Part shown: positions 1 to 26,849 of the stretch, in pieces | Position numbering within the stretch: position 1 is the stretch's first letter | Layout of the letters: each line of letters opens with the position of its first letter | Virus record (IMG/VR): IMGVR_UViG_3300009182_000274 | Location: 1-26,849 of that record | Direction: 5' to 3' (one strand) | Length of the DNA stretch: 26,849 bases | Source: a virus | Translations under genes and position numbers: made by a program | The notes under the pieces: model-generated | Told to the model about the DNA's origin: nothing | Database searches by the model: none | The model's input: only the letters and a program-made list of their open reading frames with translations

Positions 1-19
1 CCTCTCCTTTTGATTTGAA

Positions 20-415
20 GTGAGAAATGTGGTTGACATTAATAAAAAATTGAGTGAAGATAATTTTCTAGTTTATGCTATGCACCACTACGATAATCCG
101 CAGTGTCATAACATAGAAGAATTTGACAAGGATCTAAGGATATTTCTATATCTAAAGAAACTGATTACAAGATATAAACAGTCGGATGAACTTCGAGAGA
201 GGTTGATCCTTAATCACATTATAGTACTCTACAATGTATTTGGTGACTCTGCCACTAATATGTTGTTTTATAAGATTGATGAAAAGTATTGGGATGTTCT
301 TGTAACATTCCTTGTTTATCTTGAGAGAATGCCCGAGTCAGTACCACAGTATGGTATTAGGACTTCTGATATATCTCTAGATGAAAATATTATTAATGCA
401 CTAAGGAAGATATAA
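20..415 (+). CDS. Conserved T4-like phage hypothetical protein (DUF7207-like)
   Basis: A 131-residue protein with no signal peptide or membrane segment. The stretch LSEDNFLVYAMHHYDNPQC followed by RLILNHIIVLYNVFG recalls a small conserved protein of marine T4-like phages (the DUF7207 type); its function is not known to me. An in-frame stop at 11-13 limits the start to GTG 20 or GTG 29, and neither has a strong Shine-Dalgarno sequence, so the N-terminus is uncertain by three residues. The stop abuts the ATG at 416, so the two genes are probably co-translated. Family recall from memory; reading frame certain. Confidence 0.8.
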   Translation: MRNVVDINKKLSEDNFLVYAMHHYDNPQCHNIEEFDKDLRIFLYLKKLITRYKQSDELRERLILNHIIVLYNVFGDSATNMLFYKIDEKYWDVLVTFLVYLERMPESVPQYGIRTSDISLDENIINALRKI

Positions 416-958
416 ATGGCATCAGCTTTAATGGACAACATAATTGCCGCAAGATTGCTGTATATGCTTGTCACACCATTTGATAAGACAGATGCCTACA
501 GACTTGGTATAGTAGATGCCAAGGGTAAATTACTGAAGCACGCAAAAGATTTAAATACTCAAGCAGAGAAAGATGCATTTAACTATCTTACTCGCTTGAT
601 TTTCAATTTGAAAAGATTGATTAATAAACTGCCAGGTGGCGAATCAAATTTGAAAAATTTGGTTTCTGCTTACTACTTTGTTAAAGAAAAGGTAGAAACT
701 AAATCAGCTTTTGTCTCTGAACAACAATTTATAAATTTGGTTCATAGATTAGATAAAGTTACTTTAGTTGAAGAAGAAATACTAATTGAGAAAGTGTTGA
801 AACAAATCGCAGAAGATGGTGTTGCTGCCAATGCCACTGGTGCAGCTGTTTCAACGGACCAACCGAAAATTGGTAAAAAAGATATAAAGAAATACCAAAA
901 GAATCAGGCTGGCGTAGTTGCTGGTATGACTCGTCGCCCAGCACCTTTAGGAGTCTAA
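416..958 (+). CDS. Conserved T4-like phage hypothetical protein
   Basis: A 180-residue soluble protein. The N-terminal part (TPFDKTDAYRLGIVDAKGKLL, about 20-40) and the motif NLKRLINKLPGGESNLKNL (about 64-82) match a protein I recall as conserved in T4-like phages of aquatic bacteria, with no assigned role. The C-terminus is lysine, glutamine and proline rich (KIGKKDIKKYQKN...RRPAPLGV) and looks disordered. It follows directly on the 20-415 gene and precedes the lysis genes by one base. A structural or chaperone role is possible but nothing here proves it. Confidence 0.8.
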   Translation: MASALMDNIIAARLLYMLVTPFDKTDAYRLGIVDAKGKLLKHAKDLNTQAEKDAFNYLTRLIFNLKRLINKLPGGESNLKNLVSAYYFVKEKVETKSAFVSEQQFINLVHRLDKVTLVEEEILIEKVLKQIAEDGVAANATGAAVSTDQPKIGKKDIKKYQKNQAGVVAGMTRRPAPLGV

Positions 959-959
959 A

Positions 960-1409
960 ATGTGGGTGCTTCATTTCTTACCTGACTGGTTCCTTTTATG
1001 GTTTATCAATTTAATATTGATAGTAGGATTGCTGGGCACATTTTCTAGTTACTTCATTCGTTACATTCCTCCACTTATACCCTATGCGAATGCGGTTAAG
1101 ATTGGAGGAATTTTACTATTGGTACTCGGTGTTTACTTCAAGGGTGGATACAGTGTTGAAATAGAATGGCGTGAGAGAGTTAAAGAAGTTGAAGCAAAGG
1201 TAGCTGTTGTTGAACAGAAAAGTCAAGCAGCAAATGTAGTTATACAAAAGGTATATGTTGACAAGATAAAAGTTGTTCATGATACTAAAGTTGTTATACA
1301 AGAAAAGATTGTTGAAAAAGAAAAGATTATTGATTCAGAGTGTAAGGTTGCCCCTGAAGCACTTGATATCTTAAACCAAGCAGCAAAGAATCCTGGAGCA
1401 AGTAAATGA
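960..1409 (+). CDS. Rz-like inner-membrane spanin (i-spanin), two membrane segments
   Basis: A 149-residue protein with hydrophobic segments at about 10-33 and 46-62, then a long charged coiled-coil region (about 70-125, rich in VEAKVAVVEQK-type heptads), and a C-terminal end with SECKVAPEALDILNQAA, typical of Rz-like spanins. Inner-membrane spanins span the periplasm through the coiled coil and pair with an outer-membrane lipoprotein to fuse the two membranes in the last step of lysis. The next gene, overlapping by ATGA at 1406-1409, is a short lipoprotein, as expected of the partner. The AGGAG upstream of ATG 960 supports the start. Two TM segments instead of one is a departure from the lambda model. 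Confidence 0.75.
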   Translation: MWVLHFLPDWFLLWFINLILIVGLLGTFSSYFIRYIPPLIPYANAVKIGGILLLVLGVYFKGGYSVEIEWRERVKEVEAKVAVVEQKSQAANVVIQKVYVDKIKVVHDTKVVIQEKIVEKEKIIDSECKVAPEALDILNQAAKNPGASK

Positions 1410-1669
1410 GAACACTATTACTTGTTTCATTGATAGCATTAAGTGGTTGTTCAACCACTGTCCCAGTTACAGTTAAGTTTCCAGAAGTTTCTAAAGATCT
1501 ACTGTCAACTTGCCCTGATTTGAAGCAAACAGAAACAACTACAAAGTTGAGTGATGTTTTACAAGTTGTTACTGATAACTACTCGCAATATTATGAGTGT
1601 CGTGTTAAATTAGATTCATGGATTGAATGGTACAAAACACAAAGAAAATTGTTCGAGGAAATCAAATAA
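1406..1669 (+). CDS. Outer-membrane spanin lipoprotein (o-spanin, Rz1-like)
   Basis: An 87-residue protein beginning with a hydrophobic signal and the lipobox LSGC (Cys15), so it should be lipid-anchored after signal peptidase II cleavage. The mature part has CPDLK and a C-terminal YYECRVKLDSWIEWYKTQ helix, the pattern I recall for o-spanins of aquatic T4-like phages. It overlaps the i-spanin by four bases (ATGA), a usual arrangement for two-component spanins. Its stop overlaps the ATG of the following XhlA-like gene (TAATG at 1667-1671). Role: bind the i-spanin coiled coil from the outer membrane and drive outer-membrane disruption. Confidence 0.75.
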   Translation: MRTLLLVSLIALSGCSTTVPVTVKFPEVSKDLLSTCPDLKQTETTTKLSDVLQVVTDNYSQYYECRVKLDSWIEWYKTQRKLFEEIK

Positions 1670-1995
1670 TGGCAATAGATATAGAGAGGATTGCAAAATT
1701 GGAAGCACAAGTAGAAGGCATAAAAGAAGATGTCGCTGCCGTGAAACAAGACATTAAAGAACTACACTCTCGCATTACCACAGGTAATCGTGAGATTACT
1801 GATCACATCGATCGCAAGATTGACGACCTGGCAAAAAGTGATGAAGACCAACATGATGCAATGGGAAAGAAGATCGACAGTCTTGGTGAAAGAATTAATC
1901 TTCTTGAACGCTGGAAGTGGATGATTGTCGGTGGTGCAATCGTTGTTGGTTACCTAATGGGTCACTTAGATTTCTTTGCAAAGTTCATGAAGTAA
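1669..1995 (+). CDS. XhlA-like coiled-coil protein with C-terminal membrane anchor (possible holin)
   Basis: A 108-residue protein with two coiled-coil stretches (about 8-35 and 60-82), each ending in a heptad-like leucine pattern, then a single hydrophobic segment MIVGGAIVVGYLMG and a short tail. This is the layout of hemolysin XhlA proteins, small lysis-associated membrane proteins. Start ATG 1669 is chosen over an upstream in-frame ATG at 1627 because GAGGAA sits about 8 bases before it and it uses the TAATG junction with the o-spanin. Position after the spanin pair supports a lysis role, possibly as holin or holin partner; no endolysin is seen in this window. Confidence 0.65.
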   Translation: MAIDIERIAKLEAQVEGIKEDVAAVKQDIKELHSRITTGNREITDHIDRKIDDLAKSDEDQHDAMGKKIDSLGERINLLERWKWMIVGGAIVVGYLMGHLDFFAKFMK

Positions 1996-2014
1996 ACTGT
2001 ATTCTCTTAACAAC

Positions 2015-2043
2015 AAGCAAGTCTTAGGACTTGCTTTTTTATT
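2015..2043 (+). terminator. Rho-independent terminator after the lysis genes
   Basis: A perfect 9-bp stem, AAGCAAGTC (2015-2023) with GACTTGCTT (2028-2036), a four-base TTAG loop and a T-rich tail. It ends the lysis operon. The 3' arm also supplies the -35 hexamer of the next promoter. Confidence 0.85.
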
Positions 2044-2059
2044 TGTTTTAAGGTATAAT
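2031..2059 (+). promoter_or_regulatory. Sigma70-like promoter for primase operon, overlapping the terminator
   Basis: -35 TTGCTT (2031-2036), 17-bp spacer, -10 TATAAT (2054-2059). The -35 lies inside the 3' arm of the upstream terminator. The -10 ends six bases before the primase ATG (2066), so the expected start of transcription falls on or next to the A of ATG, predicting a leaderless mRNA. Confidence 0.75.
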
Positions 2060-2065
2060 TACATT

Positions 2066-3085
2066 ATGCTACATATTGACATGAAATTCGCATCTTTGTT
2101 AGGCACGAGATTGCGCAACTTTGCAAAGAAGAATGACTATCTTTGGAACTACAGTTGTCCCATCTGTGGTGATTCTACAAAGAATCCTCGTAAAGCAAGA
2201 GGATATATCTACAAATTTAAACAAGACTTACTTGTGAAGTGTCACAAGTGTGGATACAGCACAAACATTGGTAATCTAATCAAGTATATTGATTCAAACC
2301 TATACGATGAATATGTTGTTGAGCGATACAAAAATGGCGCAACAAGATATAATGACCACAAAGACATTGCTGAAGTACTACCAACAACAGTTGAGTTAGA
2401 TCTTATTGATTCAACCCTTGATGAGTTATCTCGTATTGATAGAATGCGTGATGATCACCCTGCCGTGCAGTATGTTGATAGCAGAAAGATACCCAAGGAT
2501 AATTGGTCATTACTTTATTTCTCACCGAAATTTAAATCTTATGTTAATAGCATAACAGCCAAGTTTCCTGAACCTATTAATGATGAACACCCAAGGTTAG
2601 TTATTCCTTACTTTAATTCGCATGGTAAAGTAATCGCATTTCAAGGCAGAGCATTCGGTAAGGAAGAACCTAAGTATTATACCATCAAGATTGATGAAAC
2701 AGAGGAGAAAATATATGGACTTGAACGAATCGATTATGCTAGAAGAATCTATGTGGTTGAGGGACCAATTGACTCTCTTTTTCTTCCGAACGCAATCGCT
2801 GTATCAGGAAGCAGTTTTGATACCCCTACTATTAGGCAGTTGCTTACTAACGCAACCATAGTAATGGACAATGAACCCCGAAGCAAGGAAATAACAAAAC
2901 AACTTGCTAAGTATATAGACAAGGGGTATAATGTAGTTATGTATCCAGATACTGTGGTAGAAAAAGATATTAATGAAATGATATTGTCAGGACGAACTCC
3001 TGATCAAATTCTAGATCTCATAAATAACAATACCTTCTCTGGTATGGAAGCAAAGTTAAGATTTACAGAATGGAGAAAATGTTGA
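2066..3085 (+). CDS. DNA primase (T4 gp61-like)
   Basis: A 339-residue primase that makes RNA primers for lagging-strand synthesis at the phage fork. The N-terminal zinc ribbon has C31-P-I-C34 and C59-H-K-C62. The Toprim part shows YVVEGPIDSLFLP (Glu232) and VMDNEP (Asp268), the acidic residues that bind metal. Start: ATG 2066 fits the N-terminus I recall for the family (HID.K.A.LLG..L); a second ATG at 2081 would remove that match. There is no Shine-Dalgarno and the promoter -10 lies six bases upstream, so translation may be leaderless. The 3' end overlaps thyX by 16 bases. First gene of the replication and nucleotide operon. Confidence 0.9.
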   Translation: MLHIDMKFASLLGTRLRNFAKKNDYLWNYSCPICGDSTKNPRKARGYIYKFKQDLLVKCHKCGYSTNIGNLIKYIDSNLYDEYVVERYKNGATRYNDHKDIAEVLPTTVELDLIDSTLDELSRIDRMRDDHPAVQYVDSRKIPKDNWSLLYFSPKFKSYVNSITAKFPEPINDEHPRLVIPYFNSHGKVIAFQGRAFGKEEPKYYTIKIDETEEKIYGLERIDYARRIYVVEGPIDSLFLPNAIAVSGSSFDTPTIRQLLTNATIVMDNEPRSKEITKQLAKYIDKGYNVVMYPDTVVEKDINEMILSGRTPDQILDLINNNTFSGMEAKLRFTEWRKC

Positions 3086-3735
3086 AAGTACAGTTAATAA
3101 GTTATAGTCAGCCCGAGTCGTACTTTGTTGAAAATACCACAGAATTGATTGCATTTTGTGCCAGAGTTTCAAATCCAAGCAATCAAAACAACACAGATAC
3201 AGCAGAGAAGTTAATTCGTTATCTAGTAAAACATAAACATTGGTCACCACTTGAAATGGTTTCTATGTGTTTAGAGGTAGTAACTACTCGCGATATAGCA
3301 AGACAAATGTTGCGCCATCGTTCTTTTTCTTTCCAAGAATTCTCTCAGCGATATGCTGACCCAACAAAAGAATTAGATTTTGTTATACGAGAAGCAAGAC
3401 TCCAAGATCCAAAGAACAGACAAAATAGTATCGAATGCGACAATCCAACACTTCAAGCATTTTGGGAAACGCAACAAAAGCGTGTACTCGATGTGGCGCA
3501 AAGTGCCTATGGGTGGGCAATCGACAATGGTATTGCCAAAGAGCAAGCAAGAGCAGTCTTACCTGAAGGATTGACCGAGAGTCGATTATATATGAATGGG
3601 ACATTGCGTAGCTGGATTCACTTTATAGAACTCCGATCCGCAAATGGAACACAAAAAGAGCATCAGTTAATTGCCAAGGAATGTGCGAAAGTTATCGCTA
3701 CCGTATTTCCTATGGCATCTGAGTTTGTAGAATAA
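3070..3735 (+). CDS. thyX: Flavin-dependent thymidylate synthase ThyX
   Basis: A 221-residue enzyme that converts dUMP to dTMP using FAD, NADPH and methylene-tetrahydrofolate. The signature RHRX7S is present (R82-H83-R84, S92) within RHRSFSFQEFSQRY. The C-terminal part keeps LPEGLTESRLYMNGTLRSW, in the substrate-binding region. It makes the phage independent of host ThyA. The start is ambiguous: ATG 3070, ATG 3079 and TTG 3082 are in frame, and GGAG at 3072-3075 favours 3079 or 3082. It overlaps the primase end and is followed 23 bases later by nrdA, so it belongs to a deoxynucleotide-supply operon. Confidence 0.93.
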   Translation: MEKMLKVQLISYSQPESYFVENTTELIAFCARVSNPSNQNNTDTAEKLIRYLVKHKHWSPLEMVSMCLEVVTTRDIARQMLRHRSFSFQEFSQRYADPTKELDFVIREARLQDPKNRQNSIECDNPTLQAFWETQQKRVLDVAQSAYGWAIDNGIAKEQARAVLPEGLTESRLYMNGTLRSWIHFIELRSANGTQKEHQLIAKECAKVIATVFPMASEFVE

Positions 3736-3758
3736 AAAATATATGTTTGGAGTTTTAA

Positions 3759-5549
3759 ATGGCAGATGAAGTGCACGGGATAAGAGTTGACTACACAAAA
3801 GATAGTTTATTTGATGAATTGGGATTGCTTAGATTAAAAGAAAGTTACATGAAAGATGATGAGGTTAGTCCTCAAGAAAGGTTTGCATATGTTTCGAAAA
3901 CATTCGGAAGTGATCCTGAACACGCTCAGCGCATTTACAATTACGCCAGTAATCATTGGCTCAGCTATTCTACTCCAATCCTTTCTTTTGGTCGTTCTCG
4001 TCGTGGGCTACCCATTTCATGCTTTCTTAACTATATTGAAGATACAGCGGAGGGTCTAGTTGATAACCTATCTGAAACAAATTGGCTCTCTATGCTTGGA
4101 GGTGGTGTCGGCATCGGTTTCGGCATTCGCTCAGCGGATGATAAGTCTACTGGAGTTATGCCCCACCTTAAAATGTATGATGCATCATCTCTCGCTTACA
4201 GACAAGGTAGGACTCGTCGTGGGAGTTACGCTGCCTACTTGTCTATTGATCATCCAGATATTATCAATTTTCTAGAGATGCGCAAACCAACAGGCGATCA
4301 AAACATGCGTACTCTAAACATGCATCATGGAATTAATATTCCTGATCGGTTTATGGAAATTATTGAGCAATCTATGCTTGATACAAACTTCGATGACTCT
4401 TGGGAACTTGTTGACCCAGCATCCAAGGAAGTACGTGAAACAGTATCAGCGAAGGAACTTTGGCAGAAACTGCTTGAGATGCGTATGATGACTGGTGAAC
4501 CATATCTTCATTTCATCGATGAATCTAATCGTAAGATGCCGCAGCACTTAAAAGATCTTGGTTTAAAAATTAATCAATCAAATCTTTGCTCAGAAATTAT
4601 TCTACCAACAAATGAAAAGCGCACTGCTGTTTGTTGTTTGTCTTCATTAAACTTGGAGTACTATGATGAGTGGAAAGATGAACTACACTTCCTTCGCGAT
4701 GTTGCTGAAATGCTCGATAACGTGTTGGAGTATTTTATTACTAATGCACCTGATACCATTTCCAGGGCTGTATACTCTGCTACTCGTGAGCGTAGTATTG
4801 GCATTGGTGCCTTAGGATGGCATGCTTATCTGCAGAAGAATAATATTCCATGGGAATCATCATTGGCAGTTGGTAGAAACAAAAACATCTTTAAAACTAT
4901 AAGAGAGAAATTAGATGTCGCTAATAAAGAACTTGGATTGGAGAGAGGTGAAGCACCTGATGCGATGGGTACTGGGAATCGCTTTAGTCATCTTATGGCT
5001 ATTGCTCCCAATGCTTCTTCTTCCATTCTTATGGGCAATACTAGTCCTAGCATTGAACCTTATCGTGCCAATGCTTATCGTCAAGACACTCTTTCGGGTT
5101 CTCACCTGAATAAGAATCGTTACCTCGATAAAATTATTAAAGAGAAAGCAAAAGATGAAAATGAATACAATGAAATTTGGTCAAGTATCATTGCCAATGA
5201 CGGATCCGTACAACATATGGAATCCTTGGACGAATGGACAAGAGACGTATTCAAAACAAGTATGGAAATCGATCAGCGTTGGCTCATTCAACATGCTAGC
5301 GACAGACAAGAATATATTGACCAAGCACAATCAGTCAATCTTTTCTTTAGACCTGACAGCCATATTAAATACATCCATGCTGTTCACTTTATGGCATGGA
5401 AACAAAAACTAAAGACTCTCTACTATTGCCGCAGTGATAAGATTGCTAAGGCTGATAAAGTATCAAAGCGTATTGAGCGAGAAATCATAAAAGAAATTAA
5501 TTTGCATGACCTGACGGAAGGCACTGAATGTTTGGCATGCGAGGGATAA
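3759..5549 (+). CDS. nrdA: Ribonucleoside-diphosphate reductase alpha subunit, class Ia, short form
   Basis: A 596-residue catalytic subunit that reduces NDPs to dNDPs with NrdB. Active-site residues are all there: C88 (PISCFLN), the NLCSE motif N275/C277/E279, C292 or C293 as disulfide partner, the tyrosine pair Y555-Y556 for radical transfer, and a C-terminal CLAC (C591/C594) for re-reduction. It is shorter than the roughly 750 residues usual for NrdA: the protein starts close to the catalytic core and has no N-terminal ATP-cone, so feedback inhibition by dATP through that domain should be absent. TTTGGAG precedes ATG 3759. nrdB follows after one base. Confidence 0.95.
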   Translation: MADEVHGIRVDYTKDSLFDELGLLRLKESYMKDDEVSPQERFAYVSKTFGSDPEHAQRIYNYASNHWLSYSTPILSFGRSRRGLPISCFLNYIEDTAEGLVDNLSETNWLSMLGGGVGIGFGIRSADDKSTGVMPHLKMYDASSLAYRQGRTRRGSYAAYLSIDHPDIINFLEMRKPTGDQNMRTLNMHHGINIPDRFMEIIEQSMLDTNFDDSWELVDPASKEVRETVSAKELWQKLLEMRMMTGEPYLHFIDESNRKMPQHLKDLGLKINQSNLCSEIILPTNEKRTAVCCLSSLNLEYYDEWKDELHFLRDVAEMLDNVLEYFITNAPDTISRAVYSATRERSIGIGALGWHAYLQKNNIPWESSLAVGRNKNIFKTIREKLDVANKELGLERGEAPDAMGTGNRFSHLMAIAPNASSSILMGNTSPSIEPYRANAYRQDTLSGSHLNKNRYLDKIIKEKAKDENEYNEIWSSIIANDGSVQHMESLDEWTRDVFKTSMEIDQRWLIQHASDRQEYIDQAQSVNLFFRPDSHIKYIHAVHFMAWKQKLKTLYYCRSDKIAKADKVSKRIEREIIKEINLHDLTEGTECLACEG

Positions 5550-5550
5550 A

Positions 5551-6543
5551 ATGATTACAAAAACAAAAACAAAACTAACAGACCAACGTAACTACTTCAA
5601 ACCATTCAACTATCCATGGGCATATGATGCTTGGTTAAAACATGAGCAAGCGCACTGGCTTCACTCAGAAGTACCCATGGCTGAAGATGTAAAAGACTGG
5701 AAGAAGAAACTAACCAATGAAGAAAAGCAATTCCTAACCAACATCTTTCGTTTCTTCACTCAAGGTGACATTGATGTGGCAGGTGGTTACGTCAATAATT
5801 ACCTACCTTACTTTCCTCAACCAGAAGTGCGTATGATGCTGATGGGATTTGCGGCACGTGAAGCATTACATATTGCTGCGTATTCTCACCTTATTGAAAC
5901 ACTGGGTTTACCAGAATCTACATATAATCAATTCTTAGAGTATCAGGAGATGAAGGATAAACATGACTATGTTCTTGACCTTTCTAGTCGAAATGGGACA
6001 ATCGCTTCTACTGCTGAGCATATTGCTGTGTTTAGCGCATTTACTGAGGGAATGCAGCTTTTCAGTTCTTTTATTATGTTGCTTAATTTTCCTCGTCATG
6101 GCTTAATGAAAGGAATGGGTCAGATTGTTACTTGGTCTATTGTTGATGAAACAATGCATGCTGAATCAATGATTCGTTTATTCAAAGAATATGTAAAAGA
6201 AAACAATGAAATCTGGAACGATGAACTCAAGAGTAAGATTTATACCATTGCTGAAAAGATGGTTGAGTTGGAAGATAAGTTCATTGACCTTTGTTACCAA
6301 GGTGCTGACATGAGAGATTTGTCTGCTGCAGATGTTAAACATTATATTCGTTACATTGCTGATCGTAGACTTATATCTCTTGGTATGAAAGGTATCTTTA
6401 AAGTTAAAAAGAATCCACTACCATGGGTTGAAGAAATGATCAACGCACCAGTACATGGCAACTTCTTTGAGAATCGTGTAACTGACTACGCCAAAGGTGC
6501 TCTCTCAGGTGACTGGGGTGATGTTTGGGGGAAAGCAGCATGA
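5551..6543 (+). CDS. nrdB: Ribonucleoside-diphosphate reductase beta subunit, class Ia
   Basis: A 330-residue radical-generating subunit. The di-iron ligands can be read: D73 or D75, E104xxH107, E166 and E200xxH203. Y111 follows H107 by four residues in REALHIAAYSH, the position of the stable tyrosyl radical, so this is a tyrosyl-radical class Ia protein. It assembles with NrdA and passes the radical to the NrdA active-site cysteine. GAGGGAT before ATG 5551 acts as ribosome binding site. The stop overlaps the following small zinc-ribbon gene by ATGA. Length is slightly below the 375 of E. coli NrdB, normal for phage forms. Confidence 0.95.
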   Translation: MITKTKTKLTDQRNYFKPFNYPWAYDAWLKHEQAHWLHSEVPMAEDVKDWKKKLTNEEKQFLTNIFRFFTQGDIDVAGGYVNNYLPYFPQPEVRMMLMGFAAREALHIAAYSHLIETLGLPESTYNQFLEYQEMKDKHDYVLDLSSRNGTIASTAEHIAVFSAFTEGMQLFSSFIMLLNFPRHGLMKGMGQIVTWSIVDETMHAESMIRLFKEYVKENNEIWNDELKSKIYTIAEKMVELEDKFIDLCYQGADMRDLSAADVKHYIRYIADRRLISLGMKGIFKVKKNPLPWVEEMINAPVHGNFFENRVTDYAKGALSGDWGDVWGKAA

Positions 6544-6689
6544 CAACTAAACACTTTGAGTGTGAAGAATGTGGTGCTGAAGGAAAAATTATAGTAAAGG
6601 GTAGCGACGTTCGTCTAGAAGACATCGTCTACTGTCCTGTTTGTTCTGGTGACATCTTCGAAGAAGAGGACTTAGAAGAGGACGACTAA
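6540..6689 (+). CDS. Small zinc-ribbon protein
   Basis: A 49-residue protein with C8-x2-C11 and C32-x2-C35, the four cysteines of a zinc ribbon, and a very acidic tail (EEEDLEEDD). The start overlaps the nrdB stop by ATGA, so translation is coupled to nrdB. Small zinc-ribbon proteins often sit beside phage metabolic genes, but the role of this one is not known to me; a partner or redox role for RNR is only a guess from position. The stop codon is embedded in a CTAAATA box (6686-6692). Confidence 0.75.
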   Translation: MTTKHFECEECGAEGKIIVKGSDVRLEDIVYCPVCSGDIFEEEDLEEDD

Positions 6690-6692
6690 ATA
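6686..6692 (+). promoter_or_regulatory. CTAAATA box, candidate late promoter
   Basis: CTAAATA, close to the T4 late promoter TATAAATA, sits at the gene junction before the ATG at 6701. The same heptamer is at the junctions 8317 and 10574. The part TAA is also the stop codon, so some matches could be by chance. Confidence 0.35.
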
Positions 6693-6700
6693 AATCTACT

Positions 6701-7126
6701 ATGTGGATTTATAAAGATAATATTGTCGAAGAATTGCCAGAAGATTGTGTCGGATTTGTTTATGAAATAACAAACCTGACCACCAGCCGTAAGTATATTG
6801 GCAAGAAATTAGCCAAGTTTTCTAAAACAACCTATCGCATGGTTAAACTGAAAAACGGCACAAAAAAGAAAAAGAAAATCAGGTCTAAGATTGACTCAGA
6901 CTGGATGGAATATTATGGTTCTAGTATTGAATTGAGTAAGGATGTTGAAGAACTTGGTAAAGAGAACTTCAAACGAGAGATTCTTTTTTATTGTAAATCA
7001 AAAGCTGAATGTTCATACATAGAAGCCAGAGAACAATTTACTAGAAGAGTGTTGGAATCAATGGATTATTACAATGGTCAAATCAGTGTAAGAGTTCATG
7101 GTTCTCATATCAGAGGAAAGTTATGA
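6701..7126 (+). CDS. GIY-YIG endonuclease-like protein (SegE type)
   Basis: A 141-residue protein. The N-terminal GFVYEITNL...RKYIGKK is the GIY-YIG core in its VYE/YIG form. KIDSDWMEYYGSS and LGKENFKREIL continue the fold, and EAREQF supplies the conserved glutamate. It resembles the SegE-like GIY-YIG proteins widespread in T4-like phages. Whether it is a mobile homing enzyme or a domesticated repair or degradation nuclease cannot be told. There is no Shine-Dalgarno upstream of ATG 6701 that I can see; a CTAAATA box ends eight bases before it. It overlaps the next gene by four bases. Confidence 0.8.
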   Translation: MWIYKDNIVEELPEDCVGFVYEITNLTTSRKYIGKKLAKFSKTTYRMVKLKNGTKKKKKIRSKIDSDWMEYYGSSIELSKDVEELGKENFKREILFYCKSKAECSYIEAREQFTRRVLESMDYYNGQISVRVHGSHIRGKL

Positions 7127-8304
7127 CATACTTATTATATTTTACCGCTGTCTGTTTATCAGCAGTGGCAGCGTACTATTCAATTGCTGGATTGGCATCA
7201 ATCTTTGCAGCTGCAGTTATTCCTATTGTTGTAATGGGAACAGTGCTGGAGTTTGCTAAATTGGTTGTTGCATCATGGATCTATCGCAGTTGGAATCAAA
7301 TCCCAATGTTAATGCGTAGCTACTTTGTTGTGGCATTAATCATTCTCATGTCTTTAACATCGATGGGTATCTTTGGTTATCTATCAAAGGCACACTTGGA
7401 TCAAGCAGTACCGACAGGTGCTGTTACTTCACAGATAGCAATTTTTGACGAAAAGATTAGAACAGAAAAGGAAAACATTAATGCGTCAAGAGCCCAACTC
7501 AAACAAATGGACTCACAAGTTGACCAGACAATTGGAAGAAGCGAAGATGCGAAAGGAGTGGAGAGATCTCTACAGATTAGACGAGGACAGCAAAAGGAAA
7601 GAAGTTTACTACTTGCTGAGATTGGATCTTCTCAAACCAGAATCGCCAGACTAAATGAAGAAAGAGCACCGATCGCTGCGGAACTGAGAAAAGTTGAAGC
7701 AGAAGTTGGACCAATTAAATACATAGCAGCATTATTATACGGAGATAACCCTGACCAAAGTATTTTGGAAAAGGCTGTTCGTATTGTAATAATTATGATT
7801 GTGATAGTTTTTGATCCATTGGCTGTTTTGCTATTAATGGCAGCCAGTATACCACTTAAAAAAGAAGGAGAAACCAATGGCAACTCAACAGAAGAAACCA
7901 GCAGTAGCAGTGAAGTCAGCACCAGTGAAGAAAGTATCACCAGTCAAGACACCAGCGAAGAAGAAAGTTCAGTCAACAGAATTAAAGAACGATTCTTTAA
8001 CAAGTTTAGAAAACCAACCACAACAGTGGAACAACAAACTTCAGAAAGCAGTTCCAATTCAAGAGACAACAGTTCAAGTGGTCCCACAAGTGCAGGAGTC
8101 ACAACCAACACCGAAGATTCTACCACACCAGTGGATCATGCAGAAGCTGAGAAAACTGATTGGGAAATAAGTCCACCACCAGAGCCACATCAAGAAATTG
8201 AATTGGATTCTGCTGGTAGAGTAATGACACCAGTCCACCCAGACTTTATTGTTGACTGGAGTAACAAAGACACATCGCCCAAGGCAGTTCGAAAGCAAGA
8301 ATAA
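7123..8304 (+). CDS. Membrane protein with coiled coil and long Ser/Thr/Glu-rich tail
   Basis: A 393-residue protein. Hydrophobic segments are at about 3-20, 27-50 and 66-88, then a coiled-coil region (about 100-195), then another hydrophobic stretch (VRIVIIMIVIVFDPLAVLLLMAA, about 218-241). The core up to about 245 matches a membrane protein I recall from aquatic T4-like phages, function unknown. The rest is low-complexity S/T/E-rich sequence. A second gene in another frame, 7877-8170, lies entirely within the part encoding this tail. The start overlaps the previous gene by ATGA. A role in membrane or envelope modification is possible but unproven. Confidence 0.75.
   Translation: MTYLLYFTAVCLSAVAAYYSIAGLASIFAAAVIPIVVMGTVLEFAKLVVASWIYRSWNQIPMLMRSYFVVALIILMSLTSMGIFGYLSKAHLDQAVPTGAVTSQIAIFDEKIRTEKENINASRAQLKQMDSQVDQTIGRSEDAKGVERSLQIRRGQQKERSLLLAEIGSSQTRIARLNEERAPIAAELRKVEAEVGPIKYIAALLYGDNPDQSILEKAVRIVIIMIVIVFDPLAVLLLMAASIPLKKEGETNGNSTEETSSSSEVSTSEESITSQDTSEEESSVNRIKERFFNKFRKPTTTVEQQTSESSSNSRDNSSSGPTSAGVTTNTEDSTTPVDHAEAEKTDWEISPPPEPHQEIELDSAGRVMTPVHPDFIVDWSNKDTSPKAVRKQE
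7877..8170 (+). CDS. Nested overlapping gene: basic Lys/Ala/Pro-rich 97-residue protein
   Basis: A complete reading frame inside the tail of the 7123-8304 gene, in a different frame. AAGGAG at 7865-7870 lies six bases before ATG 7877, an optimal spacing and among the clearest ribosome binding sites in this region. The first 30 residues are rich in Lys, Ala, Val and Pro (SAPVKKVSPVKTPAKKKV), like histone H1-type or nucleoid-binding tails; the rest is Gln/Pro-rich. Codons use GCA, CCA, ACA and AAG in the style of neighbouring genes. I infer that it is expressed and may bind nucleic acid; an artefact of the overlying repetitive tail is the alternative. Confidence 0.55.
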   Translation: MATQQKKPAVAVKSAPVKKVSPVKTPAKKKVQSTELKNDSLTSLENQPQQWNNKLQKAVPIQETTVQVVPQVQESQPTPKILPHQWIMQKLRKLIGK

Positions 8305-8310
8305 ACCCTT

Positions 8311-8352
8311 ATATCCCTAAATAGTATTGTAAACTACAATACCTGGGGATAT
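8311..8352 (+). promoter_or_regulatory. Leader hairpin covering the ribosome binding site of the 8355 gene
   Basis: ATATCCC (8311-8317) pairs with GGGATAT (8346-8352), enclosing an inner stem GTATTGTA (8324-8331) with TACAATAC (8335-8342) and an AAC loop. The GGGG that would act as Shine-Dalgarno is in the outer stem. There is no T-run, so it is not a terminator. Confidence 0.5.
8317..8323 (+). promoter_or_regulatory. CTAAATA box, candidate late promoter
   Basis: Second copy of the CTAAATA heptamer, here in a true intergenic gap. It lies inside the leader hairpin region before ATG 8355. Confidence 0.35.
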
Positions 8353-8354
8353 AC

Positions 8355-8885
8355 ATGGAACAAAAAGAAGTAAAACCACTATCTAGATCCGAACGAGAAG
8401 CACTTGTAAAAGACAAGGCTGGCTGGGTAATTACCGTATTGGCTGCATTGCTCGCAGTTAACACTCTAATGAGTGGATCAAACTCAAGTAAAATCCTCAA
8501 CAACACAATTGAGGCAAACAATACTTGGGCATTCTATCAAGCAAAATCAATCAAACAAACCCTTGCTGAACTCCAACTGGAAAATGCCAAGGATCCTAAA
8601 AAGATTAGACAAATAGCAGCCAAGATCGAACGCTATGAATCTGATCCAGCAACTGGTGAGGGTAAAAAAGAGTTGATGGCAAAAGCACGTGGTCTAGAAG
8701 CCGAACGTGCAGATGCTAGACAACGCAGCCCATACTACACATACGCTGGTAGCATTTTCCAAATTTCAATTGTACTATTAACTGCAGCTATTCTTGCAGT
8801 TAGCATGCCTCTTTTCTGGGGTAGCATGGTAGTGGGCAGTTTTGGGGCAGTGCTAATGTCACAAGCAATCTGGTTAATATTGTAA
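8355..8885 (+). CDS. DUF4337-like membrane protein
   Basis: A 176-residue protein with hydrophobic segments at about 25-41, 131-148 and 153-174. Between them is a charged helical domain. The sequence NNTWAFYQAKSIKQTLAEL is the hallmark I recall for DUF4337 proteins, a family of unknown function found in bacteria and phages. Its start lies three bases beyond a hairpin that encloses the ribosome binding site. It is the first of a run of membrane and secreted proteins (8355-10577), which suggests a shared role at the cell envelope, but the function cannot be stated. Confidence 0.75.
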   Translation: MEQKEVKPLSRSEREALVKDKAGWVITVLAALLAVNTLMSGSNSSKILNNTIEANNTWAFYQAKSIKQTLAELQLENAKDPKKIRQIAAKIERYESDPATGEGKKELMAKARGLEAERADARQRSPYYTYAGSIFQISIVLLTAAILAVSMPLFWGSMVVGSFGAVLMSQAIWLIL

Positions 8886-8895
8886 AGGCAGTTTT

Positions 8896-9513
8896 ATGGC
8901 TGATACACCAAAACAAGATTCATCCTGGATATCTTCCGCTGTCGATTTAATTAAGTGGATAGACAATCCATTTAAGTTATTTGAAGTTATCATCCTAGCA
9001 ACTCTAATTTTCGTTGGTTACATTTGTTGGGACAGTCGTACTGTAATTCTAGAAGCAATCACCAATCAAAACAAACACCCAGAGTTAAAAGATACCTCAG
9101 GTCTAATTCCAATTGTCACCAAACTCGCAGAAGATGTTGGAGCAAATACAGTTGTAATCTATAAGGCGAATCTCTATACCAACTCAAGAACAGTTGCGTA
9201 TGCGAAGAATGAAAAGGGTGAGGACAAATCTATTGTAAATAATACAAGCAGTTTATTCACAGATTCTCCAGAAAGAACCAAGGCAATGATAGGAATGCTC
9301 GGTGGTGATGTGGTTTGTGACAAGATAGAATTGATCACGAAACCAGATGGATGGGAAGCAAAGCAAAGTGGTAGATTCATATGCCGAAGCGCAGTTCCCC
9401 CAGATGTTGGATCTTTCGCTGGTTACATTAGTTTAACATGGAAAGAAGAACCAAAGGACTTACCTTCTATAAAAACTGCAATAAAACTAGCATCAGAAGA
9501 GATGGACAAATGA
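8896..9513 (+). CDS. Conserved phage protein with one membrane segment
   Basis: A 205-residue protein. A single hydrophobic segment is at about 27-45 (KLFEVIILATLIFVGYICW), followed by a soluble domain with a predicted alpha/beta pattern (VTKLAEDVGANTVVIYKANLYTN..., LGGDVVCDKIELITK). The soluble part is reminiscent of GAF-like sensor folds, but I see no ligand-binding signature and make no functional claim. I recall similar proteins beside membrane proteins in T4-like aquatic phages. AGGCAG before ATG 8896 is a weak ribosome binding site. The stop at 9511-9513 abuts the next ATG. Confidence 0.7.
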   Translation: MADTPKQDSSWISSAVDLIKWIDNPFKLFEVIILATLIFVGYICWDSRTVILEAITNQNKHPELKDTSGLIPIVTKLAEDVGANTVVIYKANLYTNSRTVAYAKNEKGEDKSIVNNTSSLFTDSPERTKAMIGMLGGDVVCDKIELITKPDGWEAKQSGRFICRSAVPPDVGSFAGYISLTWKEEPKDLPSIKTAIKLASEEMDK

Positions 9514-9789
9514 ATGAAATTTCTTTTGTTCCTGTTGTTGTGTGTAACTGCTACTACTTCATCGCAAGAAGCAGAAATATCATGCAATATCGGAGAGTTT
9601 AAGCATATAAGTTTTACAGTGCATGAGCCAAGCGAACGTAAACAATTAACATTATTATGGGTAAAGAAAAACAGATGCAATAAAGAAGAACTTACTCTGA
9701 TCTACAATAACCTCTCTGCATGGCTAGGCACTGCCGATAATTTAGAAATAAGAAATTTAATAGAGACAAAATATAGAAATGAGAAGTAA
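9514..9789 (+). CDS. Small secreted hypothetical protein
   Basis: A 91-residue protein with a short positively charged start and a hydrophobic core (KFLLFLLLCVTATTSS), consistent with a Sec signal peptide cleaved near residue 17-18. The mature part has two cysteines (CNIGEF and NRCNKEEL) that could form a disulfide in the periplasm. I do not recognise the family. It follows directly on the single-TM protein at 8896-9513 and is likely in the same operon. A related layout (signal peptide, then short cysteine-containing domain) occurs at 15178. Confidence 0.65.
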   Translation: MKFLLFLLLCVTATTSSQEAEISCNIGEFKHISFTVHEPSERKQLTLLWVKKNRCNKEELTLIYNNLSAWLGTADNLEIRNLIETKYRNEK

Positions 9790-9797
9790 AGGTTTAG

Positions 9798-10577
9798 ATG
9801 GATCCGTTAACACTCTTTGCTTTGGCGAATGGGGCAGTTTCAGCTGTCAAAGCAGGGTGCAAACTTTATAAAGATATAAAGGGTGCAGCTGGGGATGTAA
9901 AAGATGTTCTCAAAGATCTAGATCACCAGTTCCATGATGCTTACGCAGCCAAGGGTAAGGCTCCATCTCCAGAAGCCAAAAAACAATTTCAAGAAGAAAA
10001 AACTCGTGTAGTTGAGTTAAACAAAAAGTCTGCCGAAACCAACAATATCTATGGTGAGATCGGTGATCATCTTGGCGTATACTACGACAACTACTATAAG
10101 TGTATAGCAGTATTTGAAGAAGAAGAGAAACGAAGTAAAACAGAAGTATACACAGGTGATGCGAGTCTAGGTAAGCGTGCTCTTCAACGTGTTCTAATGA
10201 AGAAACAGTTAGAGCAGATGGGTACTGAGTTACAAGAATTGATGATTTATCAAAGTCCGCCAGAACTTGGTGCACTTTGGACTGATGTTAACGCAATGAT
10301 GAAGAAGCTGGGTGCTGAACAAAAGGTTCTCCTCACAAAGCAAATTCAAATACAGGCTGTACAAGAGAAACGTCGTAGAGCAAGACGCAAGCAATTGCAT
10401 GTAGAATTTATGGTTGGTGTTGCAATTTTATTCATTATGTTTACGATGGCTGGTATGTTTATGTGGGTGGCATACGATCGACAACAAAAGTATCCACAGT
10501 TTGGGAATGAATTATTTCCTAAAACTGAAAGCCAAAGAAGAGAAGATGCTGCACCAAAACGCTATGTTGGACGCTAA
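9798..10577 (+). CDS. Coiled-coil protein with C-terminal membrane segment
   Basis: A 259-residue protein, largely helical and charged (about 25-200), with a membrane segment at about 207-227 (VGVAILFIMFTMAGMFMWVAY) and a short polar tail. N-terminal MDPLTLFALANGAVSAVKAGCKLYKDIKGA is glycine and alanine rich and may be amphipathic. I recall proteins of this type from aquatic T4-like phages without a known function. It closes the membrane-protein run that begins at 7123. The stop codon is part of a CTAAATA box at 10574-10580. Confidence 0.7.
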   Translation: MDPLTLFALANGAVSAVKAGCKLYKDIKGAAGDVKDVLKDLDHQFHDAYAAKGKAPSPEAKKQFQEEKTRVVELNKKSAETNNIYGEIGDHLGVYYDNYYKCIAVFEEEEKRSKTEVYTGDASLGKRALQRVLMKKQLEQMGTELQELMIYQSPPELGALWTDVNAMMKKLGAEQKVLLTKQIQIQAVQEKRRRARRKQLHVEFMVGVAILFIMFTMAGMFMWVAYDRQQKYPQFGNELFPKTESQRREDAAPKRYVGR

Positions 10578-10580
10578 ATA
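10574..10580 (+). promoter_or_regulatory. CTAAATA box, candidate late promoter
   Basis: Third CTAAATA heptamer at a gene junction, 34 bases upstream of the nuclease gene, leaving room for a leader. Overlaps the TAA stop of the preceding gene. Confidence 0.35.
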
Positions 10581-10614
10581 GATGAGTAACCCATAACCCA
10601 ATGATTGGAAATTA

Positions 10615-11433
10615 ATGAAAAAGATCTTAGCAATTCTACTGTGTGTAACAAGTCTTAGTGCCTTCTCTTGGACTCAACGAGCACCTTTCCCTATCCAACA
10701 GTGCCAAGTCCACGCACCCTATGGATTCCCTCAAGCAGCTGGTGTTCAACCACTATGTCAACAGGCATATCTAGTTGGCTATGATGCCCCTGCCAAACTA
10801 CCAAGGTTTGTAACCTATGAACTACTTCCACAAAATGCGTTGGGTTGTGTGGCTCGTACTAATGCTTTTGCCGCCAATCAGTATGTTCCTAATGGTGCTG
10901 TTCCTGCTGACTATGTTGGAACTAATTACGATAAAGGACATATGGCACCTGATGGCGATCTATCTTGGAACACACAAGTAGAGTTTGAATCATTCCTTAT
11001 GACCAACATGAGCCCACAAGCAGGTTCACTAAATCGTGGTATTTGGAAACTATTAGAAACATCAGTTCGTGGTTGGGTTGTTCAACGCAATCAATCATAC
11101 ACAGTATATGTCGGTGGATTATATAACGCAACTGACAAGCGTATCGGTAATGGTGTAGTTGTGCCACATGCTTTCTATAAGATTGTTATCAACAACCAAA
11201 CTAAAGAAATTGCTGGCTGGTCATTTCCCCATGTTGCTCCATATCCAAATTTAGGTAACGATTTAACTAAATTCCGTATGCCAGTTGCTCAGATTATGCA
11301 AACAGCTGGTGTTACATATGCTTTCCCACAAGGTGCTATAGAATTGACTCCAGGAAAAGAATGGCCAGTTGATTATGGAGCACTAACTAAAGCAAAGCGT
11401 GCCAAGTGTGGTGCGACTGCTTCTGACGACTAA
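10615..11433 (+). CDS. Secreted NUC-type (DNA/RNA non-specific) endonuclease
   Basis: A 272-residue protein with a Sec signal peptide (MKKILAILLCVTSLSAFSW, cleavage near 18). The active-site motif is DKGHMAPDGD with His109 as general base, and NMSPQAGSLNRGIW supplies Asn140, the magnesium ligand of the Serratia nuclease family. Such enzymes cut DNA and RNA without sequence preference. With a signal peptide it should act in the periplasm or outside, where it could digest released or incoming DNA. It heads the accessory operon that goes on to iscU and the lipid genes. The closest ATG has no strong Shine-Dalgarno; the signal peptide fixes the start. Confidence 0.88.
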   Translation: MKKILAILLCVTSLSAFSWTQRAPFPIQQCQVHAPYGFPQAAGVQPLCQQAYLVGYDAPAKLPRFVTYELLPQNALGCVARTNAFAANQYVPNGAVPADYVGTNYDKGHMAPDGDLSWNTQVEFESFLMTNMSPQAGSLNRGIWKLLETSVRGWVVQRNQSYTVYVGGLYNATDKRIGNGVVVPHAFYKIVINNQTKEIAGWSFPHVAPYPNLGNDLTKFRMPVAQIMQTAGVTYAFPQGAIELTPGKEWPVDYGALTKAKRAKCGATASDD

Positions 11434-11444
11434 AGGAGACTTAA

Positions 11445-11561
11445 ATGTTAGATACACTATTTTGGGTAGCAATTGGGGCATTTGTTGGTTGGAACTTTCC
11501 ACAGCCTTTTTGGGCAAAGATAATTCAAGAAAAAATTCAAACAATGATTGCGAGAAAATAA
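11445..11561 (+). CDS. Small membrane protein (38 residues)
   Basis: A 38-residue protein with one hydrophobic segment (TLFWVAIGAFVGWNFPQPFW) and a basic helical tail. AAAGGAG before ATG 11445 is a good ribosome binding site. I recall similar one-segment peptides in aquatic T4-like phages, of unknown function. Its stop overlaps the next micro-gene start (TAATG at 11559-11563), which suggests coupled translation. Confidence 0.7.
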   Translation: MLDTLFWVAIGAFVGWNFPQPFWAKIIQEKIQTMIARK

Positions 11562-11617
11562 TGTTTAGTACAGATGAAGGTTGTCCAGTGTGTGGTGGTA
11601 AACACCCTAAGAAATAA
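11561..11617 (+). CDS. Micro-protein with CPVC zinc-binding-like motif (18 residues)
   Basis: Eighteen codons, MFSTDEGCPVCGGKHPKK, joined on both sides by TAATG junctions: its ATG overlaps the 38-residue gene's stop and its own stop overlaps the iscU ATG. C8-x2-C11 followed by G-G-K-H is a half zinc knuckle. It may be a real micro-protein or only a translational bridge into iscU; it is too short to judge by composition. Confidence 0.45.
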   Translation: MFSTDEGCPVCGGKHPKK

Positions 11618-12003
11618 TGGCTTACTCTGATAAAGTAATCGACCACTATGAAAATCCACGTAATGTGGGTTCTCTAGATAAAGACGATCCATCAGTTGGA
11701 ACTGGTATGGTTGGTGCACCTGCTTGTGGTGATGTGATGAAACTACAAATTAAGGTAGATGAAAATGGTATTATTAGAGATGCTAAGTTCAAGACATATG
11801 GCTGTGGTTCAGCAATCGCCAGTTCGTCGCTGGTTACAGAATGGGTTAAGGGGATGCACATTAACGATGCTGTTAATTTACGCAACTCTCAGATTGCCGA
11901 AGAACTAGCATTACCACCTGTTAAGATTCACTGCTCAATACTTGCAGAAGATGCAATTAAAGCAGCGATACATGACTATCAATTGAAATGTGAGTGTGTA
12001 TGA
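11617..12003 (+). CDS. iscU: Iron-sulfur cluster scaffold protein IscU
   Basis: A 128-residue IscU, the scaffold on which [2Fe-2S] clusters are built from IscS-supplied sulfur. All functional residues match E. coli IscU and at the same numbers: C37 (GAPACGD, with D39), C63 (YGCGSAIASSS), C106 (KIHCSILAEDAIK) and the LPPVK motif 99-103 that binds the chaperone HscA. From memory the identity to E. coli IscU is very high along most of the chain, pointing to fairly recent transfer from a gamma- or beta-proteobacterium. The C-terminus differs and adds two cysteines (KCECV). No iscS, hscA or hscB is visible, so host partners must be used. Confidence 0.95.
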   Translation: MAYSDKVIDHYENPRNVGSLDKDDPSVGTGMVGAPACGDVMKLQIKVDENGIIRDAKFKTYGCGSAIASSSLVTEWVKGMHINDAVNLRNSQIAEELALPPVKIHCSILAEDAIKAAIHDYQLKCECV

Positions 12004-12311
12004 TAAATTTAACTGAATCAGCAAAACAACAACTTACCGAAATTCTTTTAGATGAACCATCCATGAAATATGTAAGGGCATTTATCACTGGTGGTGGCTG
12101 CTCTGGATTTAACTATGGGTTTACACTTGAAGCAGATAAAGAAGAAGATGACTTTGTTATAGACAATCTTGTAGTTGATGCCATGAGCATGACTTACTTT
12201 GAGAATGCAACCATTGACTTTACCAGCGACAAATTAAAAGGTTCACAGTTTGTTATATCGAACCCAAATGCAAAATCAACCTGCGGATGTGGTAGTTCGT
12301 TTAGTGTATGA
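12000..12311 (+). CDS. A-type iron-sulfur carrier (ErpA/IscA-like)
   Basis: A 103-residue carrier that receives Fe-S clusters from a scaffold and delivers them to target enzymes. The three cluster cysteines are present: C34 in GGGCSGFNYGF and C95/C97 in CGCGSSF. The GGGCSGF form and spacing look more like ErpA than IscA, but I cannot separate them with certainty. ATG 12000 overlaps the iscU stop by ATGA; an in-frame GTG at 11994 is less likely. The end overlaps the metallophosphoesterase start in the same way. Adjacent to iscU, it makes a minimal scaffold-plus-carrier module. Confidence 0.92.
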   Translation: MINLTESAKQQLTEILLDEPSMKYVRAFITGGGCSGFNYGFTLEADKEEDDFVIDNLVVDAMSMTYFENATIDFTSDKLKGSQFVISNPNAKSTCGCGSSFSV

Positions 12312-13162
12312 AATACCGCACGATATTCATAAGTGATGTTCACTTAGGTACTCGTGATTGTCAAGCAGCTAAGTTAAATAATTTCCTCAAACATAATACG
12401 TGTGATACTCTATATTTGGTTGGGGACATTATTGATGCTTGGAAAATTCAGCAGAACAAGTGGCGTTGGAAACAATCTCATACTAATGTAGTTCGTAGAA
12501 TCCTTGGTCACGCCAAACGTGGCACAAGAGTTATATACGTTGCAGGTAATCATGATGAATTCTTAAGACCAATGATCCCATACGGATTTTCTTTTGGTCT
12601 GATTGAAATTAAAAATCAAACAGAACATATTGGCGCAGATGGTAAGCATTATCTAATAACGCATGGTGATTTATTTGATGGTATTACTAGACTTGCTCCA
12701 TGGCTTGCATTTCTTGGTGATAAACTATACGATCTAGTTCTTGATTGGAACTCTCGTTTCAATTGGGTTCGTCATAAAATGGGTTTTGGGTATTGGTCGC
12801 TGAGTAAATATTTAAAGCATAAAGTAAAGAAAGCATCGGACTTTATGTTTCAGTTTGAACGCAATCTTGCTGGTTATTGTAAGAAGCGAGGTTACGATGG
12901 AGTAATCTGTGGCCACATTCATCATGCTGAAATCAAACAGATTGATGGCGTGATATATATGAATGATGGTGACTGGGTTGAGTCATGTACTGCTCTTGTT
13001 GAGCATCATGACGGTAAATGGGAAATTATAACTTGGACCAAGGAGAATGACCATGAAAGTTCGCAAGATAGTAAAGAAGATGTATCAAGCGTGCGTGAGC
13101 CACGACAAGATCAAAGAAAAGAAGTTGTGGTTGAAAGCGTTGAAGAAATCACTAAAGCATAA
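12308..13162 (+). CDS. Metallophosphoesterase, PlcP/LpxH-like (COG2908), probable phospholipase C PlcP
   Basis: A 284-residue two-metal phosphoesterase with motifs D10-V-H12-L-G, G-D40-I-I-D, GN81-H82-D83-E, TH119GD and GH203IH205HAE. YWSLSKYLKHKVKKA and NDGDWVESCTALVEHHDG recall the annotated UDP-2,3-diacylglucosamine diphosphatase-like family that contains PlcP, the phospholipase C removing head groups from phospholipids in phosphate-starved marine bacteria. True LpxH acts in lipid A synthesis and is a possible alternative. The next gene is the Agt-like glycosyltransferase, the usual partner of plcP, which favours PlcP. The last 40 residues are charged and disordered. It overlaps the Fe-S carrier by ATGA. 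Confidence 0.8.
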   Translation: MKYRTIFISDVHLGTRDCQAAKLNNFLKHNTCDTLYLVGDIIDAWKIQQNKWRWKQSHTNVVRRILGHAKRGTRVIYVAGNHDEFLRPMIPYGFSFGLIEIKNQTEHIGADGKHYLITHGDLFDGITRLAPWLAFLGDKLYDLVLDWNSRFNWVRHKMGFGYWSLSKYLKHKVKKASDFMFQFERNLAGYCKKRGYDGVICGHIHHAEIKQIDGVIYMNDGDWVESCTALVEHHDGKWEIITWTKENDHESSQDSKEDVSSVREPRQDQRKEVVVESVEEITKA

Positions 13163-13180
13163 ACATACTCAAACAGTTCA

Positions 13181-14179
13181 ATGACCAAAAAGATTTTAAT
13201 TATAACTGATAACTTACCTGATCAAATCAATGGTGTTGTTACGACCTACAAGAACATTGAAGCATGCGCGATTCGCGATGGTTATACTGTGGATTATATT
13301 GATCCCAGGTGCTTCCGCTATGTTGATTGTCCTGGCTACAACGAAGTCAAGATTACCTTCCCGTGGAAAATTTGGAAAAAGATCGAGGAGATTAATCCGA
13401 ATCATATCCATATCGCCACAGAGGGTACTTTGGGTTTGTGGGCTAGAGCATATCTTTCAAAACATAATATTAGGCACAATACTGCTTACCATACTAAGTT
13501 TCCTGAAGGTTTAAAGAAGTTATTTGGTATACCAGAATGGATTACTTGGCGATTTGTTCGTTGGTTTCATAAGCATAGTGGTAAAGTTCTAACTACTACT
13601 GACACTATGGTCAAGGATTTAAAATCACATGGATTCGATGGAGAAGTTATTTCTTGGACTCGTGGTGTTGATAGAGAAATCTTTACACCTAACCTTAGAG
13701 AAGAATTACTAGCAAAATATTTGCTGTGTGTTAGTCGTGTGAGTAAAGAAAAGAATTTAGAAGCATTTTTTGAGTTAGAGTATCCTGGATATCAAAAGAT
13801 AATGGTAGGCGATGGACCAATGCTTGAAACTTATAAGAAACAATATCCTAGTGTCCATTTTACGGGGTTTAAGACTGGCGTAGATCTGGCACGATATTAT
13901 GCCAACGCAGAAGTATTTGTGTTTCCATCTCGTTGGGAAACCTTTGGTATTGTAATGATTGAAGCCATGGCTTGTGGTACTCCAGTTGCTGCGTTTCCTT
14001 GTGATGGTCCACTTGATGTTATTGATCAAGCGGAAACTGGTTTCATGAACGAAAACTTAAAACACGCTGTTGATGGATGTTTGCAATTAAGTAGAGAAAG
14101 AGTTTTAGAAGGTAGTCAGCGTTGGACATGGGATAATGCTTGGAAAATATTTAAAGAAAATTTAGTAAACAAAACATGA
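13181..14179 (+). CDS. GT4-fold glycosyltransferase, Agt-like (diacylglycerol glycosyltransferase)
   Basis: A 332-residue GT-B, family GT4-type transferase. The N-terminal domain has TDNLPDQINGVVTTY and HIHIATEGTLG (76-85) with YHTKFPE (103-109). The C-terminal nucleotide-sugar domain has SRVSKEKNLEAF and the E253-x7-E261 motif in PSRWETFGIVMIEAMACGTPVA, then GPLDV. These match the Agt group, which adds glucose or glucuronate to diacylglycerol to form glycolipid. Agt genes lie next to plcP in alphaproteobacteria, and the same pair is found here with an 18-base gap. The acceptor is inferred from that context. No membrane segment; probably peripheral on the inner membrane. Confidence 0.8.
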   Translation: MTKKILIITDNLPDQINGVVTTYKNIEACAIRDGYTVDYIDPRCFRYVDCPGYNEVKITFPWKIWKKIEEINPNHIHIATEGTLGLWARAYLSKHNIRHNTAYHTKFPEGLKKLFGIPEWITWRFVRWFHKHSGKVLTTTDTMVKDLKSHGFDGEVISWTRGVDREIFTPNLREELLAKYLLCVSRVSKEKNLEAFFELEYPGYQKIMVGDGPMLETYKKQYPSVHFTGFKTGVDLARYYANAEVFVFPSRWETFGIVMIEAMACGTPVAAFPCDGPLDVIDQAETGFMNENLKHAVDGCLQLSRERVLEGSQRWTWDNAWKIFKENLVNKT

Positions 14180-14826
14180 AACACCTCGCACTGTTTATGC
14201 GACATCCAGAATGTTCTGAAGATTGCGCATATGCAATGGTGCATGCGTTATCCTCTGAGTACCAAATTCGAATATTCGAAGAGAAGGAGTTAGATGATGA
14301 TAATTTCTTTGACCATATTGATGTTATTGCTTTTCCTGGTGGTATTGGTGATAGCGACAGTTATCCTAATTTCTTCACTAGAAGAAGAGCGAATCGAATC
14401 GCCAGATTCGTGGATGGTGGTGGTCACTATCTTGGCATCTGTATGGGTGCTTATTGGGCTGGAAGCAGGTACTTCGATATACTTACTGATATCAACCCTG
14501 TTCAATATATAAAGCAACCAAATTCTGATGTAAAAAGAAGCTACGGAACGGTAGCTTCAGTCACATGGAAAAATCAACAAGAAAAGATGTACTTCTATGA
14601 TGGCTGCGCATTAATAGGCGATGAAACTAAATTCAAAACAATTGCGCGATATGCCAATGGAGATCCCATGGCAATCATTCAAGGTAGGATTGGTTTAATA
14701 GGTTGTCATCCTGAAGCACCACTGTACTGGTATGAGGATCCTTGGCAGTACATAAATAAATATTGGAATGGTGGTCATCATCATACACTACTTTTGAATT
14801 TTGTCAATGAACTTACGGAGAATTAA
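14176..14826 (+). CDS. Glutamine-amidotransferase-like protein (biotin-protein-ligase N-terminal domain type)
   Basis: A 216-residue class I amidotransferase-like fold. The nucleophile elbow YLGICMGAYWAG carries C89, FPGGIGDSDSY (53-63) forms the oxyanion region, and GCHPEAP supplies H178 and E180, so a Cys-His-Glu triad is complete. It resembles the BPL_N domain family seen alone in bacteria and phages. No synthetase domain is attached; the reaction is unknown. It overlaps the glycosyltransferase by ATGA, so it is likely made together with the PlcP/Agt pair, though a role in lipid chemistry is only a guess. A protease or deglycase role is possible. Confidence 0.75.
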   Translation: MKHLALFMRHPECSEDCAYAMVHALSSEYQIRIFEEKELDDDNFFDHIDVIAFPGGIGDSDSYPNFFTRRRANRIARFVDGGGHYLGICMGAYWAGSRYFDILTDINPVQYIKQPNSDVKRSYGTVASVTWKNQQEKMYFYDGCALIGDETKFKTIARYANGDPMAIIQGRIGLIGCHPEAPLYWYEDPWQYINKYWNGGHHHTLLLNFVNELTEN

Positions 14827-14949
14827 ATGATATTGGAAGTTATAGTATACGGATTCTTTACGGCATTTGGTTGGTGGGGTGCGAATCACTATGTGATTGA
14901 ACCATACTTTCCCGAATCGAAGAAGATTGAAAGAAAGAAAGATGACTGA
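14827..14949 (+). CDS. Small membrane protein (40 residues)
   Basis: Forty residues with one hydrophobic segment (VIVYGFFTAFGWWGANHYV) and a charged tail ending KKIERKKDD. ATG 14827 lies just after the previous stop (14824-14826) and is preceded by GGAG in ACGGAGAATTAA, a good ribosome binding site. The 3' end overlaps the next gene start at 14942. Similar in size and layout to the 38-residue protein at 11445. Function unknown. Confidence 0.65.
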   Translation: MILEVIVYGFFTAFGWWGANHYVIEPYFPESKKIERKKDD

Positions 14950-15181
14950 GTGGTGGTTGACTTTCTTTGCCTTATTTTTCACCGATGTTTTTTACACGTA
15001 CTATCTAAGATCTGTGCAAAATAATGAAGTGCTCAAAGCAAGTGCTTGGTCTGTGGTTGTGTTCTTCATCGCTGCAGTGGCAGTTGTAAACTACACCACC
15101 GATCACTGGCTTATGATTCCTGCATGTTTCGGAGCATTCGCTGGAACATTTGTCGGGATGAAACTTAGAGGTAAACTGTGA
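14942..15181 (+). CDS. Small membrane protein with three membrane segments
   Basis: A 79-residue protein with hydrophobic stretches at about 4-20, 30-47 and 52-72. WLTFFALFFTDVFYTYYLRSV and AVVNYTTDHWLMIPACFGAFAGTF are the features I recall in a small membrane protein of aquatic phages. ATG 14942 is chosen because it overlaps the end of the previous gene, as its neighbours do; an upstream in-frame ATG at 14897 would add unrelated basic sequence. Function unknown. It is followed by a GTG start that overlaps its stop. Confidence 0.7.
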   Translation: MTEWWLTFFALFFTDVFYTYYLRSVQNNEVLKASAWSVVVFFIAAVAVVNYTTDHWLMIPACFGAFAGTFVGMKLRGKL

Positions 15182-15459
15182 AAAAACTATTAATACTGTT
15201 TTGTTTATTTTGTTCTGTTTGTAGAGCAGAACCTTTTACAACTCAGAAAAACATAGTATGTACAGAATTTTTAGAAGCGATGGTTGGCTTAAAAGAATTT
15301 AATGAAAGCATTATATTCAAAGGCGAACCAACTGGTCCAGGAGATACAGGAAGTTTTATTGTATTGATGGAAAACAAAGAAACTGGAACATGGACAATTT
15401 TACAGTATAGTGCTAAAGTTGCTTGTGTTTTGGCAGTGGGAAAAAATGAAAAAAGTTAA
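15178..15459 (+). CDS. Small secreted hypothetical protein
   Basis: A 93-residue protein starting with GTG at 15178, which overlaps the previous stop. KKLLILFCLFCSVCRA is a signal peptide, with cleavage likely after CRA. The mature part has two cysteines (IVCTEFLEAM and KVACVLAVG) and a Gly/Pro-rich centre (GEPTGPGDTGSF). I do not recognise a named family. It is the last secreted product of this accessory run. Confidence 0.65.
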   Translation: MKKLLILFCLFCSVCRAEPFTTQKNIVCTEFLEAMVGLKEFNESIIFKGEPTGPGDTGSFIVLMENKETGTWTILQYSAKVACVLAVGKNEKS

Positions 15460-15475
15460 TTTATAGAAAGAAATT

Positions 15476-15655
15476 ATGAACAAACCTGACAAGAATTTTA
15501 GATTGAGCAAGACAGCCAAGCGCATGGCTTCCACAATTGTTGACAACAACAGTCGTAGACAGTTTATTCGCTTAATGATAGATGGTGAACTTGAAGCCAA
15601 GAAAGCACCACCAAGACAAGAAAAAGGACGCAAAAAGGATACCCCTACAGAGTAA
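15476..15655 (+). CDS. Small basic phage protein (59 residues)
   Basis: Fifty-nine residues, strongly basic, with RLSKTAKRMASTIVDNNSRR and QFIRLMIDGELEAKK. I recall a conserved short protein of T4-like aquatic phages with this pattern; its role is not known. GAAAGAAATT before ATG 15476 gives only a weak ribosome binding site. The C-terminal third is Lys/Arg/Gly-rich and likely disordered. Its stop is followed by a terminator at 15677, so it ends the accessory operon. Nucleic-acid binding is plausible from charge alone. Confidence 0.7.
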   Translation: MNKPDKNFRLSKTAKRMASTIVDNNSRRQFIRLMIDGELEAKKAPPRQEKGRKKDTPTE

Positions 15656-15676
15656 AGGGTTATCTCTCCTCTTGCA

Positions 15677-15700
15677 AACCCCACCCTGCGTGGGGTTTTT
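15677..15700 (+). terminator. Rho-independent terminator
   Basis: Stem AACCCCAC (15677-15684) with GTGGGGTT (15690-15697), loop CCTGC, then a T-run to 15700. Ends the accessory operon. The -35 of the next promoter begins eight bases after the T-run. Confidence 0.9.
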
Positions 15701-15707
15701 CACATGC

Positions 15708-15736
15708 TTGACATTAATTCCCGAAGTAGGTATAAT
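15708..15736 (+). promoter_or_regulatory. Sigma70-like promoter
   Basis: -35 TTGACA (15708-15713), 17-bp spacer beginning TTAATT, -10 TATAAT (15731-15736). It drives the 48-residue gene at 15759. Confidence 0.88.
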
Positions 15737-15758
15737 TAAGGTTCAAGAGGAGAAAAAG

Positions 15759-15905
15759 ATGCCTGTTTTTAAAAATGATTTAGATTTTAGCGAGTTTTTA
15801 GATTTTTTAGCCGAATTATCGGTTAACGGAGAAACCTTTGAAATCGCCCTGTCTGCGCTTAAACTTCAGACTGCGCTTAAAGAGTTTTACGGAAACCCCT
15901 ACTAA
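15759..15905 (+). CDS. Small hypothetical protein (48 residues)
   Basis: Forty-eight residues, acidic in the first half (NDLDFSEFLDFLAEL) and helical. It has its own consensus promoter and a strong AGAGGAG ribosome binding site (15746-15753), so high expression soon after infection is likely. The hairpin CCCTAC/GTAGGG begins within its last codons and overlaps the stop. I do not recognise it; small acidic early proteins of phages often bind host proteins, but that is only a possibility here. Confidence 0.75.
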   Translation: MPVFKNDLDFSEFLDFLAELSVNGETFEIALSALKLQTALKEFYGNPY

Positions 15906-15913
15906 GAGTAGGG
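15897..15913 (+). repeat. Hairpin over the stop codon, shared with the one at 26059
   Basis: CCCTAC (15897-15902) pairs with GTAGGG (15908-15913) around TAAGA. There is no T-run. The 18 bases 15908-15925, from GTAGGG into the -35, are identical to 26072-26089, so hairpin and promoter appear as one repeated unit. Confidence 0.65.
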
Positions 15914-15920
15914 TTATCGC

Positions 15921-15949
15921 TTGACATTAATTATTGTTTGAGGTATAAT
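15921..15949 (+). promoter_or_regulatory. Sigma70-like promoter, predicted leaderless start
   Basis: -35 TTGACA (15921-15926), 17-bp spacer, -10 TATAAT (15944-15949). The ATG at 15956 begins seven bases after the -10, where transcription should start. Confidence 0.88.
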
Positions 15950-15955
15950 TATTTT

Positions 15956-16309
15956 ATGAACATCTTACACACTGGTACACACAAGTCCAAGAAACGCAAA
16001 CCCGATGCCAAGGCAAGGCAGTTGCGTGAAGATTGGGAAAAAATGTTAAAGAAGTATGCCACAAAGACTTCGACTGCTCCACAAAAGCACGAGAAACTCA
16101 GTGAGTCAGACTTCCTTGGGAAACCTGCTTGTCGTGAGACACCTAAGATTCCAAGTCTTCCATTCACTGGTGCGCCATGTTATAAGAAAGCAAATCCTGT
16201 TTATACAGGTACAAAGGTAAAGGGTATCGGCACTATGCATAAGTCTAATGCTGTTCCAATTTTTAGTGATGAAGAAGCAGTAGCCATCGCAACTATGAGG
16301 AGAGGATAA
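15956..16309 (+). CDS. Conserved T4-like phage hypothetical protein, predicted leaderless
   Basis: A 117-residue basic protein starting MNILHTGTHKSKKRKPDAKARQ and ending in GIGTMHKSNAVPIFSDEEAV, a C-terminal motif I recall as well conserved in aquatic T4-like phages. Function unknown. ATG 15956 is preferred over an in-frame upstream start at 15938, because 15938 lies upstream of the promoter's -10 and the family begins near MNIL. No Shine-Dalgarno precedes it. The stop overlaps the next ATG (TAATG at 16307-16311). Confidence 0.78.
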   Translation: MNILHTGTHKSKKRKPDAKARQLREDWEKMLKKYATKTSTAPQKHEKLSESDFLGKPACRETPKIPSLPFTGAPCYKKANPVYTGTKVKGIGTMHKSNAVPIFSDEEAVAIATMRRG

Positions 16310-16809
16310 TGAATTTTCTTTGCGAGCAGGGTACGGAATTAATTAATATGGAAGAAATAAGATTCTACAAAGCATACCAGGAAATTAAATCTTTAAACGA
16401 AGATTTGGCTATTTGGCTGTGGAATAAAAGGGCAATTTCATATGAAAGATTTTGGGAAATAGCATTAGCAGGATTAAAACAAGGTGTAAAATGGTCTAAT
16501 ATTAAAGGAATGGACCATTCTGATGGGACTGAAGTAAAAACACTTCGCTACAGCTGGGATACCAGTAATGGTGGATGTTGGACTGGAACAGTAGGAAATA
16601 CTGATACGAAAACTGGAAATATGAAGATTGTGATTTACAATCCATTGAGACAAGAGTTTTGTTTTGTGTTTCTAACAAATAAAGAAAAGAATGCATATTC
16701 AAATGCTTCAGGTCGTGGAAGTTTAAAATTTACTTTTCCAAAATATAAAGAACCAAATGGTTGGTGGGTAAAGTATGTTGTTCCGTTTGAGAAGTTTGTG
16801 AAATTGTAA
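16309..16809 (+). CDS. Hypothetical protein, possible PD-(D/E)XK nuclease
   Basis: A 166-residue protein. GMDHSDGTEVK (67-77) provides D72 and E75-x-K77, the D...ExK spacing of PD-(D/E)XK nucleases, though the family is too varied to assign from one motif. It is followed by strand-like segments (LRYSWD, MKIVIYNP, EFCFVFLT) as expected for that fold. A second in-frame ATG at 16348 lacks any clear advantage. Overlaps the previous stop by TAATG; GAGAGGA before it is a good ribosome binding site. Neighbour of DNA ligase, so a DNA repair or host DNA degradation role would fit. Function unproven. Confidence 0.6.
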   Translation: MNFLCEQGTELINMEEIRFYKAYQEIKSLNEDLAIWLWNKRAISYERFWEIALAGLKQGVKWSNIKGMDHSDGTEVKTLRYSWDTSNGGCWTGTVGNTDTKTGNMKIVIYNPLRQEFCFVFLTNKEKNAYSNASGRGSLKFTFPKYKEPNGWWVKYVVPFEKFVKL

Positions 16810-16818
16810 AGGTATGTT

Positions 16819-18129
16819 ATGAATCTGAATAAATTTTTTAATGAATTGGCTGCGGATAATTCTCGCAACTTTAAACTCGACACACTGAAAGCAAATGTCA
16901 ACGATGTTGTCTTGCGTCAAGTTATTTCTTTGGCATTAGATCCCTTCACGAACTTCTATCAGCGTAAGATTCCTGCATATAAACCAAATCATACAAGCGT
17001 AAACCTCAATCTGAAAGATGCGTTTCCGTATCTCTATCAGTTGTGTAATCGTTTGGTCACTGGAAATGCTGCCATTGATAAACTGACTGAGGTTCTTGAG
17101 TTGGTGTCTGCCGATGACGCAAAGGTGCTTGAGCGCATCATTAAGAAAGATTTAATGTGTGGTGTTTCTATATCAACAGCCAATGCAGTTTGGCCAGGAC
17201 TCATCAAAGAATATCCTGTTATGCTGTGTTCAGGTTACGAGCAAAAATTGGTTGACAAAATTAAATTTCCTGCTTATGCGCAGTTGAAGATGGATGGTAT
17301 GAGATTTAATGCTATCGTCAAAAATGAAACTTGTGAATTCCGTAGTCGTAATGGTAAAGAAATCTTGTTAGATACAGACTTGAAAGATCAATTTATTGCA
17401 ATCGCTGCTGGATCAGACATGGTGTTTGATGGTGAGTTAATGGTGATGGATCCTGATGGCTGTCAATTTTTGGATCGTCAAACAGGTAATGGTATTTTGA
17501 ACAAGGCTGTTAAGGGAACTATTTCAGCAAAAGAAGCGGACATGGTTCATGCTTCAGTTTGGGATGCTATTCCCTATGTTTTGTTTGAAGATTCTTACTG
17601 TGACACACCTTACTCTCGCAGGTTCTCTAAGTTGAAAACGATTCTGGATGCTGTTCCATTTAAAACTGAAAAGAAAATTTGGTTAGTAACAAGTAACATT
17701 GTAAATACTCTTGAAGAAGCAACAGAAATATTCGAAGGATATCTTTCTGAAGGATTAGAAGGTATCATTCTAAAAGATGGCTCAGGTGTTTGGGAAGATA
17801 AACGTGCAAAGCACCAGATTAAGTTCAAAGGCGAACTTGAATGTGATTTAAAAATTGTTGGCACTGAGCCACACAAAAAGAAACCTGGTTTGCTCGGTGC
17901 AATTATTTGTGAGTCTGCCGATGGTATTGTTAAAGTAAATGTAGGAAGTGGGTTCAATGACACGCATCGTAAATCGTATAAGGAGAAAGATCTTCTTGGG
18001 AAAATTGTCGCTATCAAGTACAATGCTAGGATTAAGAATAAAACTGGTGAAGAAAGTTTGTTCCTCCCTGTATTTGTCGAACTACGGGAAGACAAAAATA
18101 CTGCAGATAATTCTAAGGAAATAAAATGA
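16819..18129 (+). CDS. ATP-dependent DNA ligase (T4 gp30-like)
   Basis: A 436-residue ligase that seals nicks during replication and repair. The adenylated lysine is K157 in QLKMDGMRF (KxDG motif I). Other nucleotidyltransferase motifs follow: FRSRNGKEI (Ia/II area), FDGELMV (III), EGIILKDG (IV) and IKFKGELECDLKIVG (V), with an OB-fold C-terminal part (LGAIICESADGIVKVNVGSG). Length is close to T4 ligase (487). AAAGGT before ATG 16819 is the ribosome binding site. The stop overlaps the next ATG. Confidence 0.95.
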   Translation: MNLNKFFNELAADNSRNFKLDTLKANVNDVVLRQVISLALDPFTNFYQRKIPAYKPNHTSVNLNLKDAFPYLYQLCNRLVTGNAAIDKLTEVLELVSADDAKVLERIIKKDLMCGVSISTANAVWPGLIKEYPVMLCSGYEQKLVDKIKFPAYAQLKMDGMRFNAIVKNETCEFRSRNGKEILLDTDLKDQFIAIAAGSDMVFDGELMVMDPDGCQFLDRQTGNGILNKAVKGTISAKEADMVHASVWDAIPYVLFEDSYCDTPYSRRFSKLKTILDAVPFKTEKKIWLVTSNIVNTLEEATEIFEGYLSEGLEGIILKDGSGVWEDKRAKHQIKFKGELECDLKIVGTEPHKKKPGLLGAIICESADGIVKVNVGSGFNDTHRKSYKEKDLLGKIVAIKYNARIKNKTGEESLFLPVFVELREDKNTADNSKEIK

Positions 18130-18476
18130 GTCTTGATGTTGATCTGATGGTTACTCAGCCGACTTCGGTTTACTCTAGTAATATCACTCACAATCTTGGT
18201 AAGATGGCTGGTGAGGTTAATATACCTTATATGGCTGGAACAGTGACATTGTATACTATCCTTTGGCGACCAGAAGAACTTCAGTTTACCAAAGCAATTG
18301 AAATTCTTTCTTTATTGCATGAAGGTTTGATTGAACTAATCTGTTTCCCTGAGAAGTATAAACCTTTCAATCCAGAGAATGGTTGGGGTGATTATGATGG
18401 GTTAGTGAACTTTGTTCGTGAATATCATAATGCATGTTTGGACAATCCCGATGCAGAACTTCGTGTCTCTCGATAG
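18126..18476 (+). CDS. Conserved hypothetical protein of phages and bacteria
   Basis: A 116-residue soluble protein. ITHNLGKMAGEV near the start, LWRPEEL in the middle and NPENGWGDYDGLVNFVREY towards the end form the conserved pattern I recall for a small hypothetical family shared by phages and bacteria. No catalytic motif can be read with confidence. It overlaps the ligase stop by ATGA and is followed by a promoter, so it ends the ligase operon. Confidence 0.72.
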   Translation: MSLDVDLMVTQPTSVYSSNITHNLGKMAGEVNIPYMAGTVTLYTILWRPEELQFTKAIEILSLLHEGLIELICFPEKYKPFNPENGWGDYDGLVNFVREYHNACLDNPDAELRVSR

Positions 18477-18489
18477 TTGCAAGTCTGAC

Positions 18490-18518
18490 TTGACGAAAAA
18501 TGAATTTTCATGTATAAT
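18490..18518 (+). promoter_or_regulatory. Sigma70-like promoter
   Basis: -35 TTGACG (18490-18495), 17-bp spacer, -10 TATAAT (18513-18518). Drives the small-gene operon from 18548. It lacks a preceding terminator. Confidence 0.8.
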
Positions 18519-18547
18519 ATGAATGTAGAGTTTAATTAAGGAACAAA

Positions 18548-18913
18548 ATGAAAGTAGCAATTAATACATGTTTTGGTGGATTTGGTATCTCAAATGAAGC
18601 GTTTGAGAAGTTGCTGGATCGTAAAGGTATTGCGTTCGATAAAGTGGAGCCAGAAGAAGGTCGTTCATTTATCGGTGCTTCTTATTACGAAGCAGGACAT
18701 GCTGGTGACGACGACCATTATTTAAGTGATTATGATATGACAGAGAATCGTGCTGATCCAGATTTGATCGCAGTCATTGAAGAACTAGGTGATAAAGCCA
18801 ACACTCGATATAGTGCTATTTCTATAATTGAAATTCCTGATGATGTTAAGTGGCACATCCATGAGTATGATGGTATGGAACATGTAGCAGAAAATCATAG
18901 GACTTGGCCATGA
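18548..18913 (+). CDS. Conserved hypothetical protein of phages and bacteria
   Basis: A 121-residue acidic protein. CFGGFGISNEA near the start, RADPDLIAVIEELGDKANT in the second half and IPDDVKWHIHEYDGMEHVAE at the end match a family of short hypothetical proteins I recall from phages and bacteria. Function unknown. AAGGAAC before ATG 18548 is the ribosome binding site. Its 3' end overlaps the next gene at ATGA. Confidence 0.75.
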   Translation: MKVAINTCFGGFGISNEAFEKLLDRKGIAFDKVEPEEGRSFIGASYYEAGHAGDDDHYLSDYDMTENRADPDLIAVIEELGDKANTRYSAISIIEIPDDVKWHIHEYDGMEHVAENHRTWP

Positions 18914-19455
18914 GAAAAGAATTAGACGAAGCACTGTGTGCAGGATATCCACTGATCTTTAAGAATCGGAATGGAAGCCCAGAAGAAACATTAATGTGTT
19001 TTGGGTTTGAGGTAGGTGATGGCTGGTTTAACATCATCGATACTCTTTGTGGTATATTGACTAGTGAATACCGTGGCGCAAAAAGTCGTTATGACCATCT
19101 TATGGAAGTTGGTGCTGGTAATGTTATTTGGGGAACAAAAGTAGTAACACAAGAAGAAGTTGATGAAGCCAAGACAAAACTTGATGAAGAAACTGCGAAA
19201 GTTCCAGTCGCTGTTCAAGTAAAAGAAAAGTTCGGTGGACTTCGTTTCTATGTTCAGGCTGCAACTGACAAGCATTACCACTACATTAATTTTGCAGAGT
19301 CCATGAGTTATGTTACATGTGAACAGTGTGGTGCACCAGGTAAACGATACACCGATGGCTGGCACACAACTCTTTGTGATATTCATGCAGCAATGCTTGG
19401 TCGTGAGGAAGAGTATGAATCTGAAGAAACAGAGGTAGATGAAAATGCTGTATAG
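18910..19455 (+). CDS. Conserved hypothetical protein with C-terminal zinc-finger-like motif
   Basis: A 181-residue protein. VKEKFGGLRFYVQ (about 107-119) and TCEQCGAPGKRYTDGWHTTLCDIH provide C-x2-C and C-x2-H pairs likely to bind zinc. Related hypotheticals occur in phages and proteobacteria. ATG 18910 is chosen because it overlaps the previous stop by ATGA; the upstream TTG at 18904 would add two residues. The C-terminus is very acidic (EEEYESEETEVDE). Function unknown. Confidence 0.7.
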   Translation: MRKELDEALCAGYPLIFKNRNGSPEETLMCFGFEVGDGWFNIIDTLCGILTSEYRGAKSRYDHLMEVGAGNVIWGTKVVTQEEVDEAKTKLDEETAKVPVAVQVKEKFGGLRFYVQAATDKHYHYINFAESMSYVTCEQCGAPGKRYTDGWHTTLCDIHAAMLGREEEYESEETEVDENAV

Positions 19456-19819
19456 TAAAGACCAATTACCAAATTTGTTTCAGAAAATCGATGACCTTAT
19501 CGTTGGTTCTGGCTTTGAAGTATATCATGAACCAGCACCAAAATATATCATGGGTCCAAACTGGACTGATGAACTACGAGAAAAGAATGGCTACACACTA
19601 GTTAATGGTGAGTGGTTTACAGTTACCCCTGTAAAGGCACAATGGGATGTGTTTAAAAAAGATCTTGAGCAGTTGATGAATGATTTGTCTGATCAACGCA
19701 AAAAGATGGACATGCAACAACGTAGACTCTGGGAAATGGAGTATGGGTTGCGAGTTGCCGAGAAAGCACTAACGAATTCCCTTAAACTTAAACAGGAAAT
19801 GGTAGACAATGATATATGA
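19439..19819 (+). CDS. Coiled-coil hypothetical protein
   Basis: A 126-residue protein, with a compact N-terminal part (GFEVYHEPAPKYIMGPNWTDE) and a long helix from about 70 to 122 (DLEQLMNDLSDQRKKMDMQQ and on) likely to form a coiled coil. ATG 19439 lies within the last codons of the previous gene; ATG 19445 is the alternative start. Function unknown. Confidence 0.65.
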   Translation: MKMLYSKDQLPNLFQKIDDLIVGSGFEVYHEPAPKYIMGPNWTDELREKNGYTLVNGEWFTVTPVKAQWDVFKKDLEQLMNDLSDQRKKMDMQQRRLWEMEYGLRVAEKALTNSLKLKQEMVDNDI

Positions 19820-20027
19820 TAGAAAGGTACCTGCTTTGTTACAATCAAAACAACCAGTAACAGATTCTATGTCACTAACAGTGACACGTGAATTCATCGA
19901 AGGTTATGTTCTTAAAAAGAACTGGCCAATTTTTGGACCCAAACAATCTATCCTAGTATCTGCTCAACCAGTGGAGAATGGTGATGGTGAGTTTATAAAA
20001 GTGAAAGTGATACCCTATGGCGATTGA
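19809..20027 (+). CDS. Hypothetical protein (72 residues)
   Basis: Seventy-two residues, mostly beta-strand-like (SMSLTVTREFIEGYVLKK, SILVSAQPVENG, EFIKVKVIPYG). Starts within the end of the preceding gene and overlaps the next by ten bases, so it is part of a tightly packed operon. No family recognised. Confidence 0.6.
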   Translation: MIYDRKVPALLQSKQPVTDSMSLTVTREFIEGYVLKKNWPIFGPKQSILVSAQPVENGDGEFIKVKVIPYGD

Positions 20028-20268
20028 TCCAAGTGTAAAATCATATGTCGAGTTAGATGTTACCGAGGATTACCAAATCCGTATGGAACATGTTCATGAC
20101 AAGAAATATGATCTACATCAAATTAAAATTAAGCGAGCAAATACTGATGACAGCACAGGTAAAAGACCTGTCTATCCAGACATTGACTTTAATTTAGATA
20201 CTAAAATGTTTATACAATTCTGTAAGTTTTTTCAAAATATAGGTGAGGTTCGTTATGGTAACAAGTAA
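20017..20268 (+). CDS. Hypothetical protein (83 residues)
   Basis: Eighty-three residues with alternating strand-like segments (SYVELDVTEDYQIRMEHVHD, YDLHQIKIKRAN) and a C-terminal helix (TKMFIQFCKFFQNIG). It overlaps both neighbours. No family recognised. Confidence 0.6.
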   Translation: MAIDPSVKSYVELDVTEDYQIRMEHVHDKKYDLHQIKIKRANTDDSTGKRPVYPDIDFNLDTKMFIQFCKFFQNIGEVRYGNK

Positions 20269-20587
20269 TAGTGGTATTGATTTTATTTCATTGGCAAAAG
20301 CATCTGGTGTTGATCTAGATGCAATCATGAAAGAGCCAGAGTTCGCTGAATATCTGCGTGGTTATCTAAGCGAAAGCACAATCACTGTGACTTTCACCAA
20401 GAAAGATGGAACACTTCGTGTTATGAAGTGCACCAAACAATCCGATTTGATTCCTGATGCTATGCAACCAAAAGGTACTGGTACCATGACAACAGGTGAT
20501 GCTGTTGCTGCCTTTGACTTAGATAAACAAGAATGGCGTTCTTTTAACACCAGTAATATTACTCGCATTGATTGGGGAACAGTATGA
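20255..20587 (+). CDS. SH3/Sm-like beta-barrel protein (DUF2693/WYL_2-like)
   Basis: A 110-residue protein whose second half, VTFTKKDGTLRVMKCTKQ ... DAVAAFDLDKQEWRSFNTSNI, fits the small beta-barrel family I recall as DUF2693 (WYL_2), common in T4-like phages. Related WYL modules bind ligands or nucleic acids, but the phage proteins are unassigned. ATG 20255 is preferred over GTG 20243, since GAGGT precedes it. It overlaps the gene before by 14 bases and the next by ATGA. Confidence 0.7.
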   Translation: MVTSNSGIDFISLAKASGVDLDAIMKEPEFAEYLRGYLSESTITVTFTKKDGTLRVMKCTKQSDLIPDAMQPKGTGTMTTGDAVAAFDLDKQEWRSFNTSNITRIDWGTV

Positions 20588-20748
20588 TTACCTACGACAC
20601 AACAAGAGAAGAATACATCGCTGTATTGGAAACTGAGGTAGAAGTTCTGCGTCGCTACTACAATCCAGAGACAGAAGGAACAGGGCATTTTAACACTGCG
20701 ATTGCTGTTTTAGAAATGCGTATCAAAGAATTGAAGGAACAACAATGA
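20584..20748 (+). CDS. Small helical protein (54 residues)
   Basis: Fifty-four residues, probably two helices (TREEYIAVLETEVEVLRRYY and FNTAIAVLEMRIKELKEQQ) separated by NPETEGTGH. Its ATG overlaps the previous stop and its stop overlaps the next ATG, both by ATGA. Size and layout are those of a small structural or adaptor protein; no family recognised. Confidence 0.6.
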   Translation: MITYDTTREEYIAVLETEVEVLRRYYNPETEGTGHFNTAIAVLEMRIKELKEQQ

Positions 20749-21014
20749 CACAATCAGTATCCAGTCCAGAAGATCGTAACAAGATCAAGAAAATGCTTGC
20801 TGAGATTAGTGGGTCAATGACTCGCATTGAAGCAGAGCGTGACTTGATTCGTGAAACAATCAAGGATATGTCAGAGAAGTTTTTACTTCCAAAGAAAACC
20901 CTTGCTCGTATGGCAAAGGTATATCACAAGCAAAACTACACTCAAGAAGTAGCGGAGCATGAAGAGTTTGAAGATTTGTATGAAGCAATCGTTCAGGAGA
21001 AAAACAATGGCTAA
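20745..21014 (+). CDS. DsbA-like double-stranded DNA-binding protein (T4 late-transcription type)
   Basis: An 89-residue helical protein, the same length I recall for T4 DsbA. The pattern of helices with MSEKFLLPKKTLARMAKVYHKQNYTQEV and EFEDLYEAIVQEK is close to the DsbA-like family of T4-like phages. DsbA binds DNA and favours transcription from late promoters. Identity is inferred from pattern and size only; T4 DsbA itself is diverged. It overlaps the neighbour before by ATGA. Confidence 0.65.
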   Translation: MTQSVSSPEDRNKIKKMLAEISGSMTRIEAERDLIRETIKDMSEKFLLPKKTLARMAKVYHKQNYTQEVAEHEEFEDLYEAIVQEKNNG

Positions 21015-21195
21015 GATTTTATTTGTTGTTGCAGTAATTTTTGCTTTGATTGTTATCATGCCAGTTGCAACTATTTGGTCGCTAAACACTCTGTTCCCTG
21101 CTCTTGCAATCCCCTTGTCTTTCAACACTTGGATCGCTACAGTGGTCTTGGGTGGTGTAGTCGGTGGCACAACTGGTGTATCGTTCAAAAAATAA
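21007..21195 (+). CDS. Small membrane protein (62 residues)
   Basis: Sixty-two residues with two membrane segments (ILFVVAVIFALIVIMPVATIW and NTWIATVVLGGVVGGTTGV). ATG 21007 has CAGGAG upstream and lies just inside the end of the previous gene; an upstream in-frame ATG at 20959 is less likely. I recall similar small membrane proteins in aquatic T4-like phages; function unknown. Confidence 0.65.
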   Translation: MAKILFVVAVIFALIVIMPVATIWSLNTLFPALAIPLSFNTWIATVVLGGVVGGTTGVSFKK

Positions 21196-21198
21196 TGC

Positions 21199-21227
21199 TT
21201 GACTTTAATTGTTAAATAGGGTATAAT
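21199..21227 (+). promoter_or_regulatory. Sigma70-like promoter
   Basis: -35 TTGACT (21199-21204), 17-bp spacer, -10 TATAAT (21222-21227). A GAGGAG ribosome binding site follows before ATG 21254. No terminator precedes it. Confidence 0.85.
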
Positions 21228-21253
21228 TAATACTTAACTGAGGAGAATACCCT

Positions 21254-22372
21254 ATGGCTACATCGGCTAAAAACAAACTGCAAGCAGCAAAACATGAACG
21301 AATGGTAAAAGGTGATGAACCACAACTTCGTTCTAATCATTATCAAGTAGACTTACTACATGCGTTGAATTATTTTAACGCACATCATGATGACAAAGAT
21401 AAAAAGAAGTGGTTCATTCATCATGTCGCTCAGACCGACAAGAAACTGGCAGTACAACTTACCAAACTTGATGAGAAACTTTTCCGTCAAGCAGGTATCC
21501 TTGCCAGATTACAAGACACTGGTTCAGATTTACTTGAGAAGGAAGCACTCTACTTCGCAAAGAAATTTGCTGAATTGAAGAACACACTACCGAAACCTGA
21601 ACCAACAAAGAAAGAAGTTGACGCATCAGTTGCCAAAGAAGCAGCCAATGTTATTTCCATTCAAGAACGCATGCTTGAGAAAGCACGTGGTATGGCTGGA
21701 GAATTTGAAGGATTGATTGACGATTTCATTATCGATGATAAGTCATTTGATGCTTCAACTGTCTTGAAGAACTATCAAATCAGTGGACCAGTTGCGAAAC
21801 TTATGGTCAACATGTTTGACAAAACAATTGAAGAACTCAAGGAAGTGCTTGAAGGTAAAGATGAGCAACTTAATGAAGGTTACTCGCACCTCAAGAAAAC
21901 AAAGATCAAGAAGATGCTGGCACTCTATGAGTCAATCCCAGTGGCGTGTGGTTTACAGGTTCAAGTAGCCAAGGCAACAAGAGCACCACGTCAACGCAAG
22001 GAAAAGCCAGCAGGTGTGTTGGTGTCAAAGATGAAATTCATGAAGGATTTCTCTGAGTTATCTATCAAGTCTATTGTTGCAACTGGTATCATCAACAGTC
22101 AAGAACTGTGGGTGTATAACACAAAGTACAAGAAACTGCAGGTTTATCGTGCCATGGATGATAAGGGTTTGTCCGTCAAGGGAACTACTATCATTGGCTA
22201 TGATCCAGCGAACTCAGGTGGTCGTACACTGCGTAAGCCAGAGTTGGTGACAGGTTATCAAGGCATGGGTAAGCGTCCACTAAATGCAGCGTATAAAGCA
22301 TTGACGACCAAGGAAGCAACTGTCAATGGTCGTGTTAACGAAGAATGTATCCTATTGAAAGTGTTTTCATGA
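21254..22372 (+). CDS. Conserved T4-like phage hypothetical protein
   Basis: A 372-residue soluble protein, highly charged. The N-terminal half is helical, with a Lys/Glu-rich middle (KPEPTKKEVDASVAKEAANV). The C-terminal part has KMKFMKDFSELSIKSIVATGIINSQELWVYNTKYKKLQVY and GYQGMGKRPLNAAYKALTTK, which look like a beta-rich module. I recall this protein in aquatic T4-like phages beside RNase H, without a function. It has its own promoter and a strong ribosome binding site (GAGGAG). The stop overlaps the RNase H start. Confidence 0.75.
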   Translation: MATSAKNKLQAAKHERMVKGDEPQLRSNHYQVDLLHALNYFNAHHDDKDKKKWFIHHVAQTDKKLAVQLTKLDEKLFRQAGILARLQDTGSDLLEKEALYFAKKFAELKNTLPKPEPTKKEVDASVAKEAANVISIQERMLEKARGMAGEFEGLIDDFIIDDKSFDASTVLKNYQISGPVAKLMVNMFDKTIEELKEVLEGKDEQLNEGYSHLKKTKIKKMLALYESIPVACGLQVQVAKATRAPRQRKEKPAGVLVSKMKFMKDFSELSIKSIVATGIINSQELWVYNTKYKKLQVYRAMDDKGLSVKGTTIIGYDPANSGGRTLRKPELVTGYQGMGKRPLNAAYKALTTKEATVNGRVNEECILLKVFS

Positions 22373-23241
22373 TTCTAATTGATTACTCACAGGTATCACT
22401 GGCTAATATTCTTTCCTTCAAGAAAGAGTTGATGTCAGGCGATGCCAAAGCAACAACTGACTTGATTCGTCATGCGACATTGTCAACTATCAAATCATAC
22501 AAGAAAAAGTATGGTAAAGATTATGGTGACATTGTTATTGCGTGTGATGGACGTAACTACTGGCGTCGTACATATTTTGAGCACTACAAAGCAAGTCGCA
22601 AGAAACATCGCGATGCTTCCGACTTAGACTGGGGCATGATTTTTGATACGCTGAGTAAGATTCGCGAAGAAATTATTGAGTTCTTCCCTTACAAAGTTAT
22701 GCACCTTGACACCTGTGAAGCAGATGATGTCATTGCGGTTCTTACTCAACAGACTCAAGAGTTTGGGTTCAATGAAAATGTCATGATTGTTTCAAGTGAC
22801 AAAGACTTTAAACAACTACACAAGTATGAGAATGTGAAGCAATACAGCCCTCTGTTGCGTAAGATGATTACTGCCAAGAAGTCTGAACTACACGAGAACT
22901 ACATTACTCATATTGTTAAGGGTGATACTGGTGATGGTATTCCAAACATTCTGAGTAAAGATAACTGCTTCGTTGTTGGTGATAGACAAACACCAGTGTC
23001 ATCAAAACGATTGACTGAGTTTATGGTCAATGGTTTCCTTGCTTGTAAAAATGATGAGGAACGACGCAACTGGCAACGCAATCAGATTTTGGTAAACTTT
23101 GATCACATTCCTGAGAACATTAAAAAATTGATCCTTGACACATACCTAAGTATTAAACCAAAAGGCGACAAGATGGCAATTATGAATTATCTCATTGCCA
23201 ACAGATGTCGATTGTTACTTGATGAAATTGAGGAGTTTTAA
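22369..23241 (+). CDS. RNase H / 5'-3' exonuclease (T4 rnh-like, FEN family)
   Basis: A 290-residue flap-type nuclease that removes RNA primers from lagging-strand fragments. Acidic metal-binding residues are visible: D5 (LIDYSQ), D60 (IACDGR), E117/D119/D120 (CEADDV), D144/D146 (SSDKDF) and D186/D189 (KGDTGDGIPN). RRTYFEHYKASRKK is the conserved basic region. ATG 22369 overlaps the previous stop; an in-frame upstream ATG at 22345 is rejected because the family begins just before the D5 motif. Works with ligase, primase and polymerase at the fork. Confidence 0.92.
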   Translation: MILIDYSQVSLANILSFKKELMSGDAKATTDLIRHATLSTIKSYKKKYGKDYGDIVIACDGRNYWRRTYFEHYKASRKKHRDASDLDWGMIFDTLSKIREEIIEFFPYKVMHLDTCEADDVIAVLTQQTQEFGFNENVMIVSSDKDFKQLHKYENVKQYSPLLRKMITAKKSELHENYITHIVKGDTGDGIPNILSKDNCFVVGDRQTPVSSKRLTEFMVNGFLACKNDEERRNWQRNQILVNFDHIPENIKKLILDTYLSIKPKGDKMAIMNYLIANRCRLLLDEIEEF

Positions 23242-23663
23242 TGGCACAGCCACTTACCGAAATCTTGTCTGCCATGAATGCAGACCCAAAAAATCTTGAC
23301 AAGTTCAAGGATCGTATTCCAGCACTGAAAATTATTTTTGAGTACGCATACCTACCTGAAAAGAAATGGCTGTTGCCTGATGGTTTGCCACCTTACAAGA
23401 CAGCAGTTGAACCATTAGGCATGACACCGACAAATCTATACACAGAGTTGCGTAGGTTCTATGTGTTTTGTCGTGCGGATCTTAAACAACTTCAGCGTGA
23501 GCAGATGTTTGTTGGATTGCTTGAGGGCATTCATGAAGACGAAGCACAGTTGATGATTGCAATTAAAGATCAAAAGCTGAACAAGTTGTATCCAAAGTTG
23601 ACCAAAAAGTGGGCTGAGGACACTGGGTTCATCCCAAAGGTAGAAAAAGTCCCTAAAAAGTAG
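23241..23663 (+). CDS. DUF6433-like conserved phage protein
   Basis: A 140-residue protein. The start MAQPLTEILSAMNAD, WLLPDGLPPYKTAVEP in the middle and the helix REQMFVGLLEGIHEDEAQLMIAIKD match the pattern I recall for DUF6433 proteins of T4-like phages. The role is unknown. It follows RNase H with a one-base overlap. A terminator at 23694 ends the operon. Confidence 0.75.
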   Translation: MAQPLTEILSAMNADPKNLDKFKDRIPALKIIFEYAYLPEKKWLLPDGLPPYKTAVEPLGMTPTNLYTELRRFYVFCRADLKQLQREQMFVGLLEGIHEDEAQLMIAIKDQKLNKLYPKLTKKWAEDTGFIPKVEKVPKK

Positions 23664-23693
23664 CCAAGTCCTTGTTTTTAAACCTTTTTTATT

Positions 23694-23717
23694 AACCCTA
23701 CACCTTGTAGGGTTTTT
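23694..23717 (+). terminator. Rho-independent terminator
   Basis: Stem AACCCTACA (23694-23702) with TGTAGGGTT (23706-23714), loop CCT, T-run to 23717. The next -35 begins 12 bases later, another terminator-promoter cassette. Confidence 0.9.
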
Positions 23718-23728
23718 CATGATAGTGC

Positions 23729-23757
23729 TTGACATTAATTCGGTTTGGACGTATAAT
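23729..23757 (+). promoter_or_regulatory. Sigma70-like promoter
   Basis: -35 TTGACA (23729-23734), 17-bp spacer, -10 TATAAT (23752-23757). An ATG at 23764 lies at the predicted start of transcription, in frame with the gene at 23788. Confidence 0.88.
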
Positions 23758-23787
23758 TATCTTATGATGATTAAAAAGGAACTGAAA

Positions 23788-24024
23788 ATGACTGAATTTG
23801 AAAAGAACTGCTATGGTATGCCTGAGTCTGCTATTCGTGAACAGTACATGAGTGGAATCACTGCTCAATTGTCTGGTCTTGAAATGGTTGTTATGGGAAT
23901 TATGTCTGACTGCCAGCATATGATTGAGCATGGGTTCAACAAGGAAGATGTTCGTAAACAGTTGAATGTTGCGAAGTTTATCCTCGGTGAAATTATGGAA
24001 GCCAAAATGGAAGAAAGGGTTTAA
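23788..24024 (+). CDS. Small hypothetical protein
   Basis: A 78-residue helical acidic protein (MTEFEKNCYGMPESAIREQY, then LEMVVMGIMSDCQHMIEHG). AAGGA at 23776-23780 supports ATG 23788. ATG 23764 is in frame at the predicted start of transcription, so a leaderless longer form of 86 residues is possible. No family recognised. It heads the operon reaching dCMP deaminase. Confidence 0.7.
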   Translation: MTEFEKNCYGMPESAIREQYMSGITAQLSGLEMVVMGIMSDCQHMIEHGFNKEDVRKQLNVAKFILGEIMEAKMEERV

Positions 24025-24026
24025 TC

Positions 24027-24215
24027 ATGGCTCAGATGAAACAGTTGTGGGAAAACATTCACGAATCTCTTGACACATTTCGTGGTCCACACAACTACAA
24101 ATCATGTCAAGAAATTGCCGATGAACTGGGCTGTCCAGTTGATTGGGTAAATGAAATTGTTCAACAACGCTGGGATGAGCGAGTTGGTAATGTAAAAATT
24201 GAGGAGACTGTATGA
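24027..24215 (+). CDS. Small helix-turn-helix-like protein
   Basis: Sixty-two residues. SCQEIADELGCPVDWVNEIVQQR (about 26-48) reads like a helix-turn-helix (E-I-A-x-E-L-G-x-P-x-x-W-V). It is preceded by GGTTTAATC, a poor ribosome binding site, and overlaps the next gene by ATGA. It may bind DNA as a small regulator or may only share the fold. The neighbour at 24212 has a similar segment. Confidence 0.6.
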   Translation: MAQMKQLWENIHESLDTFRGPHNYKSCQEIADELGCPVDWVNEIVQQRWDERVGNVKIEETV

Positions 24216-24448
24216 GTAAAGTTGCAGATTTACATGCGAAAATTCTTGAGTTATCTGATGAGGGTTTGAAACCTGTTTCAATCTCAGGGGTTCTCGGTGT
24301 TACATTGGAAATGGTATACGATGTTCTTGAAGCAGAAGAAATCGGTGAGCCATACGATGACAGTATGGATGGTGATTTTGATTCAGCCATGGCAAGTGCT
24401 GGGCTGGGTACTGATGAAGATTATGGAGTGTATGATTATGATGAGTGA
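24212..24448 (+). CDS. Small helix-turn-helix-like protein with acidic tail
   Basis: Seventy-eight residues. LSDEGLKPVSISGVLGVTLEMVYDVLEAEE has the turn and spacing of a helix-turn-helix. The C-terminal third is very acidic (DDSMDGDFDSAM...DEDYGVYDYDE). Together with the gene before it looks like a pair of small DNA-binding-type proteins, perhaps from one duplication. GAGGAGA precedes ATG 24212. Function unknown. Confidence 0.6.
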   Translation: MSKVADLHAKILELSDEGLKPVSISGVLGVTLEMVYDVLEAEEIGEPYDDSMDGDFDSAMASAGLGTDEDYGVYDYDE

Positions 24449-24716
24449 TTCGAAAAAAGAAATCTTGCTGATTACGCAGGAAGAATGTGCCGAGGTTATT
24501 CAAGCAATCAGTAAGGTTTTTCGGTTTGGTGCTGACGATTTCTTCAAAGGATTGAGCAATCGTCAACATCTTGAAGAAGAAATTGGTGACCTTATGTGTA
24601 TGATTGACTTGCTAATTGATAATGATATCGTGGGTGAGTCAGCTGTAATGACAGCAAAGAATGAGAAACTGAATAAGTTGATGACATGGTCTAACATTTT
24701 TAAGGAAACACTATGA
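24438..24716 (+). CDS. MazG-like nucleotide pyrophosphohydrolase
   Basis: A 92-residue all-helical protein. E15-E16-x-x-E19 (QEECAEVIQ) and E48-x-x-D51 (EEEIGDLMCMIDLL) are the metal-binding set of MazG-type NTP pyrophosphatases, which hydrolyse NTPs or dNTPs to monophosphates. Phage forms may tune nucleotide pools or lower (p)ppGpp. In-frame starts at 24432, 24438 and 24441; 24438 is about nine bases from GGAG and is preferred. Overlaps the previous stop. Confidence 0.85.
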   Translation: MMSDSKKEILLITQEECAEVIQAISKVFRFGADDFFKGLSNRQHLEEEIGDLMCMIDLLIDNDIVGESAVMTAKNEKLNKLMTWSNIFKETL

Positions 24717-24943
24717 ACGAACTTATAATTCATGGTGTGACCAAGCGTCAAAAACGCATGTTGAATATCATGTGGAAGTTAGACACAGAGGATGACTACT
24801 TTGAGTGGTACTATTCTCTTGATAAAGAATTACAAGCTGAAGCAGATTTGCTGCAGCGCATGTTGATCATTGAGTCTTACGAAGATGACTTGAGCGATTT
24901 GAGTGATGCCAATGATGTTTTGAAGAAAGTGATGTCGATATGA
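24713..24943 (+). CDS. Small hypothetical protein (76 residues)
   Basis: Seventy-six residues, helical and acidic (MWKLDTEDDYFEWYYSLDKE, SYEDDLSDLSDANDVL). It overlaps the MazG-like gene by four bases and the next gene in the same way. I do not recognise a named family. Confidence 0.62.
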   Translation: MNELIIHGVTKRQKRMLNIMWKLDTEDDYFEWYYSLDKELQAEADLLQRMLIIESYEDDLSDLSDANDVLKKVMSI

Positions 24944-25086
24944 ATGATGAGTTGAAAGCACTGGTAGTGAAAGCAGGTGCACCAGCACCATTGCTTGATG
25001 AAATTTGGTTTAACATTTTTTGTCAGCAATTTGCAAATGTGTTGTTGACACAGGCTGAGAAAGAAGTGTTTGGAGAAACAGCGTGA
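24940..25086 (+). CDS. Small hypothetical protein (48 residues)
   Basis: Forty-eight residues: MNDELKALVVKAGAPAPLLD, then EIWFNIFCQQFANVLLTQAE. ATGA overlap with the gene before and overlap of its TGA with the following GTG start, so it is a continuous part of the operon. Function unknown. Confidence 0.58.
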   Translation: MNDELKALVVKAGAPAPLLDEIWFNIFCQQFANVLLTQAEKEVFGETA

Positions 25087-25301
25087 TTGAAAGCGAATTA
25101 TTGAAACTGACAAACAAGGTAGATGCTGCGCTGATAAAGTGGATCGATCAACACAAGATAGATCCACTATCGGTGAGTGCTGTTGCCATTGCTAGAATGA
25201 CACTGCTTTGTGACTCTCTTGGTATCGGTGAGGAATTTAGAAAATTCTGTTTAGAAGTTGGAAATAAACCAGTGCCAGATCAAAATGGAGTCGTACATTG
25301 A
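25083..25301 (+). CDS. Hypothetical protein (72 residues), GTG start
   Basis: Seventy-two residues, helical (ESELLKLTNKVDAALIKWI, SVSAVAIARMTLLCDSLGI). GTG at 25083 overlaps the previous stop and GGAG lies upstream at about 25073. No family recognised. The stop overlaps the TTG start of dCMP deaminase. Confidence 0.6.
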   Translation: MIESELLKLTNKVDAALIKWIDQHKIDPLSVSAVAIARMTLLCDSLGIGEEFRKFCLEVGNKPVPDQNGVVH

Positions 25302-25792
25302 AAGATAAGTGGATTCGTGCTTACATGGACACAGCTGAACGATTTGCTCAGTTGTCTTCAGCAAAGCGATTGCATGTTGGTGCCATTGTTGTAAAAGATG
25401 ATCGTATCATTTCCATTGGATATAATGGTATGCCTTCTGGTTGGACAAACGAATGTGAAGATAAAATTTATGTTGATTCATCGCTAGAAGAATCAATGTT
25501 ATATCAGAGCAAGGTAGATGTTTATCTTGATGTGAATAAAAAATTATATGAATTAAAATCTAAACCAGAGGTGCTTCATGCTGAAACAAATGCGATTGCG
25601 AAACTTGCTAAGTCTAACGAATCTGGTCTGGGTGCTACTATGTTTATTACCCATGCTCCATGTTTGGACTGTGCCAAACTTATCTACCAAAGTGGTATTG
25701 GCAGTGTTCTATATCGGGACTCTTATCGCAATACTGCTGGTGTCGATTTTCTTGAAACATGCAAAATAAATGTAAAAAAGATTGACATTTAA
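25298..25792 (+). CDS. dCMP deaminase
   Basis: A 164-residue zinc enzyme that converts dCMP to dUMP, feeding ThyX. The zinc and catalytic residues are H94-A-E96 and P-C122-x2-C125. GYNGMPSGW is the conserved nucleotide-binding loop. Start TTG 25298 overlaps the previous stop by TTGA and leaves no alternative that keeps the N-terminal helix. Residues about 56-88 form a Ser/Leu/Lys-rich insertion between the loop and the HAE motif. The last codons hold the -35 of the next promoter. Confidence 0.92.
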   Translation: MKDKWIRAYMDTAERFAQLSSAKRLHVGAIVVKDDRIISIGYNGMPSGWTNECEDKIYVDSSLEESMLYQSKVDVYLDVNKKLYELKSKPEVLHAETNAIAKLAKSNESGLGATMFITHAPCLDCAKLIYQSGIGSVLYRDSYRNTAGVDFLETCKINVKKIDI

Positions 25793-25810
25793 TCAAATTG
25801 AGTGTATAAT
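25782..25810 (+). promoter_or_regulatory. Sigma70-like promoter for the 25868 unit
   Basis: -35 TTGACA (25782-25787) within the last codons of dCMP deaminase, 17-bp spacer, -10 TATAAT (25805-25810). Confidence 0.85.
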
Positions 25811-25813
25811 TAC

Positions 25814-25821
25814 TATAAATA
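25814..25821 (+). promoter_or_regulatory. TATAAATA, exact T4-type late promoter box
   Basis: TATAAATA, identical to the T4 late consensus, lies four bases after the sigma70 -10. If both are used, the 25868 unit would be transcribed early and late. Confidence 0.5.
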
Positions 25822-25867
25822 AACAAAGGACTGAAAAGTTCTTACTGAATCAAAGGAAAAATTTTCA

Positions 25868-25984
25868 ATGTCGTTAAGATCCATACCTATGCATAAGCAG
25901 CTACCACTCTTTAGTGGATGGACATGCTCACGCACACCAGTATTGGGTTATGCGATTGAGAATGATAAGAGAGGGTTTCGGTAA
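25868..25984 (+). CDS. Micro-protein (38 residues) in its own promoter-terminator unit
   Basis: Thirty-eight codons from ATG 25868, with AAAGGAAA a suitable distance before. The product begins MSLRSIPMHKQLPLFSGW and ends DKRGFR; it is basic with no membrane segment. It has its own promoter and a strong terminator, so the transcript is about 230 bases. It may be a micro-protein or a small RNA with a chance frame. No family recognised. Confidence 0.5.
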   Translation: MSLRSIPMHKQLPLFSGWTCSRTPVLGYAIENDKRGFR

Positions 25985-25985
25985 G

Positions 25986-25997
25986 TAGACTAGTCTA
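25986..25997 (+). repeat. 12-bp palindrome
   Basis: TAGACTAGTCTA is a perfect palindrome directly after the 25868 gene. It could be a protein-binding site or a small stem. No partner copy was noticed in the window. Confidence 0.4.
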
Positions 25998-26012
25998 ACA
26001 GATTATTTACCC

Positions 26013-26049
26013 AAACCCTCAGAGATGAAAGTCCTGAGGGTTTTTTGTT
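26013..26049 (+). terminator. Strong Rho-independent terminator
   Basis: Stem AAACCCTCAG (26013-26022) with CTGAGGGTTT (26034-26043), 11-base loop, T-rich tail. Ends the 25868 unit. Between 25985 and 26327 no larger gene is seen: the stretch holds this terminator, a hairpin, two promoters, a 26-bp repeat pair, a 15-codon frame at 26140 and a 9-codon frame at 26278. Confidence 0.9.
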
Positions 26050-26058
26050 TTGAGGTAT

Positions 26059-26078
26059 ACCCTACCATCGTGTAGGGT
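26059..26078 (+). repeat. Hairpin before tandem promoters, shared with 15897
   Basis: ACCCTAC (26059-26065) with GTAGGGT (26072-26078) and a six-base loop. There is no T-run. Bases 26072-26089 are identical to 15908-15925. Confidence 0.65.
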
Positions 26079-26084
26079 TATCGC

Positions 26085-26113
26085 TTGACTTAAATGTGGA
26101 TCTGAGTTATACT
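26085..26113 (+). promoter_or_regulatory. Sigma70-like promoter 1 before tRNAs
   Basis: -35 TTGACT (26085-26090), 17-bp spacer, -10 TATACT (26108-26113). Confidence 0.8.
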
Positions 26114-26123
26114 TGAGGTTCTG
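26098..26123 (+). repeat. 26-bp direct repeat, copy 1
   Basis: The bases GGATCTGAGTTATACTTG and the next eight, covering promoter 1's -10 and start region, are repeated exactly at 26196-26221. Confidence 0.85.
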
Positions 26124-26182
26124 ATGTGATAAGGTGCTATGATTAAAGACCCTACGAACTGTAAGGTTACTAAAAATAGTCC

Positions 26183-26211
26183 TTGACATTAAATAGGATC
26201 TGAGTTATACT
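26183..26211 (+). promoter_or_regulatory. Sigma70-like promoter 2 before tRNAs
   Basis: -35 TTGACA (26183-26188), 17-bp spacer, -10 TATACT (26206-26211). It is 98 bases downstream of promoter 1, with no terminator between them. Confidence 0.8.
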
Positions 26212-26221
26212 TGAGGTTCTG
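26196..26221 (+). repeat. 26-bp direct repeat, copy 2
   Basis: Exact copy of 26098-26123, covering the -10 of promoter 2. The -35 parts differ (TTGACT versus TTGACA), so only the -10 and start area is identical. Confidence 0.85.
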
Positions 26222-26297
26222 GTTGTTTCAAAACGCAAAGCACGCTGAAAAGCAAAAAGCTGAGCAGGAAACATTAAATGGGCAGAGCCCAGCCAAC

Positions 26298-26309
26298 TGT
26301 TCTTTAAAA
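26298..26309 (+). promoter_or_regulatory. boxA-like antitermination site before the tRNAs
   Basis: TGTTCTTTAAAA, close to the rRNA operon boxA core (TGCTCTTTAACA), 19 bases before tRNA-Gln. In bacteria boxA binds NusB/NusE in nascent RNA. The site is a pattern match only. Confidence 0.5.
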
Positions 26310-26327
26310 TTTTGCGATAGTTATTGT

Positions 26328-26401
26328 TGGGGCATAGTGAAGTGGTATCACTACGGATTTTGAATCCGTCGTTCTTGGTTCGATTCCAAGTGCCCCTGCC
26401 A
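26328..26401 (+). tRNA. tRNA-Gln (anticodon UUG)
   Basis: Acceptor GGGGCA (26329-26334) with TGCCCC (26391-26396), a weak T1/T72 position as in tRNA-Gln generally, D-arm with GTGGTATC, anticodon stem ACGGA/TCCGT with loop TTTTGAA (anticodon TTG at 26360-26362), T-arm GGTTCGATTCC, discriminator G and encoded CCA (26399-26401). It reads CAA, an A-ending codon used often here. Confidence 0.95.
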
Positions 26402-26464
26402 AACTAAAATGCATTGGTTACCAAGCCAGTAGGTATTTTATGCAGAGTTCTAAATCCCAGTGAC

Positions 26465-26477
26465 GGCTGGGCTCTGC
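26465..26477 (+). repeat. 13-base complement of 26282-26294, around tRNA-Gln
   Basis: GGCTGGGCTCTGC is the exact complement of GCAGAGCCCAGCC at 26282-26294, with the tRNA-Gln between them. It can also pair with GCAGAG (26442-26447) plus CCCAG (26456-26460) as a local hairpin, so two structures compete. Confidence 0.7.
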
Positions 26478-26492
26478 TAAGATACATGAAAG

Positions 26493-26603
26493 ATGGAAAC
26501 GAAACCGAAAGGTGGATACGGTGGTCACGCTGGAACAACTTGGCAAGTAATGTGGTTAACAGACAAGTCCGTGGACGGCACGGTAGGTCAGGTTCAAATC
26601 TGA
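26493..26603 (+). CDS. Possible 36-residue peptide between tRNAs
   Basis: A 36-codon frame (METKPKGGYGGHAGTTWQVM, then WLTDKSVDGTVGQVQI) in the gap between tRNA-Gln and tRNA-Glu. Codons and composition look protein-like, but there is no clear ribosome binding site. The same bases hold an 8-bp stem TTAACAGA (26556-26563) with TCTGTTAA (26608-26615). Another frame here runs from 26414 into tRNA-Glu and is rejected. Possibly a gene remnant or a structured RNA. Confidence 0.25.
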   Translation: METKPKGGYGGHAGTTWQVMWLTDKSVDGTVGQVQI

Positions 26604-26643
26604 GTTCTCTGTTAAACACCCAGTGTATTTTAGTTTGGTATAT

Positions 26644-26719
26644 GCACCATTCGTCTATCGGTTAGGACATGTCTCTTTCACAGACAAAAGGAGGGGTTCG
26701 ATTCCCCCATGGTGTACCA
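26644..26719 (+). tRNA. tRNA-Glu (anticodon UUC)
   Basis: Acceptor GCACCAT (26644-26650) with ATGGTGT (26709-26715), D-arm CGTCTATCGGTTAGGACA typical of tRNA-Glu, anticodon loop CTTTCAC in stem TGTCT/AGACA (anticodon TTC), T-arm GGGGTTCGATTCCCC, discriminator A and encoded CCA. Confidence 0.95.
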
Positions 26720-26726
26720 AAGTTTT

Positions 26727-26815
26727 GGAAGTGTGTGCTGAATTGGTTGAAGGCAACGGACTGTAAATCCGCCACATAAGAAACGCTGTAGGTTCGAATC
26801 CTACCACTTCCACCA
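26727..26815 (+). tRNA. tRNA-Tyr (anticodon GUA)
   Basis: Acceptor GGAAGTG (26727-26733) with CACTTCC (26805-26811), anticodon loop CTGTAAA in stem CGGA/TCCG (anticodon GTA), a long variable arm as in class II tRNAs, T-arm GTAGGTTCGAATCCTAC, discriminator A and encoded CCA. Confidence 0.93.
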
Positions 26816-26822
26816 GTTTTTT

Positions 26823-26849
26823 GGCTCGTTCATATAATGGTCATTATAC
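26823..26849 (+). tRNA. Partial tRNA, cut by the window end
   Basis: GGCTCGT acceptor start, then TTCATATAATGGTCATTATAC, a D-arm. The anticodon is outside the window, so specificity cannot be given. It continues the tRNA cluster. Confidence 0.7.

Follow-up and report, generated by a model that had tools for sequence, protein, structure and literature searches.

The gene for a membrane protein in a water-borne, T4-like phage very probably contains a second protein-coding gene, which has been overprinted on it in another reading frame and is maintained by selection. The window, the whole stretch of 26,849 nucleotides that was analysed, is a virus record that we take to be T4-like from its nrdA/nrdB, segE-like, ligase and RNase H-like genes. 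The nested gene extends from an ATG to a TAA at positions 7877–8170 (plus strand), in the +1 frame of an outer gene at 7123–8304 (plus strand), and encodes 97 amino acids; it is defined by its open reading frame, by its counterparts in relatives and by substitution tests, and has no database match. A sequence-only reading of the window had described a 97-residue frame wholly inside the outer gene, with AAGGAG six bases 5' of its ATG, and this is where the frame was located. The Shine-Dalgarno-like AAGGAG occupies 7865–7870 (plus strand), exactly six bases from the ATG.

The outer gene and its nested frame

The outer gene encodes a protein of 393 amino acids with transmembrane helices predicted at about residues 2–88, a long helical hairpin at 99–206 and a further transmembrane helix at 212–242. 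Residues 243–351 form a disordered, acidic tail rich in serine, threonine and glutamate, which is followed by a short conserved C-terminus. A search with the outer protein returned 80 loci, and with further searches the family grew to over 600 stretches of IMG/VR; among deposited genomes of isolated phages the homologues are only distant, and the one in Pelagibacter phage Mosig is annotated as nothing other than a hypothetical protein. No PHROG with a known function matched the outer protein, nor did any PDB fold. Its membrane and coiled-coil region has weak profile similarity in relatives to DUF4407 (E 0.0035–0.0044; at most 17.1 bits against a Pfam gathering cut-off of 31.3) and, in L022, to Tetraspanin (2e-6), all of these scores being below the Pfam cut-offs, and the window's own protein gave no DUF4407 match at E values up to 0.1 and is not placed in that family. 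A Foldseek search with the outer model found only coiled-coil look-alikes at E > 0.01; the model had a pTM of 0.32 and the search was therefore not used.

A SegE-like GIY-YIG gene (6701–7126, plus strand) adjoins the outer gene on its 5' side and overlaps the outer start by 4 nt; it was matched in 85 fetched loci. In three relatives (L065, L072 and L076) small Lys/Arg-rich open reading frames that resemble ribosomal protein bS21 (GENISQALRRFKRKVEDSG...) lie 3' of the outer gene. Elsewhere in the window, positions 960–1409 and 1406–1669 hold an overlapping spanin-like pair: the first frame encodes a coiled-coil protein with a membrane anchor and the second a small protein whose start resembles a lipobox (MRTLLLVSLIALSGCSTT). 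NifU-like and IscA-like iron-sulphur assembly genes, recognised from translation only, are adjacent at 11617–12311.

The nested product begins MATQQKKPAV..., has a pI of 10.3 and a net charge of +12, and lacks both cysteine and a hydrophobic N-terminus. It had been called histone-tail-like, a description that suits its Lys/Ala/Pro-rich first third and does not extend to the rest: the most conserved part is a C-terminal amphipathic helix at residues 83–95 (8123–8161, plus strand), predicted with a pLDDT of about 80 and a helical moment of 0.72. The helix is conserved in relatives as QWIAQKLKKLIGL or NLWNWLKQSIKK; by subgroup it reads HQWIAQKLKKLIGL in one, NLWNWLKQSIKK in another and SLWKKFLSLITLK in a third. 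Searches of Pfam, PHROGs and PDB gave no match for this protein or for the product of a second nested frame in the coil-coding region, and the nested gene was absent from the deposited isolated-phage genomes that were searched.

In 28 of the 176 distinct outer genes, the window copy included, a nested frame with an ATG start and no fewer than 85 codons begins at outer codon 249–252. These carriers form one clade (clade A) in a tree of the outer N-terminus, a narrow range compared with the more than 600 stretches in which the outer gene occurs. All 28 retrieved members of the clade have the ATG at that position, a frame of 85–117 codons, an amphipathic helix at the frame end and a purine run (AGGAG, AAGGA or GGAAG) 5' of the nested ATG that is equivalent to the AAGGAG of the window; their products have basic, Lys/Pro-rich starts in common. 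Within the clade, L018 (575–1720) joins a window-like N-terminus to a tail of the group-2 type, and L001 and L002 barely differ ahead of outer codon 250 but have diverged strongly beyond it. The tail and the nested gene thus appear to be swapped as a unit by recombination near outer codon 250. In L014 the outer gene (693–1637) has a premature stop in its tail, yet the nested frame runs uninterrupted as far as its conserved C-terminus; the outer stop could be a true truncation or a sequencing error.

Selection on the nested frame

Taken alone, the window sequence holds nothing beyond chance expectation. Its tail is open in the +1 frame in about 5–12% of codon or synonymous shuffles, a second per-sequence estimate gave a probability of 0.157, and about 5% of shuffles contain an ATG frame of at least 97 codons at some place in the outer gene's +1 frame. 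Codons with T in second position are scarce in an S/T/E/N-rich tail, so stops in the +1 frame are rare anyway and the frame could be naturally stop-free; single-sequence probabilities of 5–16% for the window copy and 0.2–24% for its relatives would accommodate an accident of this kind. The relatives as a group do not. The overlap contains no +1 stop where 48.8 were expected, and the frame is open in 19 of 19 non-redundant clade-A members against an expectation of 1.4, although the contigs are related and shuffle z-scores overstate significance accordingly. The tails of clades B and C, by comparison, do contain +1 stops, and clade A has conserved the ATG, the ribosome-binding site and the C-terminal helix. 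The shuffle models the clade-A tail imperfectly: stops in the +2 frame are depleted there as well (59 against 182 expected) because the inner frame skews the choice of outer codons. A chance open frame is therefore a reading to which we attach hardly any probability, and the pattern of substitution, which changes its periodicity within the overlap, counts against it too.

That pattern was derived from simple parsimony and pairwise counts, rather than from a full two-frame model, and from tail alignments that are rough and low in complexity with many in-frame indels. On either side of the overlap, substitutions peak at outer position 3; within it, by parsimony counts, the peak lies at outer position 1, which is the third position of the inner frame. 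In group g1a (L003, L005 and L007) the changes at outer positions 1/2/3 number 21/13/93 before the overlap, 27/12/19 inside it and 5/7/20 after it (Fisher p 1e-6); in g2close they number 28/4/110, 44/19/25 and 1/2/8 (Fisher p 1e-9). Across four groups, two of them small, the flip has Fisher p values of 1e-6, 8e-3, 2e-2 and 1e-9. The outer frame is itself coding on both sides of the overlap, where its position 3 dominates, and through it, where outer stops are confined to L014.

Change that is synonymous in the outer frame falls within the overlap to 0.29–0.40 of expectation, whether normalised by degeneracy or by codon usage, whereas clade-B tails that lack the frame give 1.0–1.1. Nearby genes lie mostly at about 1, with one 80-codon window of nrdA at 0.49 in two pairs. 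Members of group 2 show few synonymous changes past the nested stop as well (0.34–0.35, n=61), and their reduction may be due in part to recent exchange of tails; the periodicity test is independent of such exchange. Per site, changes that are silent in the inner frame and alter the outer protein occur at 0.216 in the overlap against 0.135 for the reverse, compared with 0.206 against 0.367 in clade-B tails. The NN/NS ratio alone was dropped as a measure, the non-overlapping part giving a similar value (0.55).

An RNA element or a signal at the codon level could hold the sequence in place instead of a second protein, and synonymous constraint on its own would fit such a signal. Against it, changes that are silent in both frames occur at a normal or high rate, albeit at few sites (2 of 3 in the clade-A tail, 12 of 24 in the clade-B coil and 4 of 8 in clade C). 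Changes that are silent in the inner frame alone are common, whereas outer-silent changes that create a +1 stop are nearly absent: their rate is 0.026 at 19 sites in the clade-A tail and about 1 in the tails of clades B and C. The RNA at the nested start folds no better than its shuffles (z -0.04). We regard a signal of this type as scarcely credible. Between them, the selection tests rule out chance and render a signal at the RNA or codon level improbable. The comparison of substitutions in both frames among relatives, which had been suggested as a check when the frame was noticed, thus indicates that the inner frame is under purifying selection over and above the constraint from the outer one. 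A spurious gene had been expected to acquire stops in close relatives that keep the outer frame; the opposite was seen, with all 19 nested frames open and L014 losing its outer frame instead.

Were the inner frame reached by programmed +1 frameshifting, it would provide the membrane protein with a different C-terminus and yield no free peptide. Shine-Dalgarno-like runs can stimulate frameshifting; such a run is present here as a potential stimulator, and the window's inner frame has 13 open codons 5' of its ATG. The open stretch is, however, just 3–13 codons elsewhere, and in L090/L002 a +1 stop lies directly 5' of the nested ATG, so a frameshift fusion is impossible in that member and the nested frame needs its own start. 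The nested ATG is also invariant and no shared slippery motif was seen. Frameshifting is accordingly a very improbable source of the product, and we infer independent initiation of the nested frame on the outer mRNA. Ribosomes on that mRNA would initiate separately at AAGGAG-N6-ATG, with the result that one message would yield two proteins.

A second nested frame and the order of origin

The outer gene contains another nested +1 frame, which the sequence-only reading did not notice and which is more widespread than the tail frame. In the window it lies at 7481–7654 (plus strand; outer codons 119–176) and would encode 57 amino acids, compared with 75–99 in clade B; AAAAGGA at 7466–7472 (plus strand) is a possible ribosome-binding site by its sequence. 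Synonymous constraint and stop avoidance mark this coil frame in most of the family. The signal came first from raw codon-position counts, which were replaced by tests normalised for degeneracy and codon usage. Synonymous change relative to expectation is 0.54–0.67 in clade A, about 0.5–0.6 in clade B (codons 119–196) and 0.35–0.65 in clade C, and the downstream end of the constraint coincides with the stop of the frame: in clade A, where the frame ends at codon 176, the value is back to 0.85–1.26 in codons 178–204, and in clade B, where the frame usually continues to 194 or beyond, it is still 0.60 at 178–196. Stops in the +1 frame number 4 against 39 expected in clade A, 0 against 129 in clade B and 21 against 131 in clade C.

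The start of the coil frame is consistent in clade B, where AAGGA(G) precedes the ATG, in many members right after a TAA; it is not uniform in clades A and C. Clade C (L102–L181) has the frame open for up to 133 codons and constrained, with no consistent start codon or Shine-Dalgarno site, and the coil frame is probably a gene there too; having the same constraint and stop avoidance, this clade was dropped as a negative control. The coil frame is probably older than the tail frame. Its clade-B product is basic, rich in K/P/S/T (pI about 10.3) and has an N-terminal amphipathic helix, a composition much like that of the clade-A tail product, and the clade-A coil product is short and not strongly basic. 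It is possible, though doubtful, that the outer gene was overprinted twice with equivalent products, the coil protein of clade B and the tail protein of clade A, and that the function moved within the host gene. Alternatively, all clades would make the coil product and clade A would have gained a second one.

As to which frame of the tail came first, the sequence-only reading had proposed that overprinting created either the outer tail or the nested gene, and overprinting is supported with the nested gene favoured as the newcomer. The outer C-terminal motifs past the nested stop, DSAGR...TIE.DV.DLQK (DSAGR at 8206–8220, plus strand) and SDV(K/R)EI..P..GRP(D/E)R(Y/F)K, are found again in relatives that lack a nested frame in the tail, so the outer tail predates the nested gene, which is probably the younger of the two. 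The opposite order, in which an ancestral nested gene was read through by an extending outer frame, draws on the overlap itself, where constraint is stronger on the inner frame than on the outer. Those same motifs speak against it, as does the dominance of position 3 of the outer frame past the nested stop, and searches of IMG/VR and of isolated phages turned up no free-standing homologue of the nested protein; we consider this order improbable. With the nested gene as the newcomer, its distribution on the outer-gene tree is consistent with a single origin: it would have been born once, in one clade, by the overprinting of an existing tail spacer.

Possible role and wider meaning

The nested product may, tentatively, be a peripheral partner or regulator of a membrane complex. 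A basic and largely disordered peptide that carries an amphipathic helix would bind the membrane or the acidic cytoplasmic tail of its host protein, the outer tail having a net charge of -12 to set against the +12 of the nested product. This proposal is drawn from composition, charge and the predicted helix, and the genetic code itself dictates some of the charge complementarity, since GAA codons tend to give lysine in the +1 frame.

Other phage genes have a comparable arrangement. In embedded two-component spanins such as lambda Rz/Rz1 a small gene is nested in another frame of a phage membrane-protein gene (PMC6139136). The present case resembles these in having a small gene wholly inside a membrane-protein gene with a coiled-coil part. 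Unlike Rz1, an outer-membrane lipoprotein, the nested product is basic and disordered and has no signal sequence or lipobox; several membrane helices are predicted in the outer protein, where an i-spanin such as Rz has one N-terminal anchor; and the window has a separate spanin-like pair at 960–1669. Lysis gene E of phiX174 is likewise a complete gene nested within another, D, in a different frame and with its own start, an example cited in PMC8227390, but E is a lysis protein that spans the membrane and the nested product contains no hydrophobic stretch as long as that of E. De novo overprinted viral proteins are clade-restricted and rich in disorder and lie over an older and wider frame (PMC8227390), features that are all found here. 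The present example differs from the reviewed cases in belonging to a large dsDNA phage and in that one host gene apparently has two nested frames.

Nested out-of-frame genes are seldom annotated in large DNA phages. Here selection on such a frame is legible from public contigs, with frame-less tails, the positions past the nested stop and the other reading frames serving as internal controls. The avoidance of +1 stops supports scanning phage families for this kind of gene-finding signal. An old frame nested across most of the family and a younger one confined to one clade, both in the same gene, make a natural system for the birth, the upkeep and perhaps the relocation of overprinted genes.

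Follow-up and report, generated by a model that had tools for sequence, protein, structure and literature searches.

A hairpin leader overlapping a late-promoter box as a putative transcript-start-dependent translational switch in an uncultivated T4-like phage

The leader of a DUF4337 membrane-protein gene in an uncultivated virus genome probably acts, with a probability of about 0.75 on the evidence of its sequence, as a translational switch that is set by where the transcript starts and that lies where a nucleotide-metabolism operon gives way to a late gene. RNA entering from upstream would carry a 5' arm, made up in part of transcribed promoter-box sequence, that would fold onto the Shine-Dalgarno of DUF4337 and bury the site, while RNA begun at the CTAAATA late promoter would lack this arm and leave the ribosome site exposed. 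Under this model the read-through RNA would come from the early or middle phase of infection, late transcripts would begin near position 8329, and translation would be strongly repressed by the hairpin. Its purpose would be to keep DUF4337, as a late membrane protein, unmade during transcription of the nrd operon.

Gene neighborhood of the leader

The stretch of DNA analysed (the window) is the complete virus record of 26,849 bases. Genes on the + strand were ordered as primase-like, thyX, nrdA, nrdB, a SegE-like GIY-YIG gene, a 393-aa MTYLLF membrane protein and DUF4337, with the leader occupying the gap between the last two. The MTYLLF gene (7123-8304), used as the junction marker in relatives, has its stop codon at 8302-8304, which ends 6 nt 5' of the outer arm of the hairpin. 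The DUF4337-like gene anticipated downstream in a preliminary description of this DNA was identified by a PF14235 match (8355-8885, + strand, E = 4.7e-33). Gene families and a terminator scan indicated a probable read-through unit from the primase-like to the MTYLLF gene (2066-8304, + strand), since from 2036 to 8311 the + strand had a single terminator-like site, a weak one inside nrdB (6503-6518). A terminator-like hairpin followed by TTTTATTT was located at 2015-2036 in the gap 5' of the primase-like gene and would set the nrd unit apart from the genes upstream. Further upstream, a coiled-coil membrane protein gene followed by a Rz1-like lysis protein (1406-1669, PF23793, E = 2e-7) in the region 960-1669 are probably spanins.

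DNA and protein searches of a collection of 50,697 isolated-phage records at E 1e-5 returned no match for the leader region or DUF4337, and no annotated relative was therefore usable. DUF4337 had 387 candidate stretches in IMG/VR yet no match among those phage records.

Anatomy and stability of the hairpin

The hairpin was confirmed. The inner 8-bp stem (GTATTGTA at 8324-8331 and TACAATAC at 8335-8342), its AAC loop (8332-8334) and the 7-bp core of the outer stem (ATATCCC at 8311-8317 and GGGATAT at 8346-8352) lie exactly where they had first been described, and the outer helix is longer in the minimum-energy fold, with 10 bp that pair 8310-8319 with 8344-8353 and include one T-G pair. As had also been proposed, the outer stem encloses the likely Shine-Dalgarno of the DUF4337-like gene, GGGGAT at 8345-8350, which is inside the 3' arm and is followed by the ATG at 8355. 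The CTAAATA box (8317-8323, + strand) had been placed between the arms, which holds for most of the box; the 5' arm includes its C in the 7-bp stem, or its CTA in the 10-bp helix.

The mean pair probability of the outer helix was 0.997-0.998 and was stable when the folded region was widened from 8300-8370 to 7900-8700, and that of the inner stem, also recovered by a perfect-hairpin scan, was 0.966. Leader folding energy had a z of -4.2 against 100 dinucleotide shuffles (row L001, the window's own sequence). Among 13,400 overlapping 50-nt + strand stretches 39 equalled or exceeded its stability, which places the leader in the most stable 0.3% without making it unique, and it is one of eight perfect hairpins in the window (at least 8 bp, loop of 3-8). 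Two more perfect hairpins, of 9 bp, were between or near genes at 15676-15698 and 23694-23714. Reading the leader as an intrinsic terminator was rejected, as the stem is followed by CATGGAACAAA with no T run and was unlisted in scans of 7000-10000 and 2000-8400. An Rfam search of the window gave three tRNAs only above the gathering score, and the leader matched no known RNA family.

Effect of the transcript start on the ribosome site

The computed cost of opening the Shine-Dalgarno (8345-8350) was about 12 kcal/mol in the read-through RNA and about 2 kcal/mol in the late RNA. For the segment from 14 to 5 nt before the start codon the values were 16.0 and 2.3 kcal/mol, a difference of 13.7 kcal/mol that was the largest of 79 related leaders and exceeded all 299 control gene starts (maximum 7.8). 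In the computed folds any transcript start from about 8316 onward abolished the main effect. The folds showed that read-through RNA buries the DUF4337 Shine-Dalgarno and that late RNA exposes the site at small cost. The claim that RNA starting upstream is closed was thus borne out by the opening cost of 12-16 kcal/mol. The claim that late-started RNA is open stood as to the opening cost of only about 2 kcal/mol and was weakened by residual pairing, as the Shine-Dalgarno was still paired, weakly and with a probability of about 0.65, with the start of the coding region.

The late-promoter box and late transcription

The putative late-promoter motif reported for the T4-like phage Aeh1 is CTAAATA, beginning at -12 in the description of that motif (PMC1524935). 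The box in the window, a late-promoter -10-type box that is kept in relatives and overlaps the 5' arm, therefore places the predicted late start at 8329 (+ strand), within the range of 8325-8330 previously expected for a 5' end. Judged by its position, the box is placed so that late RNA would lack the 5' arm. CTAAATA occurred 3 times in the window against 5.3 expected, and with no such enrichment the significance of the box comes from the relatives.

Searches of six long related records identified homologues of the late sigma factor gp55 in all six (E 5.8e-23 to 1.6e-18; the search covered the relatives rather than the window) and of gp23 in all six, with a TAAATA box 5' of a + strand open frame at three of the six gp23 loci. 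Summed over these records, [AC]CTAAATA followed by ATG occurred 70 versus 2 times between the strands and the reversed pattern 37 versus 40 times, a bias that would suit a strand-specific signal. No junction leader in the six long gp55 records switched by at least 3 kcal/mol, so that no single record was seen to combine the late machinery with one of the strongest hairpins. Two boxed genes elsewhere in long related records, L480 (32 nt from box to start) and L504 (38 nt), had computed switches of 7.8 and 6.2 kcal/mol, which makes them candidates for this type of control at other sites in these genomes. A second intergenic CTAAATA in the window (10574-10615) is located 41 nt 5' of an endonuclease gene (PF01223) and by eye had no upstream arm.

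The SegE-like gene (6701-7126) in the same operon has a box-hairpin that is different from the DUF4337 leader. Its CTAAATA (6686-6692) ends 8 nt 5' of the ATG, and a stem within 6684-6712 (6690-6699 with 6703-6712) holds the start codon in its loop, with no Shine-Dalgarno. Among 93 unique relatives an NTAAATA box ended 6-8 nt before the ATG in 61 and 25-30 nt before it in 19, and 13 had none; the stems vary in sequence yet pair (eight representatives; 26 of 20,000 permutations). A late start there would yield a nearly leaderless mRNA with 0-3 nt. A literature text search returned no paper containing every term of the query.

Conservation of the box and rebuilding of the stem at related junctions

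Relatives of DUF4337 were gathered as the best 80 of 387 stretches from one scan plus three more scans, giving at least 272 loci in addition to the window. Of these loci 269 had a usable start and yielded 105 unique 60-nt leaders with CTAAATA in 34, ATAAATA in 32, TTAAATA in two and no box in 37. Relatives of the junction were collected by two scans with the upstream MTYLLF protein (best 80 loci each) and the set was enlarged to at least 424 loci, with 29 loci lacking a called start and three that were too short left out of the junction leaders. The loci retained gave 93 unique leaders at the junction after the nrd operon, of which 82 had CTAAATA, at an offset of -8 to +52 nt from the upstream stop codon. 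The gene after the junction was DUF4337 in some relatives and belonged to several other families in the rest. Outer stems were rebuilt with different sequences, including GAAACCT/AGGTTTC (L074), AAAACC/GGTTTT (L050), GTAATCCT/AGGATTAC (L331), CCCTAAAT/ATTTAGGG (L349) and AACCTTTAGTT/AACTAAAGGTT (L326), and several relatives use the box itself as the partner of UUUAGG in the Shine-Dalgarno region.

The pairing tests used 79 junction leaders in 25 clusters, which were built by text similarity rather than from a tree so that some relatedness remains; L372, L346 and L418 were dropped for their box-to-start distance and the start of L054 was shifted 12 nt by hand to a better start. Own arms paired more strongly than swapped partners over the 25 clusters (-8.4 versus -6.9 kcal/mol; median p 5e-4 over 20 representative draws, largest 3.5e-3). 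The excess was clear where DUF4337 was next (10 clusters, p 2.5e-4) and where the box was at most 50 nt from the start (13 clusters, p 2.5e-4), weak where another gene was next (18 clusters, median p 0.028, up to 0.20), and no partner signal was seen at box-to-start distances above 50 nt (p 0.16) or at 125 other gene starts without a box used as a control (p 0.62). When each cluster was represented by its first member, the observed mean was reached in 1 of 20,000 permutations; mean z was -0.53 with only 2 of 25 clusters at a rank of 0.05 or below, and the own-pairing signal therefore comes from a strong subset. DUF4337 leaders with CTAAATA favoured their own Shine-Dalgarno region over regions taken from other clusters (23 clusters, mean z -0.72; five at a rank of 0.05 or below), and those with ATAAATA had no such preference (17 clusters, mean z +0.09).

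The cluster average of the junction-leader folding energy was a z of -1.9. The opening-cost difference between read-through and late RNA was at least 3 kcal/mol in 35 of 79 leaders and at least 5 in 13, compared with 17 and 4, respectively, of the 299 control gene starts from the same loci. By cluster means 10 of 25 reached 3 kcal/mol (Fisher p 4e-6 versus controls, with cluster means set against single control starts). The remaining 44 leaders, mostly long ones, gained less than 3 kcal/mol and had little or no switch, including L109, L110, L036, L053, L061, L352 and L360 with a gain of nil or below. A sub-family of nine leaders had 92% of helix cells paired versus 35-53% when slid, and its covariation score was weak, being reached by 52 of 500 shuffles. 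On cluster average the Shine-Dalgarno was paired with a higher probability than with a shuffled 5' part (p 0.006), and with nearly the same probability as with swapped 5' parts (0.63 versus 0.59, p 0.28) because most Shine-Dalgarnos are matched by the box's CC in any case.

A switch of at least 3 kcal/mol was present in 18 of 29 leaders with DUF4337 next and in 17 of 50 with another gene next. As 17 of the 35 switch leaders precede another gene, the element appears to go with the junction rather than with DUF4337; these leaders and the ATAAATA DUF4337 leaders without own pairing weaken the notion that DUF4337 is the owner of the element. Generality to any boxed leader was also rejected, since only 3 of 26 other leaders with CTAAATA and 2 of 28 with ATAAATA, a set that includes some DUF4337 leaders, reached 3 kcal/mol. 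The earlier proposal that translation is confined to late transcripts is supported by structure and comparison, with the box conserved and pairing predicted to bury the Shine-Dalgarno in 35 of 79 leaders.

Comparison with T4 leaders

Long transcripts of T4 genes e, soc, 49 and I-TevI are described as folding over the ribosome site, with late promoters located in the helix's 5' strand and with translation of gene e repressed 100-fold (PMC3014915), and I-TevII, I-TevIII, segB and Aeh1 mobE are given as further cases of such leaders (PMC2988022). The likeness to some T4 genes suggested at the outset fits the anatomy of the gene e and I-TevI arrangement as outlined in the former source. As in T4 gene e, a long early RNA would cover the Shine-Dalgarno, the late promoter falls within the 5' side of the helix, and the end of an upstream gene closely precedes it; in T4, nudE ends 37 nt 5' of gene e and the gene e fold begins at -36. 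When the T4 gene e leader was folded in the same way, its energy was -14.9 kcal/mol in the presence of the 5' arm, and -2.8 and 0.0 for RNA beginning at its two late boxes. The gene and sequence are different, however, and the box is CTAAATA here and TATAAATA in T4; moreover, gene e has mapped ends and a measured 100-fold repression, whereas the late end and the repression are predictions for the window leader.

Leaders of T4 I-TevI, segB and Aeh1 mobE likewise have a stable stem that hides the ribosome site on early or middle RNA and an adjoining late promoter that frees it, according to the account of these genes in PMC2988022, but they serve homing endonucleases while DUF4337 is a membrane protein. 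Genes soc and 49, grouped with gene e in PMC3014915, are likened by their description as having inhibitory structures at initiation regions. The split ribosome sites of T4 genes 25 and 38 share a hairpin within the initiation region, although the stem described there is between the Shine-Dalgarno and the AUG and aids initiation (PMC3014915), whereas here the Shine-Dalgarno is inside the stem. By every feature visible in its sequence, the leader would work like the known T4 cases.

Alternative explanations

The spacing of the genes also suits translational coupling, in which ribosomes ending the MTYLLF gene would melt the 5' arm so that DUF4337 is translated in step on the same transcript, with the late promoter secondary. 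Of 82 boxed leaders, 30 have an upstream stop codon overlapping the end of their box and seven more have it inside the box (counted from offsets of -8 and -4); in the window that codon ends 6 nt short of the outer arm. The box is conserved, however, even up to 52 nt past the upstream stop, and in T4 the gene upstream of e lies equally close, yet e is reported as 100-fold repressed (PMC3014915); we regard coupling as unlikely. An inverted repeat over a late promoter could instead be an operator, or the stem could set RNA stability or cleavage. I-TevI is described as repressing its own late promoter through an operator located there (PMC2988022) and the palindrome in the window covers both box and start site, but stem sequence varies by lineage while Shine-Dalgarno pairing recurs, which suits pairing over a fixed recognition sequence and makes a protein-binding or processing element improbable.

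The least probable reading, with a very small share of our belief, is that the structure has no function and reflects chance pairing, within AT-rich sequence, between CC in the box and GG in the Shine-Dalgarno. The near-equal pairing by swapped 5' parts on cluster average (p 0.28) and the 44 of 79 relatives without a clear switch speak for chance pairing; against it are the own-partner excess in relatives, absent at the 125 control starts, and the 13.7 kcal/mol switch that tops all 299 controls.

Significance

The transcript-start-dependent switch favoured here would extend a classic T4 control, known for few genes in cultured phages, to an uncultivated T4-like phage family, and the comparative test found that the stems at a single genomic boundary are remade in new sequence, with changing genes downstream. 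Literature text searches returned one result for the motif and nothing on such a mechanism in metagenomes nor on DUF4337 in phages. A broader proposal, to which we give somewhat less than an even chance, is that of a position-bound translational insulator, in which the box's own transcript would serve as the anti-Shine-Dalgarno arm in read-through RNA and each exchanged downstream gene would be refitted with a new arm, the switch belonging to the boundary at the end of the nrd operon rather than to any gene. The fresh aspect appears to be this tie to the operon boundary whatever gene follows. If true, the rule of a box plus an arm against the next Shine-Dalgarno would predict which genes need early silence, here that of the DUF4337 membrane protein.
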